From the NCBI GenBank assembly GCA_019429465.1, contig JAHYIV010000001.1, positions 1 through 64,000 on the forward strand: a stretch of DNA of 64,000 bases, written 5' to 3'. Made by a program: the position numbers and the translations under genes. Below, one piece after another: positions 1 to 64,000 of the stretch (positions within the stretch are counted from its first letter, which is position 1; each line of letters begins with the position of its first letter). Below the pieces are notes generated by a model that saw nothing but the letters and a program-made list of their open reading frames with translations, did no database searches and was not told where the DNA came from. Source of the DNA: Desulfoarculaceae bacterium. Lineage in GTDB: Bacteria > Desulfobacterota > Desulfobulbia > Desulfobulbales > Desulfocapsaceae.

Positions 1-566
1 TGCAGATGCTGCATATTAACGACAACAAACTCACTACCCTGCCGGCCGAGTTCGGCCAGCTTCAGCAGTTGCAGGTGCTGCATATTAACGACAACAAACT
101 CACTACCCTGCCGCCCGAATTCGGCCAGCTTCAGCAGTTGCAGGAGCTGCATATTAACGACAACAAACTCACTACCCTGCCGCCCGAATTCGGCCAGCTT
201 CAGCAGTTGCAGATGCTGAGTATTGACAGCAACAAACTCACAACCCTGCCGCCCGAGATCGGCCAGCTTCAGCAGTTGCAGGAGCTGTTTATTAACGACA
301 ACAAACTCACTACCCTGCCGCCCGAGATCGGCCAGCTTCAGCAGTTGCAGGAACTGGATATTTCCTACACCAAACTCAACGCCCTGCCGCCCGAGATCGG
401 CCAGCTTCAGCAGTTACGGACGCTGCATATTGATCACGATTGCCTTGATCTCCTGCCACCCGCCTTGTTACTCAAGGATGACTTGATAATACGGGATTCC
501 CATTATGAGGAAATCTCCATGGCCGACCGCCGCCGCGCAGTCAATGAAAAGCTACTCCCCTTTTAA
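1..566 (+). CDS. Leucine-rich repeat protein, 3' part (5' end outside window)
   Basis: The frame is open from the first base, so the gene begins upstream of the window. Six near-perfect 23-residue leucine-rich repeats follow one another, each with the core LxINDNKLTTLPPEIGQLQQ. A degenerate seventh repeat and a short charged tail (about residues 160-186 of the visible part) end the protein at TAA 564-566. The 69-bp units are almost identical at DNA level, which points to recent expansion or gene conversion. LRR solenoids bind protein partners; no catalytic domain is visible, but one could lie in the missing N-terminal part (Roco-type and effector-type proteins are known in this repeat class). 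It converges on the minus-strand cluster that starts at 1309. Confidence 0.85.
   Translation, partial: QMLHINDNKLTTLPAEFGQLQQLQVLHINDNKLTTLPPEFGQLQQLQELHINDNKLTTLPPEFGQLQQLQMLSIDSNKLTTLPPEIGQLQQLQELFINDNKLTTLPPEIGQLQQLQELDISYTKLNALPPEIGQLQQLRTLHIDHDCLDLLPPALLLKDDLIIRDSHYEEISMADRRRAVNEKLLPF
6..450 (+). repeat. Tandem 69-bp LRR-coding repeats
   Basis: Six head-to-tail units of 69 bp each encode one 23-residue LRR. Units 1-3 differ at only a handful of bases; units 4-6 diverge mainly in the codons for the variable surface positions (INDN, IDSN, ISYT). The array can expand or contract by slippage or unequal recombination. Confidence 0.85.
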
Positions 567-850
567 CTGCGACGTCCTCATCCCCTTGACCACCATATTC
601 ATATCCTTGGAGAAAAAAATAGCAAAAAAAATAGGTTCAGGTCTTGCAGTCAAGCAGAGTTAAAGCGATTTGAAGGTAATAAATCTTCGCTTTCTTCGGA
701 ATTCCTAAAAAAAACACCAGACCAGCCATCATCGAACGGTTCGATTACTATTTCTGAACCTTTTTTTGGAGGTGTTTGTGAACCGCGTTATTGTTCTTCC
801 CACCCGCAACAACCTATATGAACCAAGATTTTCTCAGTACGGAAAGATAT

Positions 851-872
851 CCATTGGCAATCTTAACCACTT
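851..872. repeat. 22-bp direct repeat, copy 1
   Basis: This 22-bp sequence is identical to 3428-3449 in the same orientation. The following ~30 bases are similar but degenerate, and a more diverged relative may lie at 8284-8345. The two exact copies bracket the 401-aa and 241-aa membrane protein genes. Confidence 0.75.
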
Positions 873-1194
873 AAAGAAAACTGCAATTTAAAATGTTTCC
901 TGAGTCATTCTAACGCGGGCTAATGCCCGCAACCCAGATTTTTTTAAATATTCATGAGTGCATTGATCTGCTGCAAAGTCTTTGCTGCTAAGGGGTTGCA
1001 AGGTAGCATAGAATTTTTCTTGTTTTTCATGACAGACTTTCAGGAGTAAGGTACTAATACGATCCGACTTCCTGCAATCCATGCCGCTCCAATCAACAAA
1101 ATGGCATCCCTGCATCCCCAACCAACCAACCGCCGAAAGCAATCCCCTATATATCAAAGACCATGCCCGAACAAGACCGGGCTTCTTGAACAAT

Positions 1195-1262
1195 GGATTG
1201 AAACGACCCCGTCAAGGGTGTTCTTCGCCGCAAGCTCTGGGTGGATGGGGTCGTTTCAATCC
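1195..1262. repeat. 16-bp perfect inverted repeat with 36-bp loop
   Basis: The arms GGATTGAAACGACCCC (1195-1210) and its exact reverse complement (1247-1262) face each other across 36 bases. It resembles neither a Rho-independent terminator (no T-run) nor a CRISPR array (only two copies, inverted). It may be the end pair of a small mobile or palindromic element. Confidence 0.7.
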
Positions 1263-1308
1263 TTAGTGGTTAGGCGATTAATGCAGTATGTCTCCGTTTT
1301 CTTCTGCT

Positions 1309-2514
1309 TTACCCGGCTGCGGCATGTTTGCCTCGAACGAATGACAGACTAAACCGCCTGAGCCATCGCCAAGGGATCCAAACGACGATGCCTAGACTGC
1401 ACAGCAGATAAAGGATCCACATCGGCAACATGGCCAGAAAACGGGCCACCAAATCAAACAAATCACCTTTGTAGGCGATCTTCGATGCACGAGCGGAATA
1501 TTTAATGAATCTTGTCGGTCCGACCTTGTCCAGCGCGCGCAGACCTTTAGCGCCATAGGTCGAAGCTAGCTTGATGCTATCGGTTCCAAACTGACCTGCA
1601 CGACCGGCTGTCTTCAGGAACGCTTGACCGCCGATTCGGTATAACGTGGCGGTCGAATCGCCAAAGGTTTCAGCCGCCGCCGCCATGCGTCTTAATGATG
1701 CGGCATCGCTGGTTTTAGTCAAAAGATTTAAGCCACCGCGCGTACGAGCAAGGCTGTAAACATCACTGAACAGATCTGTAACAGAATCCAACTTCTTCGT
1801 CGTCTTTACGGTCTTGGCACTCTTAACAAGGGTCTTACCAAGCCAAGGGGGCAGCTTACCGAGCTTCCGAGCGGATTTCAAAATAGTGACCCCACCCTTG
1901 ATAGCCGTGCTACCCACTGCTGCCGGAGCGGCAGCTCCAGCTGTCGCCACAGTCGCCGCCGCGCTGGCGACTTGAGCAGCCGTAGCGACAACACCGATGG
2001 CAGCGAGAGCGGCAACTACCTCGTCGACATCTTCACTCTGAACCCAGTTGGCACCCTGTGCGGTAAGATCTCGAATGTCGCCAATGACAAAAAAATCGGT
2101 AATCACGCCGGCTTTTTTTCCGATACCCTCATCGCTGGTGCCTGCAAGCAACCCTTCGCCAAGCTTGCTTGCCTGGTAAGAAAAACTGTTACGCACCTTC
2201 TCGATTTCAGCATGCAGAGCCTTAGCCTTCGGATCATCACGAACATAATCGTAGTTCAGAAAAAAATCGAGGTAATCAGCAGCCTCAGCATATCGTTCTT
2301 CGGCGACTAAAGCCTCGACTTCTGGAACTGGATTTATGTGACTGAGCGCCAAAACAGACAACTGTGCTTGCTGCCAAATTACACCAGCAGAGACACAGGC
2401 CAGAATCAACAAAAATATTTTAATGGGAAGCCGAAAAAACACAGTCGATACCTCCAAATCATTGAACCTAGCGACAAGCCCCCGGATAAAGCAACTTCTT
2501 TTCTGTAAATTCAC
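1309..2514 (-). CDS. Unknown membrane-anchored protein (401 aa), last gene of GTPase cluster
   Basis: I do not recognise the family. One transmembrane helix lies near residues 30-50 and another near 360-380, followed by a basic C-terminal tail, so most of the protein probably faces one compartment. The middle is unusual: residues ~165-205 are rich in Ala, Val and Gly (runs such as AAIGVVATAAQVASAAA), followed by a Lys-rich stretch (~205-245) and an Ala/Gly/Ser/Thr-rich segment. The composition recalls amphipathic or membrane-inserting proteins, but that is only an impression. GTG start at 2514 is preceded by AAGGA four to five bases away. It lies downstream of the 241-aa membrane protein gene on the same strand with a 39-bp gap, so co-transcription is likely. 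Confidence 0.7.
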   Translation of the reverse strand: MNLQKRSCFIRGLVARFNDLEVSTVFFRLPIKIFLLILACVSAGVIWQQAQLSVLALSHINPVPEVEALVAEERYAEAADYLDFFLNYDYVRDDPKAKALHAEIEKVRNSFSYQASKLGEGLLAGTSDEGIGKKAGVITDFFVIGDIRDLTAQGANWVQSEDVDEVVAALAAIGVVATAAQVASAAATVATAGAAAPAAVGSTAIKGGVTILKSARKLGKLPPWLGKTLVKSAKTVKTTKKLDSVTDLFSDVYSLARTRGGLNLLTKTSDAASLRRMAAAAETFGDSTATLYRIGGQAFLKTAGRAGQFGTDSIKLASTYGAKGLRALDKVGPTRFIKYSARASKIAYKGDLFDLVARFLAMLPMWILYLLCSLGIVVWIPWRWLRRFSLSFVRGKHAAAG

Positions 2515-2553
2515 ATTTCCTTAGGTTCTTCGTATGCTAGTAGCAGGTCGCAT

Positions 2554-3279
2554 TCAGGAAGAACCGCAGTTTGGCGTCGGGCTAGCGGACTTGTTGGGCT
2601 GAAGTATACTGTCTGCGGAACTGTCGAGCTGTAACTCTTGGGTCCACATCGTCTGCCAAACAATGCGTTCGACTGCAATAAACAGAATCACAGAAGCAAT
2701 CCAATAAACAAAGGCCCCGCCACTAAGAAGTTGTCTTGACAAAAGACTCTGCACAAAACCAACAACAAATGGAGCTGACATATTAAAGGCCGTGTAAATC
2801 CTAAGTGCGGCAAACTCAGACGCAGCGAACTGCGATGATGACATCCTAATAAATCGCTTATGAGCAACCGCGACATCAACGTCCATCTTACGCAAATGGT
2901 CCCCGGTTTTCAAATAGAAGATCAAAGGGTAAATCCACCCGATGATAAGAATAACGTATATCCAACCAATCTCGGCAATTAGACCTATGAAATTTGAGTG
3001 TCCCCATGTGAATATCCAGAACTTTTTTACCCCCCAGTCTAGGAATAAAGAGACGAACATCAGGAGGTAGGCGGTTAACAGCCAAATGCGATTCCGTACA
3101 TCTTCCCCCGGATAGCAGAGTCTGACTATGACCTTGATGAGTGCTTTAAGCGCAAAATAGGCAATCAAAAGGACGCAAAAAATGACAGCGAGAATGGTGG
3201 CGATCTCAGTATCGAAAGATGTGGCGTTCATATCAGTATCGAAAGATGTGGTGTTGAGTGTGCAGCTGGCCTTGGTCAC
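2554..3279 (-). CDS. Unknown polytopic membrane protein (241 aa)
   Basis: I do not recognise the family. About five hydrophobic segments are visible (roughly residues 25-50, 65-85, 95-125, 165-185 and 190-210), with a soluble N-terminal leader and a polar Ser/Pro/Asn-rich C-terminal tail of ~30 residues. The N-terminus carries a small internal duplication (TTSFDT...ATSFDT) caused by a 19-bp sequence present at 3206-3224 and 3233-3251. The start used is GTG 3279; an ATG at 3231 is an alternative and would remove the duplicated leader. Same strand and close spacing with the 401-aa gene downstream; 223 bp separate it from the upstream gene at 3503. Confidence 0.7.
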   Translation of the reverse strand: MTKASCTLNTTSFDTDMNATSFDTEIATILAVIFCVLLIAYFALKALIKVIVRLCYPGEDVRNRIWLLTAYLLMFVSLFLDWGVKKFWIFTWGHSNFIGLIAEIGWIYVILIIGWIYPLIFYLKTGDHLRKMDVDVAVAHKRFIRMSSSQFAASEFAALRIYTAFNMSAPFVVGFVQSLLSRQLLSGGAFVYWIASVILFIAVERIVWQTMWTQELQLDSSADSILQPNKSASPTPNCGSS

Positions 3280-3427
3280 GAAACTGCCAAAAACCGAGTA
3301 CAGCGTTTACACATGAAGAAAAGGGTCTGCCCGTAGGCTTCCCCCTCATCGTCAAAAAAACGAGCTGGTTAATTCAATCACAGGTGATTTTTTTACCAGA
3401 AATATTTGGGGAAGAATGAAGAGGATG

Positions 3428-3449
3428 CCATTGGCAATCTTAACCACTT
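3428..3449. repeat. 22-bp direct repeat, copy 2
   Basis: Exact match to 851-872, same orientation. It sits in the 223-bp gap between the 241-aa membrane protein gene and the GTPase partner gene, so the pair of copies could mark where the two-gene membrane module was joined to the GTPase genes. Confidence 0.75.
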
Positions 3450-3502
3450 CAAGAGAGCTAAAAGTTAACCTTCTTTCTAATACTAGCTGGGTTGAATTTC
3501 TA

Positions 3503-4141
3503 TTATTTATTACCTAACACATTATCATGTCTTCCGATTATCTTGCGAACGAACTTGAATTCAGTCACATCCTTGTTCAGAATACGCCAGACATTCTCAT
3601 AGGAAAGTGATTCATTAATCCAAGGCTTTTTCGCATATTCCCCATGTTCGGCCAGTTGTATGTCTTGTCTTTTGACTTCAAATGAGTTGGTCGTCAATGG
3701 AAGCAGTACATTATCCATTGTTGCCTGAAAAACCTGAATTTCATTAGAGTCTTTACTATATATATCCCGGTAGAAATCACGAACCTGATTCATAACTGTA
3801 TATTCCCAAGCTCGACCTACAACCTCCTCAATAGGAATGCTGCCAACATCTAATAGTATTTCATGTGGAATTTCGCGACCAGCACCGTCTTTCCATGTCG
3901 CGTCAGGGTCGAAAAAACGGCTAGCAACATACTTAATTTCAGCGCCATCGGACAAAGATACCAAACCATACCATCTTTGAGGCACTCGATCATCTCGTCC
4001 GAATATTTTTTGATAGATTGCTTCCCACTGACCAGGATGGAACGCAGGTAGATGAACAAAGCGAAAACCCCATTCCTTGCCTCGCGTTGACCAAAGCATA
4101 TTTCGTAGGCTTAACGTTTGCATGATAACTTCACTTGTCAT
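3503..4141 (-). CDS. Unknown soluble protein (212 aa) overlapping the GTPase gene
   Basis: I do not recognise the family. The protein has no signal peptide or membrane segment and is rich in Trp, Phe, Tyr and charged residues, as expected of a compact cytoplasmic domain. ATG 4141 overlaps the GTPase stop codon by 11 bp. A second ATG at 4123, eight bases after that stop and preceded by AAGTGAAG, is equally possible; a longer frame to 4174 exists but is less likely. The overlap implies translational coupling, so this is probably an obligate partner, adaptor or effector of the GTPase. Confidence 0.7.
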   Translation of the reverse strand: MTSEVIMQTLSLRNMLWSTRGKEWGFRFVHLPAFHPGQWEAIYQKIFGRDDRVPQRWYGLVSLSDGAEIKYVASRFFDPDATWKDGAGREIPHEILLDVGSIPIEEVVGRAWEYTVMNQVRDFYRDIYSKDSNEIQVFQATMDNVLLPLTTNSFEVKRQDIQLAEHGEYAKKPWINESLSYENVWRILNKDVTEFKFVRKIIGRHDNVLGNK

Positions 4142-5285
4142 TAGATAAGTATATCTTTTCGGTACCTGGAGCATTCAAGCGTATTAAGAACTTGGATAAA
4201 ACAGCACCTACTGTATCTCCTTTTTTTATCGCCTCTTCATGCCGTAAATGCAGTTTTGAAACACCATCCTTCGCCAGTTCGTCCAGTAGGTGAAAAGAAT
4301 GGCCTACAAATGGAAGCCATTTTAACCACCCAGTCGTGAGTCCTCGAAATGCATCAAAAATGAGTTCTGTACACTTTTTTTCATATCTTTCAAAACTTGC
4401 CCACTTCTTGGCATGTTGAAGTGGTGCGATGAAAGCTAAGGGAGAGATCAATTCAATTCCGATCGTTATCTTCGGATCTTCAACTCCCCCAGTTTTTGGA
4501 TCAAACTTTGCGGACGACAATAAGATATAGTCATTGCCTAACGAGATAAACTCAGGCTTTATTACCATGGAGCAAATTTCATCACGTAATGCCTCAATCT
4601 CATCACATGCTTTCCTGAGGACTTCGGATCTAAGCCATTCAACATCTTTGCCAGGAAAGAGATCAGCTTTTGAGAGGCCAATTATCCATACTCTTGGAAA
4701 CTCTTTAAGAAGAGCATTGCCTTCGGTTAAGTTCGCTCGCTGACGGGACAACTCATCGCGGAAACTTTTAAAGAGCCGTGGTAGGTAGTGCTCTTGGTTA
4801 TCGAGTAAGCGCTGACCATCAATAAGAAACAATGCAATATTTGAGCATAATAACGCCTTAAAAGCGTCATTCTTTCTCTGCCCCTCTTCTCCTTCTCGCG
4901 TTTCAGACCACCACTCGCCAGGATAATCATGCCAGACTAAACTGGCCGCGTCCTTTGGGAGATCGTTGATCCGAATTTTGAAAGTGAAAGCGGTCTCCCT
5001 GTAGCGAGTTTGAGGTGGAAGCTCACCATCATCAATGCGGTGATAAGCCTGAAGAAGTTTTTGACCTTGTGTGGTATCAGCAGCAAGCAGTTTATAGCCA
5101 GACTTTTTTGAAAACACTGTTGCTTGTTGATGCCCATAGAAAACACTTAATAACGTAGTTTTCCCGCTCCCGGATTCTCCGAAAACAGCGACATGTTGCT
5201 CTAATTTTGATCTACTAGTGAAAGCGCATTCCAAGGTACATTTGATATCGGATACATATTGCTCGATTTTCAATCTATCAATCAC
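4131..5285 (-). CDS. P-loop GTPase, TRAFAC-like (384 aa)
   Basis: All GTPase motifs can be read: G1/Walker A GESGSGKT (residues 36-43), G3 as DYPG (120-123), G4 as SKAD (205-208, a variant of NKxD/TKxD) and G5-like SSAK (257-260). The ~120-residue C-terminal part after the G domain is alpha-helix-prone and ends near a hydrophobic patch (~315-335), which might touch a membrane. This architecture resembles the stand-alone 'double-GTPase' and related GTPase families described from comparative genomics of bacterial conflict systems; I cannot assign it to one without a profile search. GTG start 5285 has AGGAG eight bases upstream. It is flanked by a lipoprotein gene upstream and an overlapping partner downstream. 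Confidence 0.8.
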   Translation of the reverse strand: MIDRLKIEQYVSDIKCTLECAFTSRSKLEQHVAVFGESGSGKTTLLSVFYGHQQATVFSKKSGYKLLAADTTQGQKLLQAYHRIDDGELPPQTRYRETAFTFKIRINDLPKDAASLVWHDYPGEWWSETREGEEGQRKNDAFKALLCSNIALFLIDGQRLLDNQEHYLPRLFKSFRDELSRQRANLTEGNALLKEFPRVWIIGLSKADLFPGKDVEWLRSEVLRKACDEIEALRDEICSMVIKPEFISLGNDYILLSSAKFDPKTGGVEDPKITIGIELISPLAFIAPLQHAKKWASFERYEKKCTELIFDAFRGLTTGWLKWLPFVGHSFHLLDELAKDGVSKLHLRHEEAIKKGDTVGAVLSKFLIRLNAPGTEKIYLSNDK

Positions 5286-5378
5286 TTACAGATCTCCTGT
5301 TGTCATTTTGTTTAAAATGATTTTCATTTTCGTTTTTCTGTATGTTCTCCCAGTTTTTCGAGCGGTCGGATCAAGCCA

Positions 5379-5972
5379 CTAGTTGGAAATTTCAGGTAAT
5401 TGTTCAATTACCTTTCCTATAAGATTTTGGACAGCAGGGGCAAACGCTAAGGCCGCCTGAACACATTCCCCACCCGGAGCGGCAAAAACCGATCCTTTAT
5501 AATCATAGTTTTCTGTGACGGTTACAGATTTTCCATTTGAAGAGTTTAACGTAAGCGTTAAATCCCATTTACTTGCAAAAGCAGTTGAATAATCAATATG
5601 ATCTAATCTGCCGGTAATTGTTACTGGTGCAGTCTTTAAATAAATACCTGACATCTTTAGTTCATCTGTGAAAGCCTTCTGAATATAACTAGCAAACGTT
5701 TCTCCATCCAAAGTCGTAACAGGGCCATGAGAGTGGCAAGAAATTTCCGAAATATTATCTTTATCTGTAAAATTTCCGACGTTTAGCTGTATTCCACTCA
5801 AGGAACGAAGCGCAACGGCATTGTCAGTCGATATTGAGTAGCGACCTGTTGCGAAATTACCACAACCAGTAAGGAAAAAAGCAATTGCCAAAGTAAATAG
5901 TATTCTTATAGTTGCTAGCCATTTCAAATGTAAATTTTTAAAAACATCCTCCTTGTCCTTTGTTTTGACCAA
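5379..5972 (-). CDS. Lipoprotein of unknown function (197 aa or shorter)
   Basis: A hydrophobic signal segment ends in the lipobox LTGC (about residues 34-37 of the longest frame), so this is a predicted lipoprotein with a ~160-residue periplasmic part. That part alternates short beta-like segments and contains two further cysteines, HSHG and APGGECVQ, that could pair. The start is uncertain: the only in-frame initiators are TTG at 5972 and TTG further in, while AAGGAGG at ~5948-5954 suggests a start inside the listed frame. First gene of the minus-strand cluster, 93 bp from the GTPase. The fold may be of the YajG/LptE-like small lipoprotein type, but this is a guess. Confidence 0.7.
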   Translation of the reverse strand: MVKTKDKEDVFKNLHLKWLATIRILFTLAIAFFLTGCGNFATGRYSISTDNAVALRSLSGIQLNVGNFTDKDNISEISCHSHGPVTTLDGETFASYIQKAFTDELKMSGIYLKTAPVTITGRLDHIDYSTAFASKWDLTLTLNSSNGKSVTVTENYDYKGSVFAAPGGECVQAALAFAPAVQNLIGKVIEQLPEISN

Positions 5973-6587
5973 TGATTATCAGACATCTCTACCCGCTATC
6001 GGATATCAAAGGCAGTTTTCACTACTCAAGATAGGTAATAAGTAATCGCTTTATCGGGCGAACATGCGGGAAAACAAAAACTTAGGTGATAAGAATTCGC
6101 TTTCCAGCGGGAAGGTCCAGCCGACAAAAACAGGCATTTTCCCCTCCCAACCAGTACGGGACATACCCTGGATTGTTTCCTGAGGATGACCCTTAATTCC
6201 CACCACCGACAACACTCTCGGCAGCAAGAACCCAAAAGTCACAGCCCACTCCAATTCCAACCAAAATCATAAAAAATACCCTATAATACTCCCACCCAAA
6301 CAGCAACATCGAAACAGAAATATCAGAAAGGAGTCAGTGGCAAGGTTAAGCATTTGAGAAGAAATGCAAATTTAGCTTCTTCCTGATCAGTTTAAATTTG
6401 TCCTTTACCAAAAAATATGCCCAAAATGGAGCATCTTGAAACTCTGGATTACTTCAGAATCTCTTTTTTTTGATGGTCTGAAAACAGTGGTCCACGGGAG
6501 CACACAGCTTTTGCTCGTAACTACACAAAAGATGAGGGTAGGCCTCTCGGAACCGGATTGCAGGGTCTATAAGGGGTTTGGCATTTC
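5973..6587. other. 615-bp intergenic region, no gene seen
   Basis: Short frames occur on both strands (for example 6436-6684 plus, 6026-6260 minus) but none has a credible start site or protein-like composition. No terminator with a T-run is obvious. It must hold the promoter of the lipoprotein-GTPase cluster and the 3' end signals of the secreted protein gene. Confidence 0.5.
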
Positions 6588-8102
6588 CTACTTAACACCT
6601 GTGATCGGCCTCATCTGGGTATCACACACCCCGCCTACTTTGACTGTTTTCGATACTTTTCCTTCCTGGCAAGTTTTCCCCTGATCAGCAACGCGACATC
6701 TCAGTTCCAGCGGTTTTCCGGCATTAATCCAGGAGGGTGTTTTTCGATATCGTCCGATCTCGTTGAACCTACAGCCACTCAGAATCCCATAGGGAGCACA
6801 TCGGGACGGTGCTTTCAGGGTGACCCGTCTCCCATCCACGACGAACCCAGGATAGTTGTCAACAACTGTGACGACATCCCTGGCCGGGTTTTCCCGCACA
6901 AGGAAGTTACGAAAGAAATACCCGCCTTCCGTTTTTTGATCCACCCGAATCCGGGAATCGGCTATTAGCGCGAAATTGTTTCCCCTGCGAGCCACCGCCC
7001 CTGACATGTACTCGACCCGGTCGTGATTGGGAAAGCATTTCCCCATCGCAGGGGCATGATAATAATGTTTAAGATTTTTCAGGTCCGACAGCGAATTATT
7101 CGGGAAAATCGCCGCGAGGTCTTGATCGTTGCCAAACAAGATGCGTTGCACATCATCCAGGTTCTGCGCGTACATGCTTTGCAGCTTGCTGTAATTTCGG
7201 TCACCGGCCAAATCGTCGCGCAGAAAGCAGGAGGTCAATCCGGAAATTTGCGTCAGGTATTCATCCCAGATGTTGTACTGCGAGATGCTCGATGAAACGC
7301 CCTGAAAATCTCCAGGGGTCTCGCATCCCTGACGCCTGACACACGACTCGAGGCCACGGTTACGAATCGAGAGGGCAATAATATTGCGTTCACAGGCGCC
7401 ATAAGCGTTACAACCACGCTCCAGATGTCCTTCGAAAATCGCGGTGCGCATGGTGTAATCCAGGTGCTTGGCGCGCTGCAGGAAACTGTTTGACCAGCGA
7501 TTTTGCTGGTCACGGATGAAACGATCCCAGGCCCCCTGCAAAGCATCGCGACGCCCGGTCAGACGCCGATTGGTGTTGTCGCAATAGGTCGAATTGTGAA
7601 AGGTTCGAATGATCTGATCCAACTCGCCGTGTGGCGGCGTGGCGGCAGCACTGACATTGGTTCGGGGAGGGGGATCGAAAAAAGGCGCTTTGGTCATCGC
7701 ATACAGGCTTCGGACATCAAGAACATATTGGACACCTCCTTCGCAATGGTGATTGGCGACGGTCATTGCTTGCCGCTGCTTCACGGCGTTTCTATAATGT
7801 TCCGCTGAAGCCGGCGTCGCCGTGGGGGAATCCATAATCATCTGAAAGCCCACATAAGGAACGCCCTGGCTATCGGTTAACGGGAGTCCGTCGTCCACAA
7901 CTATACAGGGCACGACCGCAGAACCTTGAGCGAGCGTACCCACCGGTGCTGATAGCCCAGTCTCGCGAAAGTTTTTGCTGCTGTAATAGGGGATTTCGAG
8001 CGCGCTGTTAAAACGGTAAAGGGTCATGACCGGTGTGGCCGGTATAGCCGCCCAGGCAGTCGACGAAATAAAGAGTGTAAGCAGCAGTAATAATCTTTTC
8101 AT
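6588..8102 (-). CDS. Secreted cysteine-rich protein of unknown function (504 aa)
   Basis: ATG 8102 is preceded by AGGG at a suitable distance and begins a classical signal peptide (basic start, Leu-rich core, cleavage near AWA-AIP), so the protein is exported. The mature part contains 14 cysteines, an even number spread over the whole length, suggesting several disulfides, and many charged and aromatic residues. There is no heme motif, protease motif or repeat that I recognise. It stands alone: 615 bp separate it from the lipoprotein cluster downstream. It could be a periplasmic or surface protein; function not assigned. Confidence 0.75.
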   Translation of the reverse strand: MKRLLLLLTLFISSTAWAAIPATPVMTLYRFNSALEIPYYSSKNFRETGLSAPVGTLAQGSAVVPCIVVDDGLPLTDSQGVPYVGFQMIMDSPTATPASAEHYRNAVKQRQAMTVANHHCEGGVQYVLDVRSLYAMTKAPFFDPPPRTNVSAAATPPHGELDQIIRTFHNSTYCDNTNRRLTGRRDALQGAWDRFIRDQQNRWSNSFLQRAKHLDYTMRTAIFEGHLERGCNAYGACERNIIALSIRNRGLESCVRRQGCETPGDFQGVSSSISQYNIWDEYLTQISGLTSCFLRDDLAGDRNYSKLQSMYAQNLDDVQRILFGNDQDLAAIFPNNSLSDLKNLKHYYHAPAMGKCFPNHDRVEYMSGAVARRGNNFALIADSRIRVDQKTEGGYFFRNFLVRENPARDVVTVVDNYPGFVVDGRRVTLKAPSRCAPYGILSGCRFNEIGRYRKTPSWINAGKPLELRCRVADQGKTCQEGKVSKTVKVGGVCDTQMRPITGVK

Positions 8103-8415
8103 ACCATGCATCCCTATGAAGATTGGGCAGAAACTTGGGCGCATTACATGCACATCATCGACACTTTAGAGACGGCACAAAATTTTTCCATCACCGGTTC
8201 AACTTCTGGCAGTGCAGTTGATAATGAAGAAGTCGGCGAATTACATTAACCCCAAGACCAATACTATTTTTCTGTACAAACAGCGATTGCCAATATTTTA
8301 TTAAGTAAAACTGCGAATTAAGATTGTTCCTGAAATATTTTACTCTGTCAGAGTCAAGATCTTTCCAACTCATTTTTACTCATTAATACAAAAAAAAATC
8401 AATAAACATATCAGA
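8103..8415. other. Intergenic region with degenerate repeat
   Basis: This is AT-rich, non-coding sequence between a secreted-protein gene and a U32 gene. Bases 8284-8345 resemble, with many changes, the sequence beginning at the 22-bp repeat near 855-905 (shared AAAACTGC, AATT and TGTTCCTGA-like blocks). No promoter or terminator can be called with confidence. Confidence 0.4.
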
Positions 8416-10548
8416 TCAGGAAAGACCCTGCGAATAGTTAAAGGTGAAGGTGTCGGGCAAAGGCCGATCCGAGGCCAGGGCCGCAAGGATTTGTCGCCCT
8501 TTTGCAGAAGCCGCGCCGCAATGACTGAGATCGACAATGATCCGGGCGCACCCCATCTCTTTCAACTCCGGCAAACGACCCACCAGCGAAAAATCCTGAC
8601 CACTCATGACCTCTGTAAGCCCGCTGTCGGTGATAATACGGTACTCTTCCTCCTTGTCGGAATGGAGCACATTGCCGGAACGCAGCCCCTTGATCGGAAT
8701 CCGCGACAGGAGCAAGGTGACAGGGCTGTACACTGTCAGGGCCAGCGGAATGGTCAGGGGTCGACGGTAGAGGTCGCTGATATTTGTGCGTTCATCTTCC
8801 AGGCTCAGGGTAAGCTCGGTAAGTCCCAACTCCTGCCAGGCAAGCGCGGCCTGACTGTTGAGGGTGTAGCAGCGGAAGCCGCCGAGCAGGATCACATCGG
8901 CAAGCCCGGCAAACAGAGGGATATGCCCCAGATTGTTAATCCTGAATCTCCGGTATCCTGCAGCATGCAGCATCTGCACAGCCCGCCGGTACTGGGTCCA
9001 ATCGGGACCAAAGAGTATGGCCGGGATCTCCCAGATTAGCCGCTCTTTCTTCTGAGCCAACTGCCGCTCGGCCCCCTTGAGGGCGGCAATATTCCTGGAG
9101 GTCACCGGCAGCTCCAGGCGCGCCACCTGCTGCTGATCATCGAGGATTCCAACATCCTGGATTTCTAGGCCCCGGACCGTGAGCTCCGGTATCGCAGTCG
9201 GCTCCACCGTAATTTTCGGCAACAGAGCGGCCAGGGCTTGGGCGGCAGAGTCCTCCCGCAGCTTTACCTCTTCCTCAGTCCGTGGAATCAGAGCCACCTT
9301 GGCCAGCCGCTCCAGACAGGCATCAGGGCTCAGGGTGAAGAGCGGTCTGCCGCCCACCTTGAGCACCGCATCCCCTACCCGGAAAAATCCCTTATCCGGA
9401 ATCTTGACCTGGACAAAATCACCAGCCTTGACCACCTTTACTTTTTTCTTTTCGCAGAACAGTTCCCGCACTGTAAAAGCGATACCCGCCTGATCATTCC
9501 GCGGCTGGATCCGGATCCGGTCACCCACGTGCAGACGTTCTTTGGCCGTAAAACCGAGCGTGCCACCGCGCAGAGAAGCAACCTCACCAAGAGGACGCCC
9601 CAAACCCCCATGCTGAACGGAGTCGGCAATACCAGTGGGGACAAAACCGGTGAGAAAGCCCTTGGTGGCCAGGCGTCCAAAAGAGAGCTCCAAATGTTCA
9701 GAAGCCTCCTGCAGGGCGTTCTTGCGCTGGCTCTCCGGGGCATCGAGCATCAGGCGATAGGCCGCCACAACGCGGGCCACATACTCGGCGCTCTTCATCC
9801 GCCCCTCGATCTTGAAGCTCATTACCCCGGCCTTGAGCAGTTGGGGCAGAAGCTCGATGGCGCTGAGATCACTGGTGGAGAAATGATAGCCCGGCTGTTT
9901 GCGGTTATGCAGACGGCGGCGGCAGGGTTGGGCGCAGCGGCCGCGGTTGCCGCTGGCACCGGTCAGAGCCGAGGAAAAAAGGCACTGGCCGGAGATGGAA
10001 AAGCAGAGGGCCCCGTGGACAAAATGTTCCAGCTCAATGGTGGTCTGACTGCGGACCTCGGCTATCTCGATAAGAGAGAGCTCACGGGCCAGCACCGCCC
10101 GCGTAAAGCCCATCTGCTCCAGCATCTTGACCCCGGCCGCGTTATGGACGGTCATCTGGGTAGAGGCATGGAGAGGGAGCTGGGGGAAATGGAGACGGGC
10201 CAGCCGCCAGACTCCCAGATCCTGGATGATCAGACCATCGACAGGGATAGCGGCCAGGGAGGCGAGGAGATCCACCAACTGGGGCAGCTCGGCCTCATTG
10301 ATCAGGGTGTTGAGAGTGACATAGAGGTGTTTTTTCTGGCTGTGGGCATAGCTTGTCATCCGCTCCACCTCGGCCAGGGTGAAATTGCGGGCCCGGGCCC
10401 GGGCGGAAAACTCCTTGAGCCCGCAGTAAACGGCGTCGGCACCGGAATCAATGGCGGCAAAAAAGGCATCGATGCTGCCGGCCGGGGCCAGAAGCTCTGA
10501 TTGTCCTGGTTTGCCAGGGGCAGGAACATTCTTTTTTTCTTTCATCAC
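8416..10548 (-). CDS. U32 family protein with DUF3656-type C-terminus (710 aa)
   Basis: The N-terminal ~300 residues are a U32 domain: ELLAPAGSIDAFFAAIDSGAD opens the TIM-barrel-like fold, and HGALC...SGQC...GRCAQPC supplies four cysteines (182, 189, 205, 209) in the spacing that binds a [4Fe-4S] cluster in characterised U32 proteins. Members of this family hydroxylate RNA (RlhA on 23S rRNA, TrhP on tRNA) or ubiquinone precursors (UbiU/V), although the family was first named for collagenase activity. The length and long C-terminal extension are closest to RlhA-type proteins, but the substrate cannot be fixed from sequence. A second U32 protein lies at 49994-52246. GC-rich compared with the 2-6 kb cluster. 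Confidence 0.9.
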   Translation of the reverse strand: MMKEKKNVPAPGKPGQSELLAPAGSIDAFFAAIDSGADAVYCGLKEFSARARARNFTLAEVERMTSYAHSQKKHLYVTLNTLINEAELPQLVDLLASLAAIPVDGLIIQDLGVWRLARLHFPQLPLHASTQMTVHNAAGVKMLEQMGFTRAVLARELSLIEIAEVRSQTTIELEHFVHGALCFSISGQCLFSSALTGASGNRGRCAQPCRRRLHNRKQPGYHFSTSDLSAIELLPQLLKAGVMSFKIEGRMKSAEYVARVVAAYRLMLDAPESQRKNALQEASEHLELSFGRLATKGFLTGFVPTGIADSVQHGGLGRPLGEVASLRGGTLGFTAKERLHVGDRIRIQPRNDQAGIAFTVRELFCEKKKVKVVKAGDFVQVKIPDKGFFRVGDAVLKVGGRPLFTLSPDACLERLAKVALIPRTEEEVKLREDSAAQALAALLPKITVEPTAIPELTVRGLEIQDVGILDDQQQVARLELPVTSRNIAALKGAERQLAQKKERLIWEIPAILFGPDWTQYRRAVQMLHAAGYRRFRINNLGHIPLFAGLADVILLGGFRCYTLNSQAALAWQELGLTELTLSLEDERTNISDLYRRPLTIPLALTVYSPVTLLLSRIPIKGLRSGNVLHSDKEEEYRIITDSGLTEVMSGQDFSLVGRLPELKEMGCARIIVDLSHCGAASAKGRQILAALASDRPLPDTFTFNYSQGLS

Positions 10549-10612
10549 ACGCGGTCACTGAAAAAGTTGTTCTGTTGTTAACTATCCACCGATTTGCAAC
10601 CAAAGAAAAAAT

Positions 10613-10683
10613 GGAGGTCGGGATCTAACCCGACAACCCGGGACACCCGGCACGTCCGGCGTCGGGTTACAACCCTACCTACG
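10613..10683. repeat. GC-rich palindromic intergenic sequence
   Basis: The arms AACCCGAC (10627-10634) and GTCGGGTT (10661-10668) enclose further complementary CCCGG/CCGG blocks, and the outer parts (GGAGGTCGGGAT / GTTACAACCCTACC) are partly complementary too. It lies in the 158 bp between the murJ and U32 genes, both on the minus strand. It has no T-run, so it looks more like a dispersed palindromic repeat than a terminator. Confidence 0.55.
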
Positions 10684-10706
10684 TATGGTGGAGAGTTATG
10701 TTCTGT

Positions 10707-12293
10707 TTAGCGGAACTTTGCTCGAATCTTATCGACAATCTCGGTCAGTTCTGACAACTTTAGCCAGTGCAGAACCAGGGCATAGAGGCAGGCCGCCAGA
10801 ATAATCAACAGCAGAGTGACAAGGATTTGTTGAACCAGTCCGCCGAGGAGGAAACCTGCCAGGATCTTCCTGGCAAAAAAGAGGAGCAGGCTCATAGCGC
10901 AGGTGGCGACCAGGATCTTGCCTAAGCCCCTGAAAAGAGCGTCAAGTGAATAGCCGCCTATTTTCCAGTACAGCACGGCGCTTAAAAAGAGGAAGTTGAG
11001 GAACATGGTGCAGGAGGTGGAGAGGGCAATGGCCTTGTGTTGAAAGACGTCGATGGTCAGAGTGATGATCACTATATTGGCGGCAACAGCCATGAAACTG
11101 GCAATAACCGGATAACGGGTATTGTCAATGGCATAGAAGGCCGGAACCAGAATCTTGTTGGCCGAATAGGCAAAAAGACCGATGGCGTACAGGGTGAGGG
11201 TCTGGGCGGTGGCCACAGTATCGAGGGCGGTGAAGGCACCTCGTTCAAAGATCAAGCGGATAATCGGCTCAGACAGAAGAATGAGCCCTGCAGTAGCCGG
11301 GATGGTCAGGCAGAAGACCATGGTCAGCGAGGAGACCAGGGTCTTACGGATGGCCGGTACATCTTTTTTGGCGGCATGTCTGGCCAGAAGCGGCATGACG
11401 GCAATGGCAAAGGCGACGCCGAAAAGACCAATGGGCAGCTGCACCAGGCGGAAGGCATAATTGAGCCAGGAGACTGAACCCTCGGCACACGATGCGGCAA
11501 AGCTGGTATTGACGAAGATATTGATCTGGGTGGCTGAAAGACCGATGGTGGCTGGAATCATCAGCCTGAGTATGCTGTGCAGTCCTGGGTCCTGCAAATC
11601 AAGATGGGGGAAAAAACGGAATCCGGTTTTGAAGAGTGCGGGTAACTGGACACCAAGCTGCAGAATGCCGCCGATCAGGGTGCCTATGGCCATACCGACG
11701 ATGGCAGGATGGCCAAAACGGGGCAGGATCAGGGCCAGAGAGACGCCGCCGACAATGGACCCCAGATTGAAAAAAGAAGATGCTATGGCCGGCACAAAAA
11801 AACGGCCCCTGGTGTTGAGCATCCCCATGACCACAGCGGCAAGAGAGATGAAGACCAGAAAGGGCAGCATGATCATGGTCAGTAAGGTTGTAAGTTCCGC
11901 CTTACCCTCAACCCTGGAAAAACCAGGGGCCAGCAGGGAGACCAGAGGCCCGGCCATGAAGATGCCCAGCAGGGTGAGCAGTGAGAGCAGGATGGCAAAA
12001 AAGACCAGGACATTAGAGGCCAGGCGCCAGGTTTCCTCCTGGGTTTTACCTGCGTCATAGCGGGAAAAGATGGTGACAAAGGCCGCTGACAGTGCCCCTT
12101 CCCCAAAAAGATCCCTGAGCAGATTGGGGATGCGAAAGGCAACAACAAAGGCATCATAGGCGTATCCGGCGCCAAACATGGCAGCAAAGATCTGTTCCCG
12201 AACCAGGCCCAGCACTCGGCTGCACATTACCGCGATGCCGACGGTTCCCGCTGATTTTGCAATGACCGTATTCTGTCGTGTCTCTTCCTTCAC
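10707..12293 (-). CDS. murJ: MurJ lipid II flippase
   Basis: 528 residues with about 14 hydrophobic segments, the usual size and topology of MurJ/MviN. The start region TVGIAVMCSRVLGLVREQIFAA and the following FGAGYAYDAFVVAFRIPNLLRDLFGEGALS are the family's most conserved parts, including the charged residues in the first helices that line the central cavity. It flips lipid-linked peptidoglycan precursor across the inner membrane. Start is GTG 12293 with GAGGA seven bases upstream. Divergent from the EF-G gene at 12618 across 324 bp. Confidence 0.95.
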   Translation of the reverse strand: MKEETRQNTVIAKSAGTVGIAVMCSRVLGLVREQIFAAMFGAGYAYDAFVVAFRIPNLLRDLFGEGALSAAFVTIFSRYDAGKTQEETWRLASNVLVFFAILLSLLTLLGIFMAGPLVSLLAPGFSRVEGKAELTTLLTMIMLPFLVFISLAAVVMGMLNTRGRFFVPAIASSFFNLGSIVGGVSLALILPRFGHPAIVGMAIGTLIGGILQLGVQLPALFKTGFRFFPHLDLQDPGLHSILRLMIPATIGLSATQINIFVNTSFAASCAEGSVSWLNYAFRLVQLPIGLFGVAFAIAVMPLLARHAAKKDVPAIRKTLVSSLTMVFCLTIPATAGLILLSEPIIRLIFERGAFTALDTVATAQTLTLYAIGLFAYSANKILVPAFYAIDNTRYPVIASFMAVAANIVIITLTIDVFQHKAIALSTSCTMFLNFLFLSAVLYWKIGGYSLDALFRGLGKILVATCAMSLLLFFARKILAGFLLGGLVQQILVTLLLIILAACLYALVLHWLKLSELTEIVDKIRAKFR

Positions 12294-12617
12294 CTTGAGT
12301 TCCTCGTTTTTTCCATTGTCCTGACATCAACGATACGTTGCTGCTATGCATACCTTTTTCATCCTGTTTTTACCAGAAAATCATGCGGGTCTTGGTCTGC
12401 AAACTGGAATGGTTCTTTCGTAACGACCCCTTGTATGATCGTCGACAGATGTGACTTACCGGACTACTCCGTCAATCATCCTTGACTTTACGACAGCATT
12501 TTGAATATATAAATAAGAGTTTCTTAATAAATTATTGATCCATTTAACAGCTGTCAGCAGAAAACTTAATGGAAATCATCCAGAGAGTTTCCGGGGACCT
12601 TCCTAAAAGGAGCTAGC
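12294..12617. other. Divergent promoter region murJ / EF-G
   Basis: 324 bp without a gene. It carries a plausible plus-strand promoter at 12482-12511 and the ribosome binding site AAGGAG (12607-12612) for the EF-G gene. The murJ promoter on the other strand is not distinct. Confidence 0.5.
12482..12511 (+). promoter_or_regulatory. Possible sigma-70-type promoter for EF-G paralogue
   Basis: TTGACT at 12482-12487 is followed after 18 bp by TATATA (12506-12511). The spacing and match are acceptable but not perfect; about 107 bp lie between the -10 and the ATG at 12618. Confidence 0.4.
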
Positions 12618-14675
12618 ATGCAAGACATTAATATGATTAGAAATATTGCAATAGTTGGACACGGGCATTGCGGCAAAAGCTCTTTGGCCGAGGCCATGCT
12701 CTATACCGCCGGCAAGATCAAGAGACTCGGTAAGGTAGATAAGGGTACCTCTGCCATGGATTTTGACGAAGAAGAAATTCAGCGCAATCTCACCATCAAC
12801 GCCTCTTTTCATAATTATACCTGGAAAAGACATGAGATCTTTCTCATTGACACCCCAGGAGATGATAATTTCCTTAATGAAACCTATCAGGCCGTTCAGA
12901 TTGCGGACAGTGCCATCTTTATTATTGGCGCGGTCCTTGGGATCAAAGGTCAGACCATAAAATTTGCCAATTTTATTGCCGAGAAAAAGCTTCCCTGTCT
13001 TCTCTTTATCAATAAGATGGACAGAGATCGTGCTGATTTTCAGAAAACTGTTGATGAGATAAAAACCTCCCTTCCCGTCAATCCAGTCGTTCTTCATCTG
13101 CCTATCGGCGCTGAAGAGGAATTCAAGGGCCTTATTGATATCGCTTCGGAAACAGCCTATCTCTTTGACAACGATACCGGCATCAAACAGGTAGCCATCC
13201 CTGAAGATCTCGTTGAGCAAGTGGCCGAGTACCGAGAAAAGCTCATGGAAATAGTGGCGGAAACTGATGATGATCTTATTGAGACCTTTCTTGAGACTGG
13301 ACGATTAACAGAAGATGAACTCCGGCTTGGTCTAAGGAAAGGAATAGCCACTGGCAGCATCGCCCCTGTCTGCCTCGGATCTGCCCTCCTGAACCAGGGA
13401 ACCTTGTCCCTGCTCGACACGATTAATGAGTTGCTGCCCTCCCCTGTCGACCGCCCCCCCCTGATAGGCACGCATCCTGTGACCGGAGAGACCGAGGAGC
13501 GAAGCCCCTTTGCCAGTGAACCTTTTTCGGCCATGGTCTTCAAGACCATGGCCGACCCTTATGCCGGCCGTCTCACCATCTTCCGCGTTTATTCAGGCAC
13601 CCTTTCCGGTAATACTTTTTTTAACGCCAACAAGAAAGTCAGTGAACATTTCGGGCAGCTCTATTTCCCTGAAGGCAAGGAACAACGGGCCGTTGACATG
13701 GTTGGCCCAGGGATGATTGTTGCTGTCGCCAAACTCAAAGAGACGACAACCGGCGACACCATCTGTGAGGCCACCCATCCAATAGTTTACCCACCACCTC
13801 AATCCTTTGAGCCGGTCATCACCTTTGCGGTGAACGCCAAACAGGGTGAAGAGGAAAAGTTGTTCTCCGCTATCACCAGGATACTGGATGAAGACCTCAC
13901 CCTGCGTCTGACCCGTGACCAGCAGACCAGCGAGGTCCTGCTTTCCGGCATGGGCCAGATACATCTGGAGGTAGTCGGTGCCAGGATAAAAAGAAAGTTT
14001 GGTGTGAAAATGAAGCTGACCCTGCCTAAAATCGCCTACAAGGAGACGATCAAAGGAAGTGCCAGGGCGCAAGGCAAGCATAAGAAACAGAGTGGCGGTC
14101 GAGGGCAGTTTGGTGATTGCACCATTGAAATCATGCCCCTGCCCCATGGCCAAGGATTTATCTTTGAGGACAAGATCGTCGGTGGGGTCATTCCGCAACA
14201 ATATCGTCCGGCTGTTGAAAAAGGGATCCTGGAGGCCATGGAAAAAGGTGTTCTCGCCGGCTATCCGGTGGTAGATCTGAAGGTCACCCTGGTTGATGGT
14301 TCCTATCATACAGTGGATTCCTCCGAGTTGGCCTTTAAGGTGGCTGGCTCACTGGCCTTTAAAAAAGGCGTCCAAGAGGCTGGGCTGGTGCTGCTTGAGC
14401 CCTATATGAAAATGACTATCCGGGTTGACAAGGAACATGTGGGCGATGTCATGGGAGACCTTAACTCCCGACGGGGAAAGGTGATGGGCATGGATGCCGA
14501 CATCATGCATGAAATAATTGTGGCTCAGGTTCCCATGGCTGAAATTCAGCATTATGCCACCGATTTGACTGCCATGACCGGCGGTCTTGGGTCTTTTACC
14601 GTGGCCTTTTCACACCATGAAGAGGTGCCGGCTCATATTGCTGAGAAGATTATTATTGCCAGCGCTAAGGCTTAA
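12618..14675 (+). CDS. Elongation factor G-like translational GTPase
   Basis: 685 residues with EF-G domain order: G domain with G1 GHGHCGKS (14-21), DTPGD (78-82) and NKMD (132-135), then domain II, and domains III-V with GMGQIHLEV and RGKVMGMD near the C-terminus. EF-G drives tRNA-mRNA translocation or ribosome recycling. The G1 loop with GHCGKS instead of AHIDAGKT, and the short switch I region, place it with the second EF-G group found beside a canonical fusA in many deltaproteobacteria, so it is probably not the main EF-G. ATG 12618 follows AAAGGAG at 6 bases. mogA follows after 27 bp and may be co-transcribed. Confidence 0.9.
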   Translation: MQDINMIRNIAIVGHGHCGKSSLAEAMLYTAGKIKRLGKVDKGTSAMDFDEEEIQRNLTINASFHNYTWKRHEIFLIDTPGDDNFLNETYQAVQIADSAIFIIGAVLGIKGQTIKFANFIAEKKLPCLLFINKMDRDRADFQKTVDEIKTSLPVNPVVLHLPIGAEEEFKGLIDIASETAYLFDNDTGIKQVAIPEDLVEQVAEYREKLMEIVAETDDDLIETFLETGRLTEDELRLGLRKGIATGSIAPVCLGSALLNQGTLSLLDTINELLPSPVDRPPLIGTHPVTGETEERSPFASEPFSAMVFKTMADPYAGRLTIFRVYSGTLSGNTFFNANKKVSEHFGQLYFPEGKEQRAVDMVGPGMIVAVAKLKETTTGDTICEATHPIVYPPPQSFEPVITFAVNAKQGEEEKLFSAITRILDEDLTLRLTRDQQTSEVLLSGMGQIHLEVVGARIKRKFGVKMKLTLPKIAYKETIKGSARAQGKHKKQSGGRGQFGDCTIEIMPLPHGQGFIFEDKIVGGVIPQQYRPAVEKGILEAMEKGVLAGYPVVDLKVTLVDGSYHTVDSSELAFKVAGSLAFKKGVQEAGLVLLEPYMKMTIRVDKEHVGDVMGDLNSRRGKVMGMDADIMHEIIVAQVPMAEIQHYATDLTAMTGGLGSFTVAFSHHEEVPAHIAEKIIIASAKA

Positions 14676-14702
14676 ACCTAAAAATATTATCAGGGAAAAA
14701 AG

Positions 14703-15227
14703 ATGAGGCACGATGCCAATCGATTCAGTTGCGCGGTGCTTACCATGAGCGACAAAGGGGCCCGTGGTGAGCGTGTAGATACAAGCGGGGCTGCACTCCA
14801 GGAAATACTGCGGGAAGAAGGGTATCAGCTGCGTGCCTACAAAATGGTGCCTGATCAGGTCGAGGCCATTACTGAAACCTTGATACAGTGGGTCGATCAA
14901 GACAAGATTGATCTGATCCTGACGACTGGAGGAACCGGAGTCTCACCCTCAGACGTGACCCCTGAGGCCATGCGAGAGATTATTGAAAAAGAGATCCCTG
15001 GAATGGCAGAGGCCATGCGCGCCGCCAGCCTGCTGAAGACTCCTCATGCTGTCCTTTCACGCGCCATGGTCGGGATTCGGGGAAGAAGTCTGATCATTAA
15101 TCTGCCTGGCAGTCAGAAAGCATCCAGGGAAAATATAGAAGTCCTCCTCCCTGCCCTGCCCCACGCCCTTGATAAGATTCAGGGCGGAACCAGCGATTGT
15201 GCCAATTTGGGAGCCCTTACGAAATAA
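14703..15227 (+). CDS. mogA: MogA/MoaB family molybdopterin adenylyltransferase
   Basis: 174 residues covering one MoCF-binding domain: LTMSDKGARGERVDTSG at the start, the TTGGTGVSPSD loop (about residues 79-89), and SRAMVGIRG and NLPGS near 117-140. These bind molybdopterin and ATP and adenylylate it before metal insertion. It feeds molybdenum or tungsten cofactor to oxidoreductases, fitting an anaerobe with many redox enzymes. MogA and MoaB cannot be separated firmly by sequence alone; the length suits either. Confidence 0.85.
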   Translation: MRHDANRFSCAVLTMSDKGARGERVDTSGAALQEILREEGYQLRAYKMVPDQVEAITETLIQWVDQDKIDLILTTGGTGVSPSDVTPEAMREIIEKEIPGMAEAMRAASLLKTPHAVLSRAMVGIRGRSLIINLPGSQKASRENIEVLLPALPHALDKIQGGTSDCANLGALTK

Positions 15228-15231
15228 CTGT

Positions 15232-15530
15232 AGGCGCCAAAAGAACCGCTTCTTTTTTTATTCCCCCACCCGTCACTGCGAGGCGCGCAGCAACGTGGCA
15301 GTCCAGAGAGGTGTGGGGCCATGGTCACTAAGACCTCCGGCGTTACTTCACCCCCGTCCGCACAGACGGCCCGGGATCTCTCTGGATTGCTTCGCTGCCG
15401 CTCGCAAAGACGATGCCACTTCCCCCTGGCCACTTCCCCGGAAGATTACCTGGTGGTTCTGCTCTCCTGGAATTTGACGCAAGCGCAATTGCTTGTGGAC
15501 AAGGCAGGTGGAGGGGTTTATTGGGCGCTT
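15232..15530. repeat. ~300-bp dispersed intergenic repeat, copy 1 (MITE-like core 15271-15412)
   Basis: This stretch matches 48984-49290 over about 300 bp with scattered differences and small indels, same orientation. The core is bounded by imperfect inverted arms of about 35 bp: CGTCACTGCGAGGCGCGCAG at 15271 and, facing it, TTCGCTGCCGCTCGCAAAGA ending near 15412. Similar GCGAGCGGCAGCGAAGCAATCC-like dyads are widespread in proteobacterial genomes. A lone right-arm fragment lies at 38982-39012. Short frames across it differ between copies, so it is non-coding. Confidence 0.8.
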
Positions 15531-15590
15531 ACCAATAACTGCTTCACCATTCCTGTCAGATACCGGTCGACAGTTTGGCTTTGCCTAAAA

Positions 15591-15637
15591 AGAAAGGGGG
15601 GGCATTTATCATGAGATAAATGCCCCCTTTCTTTTTT
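15591..15637. terminator. Bidirectional Rho-independent terminator downstream of purM
   Basis: Arms around AAAGGGGGGGCATTTATC and GATAAATGCCCCCTTT (two unpaired G) close a short loop; T-runs flank the stem on both strands (TTTCTTTTTT on plus). It lies 27 bp beyond the purM stop codon and would also stop plus-strand transcription coming from mogA. Confidence 0.85.
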
Positions 15638-15663
15638 AACCAAAGCTCAACTACATCGTACAA

Positions 15664-16719
15664 TCAATTGATCAGTTCAACCTGTTCTTCTTCATTATTC
15701 TCCGTGTTCACCACCTCGCCGATAATACATGCCTGTTCACCCATCGCTCCAAAGTGATGGACAACGTCTTCGGCAATAGAATCTTCAACAATAGCCATCA
15801 GACCAATACCCATATTGAAGGTACGGTACATCTCTTCCATGGGAATATTACCTTTTTCGCTCAAGAAGGTAAATACCGGCGGGATTTTCCACGAGGAGCA
15901 ATCGATGACAGCCTTACAACTCCGAGGCAAGATACGAGGAACATTATCAATAAAGCCGCCCCCGGTATTGTGAATCATGCCGTTTATTTTATAATGTTTT
16001 AAAACACCCAGCACTGACTGGACATAAATACGTGTTGGCTTGAGCAGTTCTTCACCAAGGGTGCTGCCAAACTCCTCTATCTGCTGTTCCACCGAGAGCC
16101 CAAGGTCTTTGAAGCAGACTTTTCTGACCAGTGAGAACCCGTTGGAGTGCAGACCGCTGGAGGCCACGCCAATAATCTTGTTCCCCACCTTGATCTCGGA
16201 ACCGTCAATGATCGCATCGCGATTGACGATACCCACCACAAAACCGGCAAGGTCATAATCATCACCGTTATACAGACCCGGCATTTCTGCTGTTTCACCA
16301 CCCACCAGAGAACATTTTGCCTGCCGGCAACCCTCGGCGATACCCTTGACCACCTCGGTTGCAGTATGGATGTTCAGCTTTCCAACAGAAAAATAATCGA
16401 GAAAGCAAAGAGGCTTGGCCCCACCGACAATGATATCATTGACACACATGGCAACAAGATCAATGCCAATAGTATCATGCTTGTTGCAGAGCCCGGCAAT
16501 GGCAAGCTTGGTGCCTACCCCATCGGTGGATGAGACAATAACAGGTTGGTTATAGGTAAGGGTGTCGATGGCAAAAAGGCTGGAGAAGCCGCCGATATCA
16601 TTGAGCACCCCGCGCTGATGTGTTGAGGCGACAATATCTTTGATTCCCTTGACAAAGGCATTTCCCTTATCAATATCAACGCCTGCCTCACGGTATTTTG
16701 ATTGTTGTAAATCGGTCAT
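15664..16719 (-). CDS. purM: Phosphoribosylformylglycinamidine cyclo-ligase (AIR synthetase)
   Basis: 351 residues with the PurM signature: STDGVGTKL (about 64-72) and the metal/phosphate-binding DLVAMCVNDIIVGGAKPLCFLDY segment in the first half, GGETAEMPG near 140, and HNTGGGFIDN in the second half. It closes the imidazole ring of AIR in de novo purine synthesis using ATP. Stand-alone gene with its own terminator. Start ATG 16719. Confidence 0.97.
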   Translation of the reverse strand: MTDLQQSKYREAGVDIDKGNAFVKGIKDIVASTHQRGVLNDIGGFSSLFAIDTLTYNQPVIVSSTDGVGTKLAIAGLCNKHDTIGIDLVAMCVNDIIVGGAKPLCFLDYFSVGKLNIHTATEVVKGIAEGCRQAKCSLVGGETAEMPGLYNGDDYDLAGFVVGIVNRDAIIDGSEIKVGNKIIGVASSGLHSNGFSLVRKVCFKDLGLSVEQQIEEFGSTLGEELLKPTRIYVQSVLGVLKHYKINGMIHNTGGGFIDNVPRILPRSCKAVIDCSSWKIPPVFTFLSEKGNIPMEEMYRTFNMGIGLMAIVEDSIAEDVVHHFGAMGEQACIIGEVVNTENNEEEQVELIN

Positions 16720-17161
16720 AATATTTCACCCTTACGTCAGGGAAATGGAGGTTGCAGATTTAATTGTAAAAAAAGAACTTATTCCACAATACGTTAAGTC
16801 GTTAAAAAAACATGGGCGTCTGAATAACCAAAACAGCAGAAAAATCCATAACGAAAGGGTCAGGAAGGTAATAACGATTTCATAACGACTCCCAAGACTT
16901 CACGAACGTGATATCTTATAAGGTGTGCTTGAAAAATGCAATAACATATCGTGTTCATCTCCAACTCGGCAAAACCTGTCAGGGAATTTCAGGCGATAAT
17001 CCGCCGCCAAAAAATGCTGCGAGGGAGTACTTTGTCACGAAGCCACCATAGCAGATGAGGTCTTCGTCATTACCGGCGATCAGCCGTTGATGGTGCTTCC
17101 TGGAAGAGGGGATGTCTGTCTGTTAAGAACGTGGAAAGGAAGAATCCCGGCAGCGGCAACC
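16720..17161. other. 442-bp intergenic region
   Basis: The first ~200 bp upstream of purM are AT-rich and probably contain its promoter; no clear -35/-10 pair was picked. The remainder, up to the 3' end of darP, looks like decayed coding or spacer sequence without a usable frame. Confidence 0.4.
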
Positions 17162-17731
17162 CTAAATATTTTCACCGGAGTCACCGATCCGGCGGTTCAT
17201 CTCATACTGGTCAATTGCCGCCTTGACCATCCTGAACAGTTCTCGATAATAGAGCCTGTTGTGACTCTTCACATACTGGTACACGGTCTTACGCAGGGCA
17301 TCTTCATCCAGTTTCTGATACTTTGCAACTGCCGGGCCCAGAAGCTCGCTTTTCCATTCCGGTTCCCAGGCAATCTGCATGGACCGGCAATATTGAAAGT
17401 CCTTCATCGCCTCATTGATCAAGGCGTCACGCAGATGTTCCGCCTCGTGGAGTTGTGTTTTTTCTTTAAGGTGCGACCCTTTTCTCTTGCTTAAAAAATC
17501 GTAAACGGCATCGAGCTCCAGGCCTTGTCGCAGGATCTTGGACAGATGCTTCACCTGTCGCTTACGGGCGCCACCGCTCAGTCCACGAATTGCCTTGATC
17601 TCTTCGCAAATGGCATTCTCACCTGGAAATTTCTTCAGATCTTTATCGGTGAGCTCCGCTAACTCCAGCGCCACGTCCTCTATCCGCTTGAATCTCCGTT
17701 TCTGTTCGGATCTGCTGATTGTCTCATCCAT
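17162..17731 (-). CDS. darP: DarP/YjgA-type ribosome assembly protein (DUF615)
   Basis: 189 residues, all helical and highly charged. The family landmarks are SRSEQKRRFKRIEDVALELAEL at the start, the GGARKRQVKHLSKILR basic segment (about 53-68), and LRKTVYQYVKSHNRLYYRELFRMV near the end. E. coli DarP/YjgA binds the 50S precursor and helps shape the peptidyl transferase centre. Stand-alone gene on the minus strand. Confidence 0.88.
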   Translation of the reverse strand: MDETISRSEQKRRFKRIEDVALELAELTDKDLKKFPGENAICEEIKAIRGLSGGARKRQVKHLSKILRQGLELDAVYDFLSKRKGSHLKEKTQLHEAEHLRDALINEAMKDFQYCRSMQIAWEPEWKSELLGPAVAKYQKLDEDALRKTVYQYVKSHNRLYYRELFRMVKAAIDQYEMNRRIGDSGENI

Positions 17732-17814
17732 AAACCATGGTCCTATTTTTACATAAAAAAACTTTTCTAAGTCAGGTGAAAATTTTTTATAATACCATAA
17801 GAGAAGCCAATTAC

Positions 17815-18255
17815 CTAGCCTCCAAATGTCAGGCGATTAAATCCACCTTCGGCAAAAAATGGACGGGTGGCCTCCAGGCCCTGTAGCTCAAAGATAATGA
17901 CCTCAAGGACAAGATAGACTTTGGTATTTCTGCGGATACAGGCCGTCATGGTCTCGCCATGATGGCCCATGGCGGCATGAAGGTGGATACGCGGCTCGTC
18001 TGACTCCCAGAAGACCGAGCCGCTGCCCACTACCTCACGGGCCCCGTCGACCTCAACCCATACCGGATCAGGCGGCATGGTCGGTTCTTTCGGCCCGGTC
18101 ACAACTCCTGCCTGACGCAGTCCGCCGAGAATCTGGAACCAGGCCGCCCGCAGATCTTCCTTGCTGAACAGCTCTTTTAACCCCTCCAGCAGATCATCAC
18201 CCTGATCGAAACGGGCCATGATCACCCGCCCGATGGTTCCTGTCTTATATTCCAT
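17815..18255 (-). CDS. PPC (DUF296) domain protein
   Basis: 146 residues forming a single PPC domain, with the conserved IHLHAAMGHHG histidine-rich loop (about residues 90-100) and LEVIIFEL near the C-terminus. Bacterial members are small trimeric, possibly metal-binding proteins; the DNA-binding role known in plants comes from an attached AT-hook that is absent here. Lies 33 bp downstream of recD2 on the same strand. Biological role not known. Confidence 0.8.
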   Translation of the reverse strand: MEYKTGTIGRVIMARFDQGDDLLEGLKELFSKEDLRAAWFQILGGLRQAGVVTGPKEPTMPPDPVWVEVDGAREVVGSGSVFWESDEPRIHLHAAMGHHGETMTACIRRNTKVYLVLEVIIFELQGLEATRPFFAEGGFNRLTFGG

Positions 18256-18288
18256 TTTTTTTACTCTCTGTTTTCTTATTTTATATTC

Positions 18289-20775
18289 CTATTCCCTGTT
18301 GCCATCCTCAGCCCGTAACAGAACGGCCAGTGCCGTCTGTCGACTGGCCGTGTCCAAATTCCCGACCGCCATGGTAAAGGCCTGCCTGGTTCCCACAAAG
18401 ACTGCCAGTTTCCTGGCCCTGGTCAAGCCGGTATAGACAAGATTACGGAAGAGCATCTTGAAATGCTGGCTGACAACAGGGATAATCACACAATCAAACT
18501 CACTGCCCTGTGACTTGTGGATGGTGACGGCATAGGCCAGATCCAGCTCACTGATCTCATCTTTCTGATATTCGACCTCACGGCCGCCCGCAAAGAATCG
18601 CACCACACAGGTCAGATCAAGGGCGTTCACCTGACTTACGGTCCCGATATCACCGTTAAAAACCCCAAGATCATAATTGTTGCGGCGATGGATAACCCGA
18701 TCCCCTACCCTGAATATCCGCTCGCCCAGAATCAGCTGCCCCTTGTTCTCGGCCGCTGGATTGACCGCCTGCTGCAAGGTTCGATTCAACGTTGCCGTGC
18801 CCAGACTCCCTCTGGTCATGGGCGAGAGCACCTGGATCTCGCACTCTATACCAAAATATTTTGGAACCCACTCGGTATAGAGCCTGACAATCACCTCCTG
18901 GGCGGTCAGGCCGTAGTAAAGGGAAGACCATGGATGCACCTTTTTCAGCACCGACCGCAGTTCATCGGCACTGTTTTCCGCAGTCTGGAGCAGACCAAAA
19001 TTCACATGACTGTATTTATCGGGCAAGTCAAGTTCAGACCCTTTTTTTTGAGAAAGGCGCTCCTCTTCAATACCTGTAAAAAGATGCTCTGCGCCAAATT
19101 GGGCCTCAACATCCTGCGCCGATAATTTGAAATGGTCACGCACCCTGGCAATGACCCGAAGCTGTTCCTTGGTGGCCTCGTTGGAATCGAGGAAGAGGCA
19201 ATCGGCCTTTTCACGCCACAGACCTGGCTGTTTAAAGGGCGAAGGGACCTGGGGGACAGCGCCGTTATTGATGGCGTGGGCGTAACGGATAATGGAAGAC
19301 TCCTCTGCCTGCCTGAACACCTTGTTGAGGGTAAAGACAGGAACGACCCTGGAGGCGATCAGATCCGCCAGCACATTGCCGGCCCCCACTGACGGCAACT
19401 GATCAGCGTCGCCGATCAGCACAAGCCGCGCGCCTTCAGGAATGGCATCAAGCAGGGCCGCGGTCAGGCTGATATCGAGCATGGAACACTCATCAACCAC
19501 AAGACAGTCAAGGACTAATGGCTGTTCCCTGTTGCGTTTAAAGCCGCCGCCCTGATATTCCAGCAGGCGGTGAATGGTCTTGGCCTCAGACCCTATCACC
19601 TCACCCATGCGCTGGGCCGCACGGCCCGTGGGCGCGGCCAGGGTCACAGCAAGACCCATGGCCTGAAACAACCTGACCAGAGTCTTGGTGGTGGTGGTCT
19701 TGCCGCAACCCGGCCCACCGGTCAGGATCGCGCAACGGCGGGAGGCGATACCGGCAACAGCGCCATATTGCTCGGCGCTGAGTTGTAGGCTCTGAGACTC
19801 AGAGTAGGTCCGCAGCCATTGTGTTACCTTTTTTTCATCAACGGCTATGGGGACACAGAGCTGTCGCAACCTCTCGGCGCAATTCCGCTCCTCATAATAG
19901 AGAGTTTTTGAATAATAACAAGGAACTGCGGCAATGCCATCAATCTCCAGAAAACGCGTCTTCAGCAGATTATCCTGCTCCATGGACTGCAGGTATAACT
20001 CAAGTCGGTCTGCCAGATCCATCTCCAGAAGTTCTCTGATCCGGGTCATGATCTGACTGCTGGTCAGAAAGCAATGCCCCTGCTCCCGGGAAGCGGCAAG
20101 GATATGACGGATAGCGGCCTTGATCCTGAGCTCTGAGTCGAGTGAGATGCCGAGTGAAAGGGCGACCTTATCGGCCGAAAAAAAGCCGATGCCGTAAAAG
20201 TCATCCGCCAGCCGGTAAGGATTTTCCTGAACGAGCGACACGGCTTGATCGCCATATTTCTTATAGATACGGACTGCAAAGAGGGTGGAGATGCCATGCC
20301 CCTGCAAAAAGAGCATCACCTCGCGCACCATTCGGTGTTCTTCCCAGGCCGTCTTGATCCCGGCCAGTTTTTTCTGGGCAATGCCCGGAACCAGGAGCAG
20401 ATCCTCGATCCGTTCTTCAAAGATATCAAGGGTGGATCTGCCGAAATAGCCGACAATCTTGCGGGCGGTCTTGGGCCCCACCCCTTTAATGAGTCCGGAA
20501 CCAAGATACTTTTCGAGACCTGCCGCCGTCGCCGGCTTCTGCTCCTCCGCGCGTACCGCCTTAAACTGTCGACCGAAGGTGGGATGCTGCGCCCAGGAGC
20601 CGAAGAATTTCATGGTCGCCCCGGCAAAGACCCGAGTCTGGTGCACAGTCACAGGAACGGCATCATGCTCGTTAAAACACTTCACCCGCAGCACCGACCA
20701 ACCGGTCTCAATATTATGATAGGTGACCCGCTCGACAATTCCCTGGAGCTGTTCTTCGATAAAGCCCTTCTGCAT
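18289..20775 (-). CDS. recD2: RecD2-type SF1B DNA helicase with insertion
   Basis: About 828 residues. N-terminal OB-like and helix-hairpin-helix region (GLEKYLGSGLIKGVGPKTARKIVGYF), then the SF1 helicase core: motif I GGPGCGKTTTT (~residue 350), II VDECSMLD, III LIGDADQLPSVGAG, IV-VI with LSPMTRGSLGT, and VTIHKSQGSEFD and VYTGLTRAR at the end. RecD2 unwinds DNA 5'-3' without RecBC. The family is usually about 715-750 aa; here roughly 90-100 extra residues lie between AHAINNG and the LSPM motif (between III and IV). Start chosen at ATG 20775 (GGAG seven bases upstream); a GTG at 20802 is possible. Upstream tpx ends 40 bp away. Confidence 0.92.
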   Translation of the reverse strand: MQKGFIEEQLQGIVERVTYHNIETGWSVLRVKCFNEHDAVPVTVHQTRVFAGATMKFFGSWAQHPTFGRQFKAVRAEEQKPATAAGLEKYLGSGLIKGVGPKTARKIVGYFGRSTLDIFEERIEDLLLVPGIAQKKLAGIKTAWEEHRMVREVMLFLQGHGISTLFAVRIYKKYGDQAVSLVQENPYRLADDFYGIGFFSADKVALSLGISLDSELRIKAAIRHILAASREQGHCFLTSSQIMTRIRELLEMDLADRLELYLQSMEQDNLLKTRFLEIDGIAAVPCYYSKTLYYEERNCAERLRQLCVPIAVDEKKVTQWLRTYSESQSLQLSAEQYGAVAGIASRRCAILTGGPGCGKTTTTKTLVRLFQAMGLAVTLAAPTGRAAQRMGEVIGSEAKTIHRLLEYQGGGFKRNREQPLVLDCLVVDECSMLDISLTAALLDAIPEGARLVLIGDADQLPSVGAGNVLADLIASRVVPVFTLNKVFRQAEESSIIRYAHAINNGAVPQVPSPFKQPGLWREKADCLFLDSNEATKEQLRVIARVRDHFKLSAQDVEAQFGAEHLFTGIEEERLSQKKGSELDLPDKYSHVNFGLLQTAENSADELRSVLKKVHPWSSLYYGLTAQEVIVRLYTEWVPKYFGIECEIQVLSPMTRGSLGTATLNRTLQQAVNPAAENKGQLILGERIFRVGDRVIHRRNNYDLGVFNGDIGTVSQVNALDLTCVVRFFAGGREVEYQKDEISELDLAYAVTIHKSQGSEFDCVIIPVVSQHFKMLFRNLVYTGLTRARKLAVFVGTRQAFTMAVGNLDTASRQTALAVLLRAEDGNRE

Positions 20776-20815
20776 GGACACTCCAGTGTTGTGGGCCGCC
20801 ACCTGCCCTGCCTAC

Positions 20816-21316
20816 CTATTGTAAGACCTTCATGGCCGCCTCATAATCCGGTTCATCGGAGATTTCAGGGACCAGCTGACTGTGCAGAACCATACCTTTC
20901 TCGTCGATCACCACAACCGCCCGGGCCAGCAGACCGGCCAGAGGCCCGTCAATAATTCGTAGTCCGTAATTATCCCCCAGATCACTGTTGCGCAATTCGG
21001 AAACGGCAATAACCCTATCAAGGCCTTCTGACCCGCAAAAACGGGAATGGGCAAAAGGCAGATCCCGCGACGCGCACAGGCAGACGGCATTGGCCAGCTT
21101 GTCGATCTCGCTGTTGAAACGTCGGACCGAGGTTGCACAGACCGAGGTGTCGATACTGGGAAAGACATTCAGGACGATCCGTTTTCCGGTATAGTCCTGC
21201 CGACTGACATCGCTCAGGTCGGTTTTCGTCAGCAGAAAATCAGGGGCCTTTTCCCGGATCTTCGGCAGCGTGCCGCTGGTGTTCACTGGTTTTCCCTGCA
21301 GAGTTACCTGTGCCAT
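20816..21316 (-). CDS. tpx: Thiol peroxidase Tpx
   Basis: 166 residues, an atypical 2-Cys peroxiredoxin. The peroxidatic cysteine is in PSIDTSVCATSVRRFN (about residue 60) and the resolving cysteine in SRFCGSEG (about 94). It reduces hydrogen and alkyl peroxides with thioredoxin. Oxidative defence suits an anaerobe exposed to oxygen. It precedes recD2 on the same strand with a 40-bp gap. Confidence 0.95.
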   Translation of the reverse strand: MAQVTLQGKPVNTSGTLPKIREKAPDFLLTKTDLSDVSRQDYTGKRIVLNVFPSIDTSVCATSVRRFNSEIDKLANAVCLCASRDLPFAHSRFCGSEGLDRVIAVSELRNSDLGDNYGLRIIDGPLAGLLARAVVVIDEKGMVLHSQLVPEISDEPDYEAAMKVLQ

Positions 21317-21426
21317 ATTATTCTTCTTTATTCAATTATTAATCAGTGCGCACCGAACCGGTCTCAATACCCTCATCTCCGGACGCGGTAACAACGATGT
21401 ATAAAAATACTACCTGCACGTCCGCT

Positions 21427-21492
21427 CCCCAACCCTCCCTCGCAAGGGGATGGACTTACTGGATCTCTTACCCCGGTGAGGGAGGGTCGGGG
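21427..21492. repeat. 15-bp inverted repeat in tpx/cytochrome intergenic region
   Basis: CCCCAACCCTCCCTC (21427-21441) and GAGGGAGGGTCGGGG (21478-21492) pair with one mismatch across 36 bp. No T-run follows, so a terminator of the pentaheme cytochrome gene is possible but not typical. Confidence 0.5.
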
Positions 21493-21527
21493 TCGGGAAG
21501 CGTCGCGGAACCATGGATCCCTTCTTG

Positions 21528-22988
21528 TTATAATGCGGGTTCGATCTTGACAGACTTGCTGACCATATCGACCACAGGCAGATCAGGCATGGCGGTCAGG
21601 CCATAGATGGCCGCGAGATCCATATCCTCCGGCACCGCAGCCAGCAGGGCGTGAGCGATTTCCTGCTCTGCCTGACGATAGCGCAGCTTTATATCGACCA
21701 CCAGCGGCCCCTTGGACTGCGGGGCAGATACGCCATAATAGACATCCTTGTACCCTTTGGGAGGAATAGCATCTTGTCGGGAGAAAGCAACAATTTCCCA
21801 GGGATCAATGGCGAAATGAAATCCCTCACCCATACCGTCCGAGTTGAACAGCCGCGCCTCGCTGGGCAGAGCCCCCTTTTCATCGACTGTACCGGTCGTC
21901 ATAATCACCTTGCCGTTCTCATCTTTCACCGTCATCTCCAGCCAGATCTGGCGAATATTGGTAAGGGAGGTCGGAAGTTTGTGGCCCGCCCGGATATTTT
22001 TCACCCGCACCTTGATCTCCGCCAGTTTTTTATCGCGGTAAATCGGGATCACTACAAGGTCTGCCGCGGCCTGCAGACGGGCCACCGCCATTTCATACTT
22101 TTTATGAACATTGGCCGCCAGTTCGGTATCACCGGCCTTCTTTGCCGCCTGTTCGGTCAGGGCATAGATCAGGAAGTTCGCGCCATTGAAATAATGGCGG
22201 AATTCTTCTTTTTTCGGCTTCTTCATCGTATCGGCCGAGCGAAGAAACGTATCGAAATCAACCATATGACAATCCTGGCAGGCAATATCATGCACAGCGT
22301 AAGGGCCGTCTTTCCATTCTCTGTAGGTGGACTCAATAGGCGTATGGGTCTCATAATGATACACCTGATGACAGTTTGCGCACAACTCCGCCTTCTTGTG
22401 CAGAGGCTGTTCCACACACTCATGAAAGCCATCGCCACAGCCCTCTTCCGGCTGGTAGGGGCCATATTTGGTCAACACCGGACCGGACGGAGTATCCTTG
22501 CCAGGCGAAAGAATAAGTGAACCGTTCCCCGGAAAACGGTAAGGAGTCTGCCAGCCGCTGTGTCCGCTTACCGAGTGACACATGTCACAGGAAACGCCGT
22601 TTAAGGCAACATCACTCAGGCCGCTTAATCCCGGCATCTTAATCTCTCCAGTCACAATCCCGGCCGGGGAATGACACCCCTCGCACTGTCTGGCAATGTC
22701 ATGACCAACGGCCTTTACCGCCTTGTTCAGCTCGCCTTGATAAACTGGATCCTTGAAGGCCAGGGCATGCATAGAGCCGGTCCATTCATTGTATTGCTGT
22801 GAATGGCATTCGCCGCAGGTTTCAGGGGGGGTAAACTCGGCCGCACTTTTTTTATACTGCAGAAGTGAAGGGGCGAATGGATATTCCGCGGGATCGGGTT
22901 TGTCCATACTATTTCCCAAACCTGCTACCAGGAGTGTGGCCATAGAGACTCCGCCCAGACCGATAATGAGCTTTTTTATGCTTATCAT
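21528..22988 (-). CDS. Pentaheme c-type cytochrome
   Basis: 486 residues with an N-terminal membrane/signal segment (about residues 5-27) and five CXXCH heme motifs: CGECH, CEGCH, CDMCH, CANCH and CQDCH, all in the N-terminal ~240 residues. The C-terminal half has no heme and contains KVRVKNIRAGHKLPTSLTNIRQ, typical of the cytochrome c-554/multiheme group where it forms a beta domain. It is predicted periplasmic and would pass electrons between quinol-linked donors and terminal reductases; the partner is not identifiable. Divergent from the type I secretion genes across 297 bp that hold a long dyad. Confidence 0.88.
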   Translation of the reverse strand: MISIKKLIIGLGGVSMATLLVAGLGNSMDKPDPAEYPFAPSLLQYKKSAAEFTPPETCGECHSQQYNEWTGSMHALAFKDPVYQGELNKAVKAVGHDIARQCEGCHSPAGIVTGEIKMPGLSGLSDVALNGVSCDMCHSVSGHSGWQTPYRFPGNGSLILSPGKDTPSGPVLTKYGPYQPEEGCGDGFHECVEQPLHKKAELCANCHQVYHYETHTPIESTYREWKDGPYAVHDIACQDCHMVDFDTFLRSADTMKKPKKEEFRHYFNGANFLIYALTEQAAKKAGDTELAANVHKKYEMAVARLQAAADLVVIPIYRDKKLAEIKVRVKNIRAGHKLPTSLTNIRQIWLEMTVKDENGKVIMTTGTVDEKGALPSEARLFNSDGMGEGFHFAIDPWEIVAFSRQDAIPPKGYKDVYYGVSAPQSKGPLVVDIKLRYRQAEQEIAHALLAAVPEDMDLAAIYGLTAMPDLPVVDMVSKSVKIEPAL

Positions 22989-23112
22989 AAGACCTCCTTT
23001 TTCTTTAAAAAAGATAAAGTTAACAACTTTATGGCAATACTTTCTTTTATAATATCAAAAAAAAAGGCACAATACCTAACGAATAATTTCTTTACCCATG
23101 GTAAATTTATTC

Positions 23113-23164
23113 TTCAGTAACCAGCATGGCTGGACAAGATTGGCCAGCCATGCTGGTTACTGAA
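23113..23164. repeat. 21-bp perfect dyad between divergent cytochrome and secretion genes
   Basis: Arms 23113-23133 and 23144-23164 are exact reverse complements across a 10-bp spacer (core CCAGCATGGCTGG). There is no T-run on either side. Position between two divergent starts allows a role as operator or as a strong cruciform/hairpin; it may equally be a small repetitive element. Confidence 0.75.
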
Positions 23165-23285
23165 AATAAGTCAACGGAAGAGAAAACGGATAAAAATCAC
23201 TTGCAATTTTCTAACCGTACACTACTGATACAATAACCATACTGGACAACGCTGAGTTTCCCCGTAAGCAACGCTCGGCGTGTGA

Positions 23286-25514
23286 ATGCCGACTCGACCA
23301 AGAAAGAATAAAACAGAGGGTGCAGTGGAGAACGAAAAGATATTTTCAGAAAAACCAGGCAACCAAAAAGGTGCCGAGGCAGGCGTCCTGCACGACGATG
23401 TCGACCCCTTGCTCGAAAGCCTGCTGATTGTCGCCAAATCTCATGGCCGGCCAATCACCCGGGACGCAGCCCTCTCCGGGCTTCCTCTTGAACGCCAGTC
23501 GTTTCTTACACCCAGTCTTTTTGGACGGGCAGCCAGGCGTGCTGGACTGACCTGCAATCTCGTCCATCGTCCGCTCGCAAAACTCAATCCTCACCTTTTC
23601 CCCACTGTTCTCCTCCTGCATGATCAGGATGCCTGTGTACTCCTCAACTGGAGCGAGGATGACAACAGCGCTCGGGTGATCCTCCCCGATCTGGGAGAAG
23701 CTGAAGTCGAACTGACCCGGGAAGAGCTGACTGCCCGCTACAGCGGTGGAGCCATCCTGGTGCGGCCCCTTTACACCTTTGACGCCCGGACTCCAGAGGT
23801 GGGACGCGTCCAGGGACGCCACTGGTTCTGGGGTGCTCTGACGGAAAATCTGCCCCTCTACCGGGATGTTCTGCTCTCCGCCTTTTTGATCAGTCTGTTT
23901 GCCGTGGCTATGCCCCTGTTCATCATGAATGTCTACGACCGGGTAGTGCCCAACCACGCCTTCGAGACTCTGTGGGTGCTGGCAGCCGGCGTGGCCATCG
24001 TGCTGGTGGCGGATGTGACGGCACGCACCATGCGGGGTTATTTCCTTGATCTTGCCAGCAGTCGGGTGGACGTGAAGCTCTCGGCCTACATCATGGAACG
24101 GGTTCTTGGCATCCGCCTGGAAAACCGGCCGTTAAGCGCCGGCTCCTTTGCCGCCAACCTGCGTTCCTTCGAAACGGTGCGCGATTTCATCACCTCGGCC
24201 ACGGTAACCGCCTTCATCGACCTCCCCTTTGCCCTGGTCTTCATCCTGGTGATCGCCTGGATCGCCTGGCCCGTTGTCCTGCCCATCCTGGCTGGAATGC
24301 TGCTGGTGCTCCTGTTCGGGCTGACAGTACAGAAGAAGATGCATGCCCTTTCCGAGACAACCTATCGAGCCAGCGCCCAGCGCAACGCCACCCTGATCGA
24401 AAGTCTGGTGGGGTTGGAGACGATCAAGACCCTGGGCGCCGAAGGGCTGATGCAGCGCAAATGGGAATCATCCGCCGCCTTTCTCGCCCGCACCGGAGCG
24501 CGGTTGCGCCTGCTCTCCTCTTCCACCCTCAACAGCGCCATCTGGACCCAACAGCTGGTGACGGTAGCGGTTATCGTTACCGGCGTCTACCTCATCGCCA
24601 ACGGTCAGCTCTCCATGGGCGGCCTCATCGCCTGCACCATGCTTTCCTCCCGGGCCATGGCCCCCATCGGCCAGGTGGCCGGACTGCTCACCCAGTACCA
24701 CAATGCCACCACCGCCCTGACTTCTCTCAATGAAATCCTCAAGAATCCCATAGAACGGCCCGATGATGCTCGTTTTATCTCCCGCAGCTCCTTCCGCGGC
24801 GCCATTGAATTCAAGGATATCAGCTTTAGTTATCCGGGCCAGGAAATGAATGCCCTGCGCAATGTTTCCCTGCGCATCAACGCCGGCGAACATATTGGCA
24901 TCCTTGGCCGGGTGGGCTCGGGTAAAACCACCCTGCAGAAGCTCATCCTCGGGCTCTACCAGCCCACCTCCGGTGCGGTGCTCATCGACGGGATCGACCT
25001 GCGCCAGATCGATCCAGCGGAAGTGCGGCGTCAGATCGGCTATGTCCCGCAGGACGTGACCCTTTTTTACGGCACCCTGCGTGACAATCTGACTATGGGC
25101 CTGCCCATGGCTGACGATAGCGCCGTTCTGGCCACGGCCGAGCTCTGCGGCATCCTCGAATTTGTCAATAGTCATCCCCAGGGCTTTGACATGATGGTGG
25201 GCGAACGGGGCGAGTCTCTTTCCGGCGGCCAGCGCCAGCGGGTGGCCCTGGGAAGAGCCCTTATCGGTGAGCCGCCCATTCTGCTGCTGGACGAACCCAC
25301 CGGCTCCATGGACCACTCCAGCGAAGAGGATATCAAGACGCGGTTGCGGACCTATGCGGTGGGTAAGACAATGATCGTCATCACCCACCGCACTTCCCTG
25401 CTGGAACTGGTGGATCGAATCATCGTTATTGATTCCGGCAGAATCGTCGCGGACGGACCCAAGACCCAGGTAGTGGAGGCGTTGCGTCAAGGACGCATCG
25501 GGAAGGCGGCATGA
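23286..25514 (+). CDS. Type I secretion ABC transporter (LapB/PrtD-like)
   Basis: 742 residues: an N-terminal C39-like domain (~residues 40-170) without the catalytic cysteine, six membrane helices (~190-460) with NVYDRVVPN typical of type I exporters, and an ABC domain with Walker A GRVGSGKTT (~541-549), signature LSGGQRQRVALGRA (~644) and LLLDEPTGSMD (~665). A degenerate peptidase domain is the hallmark of RTX-type exporters, where it binds unfolded substrate. ATG 23286 is listed; GTG 23325 after AGAGGG is a good alternative. The HlyD partner follows after 40 bp; no outer-membrane TolC-type gene or adhesin substrate is in the window. Confidence 0.93.
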   Translation: MPTRPRKNKTEGAVENEKIFSEKPGNQKGAEAGVLHDDVDPLLESLLIVAKSHGRPITRDAALSGLPLERQSFLTPSLFGRAARRAGLTCNLVHRPLAKLNPHLFPTVLLLHDQDACVLLNWSEDDNSARVILPDLGEAEVELTREELTARYSGGAILVRPLYTFDARTPEVGRVQGRHWFWGALTENLPLYRDVLLSAFLISLFAVAMPLFIMNVYDRVVPNHAFETLWVLAAGVAIVLVADVTARTMRGYFLDLASSRVDVKLSAYIMERVLGIRLENRPLSAGSFAANLRSFETVRDFITSATVTAFIDLPFALVFILVIAWIAWPVVLPILAGMLLVLLFGLTVQKKMHALSETTYRASAQRNATLIESLVGLETIKTLGAEGLMQRKWESSAAFLARTGARLRLLSSSTLNSAIWTQQLVTVAVIVTGVYLIANGQLSMGGLIACTMLSSRAMAPIGQVAGLLTQYHNATTALTSLNEILKNPIERPDDARFISRSSFRGAIEFKDISFSYPGQEMNALRNVSLRINAGEHIGILGRVGSGKTTLQKLILGLYQPTSGAVLIDGIDLRQIDPAEVRRQIGYVPQDVTLFYGTLRDNLTMGLPMADDSAVLATAELCGILEFVNSHPQGFDMMVGERGESLSGGQRQRVALGRALIGEPPILLLDEPTGSMDHSSEEDIKTRLRTYAVGKTMIVITHRTSLLELVDRIIVIDSGRIVADGPKTQVVEALRQGRIGKAA

Positions 25515-25554
25515 TCAAAAGACTCTTCTCTTTAATTCCCCTCAGGAGGACGAT

Positions 25555-26907
25555 ATGATCTCCCGACTGCTCGATGCCCTGCTCAACAAAAGACTTCCCC
25601 TGCGGCCTGACGGCAACCAGGACTGGGCTGCCGATGCCGACTGGGCCCGCCTGGAACAGGAACCCCTGCGGGCACGCGCCCTCCTGCACTGGAGTGTTTT
25701 TTTCCTCATGGCCCTGGTGGTCTGGGCAGCCGTGGCTGAGATCGACGAGGTTACCCGCGGACAAGGCAAGGTCATCCCCTCCAGCCAGATCCAGATCGTG
25801 CAGTCAATGGACGGCGGTATTGTCTCGGAAATCCTGGTGCGGGAAGGGGAAACCGTAACCCAGGATCAGGTGCTGCTGCGCATCGATCCCACCCGCTTTC
25901 TTTCCTCCCTGCGGGAGAACCGCTCCCAGTATCTTGCCTTGCAGGCAAAGGCCGAGCGCCTCAAGGCCTTGTCCGAAGGTCGTCTTTTTGAGCCATCCCC
26001 CGAGCTGCTGGCCGAAATCCCCGAAACGGTGGAGCGTGAGCGCACCCTCTACTACTCCAGCCGCGATGGGCTTGACGCCAACATCAGCATCGCCCGTCAG
26101 CAGCTGGAACAGCGCCAGCAGGAACTCAACGAGGCGCATTCCCGACAAACACAGGTGAGGCGGGGTCTGCAACTGGCCGTAAAAGAGCTGGCCATATCTA
26201 AGCCTCTTTCTGCCTCGGGTGCGGTATCGGAGATGGATCTGCTGCGCCTGGAGCGGGAAGTGATACGAATGACCGGAGAGCAGGGCCAGGTGGCGGCTCA
26301 GATCGACCGCCTGTTGTCCTCGATCCAGGAGGCGCAGAAAAAGATCCAGGAGGTGGAGATCTATTTCCGTAACCAGATCCGGGCGGAACTCTCCGATGTC
26401 ATGGGCAAGCTGGGCACGCTTACCGAGGGAAGTTCCGCCCTCGCAGACCGCGTCAAACACGCGGAGGTCAGGTCGCCGGTCCGCGGCACCATAAAAAGAT
26501 TGATGGTCACCACAGTGGGCGGGGTAGTACAACCGGGCCGGGAGGTGGTTGAGGTCGTGCCTCTGGATGATGCCCTCTTACTGGAGGCCCAGGTCAGCCC
26601 CAAGGACATCGGCTTTCTCCACCCTGGCCAGGAGGCCCTGGTCAAGTTCACGGCCTATGATTTTTCCATCTACGGAGGTCTCAAGGCCGTGGTGGAACAC
26701 ATCGGCGCCGATACGGTCTTAGATGAGCGCGGTAACGCCTTTTATGTGATCAGGGTGCGCACCGAGGAATCAAGCCTGGGAACAGGCCTGCCCATCATCC
26801 CGGGCATGATGGCGCAGGTGGACATCCTGACCGGGAAAAAAACCATCCTCAGATACCTGCTCAAGCCTGTATTGCGGGCCAAAGCCAATGCCATGAAAGA
26901 GCGGTAA
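25555..26907 (+). CDS. HlyD-family type I secretion adaptor (LapC-like)
   Basis: 450 residues. One membrane helix near 45-65, a biotinyl-lipoyl-like segment (IVQSMDGGIVSEILVREGETV, about 80-103), a long coiled coil (~120-280), the second lipoyl half with VRSPVRGTIKRL, and a beta-barrel C-terminus. It bridges the inner-membrane ABC exporter to an outer-membrane TolC-like channel. CAGGAGG seven bases before ATG 25555 gives a strong start. Co-transcribed with the ABC gene upstream. Confidence 0.93.
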   Translation: MISRLLDALLNKRLPLRPDGNQDWAADADWARLEQEPLRARALLHWSVFFLMALVVWAAVAEIDEVTRGQGKVIPSSQIQIVQSMDGGIVSEILVREGETVTQDQVLLRIDPTRFLSSLRENRSQYLALQAKAERLKALSEGRLFEPSPELLAEIPETVERERTLYYSSRDGLDANISIARQQLEQRQQELNEAHSRQTQVRRGLQLAVKELAISKPLSASGAVSEMDLLRLEREVIRMTGEQGQVAAQIDRLLSSIQEAQKKIQEVEIYFRNQIRAELSDVMGKLGTLTEGSSALADRVKHAEVRSPVRGTIKRLMVTTVGGVVQPGREVVEVVPLDDALLLEAQVSPKDIGFLHPGQEALVKFTAYDFSIYGGLKAVVEHIGADTVLDERGNAFYVIRVRTEESSLGTGLPIIPGMMAQVDILTGKKTILRYLLKPVLRAKANAMKER

Positions 26908-26935
26908 CCTTCACTTTCTAAAATCAGGAGCCAAC

Positions 26936-27016
26936 ATGGAAGTGTCTCACATTTTGCCTCATCAGATTCCGGCCTCAGAAGTCCACCCCCCTTTCCTCTC
27001 AGGGAGTTTTCAATGA
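26936..27016 (+). CDS. Possible 26-aa leader ORF coupled to LuxR-type regulator
   Basis: ATG 26936 follows CAGGAG at a good distance and opens a 26-codon frame whose stop overlaps the next gene's start in an ATGA junction (TGA 27014-27016, ATG 27013-27015). The peptide is polar with several His, Pro and Ser and no recognisable domain. The arrangement suggests a translationally coupled leader peptide; it could also be chance. Confidence 0.45.
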   Translation: MEVSHILPHQIPASEVHPPFLSGSFQ

Positions 27017-27636
27017 CCGCTCACATCTGTCTGTCCCTCCGTCCGGAACACCTGAACCGCTGGCGTCAAGCCTTTCCCGCCGGTACTGTGGTTGACGCCC
27101 TTTCCTCGATTTCACGGACAGCTGAAGGGATGACTCTCATCTGGCTCCATGCGGGGAAACTGCCTCAAGCGCACATCGATGAAGCCATCCGGGCGGTGCG
27201 GGAATTACTGTCCGAGGCTCGAACTGTGGTCATTTCCAGCACCCCCACGCAACAGGAGGCACTTCTGGCCTTGAACACCGGGGCCTCGGGCTACTGCCAT
27301 GCCCAGGCCACCCCGCAGCTGCTGCAACAGGTCGCCACAGTGGTAACCAATGGCGGTCTGTGGATCGGCCCTGAACTGATGACCAGGGTCATGGTCGCGG
27401 CCGCAAGTTTTTTCACCCCGGTGACCGACCATCCAGGTCTCGAGCAGTTGACCCTCCGGGAAAATGAGGTTGCCCTGGCTGTAGGCCGTGGCGCCTCCAA
27501 CAAGGAGGTGGCCGAACAGCTGGAGATCACCGAACGCACGGTCAAGGCCCACTTGGGGGCAATTTTTGAAAAACTAGGGGTCCGCGATCGTCTTCAGCTT
27601 GTCCTCTTTCTCAGCCGGAGCAAGAGCGGCCAATAA
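27013..27636 (+). CDS. LuxR-type regulator with pseudo-receiver domain
   Basis: 207 residues. The C-terminal ~65 form a LuxR/NarL helix-turn-helix (LTLRENEVALAVGRGASNKEVAEQLEITERTVKAHLG). The N-terminal ~130 have the receiver fold (TVVISS, ALNTGASGYCHA) but the acidic pocket is missing and the phospho-acceptor position, in LIWLHAG, is not Asp. It therefore probably acts without classical phosphorylation. It lies directly behind the type I secretion pair, which it may control. Confidence 0.85.
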   Translation: MTAHICLSLRPEHLNRWRQAFPAGTVVDALSSISRTAEGMTLIWLHAGKLPQAHIDEAIRAVRELLSEARTVVISSTPTQQEALLALNTGASGYCHAQATPQLLQQVATVVTNGGLWIGPELMTRVMVAAASFFTPVTDHPGLEQLTLRENEVALAVGRGASNKEVAEQLEITERTVKAHLGAIFEKLGVRDRLQLVLFLSRSKSGQ

Positions 27637-27993
27637 AAAAAGAAAGAACAGCGGAACATAGATATTCGTCCCCCAACCACCTTGACTTCCGAGCCTTTAG
27701 GGACTTGGAGAATACTACTACCTGAATCCTGCATTCTTCAGCCTGCATCCAAGAATAGAGAGGTATTATATACCCCTGAGGGCACATGTTTTGCCCCATG
27801 AGTTGAAAAACAAATGAAGATGTTGCATGTTGCCATAAATAAATGAACTCGTATAATAAGTGCACAACCCCGTATTCAGCGATGGCTTGAGAAATAAGCT
27901 TGGGGCACAGCATTAATTTTTAAAAAGGACCAGCCGAAAATTCAATGATATTGCGAGCTCTCCTTCCGACAGACTCCTAGCTGACAAAATAAC
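27637..27993. other. 357-bp intergenic region
   Basis: No supported gene. A 100-codon minus-strand frame (27611-27913) overlaps the regulator's end and has no ribosome binding site. No strong hairpin with T-run was found after the regulator. The promoter of resB should lie near its downstream end. Confidence 0.4.
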
Positions 27994-29307
27994 ATGAAAA
28001 AAGAAAACTCCATCTGGGACTTTTTTGCCTCTGTCAAACTTGCGATTATCACCCTGAGTCTGTTGGCCGCTACCTCTATTATTGGCACGCTTATCCCTCA
28101 GAATAAACCTCTGCGGTGGTATGCCCAGGAATATGGCGCTAATCTGGCCCAGCTTTTCAAGGTACTTGACATCCCTGACATGTACGGCTCCTGGTGGTTT
28201 CTCGCCTTGTTGGGTCTCCTCTGTACGAATCTCATCGTCTGCAGCCTTGAACGTTTTCCAGGTGTATGGAAACAGATAAAGGCTTCCGGCCTTGATTTGC
28301 CCTTTATCCATCTTAAGAAAATGGGGAGAAAAAAAGAATGGCAGAGCAGTTCTTCGCTGAAGGAAACGGCCATGGAACTGGCTGCCAGACTCAACAGCAG
28401 CGGCTGGAAAAGCAGCAGTCGCAACTGTGATGGCGGGACCCTGCTCTTTGCTCAAAAAGGGGCCTGGAGCCGAATCGGTGTCTACGTGGTCCATACCTCC
28501 ATTCTGGTGATATTTGTTGGAGCCATCATCGGTGAATTCTATGGATTCAAAGGGAATGTCCTGATTCCGGAGACAGAGCAGACAGATAAAATTTACACAG
28601 CCAATGGTACCAAGACCATTGATCTTGGCTTCACTGTACGCTGTGACTCTTTCATCCTTGAGTCGTACCCTGGCGGGATGCCAAAAAGATACAGGTCCGA
28701 ATTGACCATTCTGGAGAATGGCAAAGAGCTTTTCCAGGCTCCGATAGAGGTGAACTCTCCCTTGAAATACAGGGGAATCACCTTTTATCAAGCAAGCTAT
28801 GAAGCTTATCAGGATTTTATGATCAAGATGACCAATAAGAGGAGCGGTAACAGCAAAACCACTATTGTTCCTTTTCAGAAACAAGGAGAATGGCCTCAGG
28901 AAGGTCTCACCTTTGGCGTCATCAATGCCGAGGGGACAGGACCGACGGCTTCGCGTCTGAAGGTATGGTTTTCCGACCACAAGGGAACGCCTTCTGTTCT
29001 CTGGCTCAACGAAGGTGAATCGGCAACCGTTGACAGAGAAAGCGGCACATATCTCCTCAGCGCCAAACAAATGTTTGCCACTGGCCTGCAGGTCAGCAAA
29101 GATCCGGGAGTGTGGATTGTCTACCTTGGATGCGGCCTGATGCTTATTGGCCTGGTGATCGCCTTTTTTATGTCACACCAACGGATCTGGCTTTTCATCA
29201 AAAAGGAAGAGAGGGGCGTATCGATCCTCTTTACCGGCAGTGCCAATAAAAACAGGGTCGGTTTTGGAATAATATTTAATGATCTTGGAGAGATCCTGCA
29301 AAGGTAA
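27994..29307 (+). CDS. resB: ResB/Ccs1-type cytochrome c biogenesis protein
   Basis: 437 residues. Three N-terminal membrane helices (about 10-32, 65-88 and 155-175), a large periplasmic domain (~180-360) and a final helix (~365-390) follow the ResB plan; SVKLAIITLSLLAATSIIGTLIPQN is the family's start signature. ResB with ResC/CcsA attaches heme to apocytochromes in system II. No ResC gene is adjacent, so it must be elsewhere. The three multiheme cytochromes in this window are likely clients. Converges with the hexaheme cytochrome gene. Confidence 0.9.
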   Translation: MKKENSIWDFFASVKLAIITLSLLAATSIIGTLIPQNKPLRWYAQEYGANLAQLFKVLDIPDMYGSWWFLALLGLLCTNLIVCSLERFPGVWKQIKASGLDLPFIHLKKMGRKKEWQSSSSLKETAMELAARLNSSGWKSSSRNCDGGTLLFAQKGAWSRIGVYVVHTSILVIFVGAIIGEFYGFKGNVLIPETEQTDKIYTANGTKTIDLGFTVRCDSFILESYPGGMPKRYRSELTILENGKELFQAPIEVNSPLKYRGITFYQASYEAYQDFMIKMTNKRSGNSKTTIVPFQKQGEWPQEGLTFGVINAEGTGPTASRLKVWFSDHKGTPSVLWLNEGESATVDRESGTYLLSAKQMFATGLQVSKDPGVWIVYLGCGLMLIGLVIAFFMSHQRIWLFIKKEERGVSILFTGSANKNRVGFGIIFNDLGEILQR

Positions 29308-29358
29308 ACAAGATATCTTAAATAAGATGATGAGATATCTCCATTGCTCCACATGCAT

Positions 29359-29400
29359 TCAAATAGGCAGGTTAACAGTTATGTATGCCGGCCTATTTGA
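29359..29400. terminator. Hairpin between convergent resB and cytochrome genes
   Basis: Arms TCAAATAGGC (29359-29368) and GCCTATTTGA (29391-29400) pair perfectly. It lies between two convergent genes, where a shared terminator is expected, but T-runs are short. Confidence 0.45.
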
Positions 29401-29430
29401 ACACAAGGAATGGTGGCAAACTTTTATCTT

Positions 29431-30894
29431 TTATTGCGGCTCATCGTGACACATATTACAATCCTGCCTGATGATCTTACCGAACTTTGTTTTATGTTCG
29501 TCGTCATGACAACGGAAACATCCGTAGCCCTCGTCAGCATTCTGATGCCCCAGGTGCTGACGATAGGTTCCCCATGTCACCTTCATTTTCGGCCACACAT
29601 TGTTAAGATAGACCTCCAGAAGATATGACCCTGAAATTACCAGCTCTTTTTGGTGTTCTGCTACAAAATCAGCTCCATGACGTTTAGCCATACGTTCCAG
29701 CAGGTCCCCGACGATCTTTTCTGTGGCCTCATCCCTGCTTGTGTACTCAATTTGCAAGATAGCGATACTGTCTTCTCGTATGCCCTTAATCTCAGGATTA
29801 AGCTTCTGGGAGTGGAGACCAAAATCGACAACCCGTTCAAGATCGTCATAGACGTGGGTTGGACGATTATGACAATCAATACAGTCCATAGTTCTCCATT
29901 CCTGAGACACCCCTTCTTCGGCGGGTTCATCATTGAGAGCGTATTCTTCTGTAATTCCTCCGGGACGCGTAACCTTCACTGTACCGATTTTTGTTCGTTT
30001 TTCATCAAGAGGCTGATATTCAACCTTGATGTCACGACTTACATGCCAGTGAATTCCCTCAAAGTCGTTGGTGACCGGATTACGGCCGCCAATACGCAAG
30101 GCAACTTCCTGAACGTTAGGATCTGTCTGATTATTATTGGTATAACTAATGAATTCCTTAACTCTTTTTCCATGGAATTTTTCAGGCCAATGACAGGACT
30201 CACAGGTATCCCGTGCCGGCCTCAAGTGCTCGACCGGTGCAGGGATGGGACGGCTGAATTCCCCGTCGATTACAGCCTTTACCTGGCGGAGACCGGATAG
30301 TTTTGCCCTGACATACCAATCGGCACCGGGACCTATGTGACACGAGACACAGGGCACCTTGGCATGAGGTGAGCGCTGGTAAGCAGTATATTCAGGATCC
30401 ATAACCTCATGACAGACTACTCCGCAAAAATAGGAAGAGTCTGTAAAATGATATCCTTCATAGGCTACAAGAACCAAAACTGTGACATTAATTACCGAAA
30501 GCACCAGAAACAAGATAATCCCTTTTCTATGATGCTTATCAGCAAGATCAATTTTCAAATGTTCGACATTGAGCAGGCTGTCCTTAAACCATTTTTTTTG
30601 CCGGAAATAATAGGCCAACGGGATAAGACCCAGGCCGAGCATCATCATTCCCGGCAGAAACAGAAAGATAAAAATGGCAAAATAATGATTGCTAATCAAA
30701 CCTGACAAATGGGCAATGAGACCAAGTACTATCAGGGTAATGGATACAGTAGTCAGGGTCACTCCCAAAAAACCAAGAGGAGTTCTCCAGGTACACCCTA
30801 ACAACCTTTCCCATGCTCCGATCTCTCGCCCCTCTTCTACCGGTGAAACTTCTGGTTCTTTTACATCCTCTTCTTTTTGTTCTAAATCCGTCAT
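29431..30894 (-). CDS. NapC/NirT-type hexaheme membrane cytochrome
   Basis: 487 residues from ATG 30894 (AAGGTG upstream; a longer frame starts at 30936). Three membrane helices lie near 50-75, 80-105 and 135-160, followed by a periplasmic part with one CX3CH motif (CGVVCHEVM, as usual in NapC/NirT proteins of this group) and five CXXCH motifs (CVSCH, CESCH, CIDCH, CFRCH, CNMCH). Proteins of this type oxidise menaquinol and hand electrons to periplasmic cytochromes or reductases. Its start lies 8 bp after the stop of the sensor-like gene, so it is the last gene of the ftsH operon. Confidence 0.9.
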   Translation of the reverse strand: MTDLEQKEEDVKEPEVSPVEEGREIGAWERLLGCTWRTPLGFLGVTLTTVSITLIVLGLIAHLSGLISNHYFAIFIFLFLPGMMMLGLGLIPLAYYFRQKKWFKDSLLNVEHLKIDLADKHHRKGIILFLVLSVINVTVLVLVAYEGYHFTDSSYFCGVVCHEVMDPEYTAYQRSPHAKVPCVSCHIGPGADWYVRAKLSGLRQVKAVIDGEFSRPIPAPVEHLRPARDTCESCHWPEKFHGKRVKEFISYTNNNQTDPNVQEVALRIGGRNPVTNDFEGIHWHVSRDIKVEYQPLDEKRTKIGTVKVTRPGGITEEYALNDEPAEEGVSQEWRTMDCIDCHNRPTHVYDDLERVVDFGLHSQKLNPEIKGIREDSIAILQIEYTSRDEATEKIVGDLLERMAKRHGADFVAEHQKELVISGSYLLEVYLNNVWPKMKVTWGTYRQHLGHQNADEGYGCFRCHDDEHKTKFGKIIRQDCNMCHDEPQ

Positions 30895-30902
30895 ACAGCA
30901 CC

Positions 30903-31820
30903 TTATTGTATACCTTTCCGGAGAATGACAGCGCACTTTTCTCCATTGTTAATAATTTTAGAAAGTATCTGCCTGTGTTCACCACTCACGTTTTCTGCTT
31001 CGCAGTAATCTGCCAACAGTTGTGAATAGTTTATAATGCCGTTAAGCCTGTTTGTGGCTTCATTAATAATTGCAGAAAACTCCATCTCTTTCCTGTTATA
31101 TGTCAGATCATCAGTGCTTTCCTCTTTGGGTTTATGAAGTAATTGATTAAAAGCAGTAACCAAGGATCTGACCTCCACACTGCTTTTTTCCTCTTTTCCG
31201 AGTTTAAAGGGGGTACCGTCCAACAGGGCCTGTTCAGCCTGTGTGGCCAGATCGATCAGGGGTTTGACAGACTTCAGGTAGAGTATGATAAGGCTAAAGC
31301 AGGTCAAAAAGATGATCGTCCCCATTAAGATAAGGGCTCTTTTCTGGTACTCCATGACCCTGTTTCTCATTTCATTAACAACGATTCTATCAAACTGCAG
31401 GAATTGCTTATTCATTTGACGAAGTTGACTCATTATTTTCAAAGTCAAATCATCATTGGCGGGATTCTCCGCTAGATTTCTCAGGTTGATCATCACCTGC
31501 CCCAGGTCCAGCGCCTGCAAAAAAGAGAGTTTGTATTGGCTTGGAATCAAACGATTATCCAGCATGGCGACATACCTGCCTTGAAGCTGCTCAAATTCCT
31601 TTGCCGCCCCGATGAGCTGTGACGGATCACGAGACAAAAGACCTTCTGTGACCTGCTCCTGGATGGTCGTATAGAGAAAGATGGTACTTTCACTTTCTTT
31701 CACAATGGTGTTGTAATCACTGCTTACGGTATTTTGCCGAAGACCTGTAAGAACGAGTATTCCCAATAAAAGGGCAACGCATATAAAGGTTACAACACTC
31801 AGCCTACGAAGCGATTGCAT
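30903..31820 (-). CDS. Sensor-like membrane protein with histidine-less DHp domain
   Basis: 305 residues: helix 7-27, a ~135-residue periplasmic helical region, helix ~165-187, a HAMP-like linker, and a last ~60 residues that align by eye with the dimerisation/phosphotransfer helices of the kinase at 36310 (both contain GIINxxQxL). At the phosphorylated His of that kinase this protein has Asn (NEATNRLNG versus HEVNNPITG). It stops right after the second helix, without an ATPase domain. It cannot be a normal kinase and may be a decoy or dimerisation partner. ATG overlaps the ftsH stop by 17 bp, implying coupling. Confidence 0.8.
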   Translation of the reverse strand: MQSLRRLSVVTFICVALLLGILVLTGLRQNTVSSDYNTIVKESESTIFLYTTIQEQVTEGLLSRDPSQLIGAAKEFEQLQGRYVAMLDNRLIPSQYKLSFLQALDLGQVMINLRNLAENPANDDLTLKIMSQLRQMNKQFLQFDRIVVNEMRNRVMEYQKRALILMGTIIFLTCFSLIILYLKSVKPLIDLATQAEQALLDGTPFKLGKEEKSSVEVRSLVTAFNQLLHKPKEESTDDLTYNRKEMEFSAIINEATNRLNGIINYSQLLADYCEAENVSGEHRQILSKIINNGEKCAVILRKGIQ

Positions 31821-33687
31821 CTACCACCTCCTGCATGGACTGACCAATGCTGCAATTGTCTTTCACGTTACAGGTGGGGCAAATATGTTCCAAATCTTTC
31901 ATCGCTGCGACTTCTTTTTTAGCACTGCATGAAACAATAATATTGAATTCCTCCCCATCCAGAGTTTCTACCTGGAGTAGAATCTCAGCCAGATTTTTAA
32001 GAAGACACTGCTCCTTTTTTAGAATACGAACTGCTTCATCATAGCAGGTGGACAGGAGTTCATTGACTTCCTGGTCAATGAGTCTGGCGGTATCATGGCC
32101 CATAGGCAAACGTCCACCAGCCCCTCCAATAAAGCCTCCGCTATCTAAAGAGAACGATTGAGGACCGAGAGTTTTACTCATTCCCCATTTACAGATCATG
32201 TCGGTCGCAATTTGAGTGGCAGTGAGCAGATCCCCCTGTGCACCTGTGGTCTGCTGTTTGAATACCAACTCTTCAGCCGCCCTTCCTCCCATGAGGACAA
32301 TAATTTTACTGCGCAGATAGTCCTTTGAATACGCAGGGTGGTCACTGATCGGCAACTGTTGGGTCTGACCAAGAGCCATGCCTCTAGGAACAATGGTGAT
32401 CTTGTGCAACGGGTCTGAGTCTGGAAGTTTGTTGGCCAGAATTCCATGGCCTGCCTCATGGTAGGCAAGGACTTTTCGATCTTTGTCATTCATTACCATT
32501 CCCTTCCGTTCTATCCCCATGAGGATACGATCACGAGCCTTTTCAAAATCCTCGTTGAGGATCTGATCTCTTCCTTTTCTAGCGGCCATTAAAGCGGCCT
32601 CATTGACGAGATTTGCCAGCTCTGCACCTGTAAAACCCGGAGTCGCCTTAGCTAAATCCTCAAACACAATTTCGGGATGCAGCGAAACCTTGCGACCATG
32701 TACTTCCAGAATTTGTATTCTTCCTTTTAGATCAGGTGGGAGTATGTTAATCTGCCTGTCAAATCGACCTGGTCGTTTCAGGGCTGAATCGAGGATATCC
32801 GGTCTATTTGTGGCCGCCAGGACAACAATAGTATCATCTGTCGCAAAACCATCCATCTCAACCAACAGGGCATTAAGCGTCTGCCCTCTTTCTTCCTGCC
32901 CTCCGGCCGAGGCCCCACTCGATCTGCTGGCACCAACCGCATCTATTTCATCAATAAAAACAATGCAGGGGGTATTTTTTTTTGCCTCTTTGAAAAGATC
33001 CCTGACCCTTGATGCCCCAACGCCTACAAACATTTCAACAAAATCGGAACCACTGAAGCTGTAAAAAGGAACACCTGCCTCACCGGCCACAGCCTTTGCC
33101 AGCATGGTTTTACCCGTTCCAGGAGGGCCCTGAAGAAGTATGCCCCTGGGAATGGTCGCGCCAATCTTCTTAAAGTTGGCAGGATGCTTAAGAAAAGAGA
33201 CAATCTCTTCCAGTTCCTCTTTGGCCTCAGGGATTCCTGCAATGTCTTCGAATGTAAGCCCAATCTCTTTTCCATTTACCCTGACCAGTTTATCGCTGGC
33301 GAATTTACTCTCTTCCTTTTCTTTAGGCTGTAATGACCACCAGACCATCATAATCAACATGACTATGAATACAGAAATAACAGTCATATAAATCAGGTTG
33401 AATCTATCTTCCTTCACTACAACACGAATATTTTGTCCCTGAATTCTTTCCAGAAACTTACTGACATCGGGTACTGTTGTCACAAAGGCATGATTATCCA
33501 GATCAGTAAAAACGACCCTGCTTCCGGTAAATTCAAGTTTGAGAATCTGATTGTTATTTAATCGCTGAATGAGTTCGCTGTAGTCCTGACTTGGATGCCT
33601 ATGCTCCATAAACCAGAGCAGAGCCAGGAACAAGGACAAAACTGAAAATAGGAAAAAAATCAGTATGTTACGGACAAGAAGGGCCAT
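31804..33687 (-). CDS. ftsH: FtsH-type membrane AAA+ metalloprotease, paralogue with Cys-rich tail
   Basis: 627 residues from ATG 33687 (GGAG upstream; a TTG start at 33723 is less likely). Two membrane helices (about 8-28 and 98-120) flank a ~65-residue periplasmic domain, then an AAA+ module with GPPGTGKT (187-194) and IDEIDAVG, the second region of homology, and the zinc protease motif HEAGH (about residue 410). FtsH degrades membrane and regulatory proteins. The C-terminus is odd: after the usual end come CPTC and a further Cys (CPTCNVKDNC), a possible metal- or redox-binding tail. It leads an operon with the pseudo-kinase and the hexaheme cytochrome. Confidence 0.93.
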   Translation of the reverse strand: MALLVRNILIFFLFSVLSLFLALLWFMEHRHPSQDYSELIQRLNNNQILKLEFTGSRVVFTDLDNHAFVTTVPDVSKFLERIQGQNIRVVVKEDRFNLIYMTVISVFIVMLIMMVWWSLQPKEKEESKFASDKLVRVNGKEIGLTFEDIAGIPEAKEELEEIVSFLKHPANFKKIGATIPRGILLQGPPGTGKTMLAKAVAGEAGVPFYSFSGSDFVEMFVGVGASRVRDLFKEAKKNTPCIVFIDEIDAVGASRSSGASAGGQEERGQTLNALLVEMDGFATDDTIVVLAATNRPDILDSALKRPGRFDRQINILPPDLKGRIQILEVHGRKVSLHPEIVFEDLAKATPGFTGAELANLVNEAALMAARKGRDQILNEDFEKARDRILMGIERKGMVMNDKDRKVLAYHEAGHGILANKLPDSDPLHKITIVPRGMALGQTQQLPISDHPAYSKDYLRSKIIVLMGGRAAEELVFKQQTTGAQGDLLTATQIATDMICKWGMSKTLGPQSFSLDSGGFIGGAGGRLPMGHDTARLIDQEVNELLSTCYDEAVRILKKEQCLLKNLAEILLQVETLDGEEFNIIVSCSAKKEVAAMKDLEHICPTCNVKDNCSIGQSMQEVVDAIAS

Positions 33688-33728
33688 TACAGTTGAGTCT
33701 CCAGGAATGAAAAGTGTTTTCAAAAAAA

Positions 33729-33743
33729 ACTGTCACTGACAGT
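33729..33743. promoter_or_regulatory. Short palindrome upstream of ftsH
   Basis: ACTGTCACTGACAGT is a near-perfect palindrome 42-56 bp before the ftsH start, next to a further TGTC/GACA pair (33748-33754). It could be an operator for the ftsH operon; the binding protein is unknown. Confidence 0.35.
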
Positions 33744-33858
33744 ACAGTCGTGACAGAGATAACCAGGAGAACAACAAAAGATCTTCAAAATCGGACAATT
33801 TTTTTTTTAGTTAGTCGACGACAGAGCTTCGTTTTCCACGATGTCTTCCCAGGGGGGA

Positions 33859-33910
33859 GTATATAAAAAAAGCCGAGAGGAAGCAATTCCTCTCGGCTTT
33901 TTTTATATAC
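33859..33910. terminator. Bidirectional terminator with 24-bp perfect stem
   Basis: Arms 33859-33882 and 33887-33910 are perfect reverse complements around a GCAA tetraloop; the GC part (AGCCGAGAGGAA) is flanked by A/T-runs on both sides, so it works on either strand. It separates the 74-aa membrane protein gene from the ftsH operon. Confidence 0.95.
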
Positions 33911-33963
33911 TTTTTTACTTGTTATGCAAGAAGTTTTATTCCCGCACCAACTTTTTATTAATA

Positions 33964-34188
33964 CTACATACCACTTATAGCCTTAAACCAGCTGCCGGCC
34001 AGCTGAATTGGCCCACCTGCCTGATACATGGCGCTTCCAATACAAGCTACAACCCACAATCCAACAATTCCTGTAAAGGCTGCCACGCTACCGATTACTA
34101 CTTTATCAATTTCTGCTGAAGCAGTCGTTTGACTTCTGTCTTGAACTTTGACCTGACTCTGCTCTTTCACTAGTATTCTCTCACTCAT
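33964..34188 (-). CDS. Small single-span membrane protein (74 aa), sigma-54 controlled
   Basis: A polar, charged N-terminus (~residues 1-27) is followed by a hydrophobic helix (about 29-52, VVIGSVAAFTGIVGLWVVAC) and a short Gly/Ala-rich amphipathic end (to residue 74). No family recognised. ATG 34188 follows AAGGAGA at six bases, a strong start. It stands alone between a terminator and a clear sigma-54 promoter, just downstream of a sigma-54 activator gene. Small membrane proteins in such positions often modulate kinases or proteases; here FtsH is the neighbouring gene. Confidence 0.85.
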   Translation of the reverse strand: MSERILVKEQSQVKVQDRSQTTASAEIDKVVIGSVAAFTGIVGLWVVACIGSAMYQAGGPIQLAGSWFKAISGM

Positions 34189-34262
34189 GGTATCTCTCCT
34201 TGTATAGTTGAATAAGTTGCTTTTATTTTTACCTCACCTATCATTCTTTGTATAATAATCAA

Positions 34263-34278
34263 TGCACAATACGTGCCA
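34263..34278 (-). promoter_or_regulatory. Sigma-54 (-24/-12) promoter of the 74-aa gene
   Basis: Read on the minus strand the site is TGGCACGTATTGTGCA. It matches the consensus TGGCACG-N4-TTGCA with GG and GC ten bases apart and a single mismatch (G for T at the -12 box). The expected start of transcription is near 34252, giving a ~60-nt leader before ATG 34188. Confidence 0.85.
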
Positions 34279-34410
34279 AAATCATGCATGAGCGGATGAG
34301 CACTGTCAACTCCATAGAGAAACCGAATGTTTTGTTGATATAACAACAATATGAGAAATTAGACTGTGGCAGAAAAGAACAATGCAACCATCTAAAGACT
34401 TTCCAGCATA

Positions 34411-34470
34411 CCGTCCCGTTAGTGTCCCGTAGCGTCCCGACAGTGTCCCACAGTGTGCCACAAGTGTCCC
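34411..34470 (-). promoter_or_regulatory. Helically phased array of six GTCCC cores (putative activator binding array)
   Basis: Six cores, GTCCC five times and GTGCC once, start at 34413, 34424, 34434, 34445, 34455 and 34466. The steps are 11, 10, 11, 10 and 11 bp, mean 10.6, close to one turn of B-DNA, so all lie on the same face. The array is roughly 160-220 bp upstream of the predicted sigma-54 transcription start, the usual distance for an enhancer bound by an NtrC-type activator. Confidence 0.7.
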
Positions 34471-34517
34471 AGGGCTACACTTTTTTGATGAGGATAATGA
34501 GAATTACCCACCAAAGC

Positions 34518-36305
34518 CTAATCCTTTATATGATAGCGATGCATCTGCCGGTAGAGCGTAGAGCGAGCCATTCCCAGGAGTTTGGCAGCCTTTGCCTTGT
34601 TGCCGTTTGCTTGCCGGAGGGCATTAATAATCTTTTCATCTTCCGGCTGATACTGAGGATTTGTGAAAAACGCGCCTGTCGAGGTGTATTGAGGAATGGC
34701 CGGTAGAAAAGAGGATGTTGACAGAGCCTCCTTTACAGAGGGTCTCTGTAATTCTTCCGGTAGATGTTTTAATTGCAGCACGGCATCCTGACAAAGGACA
34801 CAGGCCCTTTCTATGACGTGCCTCAATTCTCGGACATTCCCTGGCCAGGAGTAACGCATCATACACTCTATGGCCTGATCTGAGATTACGACAATCTTTT
34901 TGCCAAGCTGTTTCCTGAAAAGTTCCAGAAAATGGTTGGCAATCAGCGGAATACTGATGACCCTCTCTCGCAAAGGAGGAATCTTGATTTCAATGACCTT
35001 AAGACGGTAGTAAAGATCTTCCCTGAATTTCCCTTCTTTCACCATTTTCTGGAAGTCGGCGTTGGAGGCGGCGATGACTCGAACATCGACATGTATTGGC
35101 TCATCCTGGCCCACCGGGGTAAAAGTCTTTTCCTGTAAGAAACGTAAAAGCAGCAATTGCGTCCGAGGCGAAATGTCCCCGATTTCATCAAGAAACAAGG
35201 TGCCACCGTCGGCTTGCAGCAACCTGCCGGCCCTGTCTCTGTCTGCACCGGTAAAGGAGCCTTTTCGATGACCAAAGAGCTCGCTTTCCAGTAAATTCTC
35301 AGCAACAGAAACACAATCGACCTTGATAAGCGGCTTGTGACGTCGTGAACTTTCGGCATGAAGTGCCTCTGCCGCCAACTCTTTACCGGTCCCGGACTCG
35401 CCTGTGACGAGAACAGCAGTATCAACTTTACCAATATTTTCTATCAGGCTATAGACCTCCTGCATGGCAGGACTGGAGTCCACAAAGCCATGAAAGTGGC
35501 TGCGATTCCCGGCACTCCCTAAGGGCTCGGCAATGATCATATCTCTGGCTACAATGACAACACCCTGGAATTCATCATCCTCACCCCGTAAAGGAGAGGC
35601 GTTTATACTGATCATCTTTGTTTTATGGTCAGGAGTAGGACATTCTATGAGATGCTTTCTTACCTCATCACCGTGCTCTAAAACCTTACGAACATCGTCG
35701 AGACAGGCAATACCTAACATATCAATCGGGAATTGATCAAAAGATGCACCACCTTCCACATCTTCATATTTCAGCCATTGTTTTGCTGTTTCATTGAGTT
35801 GAACGATCCGCAAGTTGGCATCAACGGTAATAATCGCATCACTGACCGAACGAAAAATTGTTTCCAGGTAGTGGCGATACTTTTCATTTTCCTGCTGCAG
35901 TCGTTTGGCTTTATTTTCCAGGAACCAGTGCTGTAGGGCCTGCCTGGTAAAATGGAGAAGGGTCTCTTTATTCACAGGCTTTGATATATAATCAAAGGCA
36001 CCATGCCTGACAGCCTTGGTAGCAGATTCAAGATTTGGAAAGCCAGTGATCATTACAACGGGACATTCAATTCCTGATTCTCTTATTTTGCGGAGAAGAT
36101 CGGTCCCGCCTGGACCTATCAATACAATATCACTTATAATTAAGTCATACTCAGTTTGCCCCAGCGCCTCCATGGCCTCGTCAAACGTGGCTACTGTTTT
36201 CACAAAATGATAACCTGCGGCGGTCAGGAATATTTTAAAGGTCTGCCTGATGGACTCCTCATCATCGACAATAAGAATCTTTGCAGAATATAAATATTTT
36301 TCCAT
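34518..36305 (-). CDS. Sigma-54-dependent response regulator (REC-PAS-AAA+-Fis)
   Basis: About 595 residues. Receiver domain with DD (14-15) and phospho-acceptor D59 (IISDI); a PAS domain about 145-265; AAA+ domain with Walker A GESGTGKE and the sigma-54 contact loop GSFTGA (the usual loop is GAFTGA); and a Fis-type helix-turn-helix at the end (NGNKAKAAKLLGMARSTLYRQM). It should activate RNA polymerase-sigma-54 when phosphorylated. ATG 36305 is four bases after the kinase stop, with CAGGAG inside the kinase's last codons. The phased array and -24/-12 promoter lie just downstream. Confidence 0.93.
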   Translation of the reverse strand: MEKYLYSAKILIVDDEESIRQTFKIFLTAAGYHFVKTVATFDEAMEALGQTEYDLIISDIVLIGPGGTDLLRKIRESGIECPVVMITGFPNLESATKAVRHGAFDYISKPVNKETLLHFTRQALQHWFLENKAKRLQQENEKYRHYLETIFRSVSDAIITVDANLRIVQLNETAKQWLKYEDVEGGASFDQFPIDMLGIACLDDVRKVLEHGDEVRKHLIECPTPDHKTKMISINASPLRGEDDEFQGVVIVARDMIIAEPLGSAGNRSHFHGFVDSSPAMQEVYSLIENIGKVDTAVLVTGESGTGKELAAEALHAESSRRHKPLIKVDCVSVAENLLESELFGHRKGSFTGADRDRAGRLLQADGGTLFLDEIGDISPRTQLLLLRFLQEKTFTPVGQDEPIHVDVRVIAASNADFQKMVKEGKFREDLYYRLKVIEIKIPPLRERVISIPLIANHFLELFRKQLGKKIVVISDQAIECMMRYSWPGNVRELRHVIERACVLCQDAVLQLKHLPEELQRPSVKEALSTSSFLPAIPQYTSTGAFFTNPQYQPEDEKIINALRQANGNKAKAAKLLGMARSTLYRQMHRYHIKD

Positions 36306-36309
36306 GACG

Positions 36310-37464
36310 CTAAGCTCCTGCTGGAAGTTCAATGATCATTTCCGTATATTTTTCCAGGATTGAGTTAACGCGCAGATTACCACCATGATCTTTAATTATT
36401 CCATAACTGATACTGAGCCCGAGCCCTGTACCTTCACCTGGGGGTTTAGTGGTGAAAAAAGGCTCAAAAAGACGTTCCAGAATAGACTGGGGCAGGCCTG
36501 TTCCGTAATCCTTCACCGTTATCCGGTAAACAGGGTGATCCCCATCCTGCTTCTCAAAGCACGATATTTCCATAATTTTCCTGGAATCAGACCCAGGGTA
36601 TCTGGCATTTAAGGCATAGCGGCTGTTACTGATGAGATTCAACAGCACTTGCTGCAATTGTCTGAAATCAGCAATAATAAAGGAGTTGTTCTTCGAAAAT
36701 TCAGTCACTACCTTGATTCCGTCCTTCTGCAACTGATGCTGGACCAGCGCCAGACTTGCATTTACAACTTCCACAGGATTAACGGGTTCCCGCTCACCAC
36801 TGCCTGCCCGGGCGAAAGAGATTAAATTGCGGGTAATAGAGGCTATACGATCTCCTTCTTTCATTATCTTCTGCACAATATCAATGCCTGCAGGATCAAG
36901 ATCGTAATTATCCAGAAGAATCTGGGCAAAGTTTATAATTCCGGTAATGGGATTGTTGACCTCATGGGCAACACCAGCAGCAAGCTCACCGATAGCTGCA
37001 AGTTTGGCCGTCCGTATGGAATCCACCTTTCGAATCTCATCCCCTGTAAGTTCCCTGGCAATCAGCATAATTTTAGCTATCGTACCATCCCTCTCTTTAA
37101 CAGGTAAGATAGTAAAAGAATATTCACCAAAGAGCCCGGGAAGACGCGTTTCTTCCACCTTTGGAGTACAGGTCTTAAGAAATTCTTCCAAAGGACATTT
37201 AATATGCGGCCACCGGCCGCCATGAACAATCTTGCATATTCCCTGACCAATAACTTCACTCCTGGTTTTTCGAGCCACCTGCAGGGTTGCATCATTGACT
37301 TCAATAATAATCCCATCCGGTCGGACCACCAGAACAGGATCCTGGATGCCGTTGAAAAGCTGCTCCCACGTTCCGGTGCTACTCGTTTCTTGAGGAGTGC
37401 AGCAGTCATGGCCGGTAGCGCCTTTAAAAAAATGACCAATACCCTTGATTTTTTTCATATGCAT
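36310..37464 (-). CDS. Soluble PAS histidine kinase (NtrB-like)
   Basis: About 384 residues from ATG 37464 (a TTG start at 37497 is possible). No membrane helix is visible, so it is cytoplasmic. A PAS domain (about 35-140) includes several cysteines (ICKIVHGG, HIKCPLEEFLKTC). The HisKA domain has the phosphorylated His in GVAHEVNNP, and the ATPase domain has NLISNSRYA, DYGTGLP and GEGTGLGLS. It forms a two-component pair with the activator downstream (4-bp gap). The cysteines in the sensor suggest redox or metal sensing, but that is inference. Confidence 0.92.
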   Translation of the reverse strand: MHMKKIKGIGHFFKGATGHDCCTPQETSSTGTWEQLFNGIQDPVLVVRPDGIIIEVNDATLQVARKTRSEVIGQGICKIVHGGRWPHIKCPLEEFLKTCTPKVEETRLPGLFGEYSFTILPVKERDGTIAKIMLIARELTGDEIRKVDSIRTAKLAAIGELAAGVAHEVNNPITGIINFAQILLDNYDLDPAGIDIVQKIMKEGDRIASITRNLISFARAGSGEREPVNPVEVVNASLALVQHQLQKDGIKVVTEFSKNNSFIIADFRQLQQVLLNLISNSRYALNARYPGSDSRKIMEISCFEKQDGDHPVYRITVKDYGTGLPQSILERLFEPFFTTKPPGEGTGLGLSISYGIIKDHGGNLRVNSILEKYTEMIIELPAGA

Positions 37465-37514
37465 AGCACAAACATACAGTGGGTGAATTGAATTCAAAGT
37501 TTACAAAAAAGGAT

Positions 37515-37670
37515 TGTAACTATCCAGCTTAATGCCGGGAAAATGCCAAAACACATGTCACGTAACTATTCAGCAGTGCCTCATATGCGAGAAAGAGGCC
37601 TGCGAAGTGTACTGATTCGTACATGAGCAGGCCGATGACGAAGCAGATGGGGTGCTGCTGGATAGTTACA
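37515..37670. repeat. MITE-like element bounded by inverted GTAACTATCCAGC ends
   Basis: The sequence TGTAACTATCCAGC (37515-37528) is repeated exactly and inverted at 37657-37670. A diverged direct copy (GTAACTATTCAGCAGTGCC, 37562-37580) pairs with the same right arm over 19 bp with three mismatches. Related GTTAACTATCCACC and GTAACTATTCACC fragments occur at 10577 and 40596. It looks like non-autonomous mobile DNA; no frame inside. Confidence 0.55.
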
Positions 37671-38009
37671 AAGGATTAAATATTATACCATATCATATTT
37701 AATCGATAATTCTGAAATACAATATAAAAACGGCATGTAATTCTACCCAAAATGAATACGTTTTTGACATATCGTCCAGAATTGCCCATCTCGAGAGTGT
37801 CCTGAAAATATTACGAAAGCTGGGATACTGATGAAATCAGCTGGTGTTTACGGCCAAGCAGAAAAAGAGACTTAAAGCAACATCAGGCAGTACACATAAT
37901 TTACCAATTGCTCTAATCTAGCCGAATCGGCGCTGAGAATTGCATGAACTGTACCAGTGTACAATCAGCAGTTCAGTCTGAAAGCCTGAAAAATGAATCA
38001 GGTATGAAA
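37671..38009. other. AT-rich spacer before flippase remnant
   Basis: No gene, terminator or clear repeat is visible. It includes the region in which the promoter of the histidine kinase would lie (towards 37500) and the 3' edge of the decayed flippase. Confidence 0.35.
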
Positions 38010-38810
38010 TCAAGCCGACTCAGGTAGGGATGAATAACTTTGTTGACTTGGATGCCGCGCTCCCATGCCCGCTGCCTCATCCCCTGTGATATATTTGAGC
38101 AGAAAAATATCGCTCTGAAAATAAATCAGGTAAAAAACACCGGCCAAACCGAACGGCCAGGATTGCGCTATTACCTCCCGCATACTGCCTGATAAGCCAG
38201 GCAGACTAGCACTGGCTTTCACGTCACCATGACCTTTTAGCGCCAATTGACCACGATACATGCGCCACATAAGGTATGCGCCAAGCTAAAACACCGCCAC
38301 GGAAATCAGGGCATAGGCATAGGCAACGTTGTGCAATGTCATCCACTGAACCATTACTAAGGCCAACATAGTAACCAACAGGAGGCGTAATAAATGCGGT
38401 AGGAATTGCCATAATGCCAAGGCGAGATAATGTTCTGCCAGTTGCAGCTTGGCGCTGACCAGCTCCACTGCTACCTGTCCCCACAAATAAACGGAGAGCA
38501 CGATCAGCAGACACCACGAGTGATTGCGTCATGCGGACCAATTATTGCCCAACAAAATCAACCTACCAGCACCAGCAAGGTGTTCAGCAGTGTGTATTTA
38601 AGTGAAGCACGCAACCAGCGCACCGCCTGCCAACCTTCTTGGCCAAACGCTTTGAGCCAAAAGCCAGCGACGCCAAAACCCGCCAAGGGTGCGACCAGCA
38701 CAACCATAGCAAGCGCTGCTGCAAACGCCCCAAAAGCCGCAGGACCAAGTTCACGCGCCAGCAGTACCTGCGTTAAAAATGCACAACCAGCGCCCAAGAT
38801 GGAGCCTAGC
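38010..38810 (-). pseudogene. Broken Wzx-type oligosaccharide flippase
   Basis: Three adjoining minus-strand fragments in different frames read as one polytopic protein: 38558-38797 (LLARELGPAAFGAFAAALAMV, the typical second-helix region of O-antigen flippases), about 38286-38501 and 38010-38270 (SWPFGLAGVFYLIYFQSDIFLLKYI). Frameshifts or stops separate them, and both the first helix and the C-terminal third are missing. An intact Wzz-type gene is next door, so this is the remnant of a surface-polysaccharide locus. Confidence 0.8.
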
Positions 38811-39102
38811 TATGGTTTTTACTGCTTGTTTTTCACTCATTACATGTCAGGTCAAGGGGGAATTGTGGTGACTTGGGGGATTATTGAGGCGCGGTTGTGG
38901 GATTCGACGCTGGAGCGTGGGAACGATGACGCCGGAGCGAGGGAACGATAAATGGGTTGTGGAGCCAAGCCCGGTAGTAACCTCTGGATTGCTTCACTGC
39001 GTTCGCAAAGACAGAACGGCGCTGCTTACGCAACAAAGGGTTGCGTACTCTTTACCTACCCATCCATCAAGATAATGTTAGCAATGGTGCGTGATCCGCA
39101 TC
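38811..39102. other. Repeat-derived spacer
   Basis: Contains two tandem 22-bp units at 38906-38949 (GACGCTGGAGCGTGGGAACG-type, differing at three bases) and a fragment of the MITE-like repeat at 38982-39012. The GGAGCGTGGGAACGAT motif is a common dispersed sequence in proteobacteria. No gene. Confidence 0.55.
38982..39012. repeat. Fragment of MITE-like repeat (right arm only)
   Basis: The segment CTCTGGATTGCTTCACTGCG plus TTCGCAAAGAC corresponds to the right arm of the repeat cores at 15271-15412 and 49027-49167, with a few changes. No left arm is present. Confidence 0.6.
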
Positions 39103-40560
39103 CTACTGTTGGGGATAATTTTGGTCAGACCCCGTGTCATTCGTCTTGTTGAGAGGACGAACCGGAAGAACCAAAGCAAGAGCCATGGCGCAAAAAATAC
39201 CAAGAATCAACGAAAGAGCTAAAATTAATAATGCCTTGGGCGGTAAACGCGCCTCATTTACCCCTGGTGCGCTCAGCGGCTTGAAAAAATCGCCGTAATT
39301 TTGGCGACTCGACTGACGTGCTGCATCTAACAGGGTGCTATATTCTTGTACCAAAGTTGAAAACTCGGCCACAGCTTGTGTTAGAAATTTAGGATCATCT
39401 AATACTCCTATGTTATTAACCTTCGACCGGGCTATCTCTGTCTGTAGGGCCGCTCTTCTGCTGGCTAGTTCACGACGTTCAAGCAGAATTTTCTGTAGAT
39501 AATCCGACAAAGAAGCTTTATTGGACAAATCAATAATCTGGCGGATAGTGTTATCGCCTAACTGAACCGTTTCACCCGTCCCTGGAGCAGCCTGCTGGTC
39601 GGAGGCCTCGGTTCTGAAACTGCGGATATCTTTTATGCTGAGATCAATTTCTTCGATATTGCGGCTAATTTCGTCAATCTGCAACTGCGTTTCTACCAAA
39701 AAACTGGCCGCAGTATGGTCCGGATTGCCAAAGAAACCAGAAAATATGGTGCGAAAATAAATTTCATTGAAGCGCTGCAGCTCGCTCTGCAGATCGGCAC
39801 TATTCAGGCCAGACTTACCGACCAGGGCCTTGAGGCGATTATCATTATTAATTACAACAAGTCCACGCTTAACGCGATTGAGAGTGTTCCGAGCCGTAAG
39901 GATATCTGAGGTATCGTCAAAATTCACTTTACTGTTAACGATGGCAGCATTATCAAGACTGGTGTCAACCAGGACACGGTATTTCTGAGTGAAAATATCG
40001 GCCCAGGCCCTCGGCAGGGCACTGGCCAAGATGGCCCCCTGTTCCGGCAGCAGACCAAGATCATTATGGTCAATGGTAATCCTGAGCCCACGTTCCGAGA
40101 CACTCTGCAATTCTTCGAGGTACTCCTTGTTAATCCGCTCAATATCGGTGGCCGAGAGACCTTTTGCCGACAGCCGCGCCTCATATTTTTTTTGAATGCC
40201 CGCGGTGGTGGGTACGCCATATTCGACATGAAGAGAATTACGGAACTTATCATCGACCGACAGATCAAGCTGGGCTGCGGCACGCGCAAGCACTTCAGGA
40301 ATCAACAGATCCTGTGGTGAAAACGTTGTACCGTTGGGATAGGCCGACTTATCAATCCCCTGCAATTGTACAAAAAAGACCGTTGGCGAACTGGTACTCA
40401 CCTTAATGAATAGCAAAAGAAAGACCGCCAACAGCAAGAATAACACCGGCAATACAATCAACAATCCACGGCGCGACCAGAGCTTCTGCACGATATCGGT
40501 CAGGGATATTTCATCCTGAAACACTTCATTCATTGCGTTGTTTTCCATCTGCTTATTCAT
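39103..40560 (-). CDS. Wzz/GumC-type polysaccharide chain-length determinant (co-polymerase)
   Basis: 485 residues. Wzz domain at the N-terminus with helix ~33-53, a long periplasmic region rich in coiled coil (~190-430) and a second helix near 443-465. This is the polysaccharide co-polymerase plan, without a C-terminal tyrosine kinase. Such proteins set the length of O-antigen or exopolysaccharide chains. The neighbouring flippase is broken and no polymerase or glycosyltransferase is present, so it may be an orphan. ATG 40560. Confidence 0.85.
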   Translation of the reverse strand: MNKQMENNAMNEVFQDEISLTDIVQKLWSRRGLLIVLPVLFLLLAVFLLLFIKVSTSSPTVFFVQLQGIDKSAYPNGTTFSPQDLLIPEVLARAAAQLDLSVDDKFRNSLHVEYGVPTTAGIQKKYEARLSAKGLSATDIERINKEYLEELQSVSERGLRITIDHNDLGLLPEQGAILASALPRAWADIFTQKYRVLVDTSLDNAAIVNSKVNFDDTSDILTARNTLNRVKRGLVVINNDNRLKALVGKSGLNSADLQSELQRFNEIYFRTIFSGFFGNPDHTAASFLVETQLQIDEISRNIEEIDLSIKDIRSFRTEASDQQAAPGTGETVQLGDNTIRQIIDLSNKASLSDYLQKILLERRELASRRAALQTEIARSKVNNIGVLDDPKFLTQAVAEFSTLVQEYSTLLDAARQSSRQNYGDFFKPLSAPGVNEARLPPKALLILALSLILGIFCAMALALVLPVRPLNKTNDTGSDQNYPQQ

Positions 40561-41024
40561 TTTTTCTATTAACCCTCATTGTATACAGAAATCATTCGTA
40601 ACTATTCACCACGTTTTGTTTGCATATGACAAACGGGAACCCTCTACGGGTTGCACCACAGGTTGACTTGTTGGCATATTACTCATCGCATACATGCTAG
40701 GGGAGCCAGCTGGCTGGCAAAGCAGGGCTTGCCGCTAGGGAAAGGCCATTGCACCATGGAACTGCACTGGCCTAAAAAAACGGTGTGGAATTCGGGAAAT
40801 CCGTAATCACCAGCCAGCTGGCTCCTACCCGAACCTGAAGAATATGAGCTAGCATTCCCAGCTAGTGATGGTAAATAGTTGCTAAAAAAAAGATAAATAC
40901 ATTATTGGAGCTTGTCAGTCAAGTATTATGAGACAATTAGCTTGGCCGGTAGATGACAATTAGTTTGTCCGGTTCACTTTGGTATAGTCCGGCCCAAAAA
41001 CTACTTTAACAAAGGGAGGTTTTG
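40561..41024. other. Intergenic region with REP-like pair and IS left end
   Basis: No gene. It holds the inverted REP-like pair (40700-40828) and, from about 40928, the left end of the IS21-type element with two GACAATTA-type repeats. Confidence 0.6.
40700..40828. repeat. REPIN-like pair of inverted repeats
   Basis: GGAGCCAGCTGGCTGG (40702-40717) and its exact reverse complement (40810-40825) face each other across ~92 bp. With the flanking GTAGGAGCC-like bases they recall the GTAGGAGCxAGC REP sequences of other proteobacteria, which move with RAYT transposases. No RAYT gene is in the window. Confidence 0.65.
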
Positions 41025-42069
41025 GTGTTGGGCAAGCCTATAAGATCAGAGAATCCAGCACAGTATCTTGCTGCACTTTGTGAAGAAGAAGTGAATCAGC
41101 GCTACAGTCGCCGCATCGCCGGTTATTTCAAAGAGTCAAAGCTGCCGGTTGGTAAAACCTTGTCTGCCTTTGATTTCAGCCAGCTTCCCGGCATTGAAGC
41201 CGGCAGACTGTCGATGCTGGCCGCGGATCCAGGCTGGGTCAAGCGGTCTGAAAATGTTCTCTTTTTCGGACCAAGCGGCACCGGTAAAACCCATCTGGCC
41301 TCCGCCAGCTGCAATGGCCTAATCGAGCAGGGTGTTCGGGTGCGCTATTACCAGGCCACCGCCCTTGTGCAGGAGATGCAGCGGGCCCGCAACGAGTTGC
41401 AGCTGGAGAAACTATTCGGCAAATTAGACAGGTACTCCGTCCTAATACTGGACGACATCGGGTATGTCAGAAAGAGTGAAGCCGAAACCCATGTCCTTTT
41501 TGAACTCATTGCCCATCGTTATGAAACCGGCAGTATGGTCATCACGGCCAATCACCCCTTCAGCAACTGGGATCAAATATTTTCAGATAGTATCATGACT
41601 GTCGCGGCAATTGACAGGCTGGTTCATCACGCAACTATCATTGAGATACAGGCAGAAAGCTTCCGCAAAAAGCAGGCAATGAGCCAGAATTGCGAGACCT
41701 CTGCTTAGAATATAACCATCGACAGGAATACTAACCCGCTCCAGCAGAATACCGTTCCTCCGACGAGCATTTGTAAGGGCCCATTCTCGGAACGGTCTTC
41801 TGCTTCCGATCACCTCGGGGATAGATGATGGAAATGGAGAATGGAAAGACAGAGGATTGGAGAGACTCTGCGATTCCGGCTCAAACCAGCGACAGAAATG
41901 GCTGATTGCAAGAATTATCAAACGGACAGTATCAATCGTTCCTCAAAGGAAAATTTTGTTATCTTGATGACTAAAAACGAAAAAAACAGGAGGGATGAAC
42001 TGAAGAAATATGCGAGAGGAAACCGGACAAGGTAATTGTCGCGAACCGGACAAAGTAATTGACATCTGA
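40928..42069 (+). mobile_element. IS21-family remnant with istB but no istA
   Basis: Both ends carry two ~20-bp terminal repeats in inverted orientation: left at 40932-40950 and 40955-40975 (GACAATTAGTTTGTCCGGTTC), right at 42021-42040 and 42043-42063. Multiple terminal repeats are typical of IS21. TATT occurs just outside both ends (40924-40927 and 42070-42073) and may be the target duplication. Between them only istB remains; istA is absent and istB's start is followed directly from the left end. Bases 41709-42020 hold no gene. Confidence 0.75.
41025..41708 (+). CDS. istB: IstB-like transposition helper ATPase
   Basis: 227 residues: Walker A GPSGTGKT (about 83-90), Walker B VLILDDIGY, sensor regions ITANHPFSNWDQIF and ATIIEI near the end. 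IstB is a AAA+ helper that prepares target DNA for IstA. The usual length is about 245-265 aa; the N-terminal ~20-30 residues seem to be missing. GTG 41025 follows AGGGAGG at five bases (TTG 41022 and 41028 are alternatives). Without IstA in cis it cannot drive transposition alone. Confidence 0.85.
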   Translation: MLGKPIRSENPAQYLAALCEEEVNQRYSRRIAGYFKESKLPVGKTLSAFDFSQLPGIEAGRLSMLAADPGWVKRSENVLFFGPSGTGKTHLASASCNGLIEQGVRVRYYQATALVQEMQRARNELQLEKLFGKLDRYSVLILDDIGYVRKSEAETHVLFELIAHRYETGSMVITANHPFSNWDQIFSDSIMTVAAIDRLVHHATIIEIQAESFRKKQAMSQNCETSA

Positions 42070-42197
42070 TATTCACTCATCTTTTCTTGTTCCTTGGGAT
42101 TGCACATAGCTTAAACTACTGTCTTAAAATTGGGGTCCACTATAGTCCATTTTTTATGACTGACCCTATATTGACCCTATAGAGCAATAAAACAAAA

Positions 42198-42228
42198 AAG
42201 CACCTAACTCAAAGAGAGTTAAGTGCTT
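42198..42228 (-). terminator. Terminator downstream of tRNA-Thr
   Basis: Arms 42198-42210 (AAGCACCTAACTC) and 42216-42228 (GAGTTAAGTGCTT) pair with one wobble around a 5-base loop; on the minus strand the stem is followed by TTTTTTG. It lies 9 bp after the tRNA 3' end. Confidence 0.85.
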
Positions 42229-42236
42229 GATTTAAC

Positions 42237-42312
<76 letters not shown>

Positions 42313-42408
42313 TTAATCAGATTACTACCTGGAAAAGTTGTTCCAGTAATTATCAATTTTATGGTACTGTGTCAAGATCGGATCAATACAACTCCTTGAT
42401 AATTTAGC

Positions 42409-43944
42409 TTGAGCCATAAAGCTCCTTCCTTCATCATGTCTTATCTGTCGCTCTTCATTGTTGCTTCTCTCTTCCTGGCAGGCTGTTCAGATACCACGCC
42501 TGAACAAACCGAGACAACAGAAGGGGACAAACCGTCCATTCTCAATCCTGAACAACAGGGCTGCAAGCGCTGCCACAGTTCCCACCTGGACAAGAGCCAT
42601 GATTTTTCTTGTTCTACCTGCCATGGCGGCAACGAGGCGGGCAATGATCAGAAAAGCGCTCATGCCGGCTTCATTGCCCAACCCGCCCACCCGGCATCGA
42701 TGGCCAGAACCTGCGGTCAATGCCATTCTGACCAGGTGGCAGGGGCGGCGGAATCAATTCATTTTACCCTGGAAAACAAGGTCAATCTGGTCCGAAAATC
42801 TTTTGGCGCTGTCGAAGCGCTGACCGATCTCAACCAGATCCCTGTGGCCGATGCACCGGAAACAGCCCTGCAACTGGCAGATGACCTGCTGCGTCGGCGC
42901 TGTCTCAGCTGCCACACCTATTCCAGCGGCGACCCCTATCCTTACGTGAAGCACGGCACCGGCTGCGCCGCCTGTCATCTGGATTTTACCGAAGGCTCCC
43001 CCACCTCTCATACCTTCCTGGCAACGCCCGGTGACAAACAATGTTTGCAATGTCACTACGGGAACTGGGTCGGCGCGGACTACCATGGTCGATTTGAGCA
43101 TGACTTCAACGCGGAATACCGGACTCCGCACACCAGCAAGGAACCGTTTGCCCGGCCTTATGGTGTTGAATATCATCAATTAATCCCGGATATCCATCAA
43201 CAGAGGGGCATGATCTGTGTTGACTGCCATACCGGCACTGAACTGATGCACAGTCGAAAGACAGATGCTGTCCTTTGCCAGGACTGTCATCTCGAGAAAA
43301 GTCTGGAAAAATCGCTGCCGCTCAATGTGTCCCGGGAAAATGAAAAATACCTGTTCTACTCCAAGGGCGATAAGCAGAAACACGAAATCCCGCTCATGCG
43401 TGATCCCGCCCATACCGCCTATCAAGATCCGATCGCCTGTCAGGTCTGCCATTCTCAATGGTCCTTCAATGACACCGGAAATCATCTGCTTCGTAATGAC
43501 ACCAGGGAATATGACGACTTTTGGAGGCTGACGACCCAAGGAAGCTGGGAGGTAGAAAACTTTTTGGAATATAACCTTAACCCTGATTACTCCACTATCC
43601 TGGCTCCAACCATGCTTGACAAAATCAGCAGTGAAGAGAAAAAAGGAATCTGGTATCAGGGGTACATTATGCGCCGTTGGGAATCAATACCGCTTGGCAG
43701 GGACGCAAACGGCAGAATATCGGTAATGCGACCGGTGCTCGACCTGCATCTGTCATGGATCGACAAGGAGTATACAGTACGTTTTGATGCCATTCAGGGT
43801 CAAACGGCCAATAAGGGGTTAGAACCTTACACCCCCCACACAACCGGATCTGCCGGGATGTTCTATCGGCAGCGACTGCAGGATTTCTTCCGCCTGGAAG
43901 AAATCAAGAAAAATGAGATAAAAACAGGAGGAGAAGGAGAGTAA
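42409..43944 (+). CDS. Nonaheme c-type cytochrome, predicted lipoprotein
   Basis: 511 residues (about 502 if ATG 42436 is used instead of TTG 42409). The signal peptide ends with the lipobox LAGC (about residues 23-26), so it is probably membrane-anchored through lipid. Nine CXXCH motifs follow (CKRCH, CSTCH, CGQCH, CLSCH, CAACH, CLQCH, CVDCH, CQDCH, CQVCH) in the first ~350 residues, leaving a heme-free C-terminal ~150. Such proteins carry electrons across the periplasm or on the outer surface. It is isolated between tRNA-Thr and the convergent trpF; no reductase partner is near. Confidence 0.9.
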   Translation: MSHKAPSFIMSYLSLFIVASLFLAGCSDTTPEQTETTEGDKPSILNPEQQGCKRCHSSHLDKSHDFSCSTCHGGNEAGNDQKSAHAGFIAQPAHPASMARTCGQCHSDQVAGAAESIHFTLENKVNLVRKSFGAVEALTDLNQIPVADAPETALQLADDLLRRRCLSCHTYSSGDPYPYVKHGTGCAACHLDFTEGSPTSHTFLATPGDKQCLQCHYGNWVGADYHGRFEHDFNAEYRTPHTSKEPFARPYGVEYHQLIPDIHQQRGMICVDCHTGTELMHSRKTDAVLCQDCHLEKSLEKSLPLNVSRENEKYLFYSKGDKQKHEIPLMRDPAHTAYQDPIACQVCHSQWSFNDTGNHLLRNDTREYDDFWRLTTQGSWEVENFLEYNLNPDYSTILAPTMLDKISSEEKKGIWYQGYIMRRWESIPLGRDANGRISVMRPVLDLHLSWIDKEYTVRFDAIQGQTANKGLEPYTPHTTGSAGMFYRQRLQDFFRLEEIKKNEIKTGGEGE

Positions 43945-43968
43945 CAGGGAGGCTGCGACTGCCGGGAA

Positions 43969-44634
43969 TCATTCATTCAGGGTCTTGTCCTGATCTGCCA
44001 GCCGCACCTGCTCCATAAAGGCGTGCAGTTTTTTTTCATCCTTCATGCCTGGCGTCCGCTCCACCCCTGAATTTACATCAATGGCAAAGGGATGCACCTG
44101 CCTAATTGCCGCCCTCACATTACCGGGATCAAGCCCGCCGGCCAGAATAAAGGGTAATTGCAGACGCAGCCGATCGATAATCTGCCAGTCAAAGGCCATA
44201 CCGGTTCCTCCCGCTATCCCCTTGCTGTAGGTATCCAGCAGGAACCCCTGGACCACATCGTTAAAAGGGGTAAAAAGGTCACCCGGTGTTTCGCCGCCAA
44301 CACGGAAGGCCTTGATCACCTTGCAAGGAGCGGACTGGCGGGCCAGCCGTTCACAGTCTTTTGATTCTTCGCTGCCATGTAACTGCACATAGGAAAGGCC
44401 GCAATAGGCAATAATTTCTTCAACTTCCCTGGGATCACGATCGACAAAGACACCAACACAATCAATAAATGGCGGCAAGTTAGCAATAATCCCCCGCGCA
44501 TTTTCCGGCGAAACGTGACGCGGACTTTCCTCCACAAAGATAAATCCAAGGGCGTCAACCCCGGCCAGCACACCTTCTTCGGCATCATAACTGTTGGTAA
44601 TACCACACATCTTAACCCGCGTTCTGGCGCCCAT
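43969..44634 (-). CDS. trpF: Phosphoribosylanthranilate isomerase
   Basis: 221 residues, TIM barrel. VKMCGIT (catalytic Cys near residue 10), GFIFVEESPRHV, VQLHG and the phosphate-binding FILAGGLDPGNV and DVNSGVE segments are all present. It converts phosphoribosylanthranilate to CdRP in tryptophan synthesis. Last gene of trpEGDCF in this window; trpB and trpA are not present here. GGGGAG precedes ATG 44634. Confidence 0.97.
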   Translation of the reverse strand: MGARTRVKMCGITNSYDAEEGVLAGVDALGFIFVEESPRHVSPENARGIIANLPPFIDCVGVFVDRDPREVEEIIAYCGLSYVQLHGSEESKDCERLARQSAPCKVIKAFRVGGETPGDLFTPFNDVVQGFLLDTYSKGIAGGTGMAFDWQIIDRLRLQLPFILAGGLDPGNVRAAIRQVHPFAIDVNSGVERTPGMKDEKKLHAFMEQVRLADQDKTLNE

Positions 44635-44677
44635 AATCTCCCCTTTTGTTATTTCTCTTCAGGTACCCTTCAGCCAC

Positions 44678-45454
44678 TTAACATCCACGCAAGCCCTGCA
44701 AGGTATTGCCGCCGTTACCACCCCGCATCAGGGTTTCTCCGATGAGGGCCGCACTTATCCCCGCTTCCTGCAGACGTCGAAGGTCGGCTCCTGTTTTGAG
44801 GCCAGACTCACCAACCACCGGAATATCAGCAGGGATTAATTTTTTCAGGCGAAACGTCGTCTCAATATCCATGGAGAAATCCTTGAGATTGCGGTTATTG
44901 ACCCCGATAAGGCTGCAACCGACCCCGAGTACCACCTCAAGTTCCTGTTCGTCGTGGACCTCAACCAGGGAATCCATGCCGTACCCCCTGGCGCAGGCCT
45001 GATAATCCTTCAACTGACAGGCGTCCAGAATGGAGGCCATGAGCAGGATGGCGTCGGCCCCATGGACATGGGCCTCTTCGATCTGCAGCTCATCAATGAT
45101 AAACTCCTTGCGCAGCACCGGCAGCCTCACTTCCTCGCGCACCTGCAGCAGATAGAGCAGACTGCCCTGGAAAAACTGCTCATCGGTCAGCACCGATATG
45201 GCCTGGGCACCGTTGTCCTCATAATTTCTGGCAATGGCCACCGGGTCAAAATCAGGACGGATCACCCCTTTGGAGGGCGAGGCCTTTTTGATCTCGGCAA
45301 TGATGGCCACGCCGGGATAATCGATGAGCGCCTGACGGAATCCCCGGGGCGGATCAATGTGCTTATGGGCAAATGCGGGCGGTAGATGGATTCCCCGCGA
45401 TTTCAGGAGACGGACCTCTTCTTTTTTTCTGGCAACAATCGTATCTAAAATCAT
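44678..45454 (-). CDS. trpC: Indole-3-glycerol phosphate synthase
   Basis: 258 residues. IAEIKKASPSKG (catalytic Lys), LRKEFIIDELQI, VEVHDEQEL, GVNNRNLKDF and VGESGLKT are in the standard order of the TIM barrel. It makes indole glycerol phosphate from CdRP. Separate from trpF (not the fused enteric form). ATG 45454. Confidence 0.97.
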   Translation of the reverse strand: MILDTIVARKKEEVRLLKSRGIHLPPAFAHKHIDPPRGFRQALIDYPGVAIIAEIKKASPSKGVIRPDFDPVAIARNYEDNGAQAISVLTDEQFFQGSLLYLLQVREEVRLPVLRKEFIIDELQIEEAHVHGADAILLMASILDACQLKDYQACARGYGMDSLVEVHDEQELEVVLGVGCSLIGVNNRNLKDFSMDIETTFRLKKLIPADIPVVGESGLKTGADLRRLQEAGISAALIGETLMRGGNGGNTLQGLRGC

Positions 45455-45512
45455 ATATAATATTTGTCAATTCAGCAAGATAACCAATGAAATAAAAAAT
45501 CGGAACAAAAAG

Positions 45513-46550
45513 TTACTCGAGATCCCGGCAGAAGGCCACCAGCTGATCAAGCTTTGCCATGGCCTTTCCAGAATCAATAATCTCTGCCGCCATCTCCACA
45601 CCAGCCGGCAGATCAGCAGCTACTCCTGCGGCCATCAGTGCCGCCCCGCTGTTGATAAGCACCATGTCCCGCCTCGGCCCCTGCTCACCGCCAAGGATGG
45701 CCCGCATCTGGGCGGCTGACTCAGGGGCAGTGGCTCCACCCTTGAGATCGGCAAGCGTGGCGCGCTGCAGTCCCAGTTGCTCCGGGGTAATGGCATAGGT
45801 GCTCACCCTGCCCTCATGCAGATCAGAGACCCTGGTGCTGCCGGTGACCGTCAATTCGTCCAGATTTCCCTCTCCATGGACGACCAGCGCCCGCCTGGAG
45901 CCCAGTCGGCCCAGGACCTCGGCCAGGGGCTCGGTCAGTTCCGAAGCAAAGACACCGAGCACCTGGACATTGGCGCCGGCGGGATTGGTCAGGGGACCCA
46001 GGATATTAAAGATGGTCCTGATCCCGATCTCACGCCGCGGGCCAATGGCATGTTTCATCGCCCCATGCAGGGCCGGGGCAAAGAGAAAGCCGATACCGAT
46101 CTCACGCACACAGCGGCCGATCTGTTCAGGGGTCAGGTTCAGGGAGACGCCGGCGGCCTCGAGAACATCGGCGCTGCCGCAATGGCTGGAGACGGAACGG
46201 TTGCCATGCTTGGCCACCACCACCCCGGCACCGGCCACCACAAAGGCGGAAGCGGTGGAGACGTTGAAGGTCCCTGAACCGTCGCCGCCGGTGCCGCAGG
46301 TATCCACCAGGATACCGCCATGGCTGACGTCAACGCCGGTCGCAATGGGGGTCGCTTTTTCCCGCATGACCCGCACCGCCCCGGTGATCTCGGCTACCGT
46401 TTCCCCTTTCATCCGCAGGGCCGTGATAAAAGAACCGATCTGGGCAGGGGTTGCCGACCCGCCCATGATCTCATTCATCACCACCACCATCTCCTCTTCA
46501 CTGAGATCCTGACGGGTTACAACCTTGGCAATTGCCTGTTTGATATCCAT
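45513..46550 (-). CDS. trpD: Anthranilate phosphoribosyltransferase
   Basis: About 345 residues from ATG 46550 (a TTG at 46562 would add four). The PRPP site [14 protein letters not shown] (CGTGGD), KHGNRSVSS, and the GAANQ-equivalent region GPLTNPA are present. It joins anthranilate and PRPP. Stand-alone, not fused to trpG. Same operon; 35 bp after trpG. Confidence 0.97.
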
Positions 46551-46585
46551 GGTTTTATCCAATACTCATTAATTTCAAATAGTTA

Positions 46586-47191
46586 CTATACCCTCAAGAG
46601 TGAGAGATAATCAGGGCGCATAAAATTCTTCAACAGGGTGATACCCGCCGGGGTCATGATGGATTCGGGATGAAACTGCACCCCTTCTATGGCCAGTGTC
46701 TTGTGCCGCAGCCCCATGAGCTCTCCCTCATCACTGCGGGCGCTGACCTCAAGACAATCGGGCAGAGTGGCCTCTTCCACCACCAGAGAGTGATAACGCA
46801 TGCCGTCAAAGGGGTTCGGCAGGGAGGTAAAGACTCCCTTGCCGTCATGGGAGATGGGTGAGGTCTTGCCATGCATGATCCTCCGGGCCCGAACCGTTAC
46901 CCCGCCAAAGGCCTCGCCCATGGACTGATGCCCCAGGCAGACCCCGAGGATGGGGATCTGGCCGGCAAAATATTTGATTGCCGCAATGGAGATTCCCGCC
47001 TGTGCCGGCGTACAGGGGCCGGGAGAGATCAGCAGACGGTCGGGATGCAGCGCCTCGATCTCTTCGAGGCTGATCTTGTCGTTGCGGAAGACCCTGATCT
47101 CTGCCTTCTCGCCCATGGCCGCACTGTTACCGGCAATAGTCTGGACAATATTATAGGTGAACGAATCGTAATTATCAATGATGACCAGCAT
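46586..47191 (-). CDS. trpG: Anthranilate synthase glutamine amidotransferase subunit
   Basis: 201 residues. Class I amidotransferase with the nucleophile in GVCLGHQSMGEAFGG and the HPES motif (VQFHPESIMTP) supplying the catalytic His and Glu. It feeds ammonia to TrpE. A protein of this type can also serve PabB; the trp operon context favours TrpG. ATG 47191. Confidence 0.95.
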   Translation of the reverse strand: MLVIIDNYDSFTYNIVQTIAGNSAAMGEKAEIRVFRNDKISLEEIEALHPDRLLISPGPCTPAQAGISIAAIKYFAGQIPILGVCLGHQSMGEAFGGVTVRARRIMHGKTSPISHDGKGVFTSLPNPFDGMRYHSLVVEEATLPDCLEVSARSDEGELMGLRHKTLAIEGVQFHPESIMTPAGITLLKNFMRPDYLSLLRV

Positions 47192-47289
47192 GATCTAAAC
47201 CGTTGTAATAGAATAAGTGTAATGGGGCAATATCACAAGGAGCATAAGGAGGAAGCAACGAAACAACATTTTGTATGTTATAGGCCTAA

Positions 47290-47399
47290 TGCCACTCCAA
47301 GAAACAGCCGGAAGAGCTTGGCTGTTTCTTGGAAGCGGCATAAGGTGCCGTAAAGGAAACAAGCAAGAAAAAGCCCTTGCTTGTTTCCTAACGGCACCT
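47290..47399. repeat. Two long adjacent hairpins in the trpE-trpG gap
   Basis: Dyad A has arms 47290-47309 and 47320-47340 (core CCAAGAAACAGCC); dyad B has arms 47343-47367 and 47376-47399 (core AGGAAACAAGCAAG, plus AGGTGCCG at the base). Dyad B overlaps the trpE stop codon. The arms of A and B resemble each other (TGCCG...AAGAAACA.GC), so they may be two copies of one palindromic repeat. There is no T-run, so simple termination is unlikely. Confidence 0.75.
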
Positions 47400-48906
47400 A
47401 AAACCCCTTTTCGGCAAGCTCAACGGCCCGACGCAGACCCATGGATTTATTTATGGTCTCCTCAAATTCGCTTGCAGGATCGGAATCATAGACAATGCCC
47501 GCCCCCGCCTGAATCCACAGGTCCTTTCCCTGCATGACAAAGGTGCGGATGGTGATGCAGAAATCCATATTGCCGGAAAAACCAAAATAGCCCACTGCCC
47601 CGGCATAAGGGCCGCGCCGTTCTGGCTCCAGCTCTTCAATGATCTCCATGGCCCGGATCTTGGGCGCCCCGCTCACCGTTCCGGCAGGGAAACAGGCGTC
47701 CAGCACATCAAACTGATCCTTGCCCTCAGCTATGACTCCATGGACGGCAGAGACCAGGTGCATCACATGGCTGTATTTTTCCACTACCAGCAGATCCTTA
47801 ACCTCAACACTGCCATCACGGGCCACCCGCCCCACATCATTGCGTCCGAGATCAACGAGCATCAGATGTTCGGCCCGCTCCTTGGGATCAGCAAGCAGCT
47901 CAAGGCACAGGGCCTCATCCTCACCAGGGGTGGCACCCCTTTTTCTGGTGCCGGCAATGGGTCGGAGCTCAATATTCTCACCATCCTTGCGCACCAGGAT
48001 CTCAGGCGAAGAACCGATCTGCACCAGATCATCCAATTTAAGAAAAAAGAGATAAGGGCTGGGGTTAATATGGCGCAGGGCACGATAGAGGGTGAGCGGA
48101 GCCAGCCCGGTGCGGGTATGAAAGCGCTGAGACAGCACCACCTGGATGATATCACCGGCCTTTATATAATCGCGGGCCCGTTCAACCATAGCCTTGAACT
48201 GTTGCGGCTCCATATTGGAGCTGAACTCATGAGAAGAGGGAGAGCCCTCGATATTGGAGGCCATGAAGGCAACCGGAACCGGTGCCTGCAGTCGGCAAAT
48301 AACCTCGTCAATCCGATTGGTGGCAGCGAGATAAACAGATGCAGCATCAGCTTCTGCAGTCAGCTGTACCCAGCAGACCACGGTCACGGTCTGGCGAAAA
48401 CTGTCATGGACCAGCACCATCTTCGGCACCATGAACGACGAATCAGGAAAGGCAAGCGGGGGTTTTTCATCCGGCAGCTCCTCCATGAAACGGACCATAT
48501 CGTAGCCGAGAAACCCCACCGCGCCGCCGCAGAAACGAGGCAGGTCACCATCCACCTCCGCCGCCGCAAACCCCTCCACCAACTGCTTCAGGGCCTTTAG
48601 AGGATCACCGTTATACTCCACTTTCTCCTGTCGGGAATCCCGGAGGGTGCAGATCTCAATCCGATCTCCCTTGGAGGAGAAGGTCACCAGCGGATCAAAA
48701 CCGATAAAGGAGTAGCGGCCCCATTTTTCTCCCCCCTCCATGCTCTCAAAGAGGAAGACATGACTCTGATTTTCGGCAACCTTGGCTAAAAGGGTGAGCG
48801 GGGTATCGAGATCTGCTATTATGTTTCGATAAACAGGGACAAGTCCGGCCTGACCTTGCACATTCCGAAAGGCCTCAAGGTCTGGCAAATGATTGTGTTG
48901 TGACAT
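47398..48906 (-). CDS. trpE: Anthranilate synthase component I
   Basis: 502 residues. Chorismate-binding catalytic half with QVVLSQRF, PYLFFLKLDD, RPIAGTRKRG, LMLVDLGRNDVGRVA, SGAPKIRAMEIIEELE and IQAGAGIVYDSDP. It makes anthranilate from chorismate with TrpG. First gene of the operon; the short space before ATG 48906 leaves little room for a leader peptide. TATAAT reads on the minus strand at 48927-48932 and may be its -10. Confidence 0.97.
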   Translation of the reverse strand: MSQHNHLPDLEAFRNVQGQAGLVPVYRNIIADLDTPLTLLAKVAENQSHVFLFESMEGGEKWGRYSFIGFDPLVTFSSKGDRIEICTLRDSRQEKVEYNGDPLKALKQLVEGFAAAEVDGDLPRFCGGAVGFLGYDMVRFMEELPDEKPPLAFPDSSFMVPKMVLVHDSFRQTVTVVCWVQLTAEADAASVYLAATNRIDEVICRLQAPVPVAFMASNIEGSPSSHEFSSNMEPQQFKAMVERARDYIKAGDIIQVVLSQRFHTRTGLAPLTLYRALRHINPSPYLFFLKLDDLVQIGSSPEILVRKDGENIELRPIAGTRKRGATPGEDEALCLELLADPKERAEHLMLVDLGRNDVGRVARDGSVEVKDLLVVEKYSHVMHLVSAVHGVIAEGKDQFDVLDACFPAGTVSGAPKIRAMEIIEELEPERRGPYAGAVGYFGFSGNMDFCITIRTFVMQGKDLWIQAGAGIVYDSDPASEFEETINKSMGLRRAVELAEKGF

Positions 48907-48983
48907 GCTGACTGATCCGTAGGAGGATTATAGACAGAGGGATTTCCCCCGCCCTTGACAAGGGCAAAAAGAAGAACCTATGA

Positions 48984-49290
48984 TATTAACGTAAGCGCCA
49001 AAAGAACCGCATCTTTTCTTCCCATCCGTCACTGCGAGGCGCGCAGCAACGTGGGCAGCCCAGAGAGGTGTGGGGCCACGGTCACTAAGGCCTCCTGCGT
49101 TACTTCACCCTCGTTCGCACAAACGGGCCATATTCTCTGGATTGCTTCGCTGCCGCTCGCAAAGACGATGTCCCTTGCCCCTGGCCACTTCCTCCGAGAA
49201 TTACCTGGCTCTGCTCCCCCTGGAACTTGAGGCAAGCGCAATTGCTTGGACAAGACAGGTGGGGGGGGGTAATTATTGGGCGCTCACATA
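48984..49290. repeat. ~300-bp dispersed intergenic repeat, copy 2 (core 49027-49167)
   Basis: Matches 15232-15530 in the same orientation over about 300 bp, including both inverted arms of the core and the flanking AAGCGCAATTGCTT and GGGCGCT blocks. It lies between trpE and rpsT; the nearest trpE promoter elements are outside it. No frame is conserved between the two copies. Confidence 0.8.
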
Positions 49291-49358
49291 TGAACTGACA
49301 TTTTTAATCAGAAAAGAGAATGTACCACATATTATTTTATATGAAAACAGCATAAAAA

Positions 49359-49392
49359 AAAGGCCATGAAATCTAATGACTCCATGGCCTTT
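49359..49392 (-). terminator. Terminator of rpsT
   Basis: Arms AAAGGCCATG (49359-49368) and CATGGCCTTT (49383-49392) pair perfectly; on the minus strand TTTTTTT follows. It lies about 60 bp after the rpsT stop codon. Confidence 0.88.
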
Positions 49393-49453
49393 ACAATGGC
49401 ACATCCAAACTTCATGACGCCCTACTCTATTCAGGACACCTGTAAAAAAATGT

Positions 49454-49732
49454 TTATGCGGCTACGGCTGCCTGCATGTTGTTGACACGTTTGGTTAAAC
49501 GGGAAACCTTGCGGGAAGCGTTCTTCTTGTGGATGGTTCCCTTGCCGCCTGTCTTGGCGATAACGGGAATGGCAACCTTCAAGGCCTCCTGTGCCATCTC
49601 AACAGAACCTGCGGCCACGGCCTCATCCACCAGACGAATGACATTCTTCATCCGTGACTTGATGGCACGGTTACGCAAACGTTGAGCTGTTGCCTGACGA
49701 TTTCTTTTTTCTGCAGATTTATGATTAGCCAC
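49454..49732 (-). CDS. rpsT: Small ribosomal subunit protein S20
   Basis: 92 residues, all helical and very basic: MANHKSAEKRNRQATAQRLRN at the start and KNASRKVSRLTKRVN near the end match S20. It binds 16S rRNA early in 30S assembly. Single-gene unit with its own terminator. Confidence 0.97.
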   Translation of the reverse strand: MANHKSAEKRNRQATAQRLRNRAIKSRMKNVIRLVDEAVAAGSVEMAQEALKVAIPVIAKTGGKGTIHKKNASRKVSRLTKRVNNMQAAVAA

Positions 49733-49993
49733 GAAATTCTCCTGTTGTTGACTCGCTCAAATTGTAATCCGGATCTCCCGGCGAAATATCATATAAAAAT
49801 AGAGGCACAAAAGCACCAGATCTTTCCTGAAAGGAACATAATAATTTAATACGACCAGACAATAAAGTCAACAGATATTGCTATCTACAGGAGCTATAAT
49901 ATGCTTTTTTCCCGGTACCCCTTAATAAGCTGTAGTGATTCCCCGGTAACGTCTCACGATTCAATTATATAAAAAGATAATTGCCCAGGGAAC
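49733..49993. other. Intergenic region rpsT / U32
   Basis: 261 bp, AT-rich near 49780-49900, containing the rpsT promoter on the minus strand (not pinned down). No gene or strong hairpin. Confidence 0.4.
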
Positions 49994-52246
49994 CTATTCC
50001 AGAGTGCCAAGATAATTAAAGGTGGGAAGCTTGGTTACCCTGGTTGCCCCGCTGAGCCTGTCGGCCAGGGCCAGCATATCCTGCTGACTGGTGGGAAGAT
50101 TGCAGAGATCAACCACCGCATAATCCAGCCCCATATCCCGCAATTCTCCGAGATAGGGCAGCAGCGAAAAGGGGCGGCAGGGTACGGTTCTGACCAGACC
50201 GTCTTTTCTGTGCATGGTGAACGACTCCCCCTTGGGGCTGAGCAGTACCCGATCATACTGAAAATGGCGGGCCGCAAGCCTGGCGGTAAAGAGGGCCGGA
50301 GCACCATAGACGGTCAGACCCTTGCGAATACGCTGAGAACTGGCCCGACTGCCTTTGATAATATCACCAAGCAGCGTCCGGTCTGACTCGATGGACAGCT
50401 GAGCCGCCTCCGCCCCCAGATGTTCGACCGCGGCCACGGCCTGATTATTCATGAGGCTGATGGTATAATCACAGGACAGATGCACCCTCTCCCCTCGAAA
50501 CATCCAGGCCTGACTGACGTGGCCGATCTGAAAACTTTTGAAACCGGAACGGACGAGCACAGTAAGCTGCTTCTGCACCTGCGCCAACTCTGACTCAAAG
50601 AGAAGAGGCGGCAGGCACCAGGTTATATTGCGTACACCGGAACCCATATAGCGCTTGATCTGCCCAACCTGGCTGACCGCCGCTTTGTCAAGAGGCAGGA
50701 GAAAACGGTCTGGGGTAAATGGCAGCCGATCTTGTAACAGCTTGATGGAATCAGTCTTCAGCCACCACTCGAGCGGTAATTTCATCTTGACCGGACCACT
50801 TTTTCCGCTTTTTCGTTGCCCGGCACCACGCTGCCTGCCGTCACCCTTTCCACCCTTGTCAACAGACAGCGGCCTGGATTCCTCCTTACCTGCTGCAGAA
50901 CAGACAGCCCGACGGATGGTTGCAATACGCCCCCGCTCTGTTTCCTGGGCCTTGACAACAAGATCCTTCATCACCCGGACATCAGGAAGCCCGAACTCCA
51001 TATCACTGATCTGCGGCCTGGTGCGGACATCCACCTTATAGAGGTCTATCAGCTTCGACCCTGCCGGAATAAGATCCGGCGGCAGACCAATCTGCACCTT
51101 CTCCCCAGCCATGGCCTGTGCAACAGGATCCTTACCCTTGAGCATCTCCTGCAGGGTAAAGCTGTGGCGCTCGCCTGATGTCTCCAGATGCAGGCGCAAC
51201 CGATCCCCGATCTCCAGCTCATCCTTTAGAGTCAGTCCGCCATAAGAACCATTTTTCCTCTGCGTCACCGCATCCAGCCGGCCAAGATGCAGACCAGTAT
51301 TGCCGGAATGATAGGGCGTGATCGCCTCAACGGGTTGCGGAGACTGAAAATAGCCGGAGGTGACCTTGCGACTCATAGCCTTTTCCGCAAGCTGCACGGC
51401 CTTTTTCAGGACACCTGGAAAGCTGGCGGCATCCGCGTCAATCACCATCCTGTAGGCCTGGACCACATGGGAGACATAGTGGGCCGTGCGCAGCCGCCCT
51501 TCAATCTTCAGCGAAGCAACACCGGCCTCGGCTAGCCAGGGTACGGCCTCCAGCCCGCCCAGATCATTCATGGAAAAGAGATAACTGCCCTTGCCGGAGG
51601 AGGGCTTCCTAGTGCCTCTCATACCGCTCTTAATTCCGCCTTTGGCATCCCAGGTATACTGGCGCCGGCAGGGCTGGACGCAGCGGCCACGCAGACCACT
51701 CTTGCCGCCGAGGAAAGAGGAGAAAAGACAGAGGCCCGAATAGGAAAAGCACATGGCCCCATGAACAAAGACCTCAATTTCGGTCTCACTCTTTTTACAG
51801 ATAGCGCTGATCTCTTTCAAGGTCAACTCACGGGCAAGCACCACCCGCTCAAAGCCCATATCGGTAAAGGAACGGACCACAGCAGAATTATGGGCGGCCA
51901 TGAGGGTTGAGGCGTGGAGCACCAGACCGGGAAAATGGTCCTGTACCAGTTTGATCACCCCCAGATCCTGGACTATCAGGGCATCCGGCTTCAGCTCATC
52001 GAGGATGGCCAGGGTTTCAATCATCAAGGGAAAATCCTGTTCCCTGACCAGACTGTTGGCAGCAAGGTACAATTTCAGCCCATGTTCCCGGCAGTAGTGG
52101 ATCATGGCGGCTATTTCTTCCAGACGGAGATCCCGAGCCAGGTTCCTGGCATTAAAACCAGGGGCGCCGACATAAACGGCGTCAGCGCCAGCTTGAACGG
52201 CAGCCCGAAAGGACTCCATATTGCCGGCAGGGGCGAGTAATTCCAT
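49994..52246 (-). CDS. U32 family protein, second paralogue (750 aa)
   Basis: U32 domain starting at residue 1 (MELLAPAGNMESFRAAVQAGA). The four Fe-S cysteines are in HGAMC...SGLC...GRCVQPC at 166, 173, 189 and 193. A basic, low-complexity linker (~465-500, rich in Gly, Lys, Arg) separates the middle from the C-terminal domain. It is similar in plan to the 710-aa protein at 8416, so the two probably modify different RNA or cofactor substrates. It lies 6 bp downstream of pyrR in an operon with purN and the IMP cyclohydrolase gene; the linkage to nucleotide genes is unexplained. Confidence 0.9.
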   Translation of the reverse strand: MELLAPAGNMESFRAAVQAGADAVYVGAPGFNARNLARDLRLEEIAAMIHYCREHGLKLYLAANSLVREQDFPLMIETLAILDELKPDALIVQDLGVIKLVQDHFPGLVLHASTLMAAHNSAVVRSFTDMGFERVVLARELTLKEISAICKKSETEIEVFVHGAMCFSYSGLCLFSSFLGGKSGLRGRCVQPCRRQYTWDAKGGIKSGMRGTRKPSSGKGSYLFSMNDLGGLEAVPWLAEAGVASLKIEGRLRTAHYVSHVVQAYRMVIDADAASFPGVLKKAVQLAEKAMSRKVTSGYFQSPQPVEAITPYHSGNTGLHLGRLDAVTQRKNGSYGGLTLKDELEIGDRLRLHLETSGERHSFTLQEMLKGKDPVAQAMAGEKVQIGLPPDLIPAGSKLIDLYKVDVRTRPQISDMEFGLPDVRVMKDLVVKAQETERGRIATIRRAVCSAAGKEESRPLSVDKGGKGDGRQRGAGQRKSGKSGPVKMKLPLEWWLKTDSIKLLQDRLPFTPDRFLLPLDKAAVSQVGQIKRYMGSGVRNITWCLPPLLFESELAQVQKQLTVLVRSGFKSFQIGHVSQAWMFRGERVHLSCDYTISLMNNQAVAAVEHLGAEAAQLSIESDRTLLGDIIKGSRASSQRIRKGLTVYGAPALFTARLAARHFQYDRVLLSPKGESFTMHRKDGLVRTVPCRPFSLLPYLGELRDMGLDYAVVDLCNLPTSQQDMLALADRLSGATRVTKLPTFNYLGTLE

Positions 52247-52252
52247 ATAATT

Positions 52253-52795
52253 CTAACTTTTCCTCTGGATCACCACTTGATCATGGCCGCCATGTTCTTT
52301 GAGTAATACCTGAATGTGTTCATCGGGAAGAACCGTGGCCTGCATACCAATATAATCGGCCTGGATGGGAAGCTCTCGACCACTCCGGTCAACAAGCACC
52401 GCCAGCTGAATGGAGTGCGGACGACCATAATCCATGATCGCCTCCATGGCCGCCCTGATAGTGCGGCCGGTAAAGAGGACATCATCCACCAGAATCAACC
52501 TGCGGCCCTCCACCGAAAACGGGATATCAGTGGTCCGAACCACGGGATTCTGGGAGATAAGGCTCCAGTCATCCCGGTACAGGGTGATATCGAGGCTGCC
52601 GTATGAGATCTCCGTCCCCTCCTGTTCCTGGATAATCTTTCTGATCCTCTCAGCCAGATCCACCCCGCAGGTGTGAATACCGACAATGGCCAGATCAGAG
52701 GCGGAAGGGATGTGCTCCAGGATCTGCAGGGCAATTCTTTGTAAGGCCAGGCCCATCTCCTGGGCTGTGAGGATAACGCGCGACTCGTTGCTCAT
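52253..52795 (-). CDS. pyrR: PyrR bifunctional pyrimidine regulator / uracil phosphoribosyltransferase
   Basis: 180 residues. The PRPP loop VDDVLFTGRTIRAAMEA, the LDITLYRDD segment and LVDRSGRELPIQADY match PyrR. In Gram-positives it attenuates pyr operons by binding mRNA and also has weak UPRTase activity; in deltaproteobacteria the role is less clear. ATG overlaps the purN stop by 4 bp (ATGA). Confidence 0.92.
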   Translation of the reverse strand: MSNESRVILTAQEMGLALQRIALQILEHIPSASDLAIVGIHTCGVDLAERIRKIIQEQEGTEISYGSLDITLYRDDWSLISQNPVVRTTDIPFSVEGRRLILVDDVLFTGRTIRAAMEAIMDYGRPHSIQLAVLVDRSGRELPIQADYIGMQATVLPDEHIQVLLKEHGGHDQVVIQRKS

Positions 52796-53373
52796 GACTG
52801 TACCCGCTGCCAGAAAAAACCCACCCCTTTTTCATTGACCCGGTTGAGGGCCTCGGGGAAGGCCTCACACTCCGCGGCAAAAACCTTGGTCGCAATGATC
52901 TCAGCGGTGTCTTCATACTCAAGCTCAACACACTTCTGCACGATAATCGGCCCCTCATCATAGACCTCACTGGCAAAATGGACTGTGCAGCCGCTGACCA
53001 GACAACCACGTTCCCTGACCGCTCTGTGGACCCGCGAACCGTAAAAACCGTCCCCGGAAAAGGCCGGAATCAACGAGGGATGAATATTGATCACTGACCT
53101 GGCCAGAGCCTGTGGTGGTGTATAGAGCTTCAGGAATCCGGCCAGACAGACAACATCCACAGAATAATCCTGCAGAATCGGGTTGATCGTCTCATTGCCG
53201 ACGGCATGAAAGGCGGGGTAGCCGTATTTTTCCGCCTTACTTAAGCCCAGCGCATCGCCGACATTAGAAATAACCACCTGAATCTCCGCATCAAGCGTAC
53301 CCTTGCTGATACGCTCATGAAAATTATCAAGGGTCCTGCCGCTCCCGGACAAAAGAACTGCAATCTTCAACAT
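52792..53373 (-). CDS. purN: Phosphoribosylglycinamide formyltransferase (GART)
   Basis: 193 residues. Formyltransferase fold with VLLSGSGRTLDNF at the start, INIHPSLIPAFSG (catalytic Asn and His) and SGCTVHFASEVYDEGPIIVQ (catalytic Asp). It adds formyl from 10-formyl-THF to GAR in purine synthesis. Six bp after the IMP cyclohydrolase stop codon. Confidence 0.95.
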   Translation of the reverse strand: MLKIAVLLSGSGRTLDNFHERISKGTLDAEIQVVISNVGDALGLSKAEKYGYPAFHAVGNETINPILQDYSVDVVCLAGFLKLYTPPQALARSVINIHPSLIPAFSGDGFYGSRVHRAVRERGCLVSGCTVHFASEVYDEGPIIVQKCVELEYEDTAEIIATKVFAAECEAFPEALNRVNEKGVGFFWQRVQS

Positions 53374-53379
53374 TTTCCC

Positions 53380-54003
53380 TTACTCCTTATCCGCAAAATA
53401 AGGGTTGACCTCCACGTCAACCTTGTCCAGCCAGGCTGAAATAGCAGTGTCATATTGCGAGGTCAGGGCAAAGACCTTGGCGGCCAGACGGAACCGGGTC
53501 TTGAGGGTCGTGTTCCCCTGCGCCCTGATCTCCTTGATCACCTGCGGGTAGTCAGCCGGATCAACGATCACGGTGACATCATGGAAATTCTTGGCCGCGG
53601 CCCGCAGCATGGTGGGGCCGCCTATATCTATATTCTCAATGGCATCGGCCAGCGAGCAGTCGGGATCGGCAACGGTCTTGGCAAAGGCATAGAGGTTGAC
53701 GGCAATCAGATCAATCGGCTGCAGGTCATGCTCCGCGCACTGCTTCTGGTGCTCCGCATTGTCCCGCTGATTGAGGATACCTCCATGGACCTTTGGATGC
53801 AGGGTCTTGACCCTGCCATCAAGCATTTCAGGGAATCCGGTAAAGTCCGAGACATCTCTGACCGCAATCCCTGCCTCCCGAATCTTTTTGGCCGTACCAC
53901 CGGTGGAAAGGATATCGACTCCCAGCTCAGACAACTCTCTGGCAAAGCCCTCTATCCCTGATTTATCGGTCAAACTGATCAATGCTCGTGTTATCTTGTT
54001 CAT
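53380..54003 (-). CDS. Stand-alone IMP cyclohydrolase (PurH N-terminal domain only)
   Basis: About 207 residues from ATG 54003 (AAGGAG six bases upstream). It contains only the MGS-like cyclohydrolase domain of Pur[49 protein letters not shown] and [16 protein letters not shown]. The usual PurH is about 520 residues with an AICAR formyltransferase domain that is absent here, so that activity must come from a separate gene. The natural C-terminus and intact motifs argue against truncation. First gene of an operon with purN, pyrR and a U32 gene. Confidence 0.93.
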
Positions 54004-54057
54004 GGTCAACTCCTTTGCTGGATTCTATATAAAAAAATACACAATAAAATATTAACG

Positions 54058-54462
54058 TTACTCATCTTTTCTGGTAAATTCCCTGATCTTCCGCCGATCC
54101 CTCTTCTCAGGCTTTTTGGCAGGCATGGCCTGTCCGGCTGCCAGCAAGGAGCGCATCTTTGCCGCATCCTGACGCAGCTGAATGGATTGCCCTGACTCTT
54201 CATAGAGAAGTCTGGCCTCAACAGCAGGACGCCGGTACATGGAAAGAGCGAGGACGGTAATGGTAAATTCAACCTCACCACGCCTTACCCGCACGACATC
54301 ACCAATCTGCACGATCCGTGACGACCTGGCTCGATTGCCATTGACCTGCACCTTGCCGCCATTGACCGCCTGGGCCGACAGGCTTCTGGTTTTAAAAAAT
54401 CTGGCGGCCCAGAGCCACTTATCAATCCGCACCTGTTTATCTGTCTCTGTCGCTTCACTCAT
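54058..54462 (-). CDS. hslR: S4-domain heat shock protein Hsp15 family
   Basis: 134 residues: an S4 RNA-binding domain (VRIDKWLWAARFFKTRSLSAQAV, about 11-33, followed by GGKVQVNG) and a basic tail. E. coli Hsp15 rescues stalled 50S subunits carrying a nascent chain. It is upstream of the IMP cyclohydrolase gene on the same strand (54-bp gap) and divergent from metF. Confidence 0.88.
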   Translation of the reverse strand: MSEATETDKQVRIDKWLWAARFFKTRSLSAQAVNGGKVQVNGNRARSSRIVQIGDVVRVRRGEVEFTITVLALSMYRRPAVEARLLYEESGQSIQLRQDAAKMRSLLAAGQAMPAKKPEKRDRRKIREFTRKDE

Positions 54463-54664
54463 TCACATACACTCTCAACACTGCCAGCGCCTGACCCACG
54501 CATCATTCAAAAAAAAAGAAGTTTACACCGAATCCGCGGGAAACGCATGAAAAAAGACATTTTCAGCAAGTGGCATCATGCCGGAAAAACATACACCCTC
54601 ACCTTCATTGTCGCCGAAATTTCCACATTGTCGAATAGATAAAAAAAGGGTAGAAAGGGTAACT

Positions 54665-54686
54665 TATCATCTTGATAAAGATGATA
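54665..54686. promoter_or_regulatory. 22-bp palindrome upstream of metF
   Basis: Arms TATCATCTT and AAGATGATA pair around GATA, 42-63 bp before ATG 54728. The symmetry and place suggest an operator for methionine regulation. SahR-type repressors control metF in relatives, but I could not confirm the motif, and an RNA hairpin is also possible. Confidence 0.45.
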
Positions 54687-54727
54687 CTAACCTCTCTTAT
54701 TATTTCTTTATTGAATCAGGACATTCC

Positions 54728-55618
54728 ATGCTCGTAAAAGACCTTCTCGCCCAACAGAAAACCACGTTCAGCTTTGAATTCTTTCCACCTAAAGAAGATG
54801 CTGCCGTTGATCGTCTCCTCACCACCATTGCCAACCTGATGCCGTTTGCACCATCCTATGTAAGCGTGACCTATGGCGCCGGCGGCACCACCCGCCACCG
54901 CACCCATGACCTGGTGGTCAGGATAAAAAAAGAGACCGACATCACCGTGGTCTCGCACCTCACCTGCGTCGGCTCAAGCAGACGGGAGATGCATGGGATT
55001 CTCGAAAAATACAGGGAGGCAGGTGTGTTCAACATCCTGGCCCTGCGCGGCGACCCGCCCAAGGGAGTAGCTGATTTTGTCCACCCGCAAGACGGCTTCA
55101 ACTACGCCGCCGATCTGGTGGCCTACATCAAGAAACATTTCCCGGAAATGTGCGTCGGAGTAGCCGGATTTCCCGAGGGTCATCCCGCCACTCCTAATCG
55201 CCTGCAGGAGATCGACTACCTGAAGGCCAAGGTTGATGCCGGAGCCGATTATATCGTCACCCAACTCTTCTTTGATAACCGCGACTTCTATGATTACTGC
55301 GAACGCTGTGAACTGGCAGGTATCCAGGTGCCCAATATCGCCGGGATCATGCCGGTGACCACCAGAAACGGCCTGATCCGTACCGCCGAACTTGCCGGTG
55401 GCGCCCATATCCCCGCCCGACTGCTGAAGGCTGTCTCTCGAGCCGAGAATGATGAATATGTTGAAAAAGTGGGGATCCACTGGGCAACGGAGCAGATCCG
55501 TGACCTGCTCGACCATGATGTCCGCGGAGTCCAATTTTTCACCCTGAACTGTTCGACAGCCACCCAGGAAATCTTTAAGTCCCTGGGGGTCAGCAATTCC
55601 CAGCAGCTGAGGGCGTAA
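54728..55618 (+). CDS. metF: Methylenetetrahydrofolate reductase
   Basis: 296 residues from ATG 54728 with AGGA upstream; an in-frame extension to 54578 is not part of the family. FSFEFFPPKED, VSVTYGAGGTTR, LALRGDPP and the YIVTQLFFDN motif match the FAD-dependent TIM-barrel reductase. It supplies methyl-THF for methionine synthesis or serves the reductive acetyl-CoA pathway if present. folE2 starts 5 bp after its stop, forming a folate operon. Confidence 0.96.
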   Translation: MLVKDLLAQQKTTFSFEFFPPKEDAAVDRLLTTIANLMPFAPSYVSVTYGAGGTTRHRTHDLVVRIKKETDITVVSHLTCVGSSRREMHGILEKYREAGVFNILALRGDPPKGVADFVHPQDGFNYAADLVAYIKKHFPEMCVGVAGFPEGHPATPNRLQEIDYLKAKVDAGADYIVTQLFFDNRDFYDYCERCELAGIQVPNIAGIMPVTTRNGLIRTAELAGGAHIPARLLKAVSRAENDEYVEKVGIHWATEQIRDLLDHDVRGVQFFTLNCSTATQEIFKSLGVSNSQQLRA

Positions 55619-55622
55619 GCTG

Positions 55623-56423
55623 ATGGCAGCCCTTATCAACATCGAGGCCGTCGGCATCAAGGACATTAAACTTCCGGTTCGTATCCGTGAAAAAGATGGC
55701 GGCCTGCAGGATACCGTGGCCACGGTCAGCATGCAGGCCCGTATGCCAGGGGCCTACCGGGAGAGCTGTGTCATTGTCTTCACCCAGGCCCTGAATAAAT
55801 ACATGGACGAGATGAGCGTAACCATCTTTTCCACCTTGCTGGAAGAGGTCAGAAGAGCGCTCCAGGCGGAATCCGCCAGCATCGTCATGTCCTTTCCCTA
55901 TTTTATCGAAAAAAAGGCCCCGGTAACAGATACACCCAGCCTCATGGAATACAATTGCACCTTTACCGGTAGCGTGGCCAGCGGCGTGGAGGGTGAAGAA
56001 TTTATCCTCTCGGTGCTGGTACCGGTGACCACCCTCTGCCCCTGTTCCAAGGAGATCAGTGCCGTAGGGGCTCATAATCAGCGGGCGGAAGTCAGCCTCA
56101 ATGTAAAGTTCAGCACGTTCATCTGGGTGGAGGAGCTCATTGACATGATTGAACAATCGGCATCCTGCCCAGTCTACGCCCTCCTGAAACGGCCGGACGA
56201 GAAATATGTCACCGAACAGGCCTATAACAATCCCATGTTTGTGGAGGATGTGGTACGCAAGGTGGCGGTAAACGCCCTGGCCCATCCGGACATCACCTGG
56301 TTTTCCGCCGGGGTGGAGAGCTTTGAATCCATCCACAAGCACAGCGCCTACGCCTATGTAGACAGTGAAGATATCCGCTGGAAAGGTCAATCAGCGGAAA
56401 CCCGAGACTGCTCTCAGGCGTAA
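55623..56423 (+). CDS. folE2: GTP cyclohydrolase IB
   Basis: 266 residues. PVTTLCPCSKEISAVGAHNQRAEV contains the active-site Cys and neighbouring metal-binding residues of the COG1469/FolE2 family. It makes dihydroneopterin triphosphate for folate (and queuosine precursors), with metal flexibility. Directly behind metF. Its 3' end overlaps the convergent nadD by 10 bp. Confidence 0.95.
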   Translation: MAALINIEAVGIKDIKLPVRIREKDGGLQDTVATVSMQARMPGAYRESCVIVFTQALNKYMDEMSVTIFSTLLEEVRRALQAESASIVMSFPYFIEKKAPVTDTPSLMEYNCTFTGSVASGVEGEEFILSVLVPVTTLCPCSKEISAVGAHNQRAEVSLNVKFSTFIWVEELIDMIEQSASCPVYALLKRPDEKYVTEQAYNNPMFVEDVVRKVAVNALAHPDITWFSAGVESFESIHKHSAYAYVDSEDIRWKGQSAETRDCSQA

Positions 56424-57067
56424 AGGCCATGTGCCTGGATATAATCCAGGACAGCAGCAGGAACCAGGCCTTCAATAGGTCTGTTAGCCTTGACGCTCTG
56501 ACGAATCCGGGAGGAAGAGATGGCAACAACTGCCATTGGGGGGAAAAAGATCTTTCTCCGGTGGCCAGGATGATGCCATATCCGCAGAGAATCTTCCACT
56601 TCATAACCAAGCCTTTCCATGAGATTTTTCATCTCCGAAGAGGTACATCCTGCCCTGTCCATGACCACCAGATGGGCAGTCTGAAGAACCTGTCGGTACA
56701 ATTTCCAGGTAGTGATATCAAGAAAGGCATCCGCCCCGATGATGAAAAAAAAATCAGTGGGCATGGCTGCATGGGAGTGAAGATACCGCAGAGTATCAAT
56801 CGTATAGGATGGTTCCGGCAGGCTGGCCTCTATGGTGGACAGTCTGAAAGAAGGACTGGAGGCCAGAGCCAGTTGAATCATATTGGCCCGATGGCTGAAG
56901 CTGGCAACCACTTTACGATTTTTGTGGGGTGGCACCGACGCAGGGACAAACCTCACCTCCTGCAGCTCACAAAAGCTCCTGGCAATCTCGGCAATCTGGA
57001 GATGCCCCTGGTGAACAGGATCAAAGGTTCCTCCCAGCAGCCCAATACGCTCAACTCGCGGATTCAA
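56414..57067 (-). CDS. nadD: Nicotinate-nucleotide adenylyltransferase
   Basis: 217 residues. The GGTFDPVHQGHL motif near residue 12 and ISSSRIRQSV near 190 bind ATP. It makes deamido-NAD. The start is TTG 57067, overlapping the proA stop in a TTGA junction; SD-like AGGT lies upstream. Last gene of the obgE-proBA-nadD run. Confidence 0.93.
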   Translation of the reverse strand: MNPRVERIGLLGGTFDPVHQGHLQIAEIARSFCELQEVRFVPASVPPHKNRKVVASFSHRANMIQLALASSPSFRLSTIEASLPEPSYTIDTLRYLHSHAAMPTDFFFIIGADAFLDITTWKLYRQVLQTAHLVVMDRAGCTSSEMKNLMERLGYEVEDSLRIWHHPGHRRKIFFPPMAVVAISSSRIRQSVKANRPIEGLVPAAVLDYIQAHGLYA

Positions 57068-58332
57068 CTCCGTACCTGTCCAGCACCATAAATGATGAAT
57101 TTTCTGGTGGTGAGCTCAGAGAGTCCCATCGGGCCATAGGCGTGCAATTTCGTCGTACTGATCCCGATCTCCGCCCCCAGACCAAGCTGTCCGCCATCAT
57201 TGAACCTGGTGGAGGCATTGACCATGACCGCCGAGGCATCAACCGAAGCCAGAAATCGCTGGGCATTGCTGTAATCCTCGGTAATAATCACTTCGGTGTG
57301 CTGGGAACCATACTCGGCGATATAGGTCATGGCCTCATCGAGCGACGCTACCACCTTCACGCAGAGAGTCAGGTCCAGAAATTCAGTTCCCCAGTCACTG
57401 GCCAAGGCGGGCTTGATCGTGGAGATCAGGGCAACACTTTCAGGGCAGCCTCGAAGTTCAACGCCTGCCGAACGGAGTGCTTCGGCAATGACAGGAAGAT
57501 AGCCGGCGGCGATATCACGATGGATGAGCAGCCCTTCCAGGGCGTTACAGACTCCGGGACGCTGGGTCTTGGAGTTCAAGATGATCGGCGTGGCCTTGTC
57601 CAGATCGCCGCTCCTGTCAACAAAGATATGGCATACCCCCTTATAGTGTTTCAACACCGGGATTCGTGACGTCTCGGAGACAAAGCGGATCAGGCCTTCT
57701 CCACCGCGCGGAATGATCAAGTCAATGAATTCATCCTGGGCCAGGAGCACCTTGACAGCGGCACGATCCGTGACCGGCACCACCTGGATGGCCGCGGAAT
57801 CTATCTCAAACGAGGCCAGCACTCCCTGCAATACCTCAGCCAGAGCCAGATTGGAATGGATAGCTTCTGATCCCCCCCGTAAAATAATGGCATTGCCGGC
57901 CTTCAGACAAAGCGCCGCCGCATCTACGGTCACATTGGGACGGGACTCATAAATCATGCCGATCACCCCCAGGGGCACCCGCATCCTCCCTACCATCAGG
58001 CCGTTAGGTCTCTTGCGGAGATTCATGATCTCGCCTACGGGATCCGGCAGGGCTGCAACTTCCAGCAGACCACCAATCATGGAGTCCATCACCTTATCCG
58101 AGAGCTCCAACCGGTCAAGCATGGCCGCGGACAGACCCTTTTCCTGGCCAGCCGTCAGATCCTTCCGATTCTGCTGCTGGATAAACTGCCTTTTCTCCTC
58201 AAGTGCCACAGCCATCTGCCGGAGCAGACTGTTCTTGGTCTCGGTCGGTAAGGAGACCAGGCTGCGGGCAGCCTTCTTTGCCCTCTGGGCCATCAAACGA
58301 ATACTCTTGTCAATCTCTTGATCTTGTGACAT
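57064..58332 (-). CDS. proA: Gamma-glutamyl phosphate reductase
   Basis: 422 residues, aldehyde dehydrogenase fold. The catalytic Cys is in QRPGVCNALEGLL; PLGVIGMIYESRPNVT and GNAIILRGGSEA are diagnostic of ProA. It reduces glutamyl-5-phosphate in proline synthesis. ATG 58332 lies 15 bp after the proB stop codon. Confidence 0.97.
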   Translation of the reverse strand: MSQDQEIDKSIRLMAQRAKKAARSLVSLPTETKNSLLRQMAVALEEKRQFIQQQNRKDLTAGQEKGLSAAMLDRLELSDKVMDSMIGGLLEVAALPDPVGEIMNLRKRPNGLMVGRMRVPLGVIGMIYESRPNVTVDAAALCLKAGNAIILRGGSEAIHSNLALAEVLQGVLASFEIDSAAIQVVPVTDRAAVKVLLAQDEFIDLIIPRGGEGLIRFVSETSRIPVLKHYKGVCHIFVDRSGDLDKATPIILNSKTQRPGVCNALEGLLIHRDIAAGYLPVIAEALRSAGVELRGCPESVALISTIKPALASDWGTEFLDLTLCVKVVASLDEAMTYIAEYGSQHTEVIITEDYSNAQRFLASVDASAVMVNASTRFNDGGQLGLGAEIGISTTKLHAYGPMGLSELTTRKFIIYGAGQVRS

Positions 58333-58347
58333 TTCTTATTGCTGCTC

Positions 58348-59505
58348 CTACAGTAGGACCAGATTATCCCGATGGATAACCTCATCGCAATCCTTAAAGC
58401 CAAGCAGGGACTCAATCTCGTCAGAATGGTGCTTTTTGATGATATCGAGGTTGGCTGAGCTGTAATTCACCAGCCCTGCGGCCATTGGTTTATTGTTGCT
58501 ATCCAGACAATGGACTGCGTCCCCTACCCCGAATTCACCTCGGACCTCAAGGATGCCGGAAGAAAGAAGACTCTTCCCGTGCATGGCCAGGGCGGCACAG
58601 GCCCCGGTGTCAAGAACGAGATAGCCTTTCGGCCGCAGAACGTAGGCGATCCAGTGTTTCCTCCGCTGGATCTTCTCTTCGGCCGGAAGGAAGAAGGTGC
58701 CGATCATTTCCCCGCTGAATAACTTCTGCAGAATGGCACCATCGCGACCAGGCCCGATAAAAGAGCTGCCCCCGCCTGCCGCCACCATCTTGGCGGCACG
58801 AATCTTGGACTGCATGCCGCCGGTGCCGAGAATGCTTTTCACATTGCCGGCCATGGCCTCAATCTCCGGGGTGACCCGGGCTACTGTATACACAGGGCGG
58901 GCCGCAGGGTCAGAGAGAGGGTTGCCGGTATAGAGACAATCGACATCAGTGAGACAGATAAACATGTCGGCCTCAATGAGATTTGTGATCAGGGCCCCCA
59001 GGGTATCATTATCCCCGAAGCGGAGCTCTTCGCCTGATACAGGGTCATTTTCGTTGATAATGGGAATGGCGCCGAAACGGAACAGAGTGAGAATGGTATT
59101 ACGAACATTGAGGTAGCGATCTCGGCTGTCGAGATCGGCGTGCGTCAGCAGGAGCTGACTAATGATCTTGCCGTGTCGTTGAAAGGCCTCGTCATAGGTC
59201 TGCATCAGACAGGACTGGCCTATGGCTGCCAGGGCCTGTTTTTCCTTGAGGCCTACCTTAAGGGTTTCGCTAAGGACAATTTTTTTCCGGCCGGCGGCCA
59301 CGGCCCCGGAGGTTACAAGGATGACCTCACGTCCGCTGTCCTTGAGAAAGGATAAGTCGCGGGCAATATTTTCTACGACATTCTGATTAATGCCGGACTC
59401 GGTTGTAAGGACGGCGCTGCCGACCTTGATCACAATCCGTCTGGCCTTATCAAAAAGGGTTTGACGATAATAAAGGCCATCCTCTCTGCTTATCTGAGTG
59501 GTCAT
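58348..59505 (-). CDS. proB: Glutamate 5-kinase with PUA domain
   Basis: About 385 residues from ATG 59505. An amino acid kinase domain (IVIKVGSAVLTTESG, LVTSGAVAAGRKKI, INENDPVSGEELRFGDND, GTGGMQSKIRAA) is followed by a PUA domain (~290-387). It phosphorylates glutamate for proline synthesis and is normally feedback-inhibited by proline. Sits between obgE and proA. Confidence 0.96.
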   Translation of the reverse strand: MTTQISREDGLYYRQTLFDKARRIVIKVGSAVLTTESGINQNVVENIARDLSFLKDSGREVILVTSGAVAAGRKKIVLSETLKVGLKEKQALAAIGQSCLMQTYDEAFQRHGKIISQLLLTHADLDSRDRYLNVRNTILTLFRFGAIPIINENDPVSGEELRFGDNDTLGALITNLIEADMFICLTDVDCLYTGNPLSDPAARPVYTVARVTPEIEAMAGNVKSILGTGGMQSKIRAAKMVAAGGGSSFIGPGRDGAILQKLFSGEMIGTFFLPAEEKIQRRKHWIAYVLRPKGYLVLDTGACAALAMHGKSLLSSGILEVRGEFGVGDAVHCLDSNNKPMAAGLVNYSSANLDIIKKHHSDEIESLLGFKDCDEVIHRDNLVLL

Positions 59506-59576
59506 AATCAAATAAAACCAAATAAACCCAATACGTTAATAAAAACAGTCGTTAGAGGAAACAGTTGTTGCAGAAA

Positions 59577-60641
<1,065 letters not shown>

Positions 60642-60675
60642 TCACACCCCTTCAAAAATAATATTTAAAAAAAAA

Positions 60676-60709
60676 GCTCGACAATCAATAAGGATCATTG
60701 AAGTCGAGC
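60676..60709 (-). terminator. Terminator-like hairpin between rpmA and obgE
   Basis: Arms GCTCGAC (60676-60682) and GTCGAGC (60703-60709), extended by CAAT/ATTG inside, are followed on the minus strand by a run of nine T. It should separate or attenuate rpmA transcription before obgE. Confidence 0.85.
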
Positions 60710-60872
60710 CTAAACCTGTGCTGAAACCATACCTCATGAGAGGGCTTCAGGAAGGGAACTAGAACAAAACGCCGCTATGAAAAAAATATGGCCACCTGAC
60801 CGTCAAATACGGTACAAGGATCCGTAACGAAATCAGTTTAAAAAGAGGTGGAGATTTCGCAACGGCTCCTAA

Positions 60873-61130
60873 TCAAACCGCGGGATAGATGCTGACCCGC
60901 TTTTTTTTGCGACCGAAATCTTCAAAGGTCACGACGCCATCCACCTTGGCAAACAGGGTGTAATCTCTGCCACAGCCAACGTTGGTTCCAGGATGGATCT
61001 TGGTGCCAACCTGACGAACCAGGATGCTTCCGGCCGTGACACTCTGTCCGCCGAACCTTTTTACTCCCCGTCTCTGCCCTGCACTGTCGCGACCATTTCT
61101 GGAACTGCCGCCCGCCTTTTTATGTGCCAT
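60873..61130 (-). CDS. rpmA: Large ribosomal subunit protein L27
   Basis: 85 residues. [20 protein letters not shown] and [20 protein letters not shown] are the typical start, without the N-terminal cleaved extension seen in Firmicutes. Its N-terminal tail reaches the peptidyl transferase centre. Follows rplU by 79 bp. Confidence 0.98.
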
Positions 61131-61209
61131 GATTTACTCCCTTTTACCGGATTATTCACTCAACCAGGTGATGTACTTTTCGTTTGTATATAAGATACCG
61201 TAAAAAATC

Positions 61210-61521
61210 TTATGCGTTGATTTCCTGAATCTGCAAAGCGGTATAAAGCTGCCTGTGGCCATTTTTTACCTGATAGCCCTGTCGTTTCTTTTTCTTGAAG
61301 ATGAGAACCTTCTTGGCCTTCCCCTGCTCCGCGATCTTAGCGACAACCTTGGCGTTCTCCAGAACAGGGCGACCGACCTGGGCATTTTCGCCATCAACAA
61401 CCATCAGGACATCATTTAACTCAATGATATCTCCAATGTTTCCGTTTATTTTCTCTACTCGCAGCTGGTCTCCGCAAGCTACCTGATACTGCTTTCCACC
61501 GGTACGTACTATTGCATACAT
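61210..61521 (-). CDS. rplU: Large ribosomal subunit protein L21
   Basis: 103 residues from ATG 61521 (GAGGA upstream); a longer frame to 61590 is not conserved in the family. MYAIVRTGGKQYQV and KVLIFKKKKRQGYQVKNGHRQ identify L21, which binds 23S rRNA with L20. First gene of rplU-rpmA-obgE-proB-proA-nadD. Confidence 0.98.
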   Translation of the reverse strand: MYAIVRTGGKQYQVACGDQLRVEKINGNIGDIIELNDVLMVVDGENAQVGRPVLENAKVVAKIAEQGKAKKVLIFKKKKRQGYQVKNGHRQLYTALQIQEINA

Positions 61522-61850
61522 TATGAATTCCTCTTTGGAAAAAACCTGAATATCACCATTCACGACTACGAGAAACAGTCTAAAAGACACTTTTTTTCAC
61601 TTGATGTCAATCTTTTTTCTTTTATCAGTTCAATATCTTCAGCCAAGGGACTCGGAAAATCCTAACGGCCTGACCCAAGGAACCGCAACGAATTAGCCGG
61701 GAAGACAATGGCTGTTTTGCCGGCTACTAAAAATAAGAGGGCACTTTCCTGAGAACCATTTATAATATATACTCTTTTTTTACAATACGAAAATTGAACA
61801 TTAAGCGGCCCTCCCTGTAACCAGGATACTTAAAAGACAGACCCAACGAC
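61522..61850. other. Divergent promoter region rplU / mlaE
   Basis: 329 bp without a gene; a 149-codon frame overlapping it on the minus strand lies mostly inside mlaE. It must hold the promoters of the ribosomal operon and of the mla genes. No ribosomal-protein leader structure could be assigned by eye. Confidence 0.45.
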
Positions 61851-62975
61851 ATGGAAACAAGAGGCATTATTGAGGCGGAAGACCAGGGAGCTGACCTCTC
61901 TCTGCACTTCAAGGGACAATGGACAATCGGCAGCACCTTCCCGCCCTTTACTGAGATCAGATCTCTTCTCTCCGAGACAAACGACTCAATCTGTTTTGAC
62001 ACCAAAGAACTGCAGGACTGGGACAGTCGTTTTCTGATTATCTTAAACGATATCCAGGAGTATGCCGCCGCCAACAATATCCTGTTCACTGCCGAAGGAT
62101 TGCCGTCCGGAGCGCAACGCCTTTTAACCCTGGCCTCCGCCTCTCCGGGCAAGGTCCCGGTTAAACCTGACGACAAAAGTCCATCTTTCCTGCAGACTGT
62201 TGGCAACAAAACCTCCTACCTGATCCAGGACAGCCGTGAGTTCCTCTCCTTTACCGGCAAGATCACCCTGAGCTATCTCCGGCTCTTTTCCGGAAGGGCC
62301 CAGTTCCTTACATCAGACTTCCTTACCTTTCTTGAAGAGTGCGGCCCGGCGGCGCTGCCCATTGTTTCGCTTATCTCGATCCTGGTCGGTGTCATCCTTG
62401 CCTTTGTCGGAGCTGTGCAGTTGCAGATGTTCGGGGCCGAGATCTATATCGCCAATCTGGTTGGCCTGGGCATGACCAGGGAAATGGGGGCGATGATGGC
62501 CGCCATCATTATGGCCGGCAGAACCGGCGCCGCCTTTGCCGCCCAGCTTGGCACCATGCAGGTGAACGAAGAGATTGACGCCCTGCAGACCATGGGAATC
62601 GACCCGATAGACTTTCTTGTCCTGCCACGCCTGTCAGCCCTATTGATCATGCTGCCCCTGTTGACCCTCTGGGCTGACCTGCTGGGCATCAGCGGCGGCT
62701 TCCTGATTGCCTGGTTTACCCTTGATATCAGCATCATCGAGTATTATAACCAGACCATCGACTCAATCTCCCTCAGACATTTCGGGGTCGGCCTGTTTAA
62801 ATCTATCATCTTTGGCTACCTGGTTGCCTTCTCCGGCTGTCTCAGAGGGATGCAGAGCGGACGCAGCGCCTCAGCGGTGGGGACAGCAGCCACATCAGCC
62901 GTGGTCACCGCCATTGTCCTGATCGTGGTCTCCGATGCGGTCATGACGGTTCTCTTTAATATTCTTGGCATTTAG
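61851..62975 (+). CDS. mlaE: MlaE-type ABC permease with N-terminal STAS domain
   Basis: 374 residues. The first ~115 residues form a STAS/MlaB-like domain, then six hydrophobic segments with the MlaE core LVGLGMTREMGAMMAAIIMAGRTGAAF and EEIDALQTMGIDP. In enterics MlaB is a separate subunit; here it is fused to MlaE. The complex moves phospholipids between the inner and outer membranes. mlaF and mlaD follow. Confidence 0.93.
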   Translation: METRGIIEAEDQGADLSLHFKGQWTIGSTFPPFTEIRSLLSETNDSICFDTKELQDWDSRFLIILNDIQEYAAANNILFTAEGLPSGAQRLLTLASASPGKVPVKPDDKSPSFLQTVGNKTSYLIQDSREFLSFTGKITLSYLRLFSGRAQFLTSDFLTFLEECGPAALPIVSLISILVGVILAFVGAVQLQMFGAEIYIANLVGLGMTREMGAMMAAIIMAGRTGAAFAAQLGTMQVNEEIDALQTMGIDPIDFLVLPRLSALLIMLPLLTLWADLLGISGGFLIAWFTLDISIIEYYNQTIDSISLRHFGVGLFKSIIFGYLVAFSGCLRGMQSGRSASAVGTAATSAVVTAIVLIVVSDAVMTVLFNILGI

Positions 62976-63051
62976 GCCGCTGTCAAAAACAGCAAGAGAC
63001 ATCATATTTTGCCACGATCCCTAACTATCGCACCAGCGTCTCCCTGAAAAC

Positions 63052-63807
63052 ATGCAGCCACAACCCCTGATAACAGTCACGAACCTGACCATGGCCTATG
63101 GCTCATTTGTCCTCCAGCGGGACCTGAATTTCACCGTCCGGCAAGGGGACATCTTCATCATCATGGGAGACTCGGGATGCGGCAAGTCCACCCTGCTCAG
63201 ACACCTGATCGGCCTGAAGAAACCGACGGCCGGGGCCGTCCATTTCCGTGACACCGACTTCTGGGCGGTAGCCGAAGAGCAGCGCAGCCAGATCATGCGC
63301 CGATGCGGCATTCTCTATCAGAGCAGCGCCCTGCTCAGTTCAATGACCCTGGCCGAGAATGTCGCCCTGCCCCTGCGCCAGCATACGACCTTGGGCCAGG
63401 ATGAGATCGGAGACCTTGTCTCCCTGAAACTCCGCTTGGTCGGCCTGGCCGGATTCGACAATTTCTACCCCTCGGAAATCAGCGGCGGCATGAAAAAACG
63501 GGCAGGACTGGCCAGGGCCATCGCCCTTGATCCGGAGATCCTTTTTTTTGATGAACCTTCGGCAGGCCTTGACCCTATCAACGCCAGACTTATGGACGAC
63601 CTGATCCTTGAATTGCGCGACAGCCTGGGAGCAACAGTGGTGATCGTCACTCACGAGTTGGCCTCAATCTTTGCCATTGGCAGCGATTCAATTTTTCTGG
63701 ACGGCGACTCACACACCATGATTGCCCAGGGGGCTCCTCACGAGCTGCTTGAATCAACGACGAACAAAAAGGTTAAGCAGTTCCTGACCCGCGGCGGCAG
63801 CTTATAA
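63052..63807 (+). CDS. mlaF: MlaF-type ABC ATPase
   Basis: 251 residues. Walker A GDSGCGKST (about 37-45), Q-loop YQSSALLSSMTLAENV, signature ISGGMKKRAGLARAIALDP and Walker B LFFDEPSAGLDP. It powers the MlaE permease; the Ser-Gly-Gly-Met-Lys-Lys signature is typical of the Mla/Mce group. ATG 63052. Confidence 0.95.
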   Translation: MQPQPLITVTNLTMAYGSFVLQRDLNFTVRQGDIFIIMGDSGCGKSTLLRHLIGLKKPTAGAVHFRDTDFWAVAEEQRSQIMRRCGILYQSSALLSSMTLAENVALPLRQHTTLGQDEIGDLVSLKLRLVGLAGFDNFYPSEISGGMKKRAGLARAIALDPEILFFDEPSAGLDPINARLMDDLILELRDSLGATVVIVTHELASIFAIGSDSIFLDGDSHTMIAQGAPHELLESTTNKKVKQFLTRGGSL

Positions 63808-63871
63808 GGGAATAGTAGGCCGTTCCCCTTCTTCCTTACAAAGAAAAAACGACAAGGATTACAGTTACCTC

Positions 63872-64000
63872 ATGAGCATAAAAGCAAACTCCACCCGTAT
63901 CGGCGCCTTTGTCGTCGTATCCTTTCTGCTGCTGATAGCCGGAATCGTTATTTTTGGCGGCGGCAATCTGTTCGGCAGAAAAAATACCGCCATCGTCTAC
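63872..64000 (+). CDS. mlaD: MlaD/MCE substrate-binding protein (5' part)
   Basis: Forty-three codons to the window's end: a short polar start, one hydrophobic helix (about residues 11-31, GAFVVVSFLLLIAGIVIFGG) and the start of the exported part. This is the form of membrane-anchored MCE-domain proteins that follow mlaF. The MCE domain itself lies outside the window. Confidence 0.85.
   Translation, partial: MSIKANSTRIGAFVVVSFLLLIAGIVIFGGGNLFGRKNTAIVY

What the first reader, a model, noticed from the sequence alone, without database searches (positions are those of the whole stretch)
34263..34470. Sigma-54 promoter with six enhancer-like cores phased at one helical turn
A minus-strand TGGCACGTATTGTGCA matches the -24/-12 consensus. 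About 160-220 bp upstream, five GTCCC and one GTGCC core begin at 34413, 34424, 34434, 34445, 34455 and 34466, i.e. steps of 11-10-11-10-11 bp. All six therefore lie on one face of the helix. Fis-type activators normally bind inverted repeats, so a direct-repeat array of this length is unusual. The sigma-54 activator gene is adjacent (34518-36305) and the controlled gene is a 74-aa single-span membrane protein. That this activator binds the array is inference.
Basis: partly seen in the sequence, partly recalled or inferred. Interest (0 to 1): 0.75.

Follow-up and report, generated by a model that had tools for sequence, protein, structure and literature searches.

The report
Six-site enhancer array for sigma-54
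Beside a regulator gene in a relative of the Desulfobulbaceae lies a conserved row of about six short DNA half-sites, one per helix turn, that very probably loads the regulator to switch on a small membrane-protein gene next to an FtsH protease.

Summary
The six cores are half-sites (GGGACA-like, read toward the promoter). A seventh, inverted half-site (34474-34479) makes the palindrome TGTAGC-N3-GGGACA at the promoter-distal end. Three or more phased GGGAC cores occur in 6 of 58 genomes searched (own included), each time only at this locus.

In 21 orthologous loci the sigma-54 element is kept in 21. The array sits about 110-210 bp upstream of it, mostly in 11-bp steps, and 13 of 21 hold exactly six linked half-sites under one scoring rule. 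The count depends on that rule; this window's copy has seven.

A sister circuit, also in this genome, uses GCAACA arrays. Array core and regulator recognition helix agree in 67 of 67 callable loci, but this is one evolutionary switch.

The neighbourhood is a conserved module: histidine kinase, regulator, small membrane protein(s), FtsH, a pseudo-kinase lacking the phospho-histidine, sometimes a multiheme cytochrome.

Direct-repeat sigma-54 enhancers have precedents (CbrB, Nla28), so this is a new variant of a known kind. Binding itself is inferred.

The parts
34263..34278 (-). sigma-54 -24/-12 promoter TGGCACGTATTGTGCA
   Evidence: TGGCA-N7-TGC kept in 21 of 21 type A loci; rpoN present in the genome.
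34412..34470 (-). Array of six direct half-sites (GGGACA-like, reading toward the promoter) in 11/10-bp steps
34474..34479 (+). Seventh half-site, inverted (GCTACA on +, TGTAGC on -), forming the palindrome TGTAGC-CCT-GGGACA with the distal direct half-site
   Evidence: a palindrome of this kind (relaxed pattern) found in 16 of 19 type A loci.
33964..34188 (-). 74-aa protein with one hydrophobic stretch (about residues 29-55); presumed target gene
   Evidence: hydropathy; matches in 35 of 58 genomes, own included; no Pfam or NCBIfam match at E <= 0.001.
33861..33908 (.). Terminator-like hairpin between the 74-aa gene and ftsH
   Evidence: Listed on the + strand only; on the minus strand the GC-rich core is followed by CTTTTTTTATATAC (sequence), so use as terminator of the 74-aa gene is inferred.
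34518..36332 (-). Response regulator: receiver, PAS, sigma-54 AAA+ domain, Fis-type HTH (MARSTLYRQM); presumed array-binding activator
36310..37497 (-). Histidine kinase PAS-HisKA-HATPase, presumed partner of the regulator
31804..33723 (-). FtsH-type protease with HEAGH site
   Evidence: TIGR01241 over its cut-off.
30903..31820 (-). Protein ending in a HisKA-like DHp with Asn in place of the phospho-acceptor His and no ATPase domain (pseudo-kinase); membrane segments judged by eye
29431..30936 (-). NapC/NrfH-type multiheme cytochrome

Best explanation
34412-34479 is the enhancer (upstream activating sequence) of a sigma-54 promoter at 34263-34278. The response regulator encoded at 34518-36332 very probably binds it through its Fis-type HTH, one domain per 6-bp half-site. 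The distal palindrome would seat one dimer, and further protomers line up head to tail toward the promoter on about one face of the helix, one per turn. After phosphorylation by the neighbouring kinase the AAA+ domains form a ring, the roughly 135 bp between array and promoter loop out, and sigma-54 RNA polymerase opens the promoter of the 74-aa membrane protein. Whether ftsH, the pseudo-kinase and the cytochrome are read through from it or have promoters of their own is open. Shown here: the array, its conservation, its position, and its match with the regulator's recognition helix. Inferred: binding, phosphorylation, looping, ring assembly, operon structure.
For: Phased array unique to this locus in each of the 6 genomes that have it, of 58 searched. 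Sigma-54 element in 21 of 21 type A loci. Array present at about the same position in the type A loci. Array core and recognition helix agree in 67 of 67 callable loci. Array and promoter stretches more alike between 19 loci (0.653, 0.689) than the spacer (0.592) or DNA further upstream (0.570), shuffled 0.56-0.57. rpoN present. Regulator has receiver, sigma-54 AAA+ and Fis HTH domains. Kinase, regulator, small protein and FtsH together in 27 of 40 fetched stretches.
Against: No binding or expression data. The helix/core match is a single switch on the regulator tree. Two loci with a type B regulator show no clear array (ties L052 and L198), and 12 type B calls rest on chains of one to three. 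A sigma-70-like site (TTGACA-17-CATGAT, 10 of 12, 34309-34281) also lies upstream and was not checked in relatives. The sigma-54 contact loop reads GSFTGA rather than GAFTGA.
Confidence: 0.87

Rival explanations
1. The array binds some other protein (a repressor or nucleoid protein), and the neighbouring regulator acts elsewhere.
For: No binding data; intergenic arrays can serve several proteins.
Against: Core type follows the adjacent regulator's recognition helix in 67 of 67 callable loci (one switch); the phased array occurs only beside that regulator in the 6 genomes that have it; position relative to a conserved sigma-54 site.
Confidence: 0.08
2. The repeats are a slippage product (minisatellite) without function.
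For: TRF reports short 10-11 bp tandem units here.
Against: The 6-bp cores are kept while the spacers differ between copies and loci; arrays lie at about the same place in loci whose array-promoter spacer is close to shuffled identity (0.592 against 0.562); some arrays flip orientation around a palindrome but stay in step (L095, L100).
Confidence: 0.02
3. The 74-aa gene is transcribed mainly from a sigma-70 promoter, and the sigma-54 element is minor.
For: TTGACA-17-CATGAT at 34309-34281 on the minus strand (4 such sites found in the region against a shuffle mean of 1.8).
Against: TGGCA-N7-TGC is kept in 21 of 21 type A loci, while the spacer is only slightly above shuffled identity. The sigma-70-like site itself was not looked for in relatives.
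Confidence: 0.05

Closest known systems
CbrB sites at crcZ, crcY, PP2810 (Pseudomonas putida; PMC6296734, passages seen)
   Same: Sigma-54 activator; non-palindromic 6-bp subsites (TGTTAC) in both orientations, reported on one face of the helix; monomer-wise binding proposed by the authors.
   Different: Three subsites, contiguous centres 20-25 bp apart; here about six, mostly 11 bp apart, with a distal palindrome.
Nla28 half-sites (Myxococcus xanthus; PMC9765219, passages seen)
   Same: Sigma-54 enhancer-binding protein using tandem, imperfect 8-bp repeats, often 3 to 5 per promoter fragment.
DVU2394 of Desulfovibrio vulgaris (PMC3333781, passages seen)
   Same: Response regulator of a sulfate reducer whose binding motif was found to be a direct repeat.
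   Different: No multi-copy phased array described in the passages seen.
NorR three-site enhancer (PMC2941729, passages seen)
   Same: Three enhancer sites are essential and act as a scaffold on which ring-shaped oligomers assemble.
   Different: NorR is controlled by a GAF domain, and its enhancer is described as three sites.
PilR of Pseudomonas aeruginosa at pilA (recalled, no call)
   Same: Direct (N)4-6-C/G-TGTC repeats upstream of a sigma-54 promoter.
   Different: Fewer copies; different target.

Membership tests
NtrC-type two-component bacterial enhancer-binding protein | Receiver, sigma-54 AAA+ and Fis-type HTH domains | tested here: met
   PF00072, PF00158, PF02954 all over cut-off.
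NtrC-type two-component bacterial enhancer-binding protein | GAFTGA sigma-54 contact loop | tested here: inconclusive
   Window reads GSFTGA, one residue off (translation); function of the variant not tested.
Sigma-54 promoter | GG and GC separated by 10 bp within TGGCAC...TTGCA-like elements, conserved in orthologues | tested here: met
   TGGCACGTATTGTGCA; TGGCA-N7-TGC in 21 of 21 type A loci.
Sigma-54 promoter | Transcription depends on rpoN | not testable with these tools
   rpoN gene present; no expression data.
CbrB-type enhancer | About three subsites with neighbouring centres two turns (20-25 bp) apart | tested here: not met
   Six direct sites one turn apart plus one inverted.
Nla28-type tandem half-site enhancer | Regulator binds the repeats | not testable with these tools
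   Only indirect: helix/core agreement in 67 of 67 callable loci.
Sensor histidine kinase (30903-31820) | Phospho-acceptor His and ATPase domain | tested here: not met
   Of 29 homologues examined 28 have a readable DHp motif, and all 28 carry Asn in place of His; the chain ends 30-40 residues later.

The most novel reading that the evidence does not exclude
The array is a template for one activator hexamer: about six phase-linked half-sites, one for each protomer of the AAA+ ring, nucleated at a distal palindrome and filled head to tail. A two-residue change in the recognition helix (A..Q versus D..K) separates two such circuits that coexist in one cell.
Probability: 0.27. Interest if true: 0.82.

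Novelty: new variant of a known kind. Interest (0 to 1): 0.64.

Why it matters
How sigma-54 activators assemble their hexamer on the enhancer, and how many DNA contacts that needs, is known in detail for few systems (my judgement). A naturally conserved, countable array of about six half-sites in near-fixed phase offers a clean test: remove or add one half-site at a time. The paired type A and type B circuits also suggest which helix residues set half-site specificity. The array marks an apparently uncharacterised module (kinase, regulator, small membrane proteins, FtsH, pseudo-kinase, sometimes a cytochrome); its small protein has matches in 68 of 93 genomes of this family.

Tried and rejected
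Tandem-repeat artefact: rejected. Terminator of the regulator gene: the distal palindrome has no T run after it on the minus strand, so not pursued. A wider regulon: GGGACAN{4,5}GGGACA in seven type A genomes gave 26 matches, 8 of them outside the main locus at scattered places and none in the own genome; the reversed control pattern gave 10, so the outside matches look like chance. Exact 10.5-bp phasing as a general rule: rejected, relatives use mostly 11 bp.

A strict 'always six': rejected as stated. In 21 type A loci, uninterrupted chains with exact cores range from 1 to 6; with <=1 mismatch and no added core the commonest values are 5 and 6 (6 loci each); with <=2 mismatches and nothing added, 14 have six and 3 have seven, and 3 of 840 shuffles reach four. 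In type B the commonest value is six but the spread is wide (1-7 in 54 loci, skipped turns allowed), and the uninterrupted chain is 2-4 in 44 of 54. The grammar and the added cores GCTACA/GCGACA were chosen after looking at the type A loci. 'Sharp ends' is weaker than I first thought: one search found no next step with 5 of 6 matches, but sites with <=1 mismatch would already have joined the chain; 7 of 36 next steps have 4 of 6 matches against 6% of background positions, a slight excess.

Rows dropped or mislabelled: L165-L169, L171, L172, L185, L186 and L188 (re-fetches of contigs already held) and L200 (near-copy) were left out; L189 and L206 had no promoter match; L209 is a contig start. 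L190 was entered as type B by default, but both tests call it type A, so the n=54 'B' counts hold one type A locus, and it is not among the 21. L191 was read in the wrong orientation and shows there as a tie without a regulator. Of the 75 loci, 67 were callable on both sides, 3 were ties and 5 had an array call but no regulator in the stretch. Distant loci with another kind of regulator or none (such as L044, L045, L051, L054, L063, L064, L067-L070, L136-L153) were not counted; several show TTGTCA..TGACAA-like inverted repeats instead, read by eye.

Papers: no description of this locus type was noticed in the listings; the main texts of PMC4641369 and PMC12316311 hold no 'FtsH' and no 'direct repeat'. 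This is not proof of absence, since the library holds only open-licence papers.

Full report
The observation. One search confirms every coordinate given. Minus-strand TGGCACGTATTGTGCA lies at 34278-34263. Five GTCCC start at 34413, 34424, 34434, 34445 and 34466, and one GTGCC at 34455. Read toward the promoter (minus strand) each is a GGGACA-like half-site. One more half-site was missed: TGTAGC on the minus strand, three bases beyond the distal GGGACA, which makes the palindrome TGTAGC-CCT-GGGACA. So this copy has seven half-sites, six direct and one inverted. A phased chain of that length is not chance: in 200 dinucleotide shuffles of the stretch the longest was 2, and over 19 loci 3 in 3,800 shuffles.

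Conservation. The 74-aa protein has matches in 35 of 58 genomes, own included. Three phased GGGAC cores occur in 6 of those 58, each time only beside this gene (16 overlapping matches; the reversed control pattern matched 8 times, in four other genomes and in none of the six). A search of named genomes gave 18 loci, six of them on contigs already seen in the unnamed set, as their lengths show. They are mostly uncultured Desulfobulbaceae, Desulfocapsa and other Deltaproteobacteria or Proteobacteria bins, and one cultured strain, Desulfobulbus alkaliphilus DSM 24258. With the window and two later loci (L135, L170) this makes 21 'type A' loci. All 21 keep TGGCA-N7-TGC. Their array lies about 110-210 bp upstream of it. 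Of 80 successive toward-promoter spacings in the first 19 loci, 59 are 11 bp, 5 are 10 and 3 are 12. A distal palindrome of the kind described was found in 16 of 19 with a relaxed pattern. Array and promoter stretches are more alike between loci (mean identity 0.653 and 0.689) than the spacer (0.592) or the DNA further upstream (0.570), where shuffled values are 0.56-0.57.

How many half-sites. Counting phase-linked half-sites (<=1 mismatch with AC fixed, plus GCTACA and GCGACA), 13 of 21 type A loci have exactly six, 3 have seven, 2 have five, 2 have four and 1 has two. If a skipped turn is allowed, 14 have six and the range is five to eight. The number depends on the rule: exact cores give fewer; <=2 mismatches with no added core give six in 14 of 21 and seven in 3. 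At the next expected step beyond the ends, 7 of 36 positions have 4 of 6 matches, a slight excess over the background of about 6%, so the ends are not perfectly sharp. Active sigma-54 activators are hexameric rings, and three NorR enhancer sites act as an assembly scaffold (PMC2941729, passages seen). A one-hexamer template is therefore an open and testable reading, not a result; the window's own copy, with seven, does not fit it exactly. In L095 and L100 the half-sites face each other around the palindrome and are still in step.

A second circuit. This genome holds a second copy of the module on another contig (L031, L154). Its array core is GCAACA instead of GGGACA, and many relatives have the same 'type B'. 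The recognition helix of the adjacent regulator changes with it: xARSTLYRQ in type A, xDRSTLYRK (with a few R or N variants) in type B. With array type called from DNA alone, 67 of 67 loci callable on both sides agree, 18 type A and 49 type B; 3 ties and 5 loci without a regulator make up the 75. Twelve of the type B calls rest on chains of one to three; with chains of four or more, 55 of 55 agree. On the regulator tree (quick method) type A is one clade (16 of 74 rows, support 100), so this is one switch seen many times. Type B arrays follow the same 11-bp step but are more often interrupted.

The module. In 27 of 40 fetched stretches kinase, regulator, small protein(s) and FtsH lie together; 24 of these 27 also show the 305-aa protein and 8 the NapC/NrfH-type cytochrome, among them all six nearest type A loci; some of the misses are contig ends. 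There are one to six small proteins per locus. The small protein has no Pfam or NCBIfam match and one hydrophobic stretch. The 305-aa protein has no family match alone, but its profile aligns with the kinase's dimerisation domain (hhalign probability 99.7). Of 29 homologues, 28 have a readable motif and all 28 carry Asn where all 30 kinases examined carry the phospho-acceptor His; the chain ends 30-40 residues later. I read it as a membrane pseudo-kinase (membrane segments by eye) that could pair with the kinase, as proposed for FasB and FasC (PMC12675982, passages seen); this is inference. A terminator-like hairpin (33861-33908, listed on the + strand) separates the small gene from ftsH.

How it likely works. 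The neighbouring regulator binds the half-sites, one HTH per site, forms its ring on them after phosphorylation, and through a DNA loop opens the sigma-54 promoter. rpoN is present. Binding, phosphorylation and looping are inferred from the family. Against it stand the lack of any binding data, a GSFTGA variant of the contact loop, and an unchecked sigma-70-like site.

What is known. Direct or non-palindromic enhancer sites are not new: CbrB uses three 6-bp subsites on one face of the helix, 20-25 bp apart (PMC6296734, passages); Nla28 uses tandem 8-bp half-sites (PMC9765219, passages); DVU2394 a direct repeat (PMC3333781, passages); PilR is recalled only. What differs here is the number (about six), the one-turn step, the distal palindrome and the paired second circuit. 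I file it as a new variant of a known kind.

Noticed in passing
window 30903-31820 (-): Protein with a HisKA-like dimerisation domain whose phospho-acceptor His is Asn in 28 of 28 readable homologues (of 29) and which lacks the ATPase domain: a conserved pseudo-kinase in the same gene cluster.
   Followed up: partly
L031 / L154 (own genome, contig C72): A second, paralogous module with a GCAACA-type array; its kinase-regulator pair lies about 7 kb from the promoter.
   Followed up: yes
L049, L055, L056, L059: Six tandem copies of the small membrane protein between regulator and ftsH.
   Followed up: no
L054, L063, L064, L138, L142: Distant members of the module sit behind TTGTCA..TGACAA-like inverted repeats (read by eye) and a different type of sigma-54 regulator (helix GLRTLYRK).
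   Followed up: no
window 33861-33908: Hairpin with T runs between the 74-aa gene and ftsH, with a similar one in near relatives L003, L005 and L006.
   Followed up: no
window 41022-41708 (+): Open reading frame that looks like an IstB-type transposition helper ATPase (recognised from memory; no search made).
   Followed up: no
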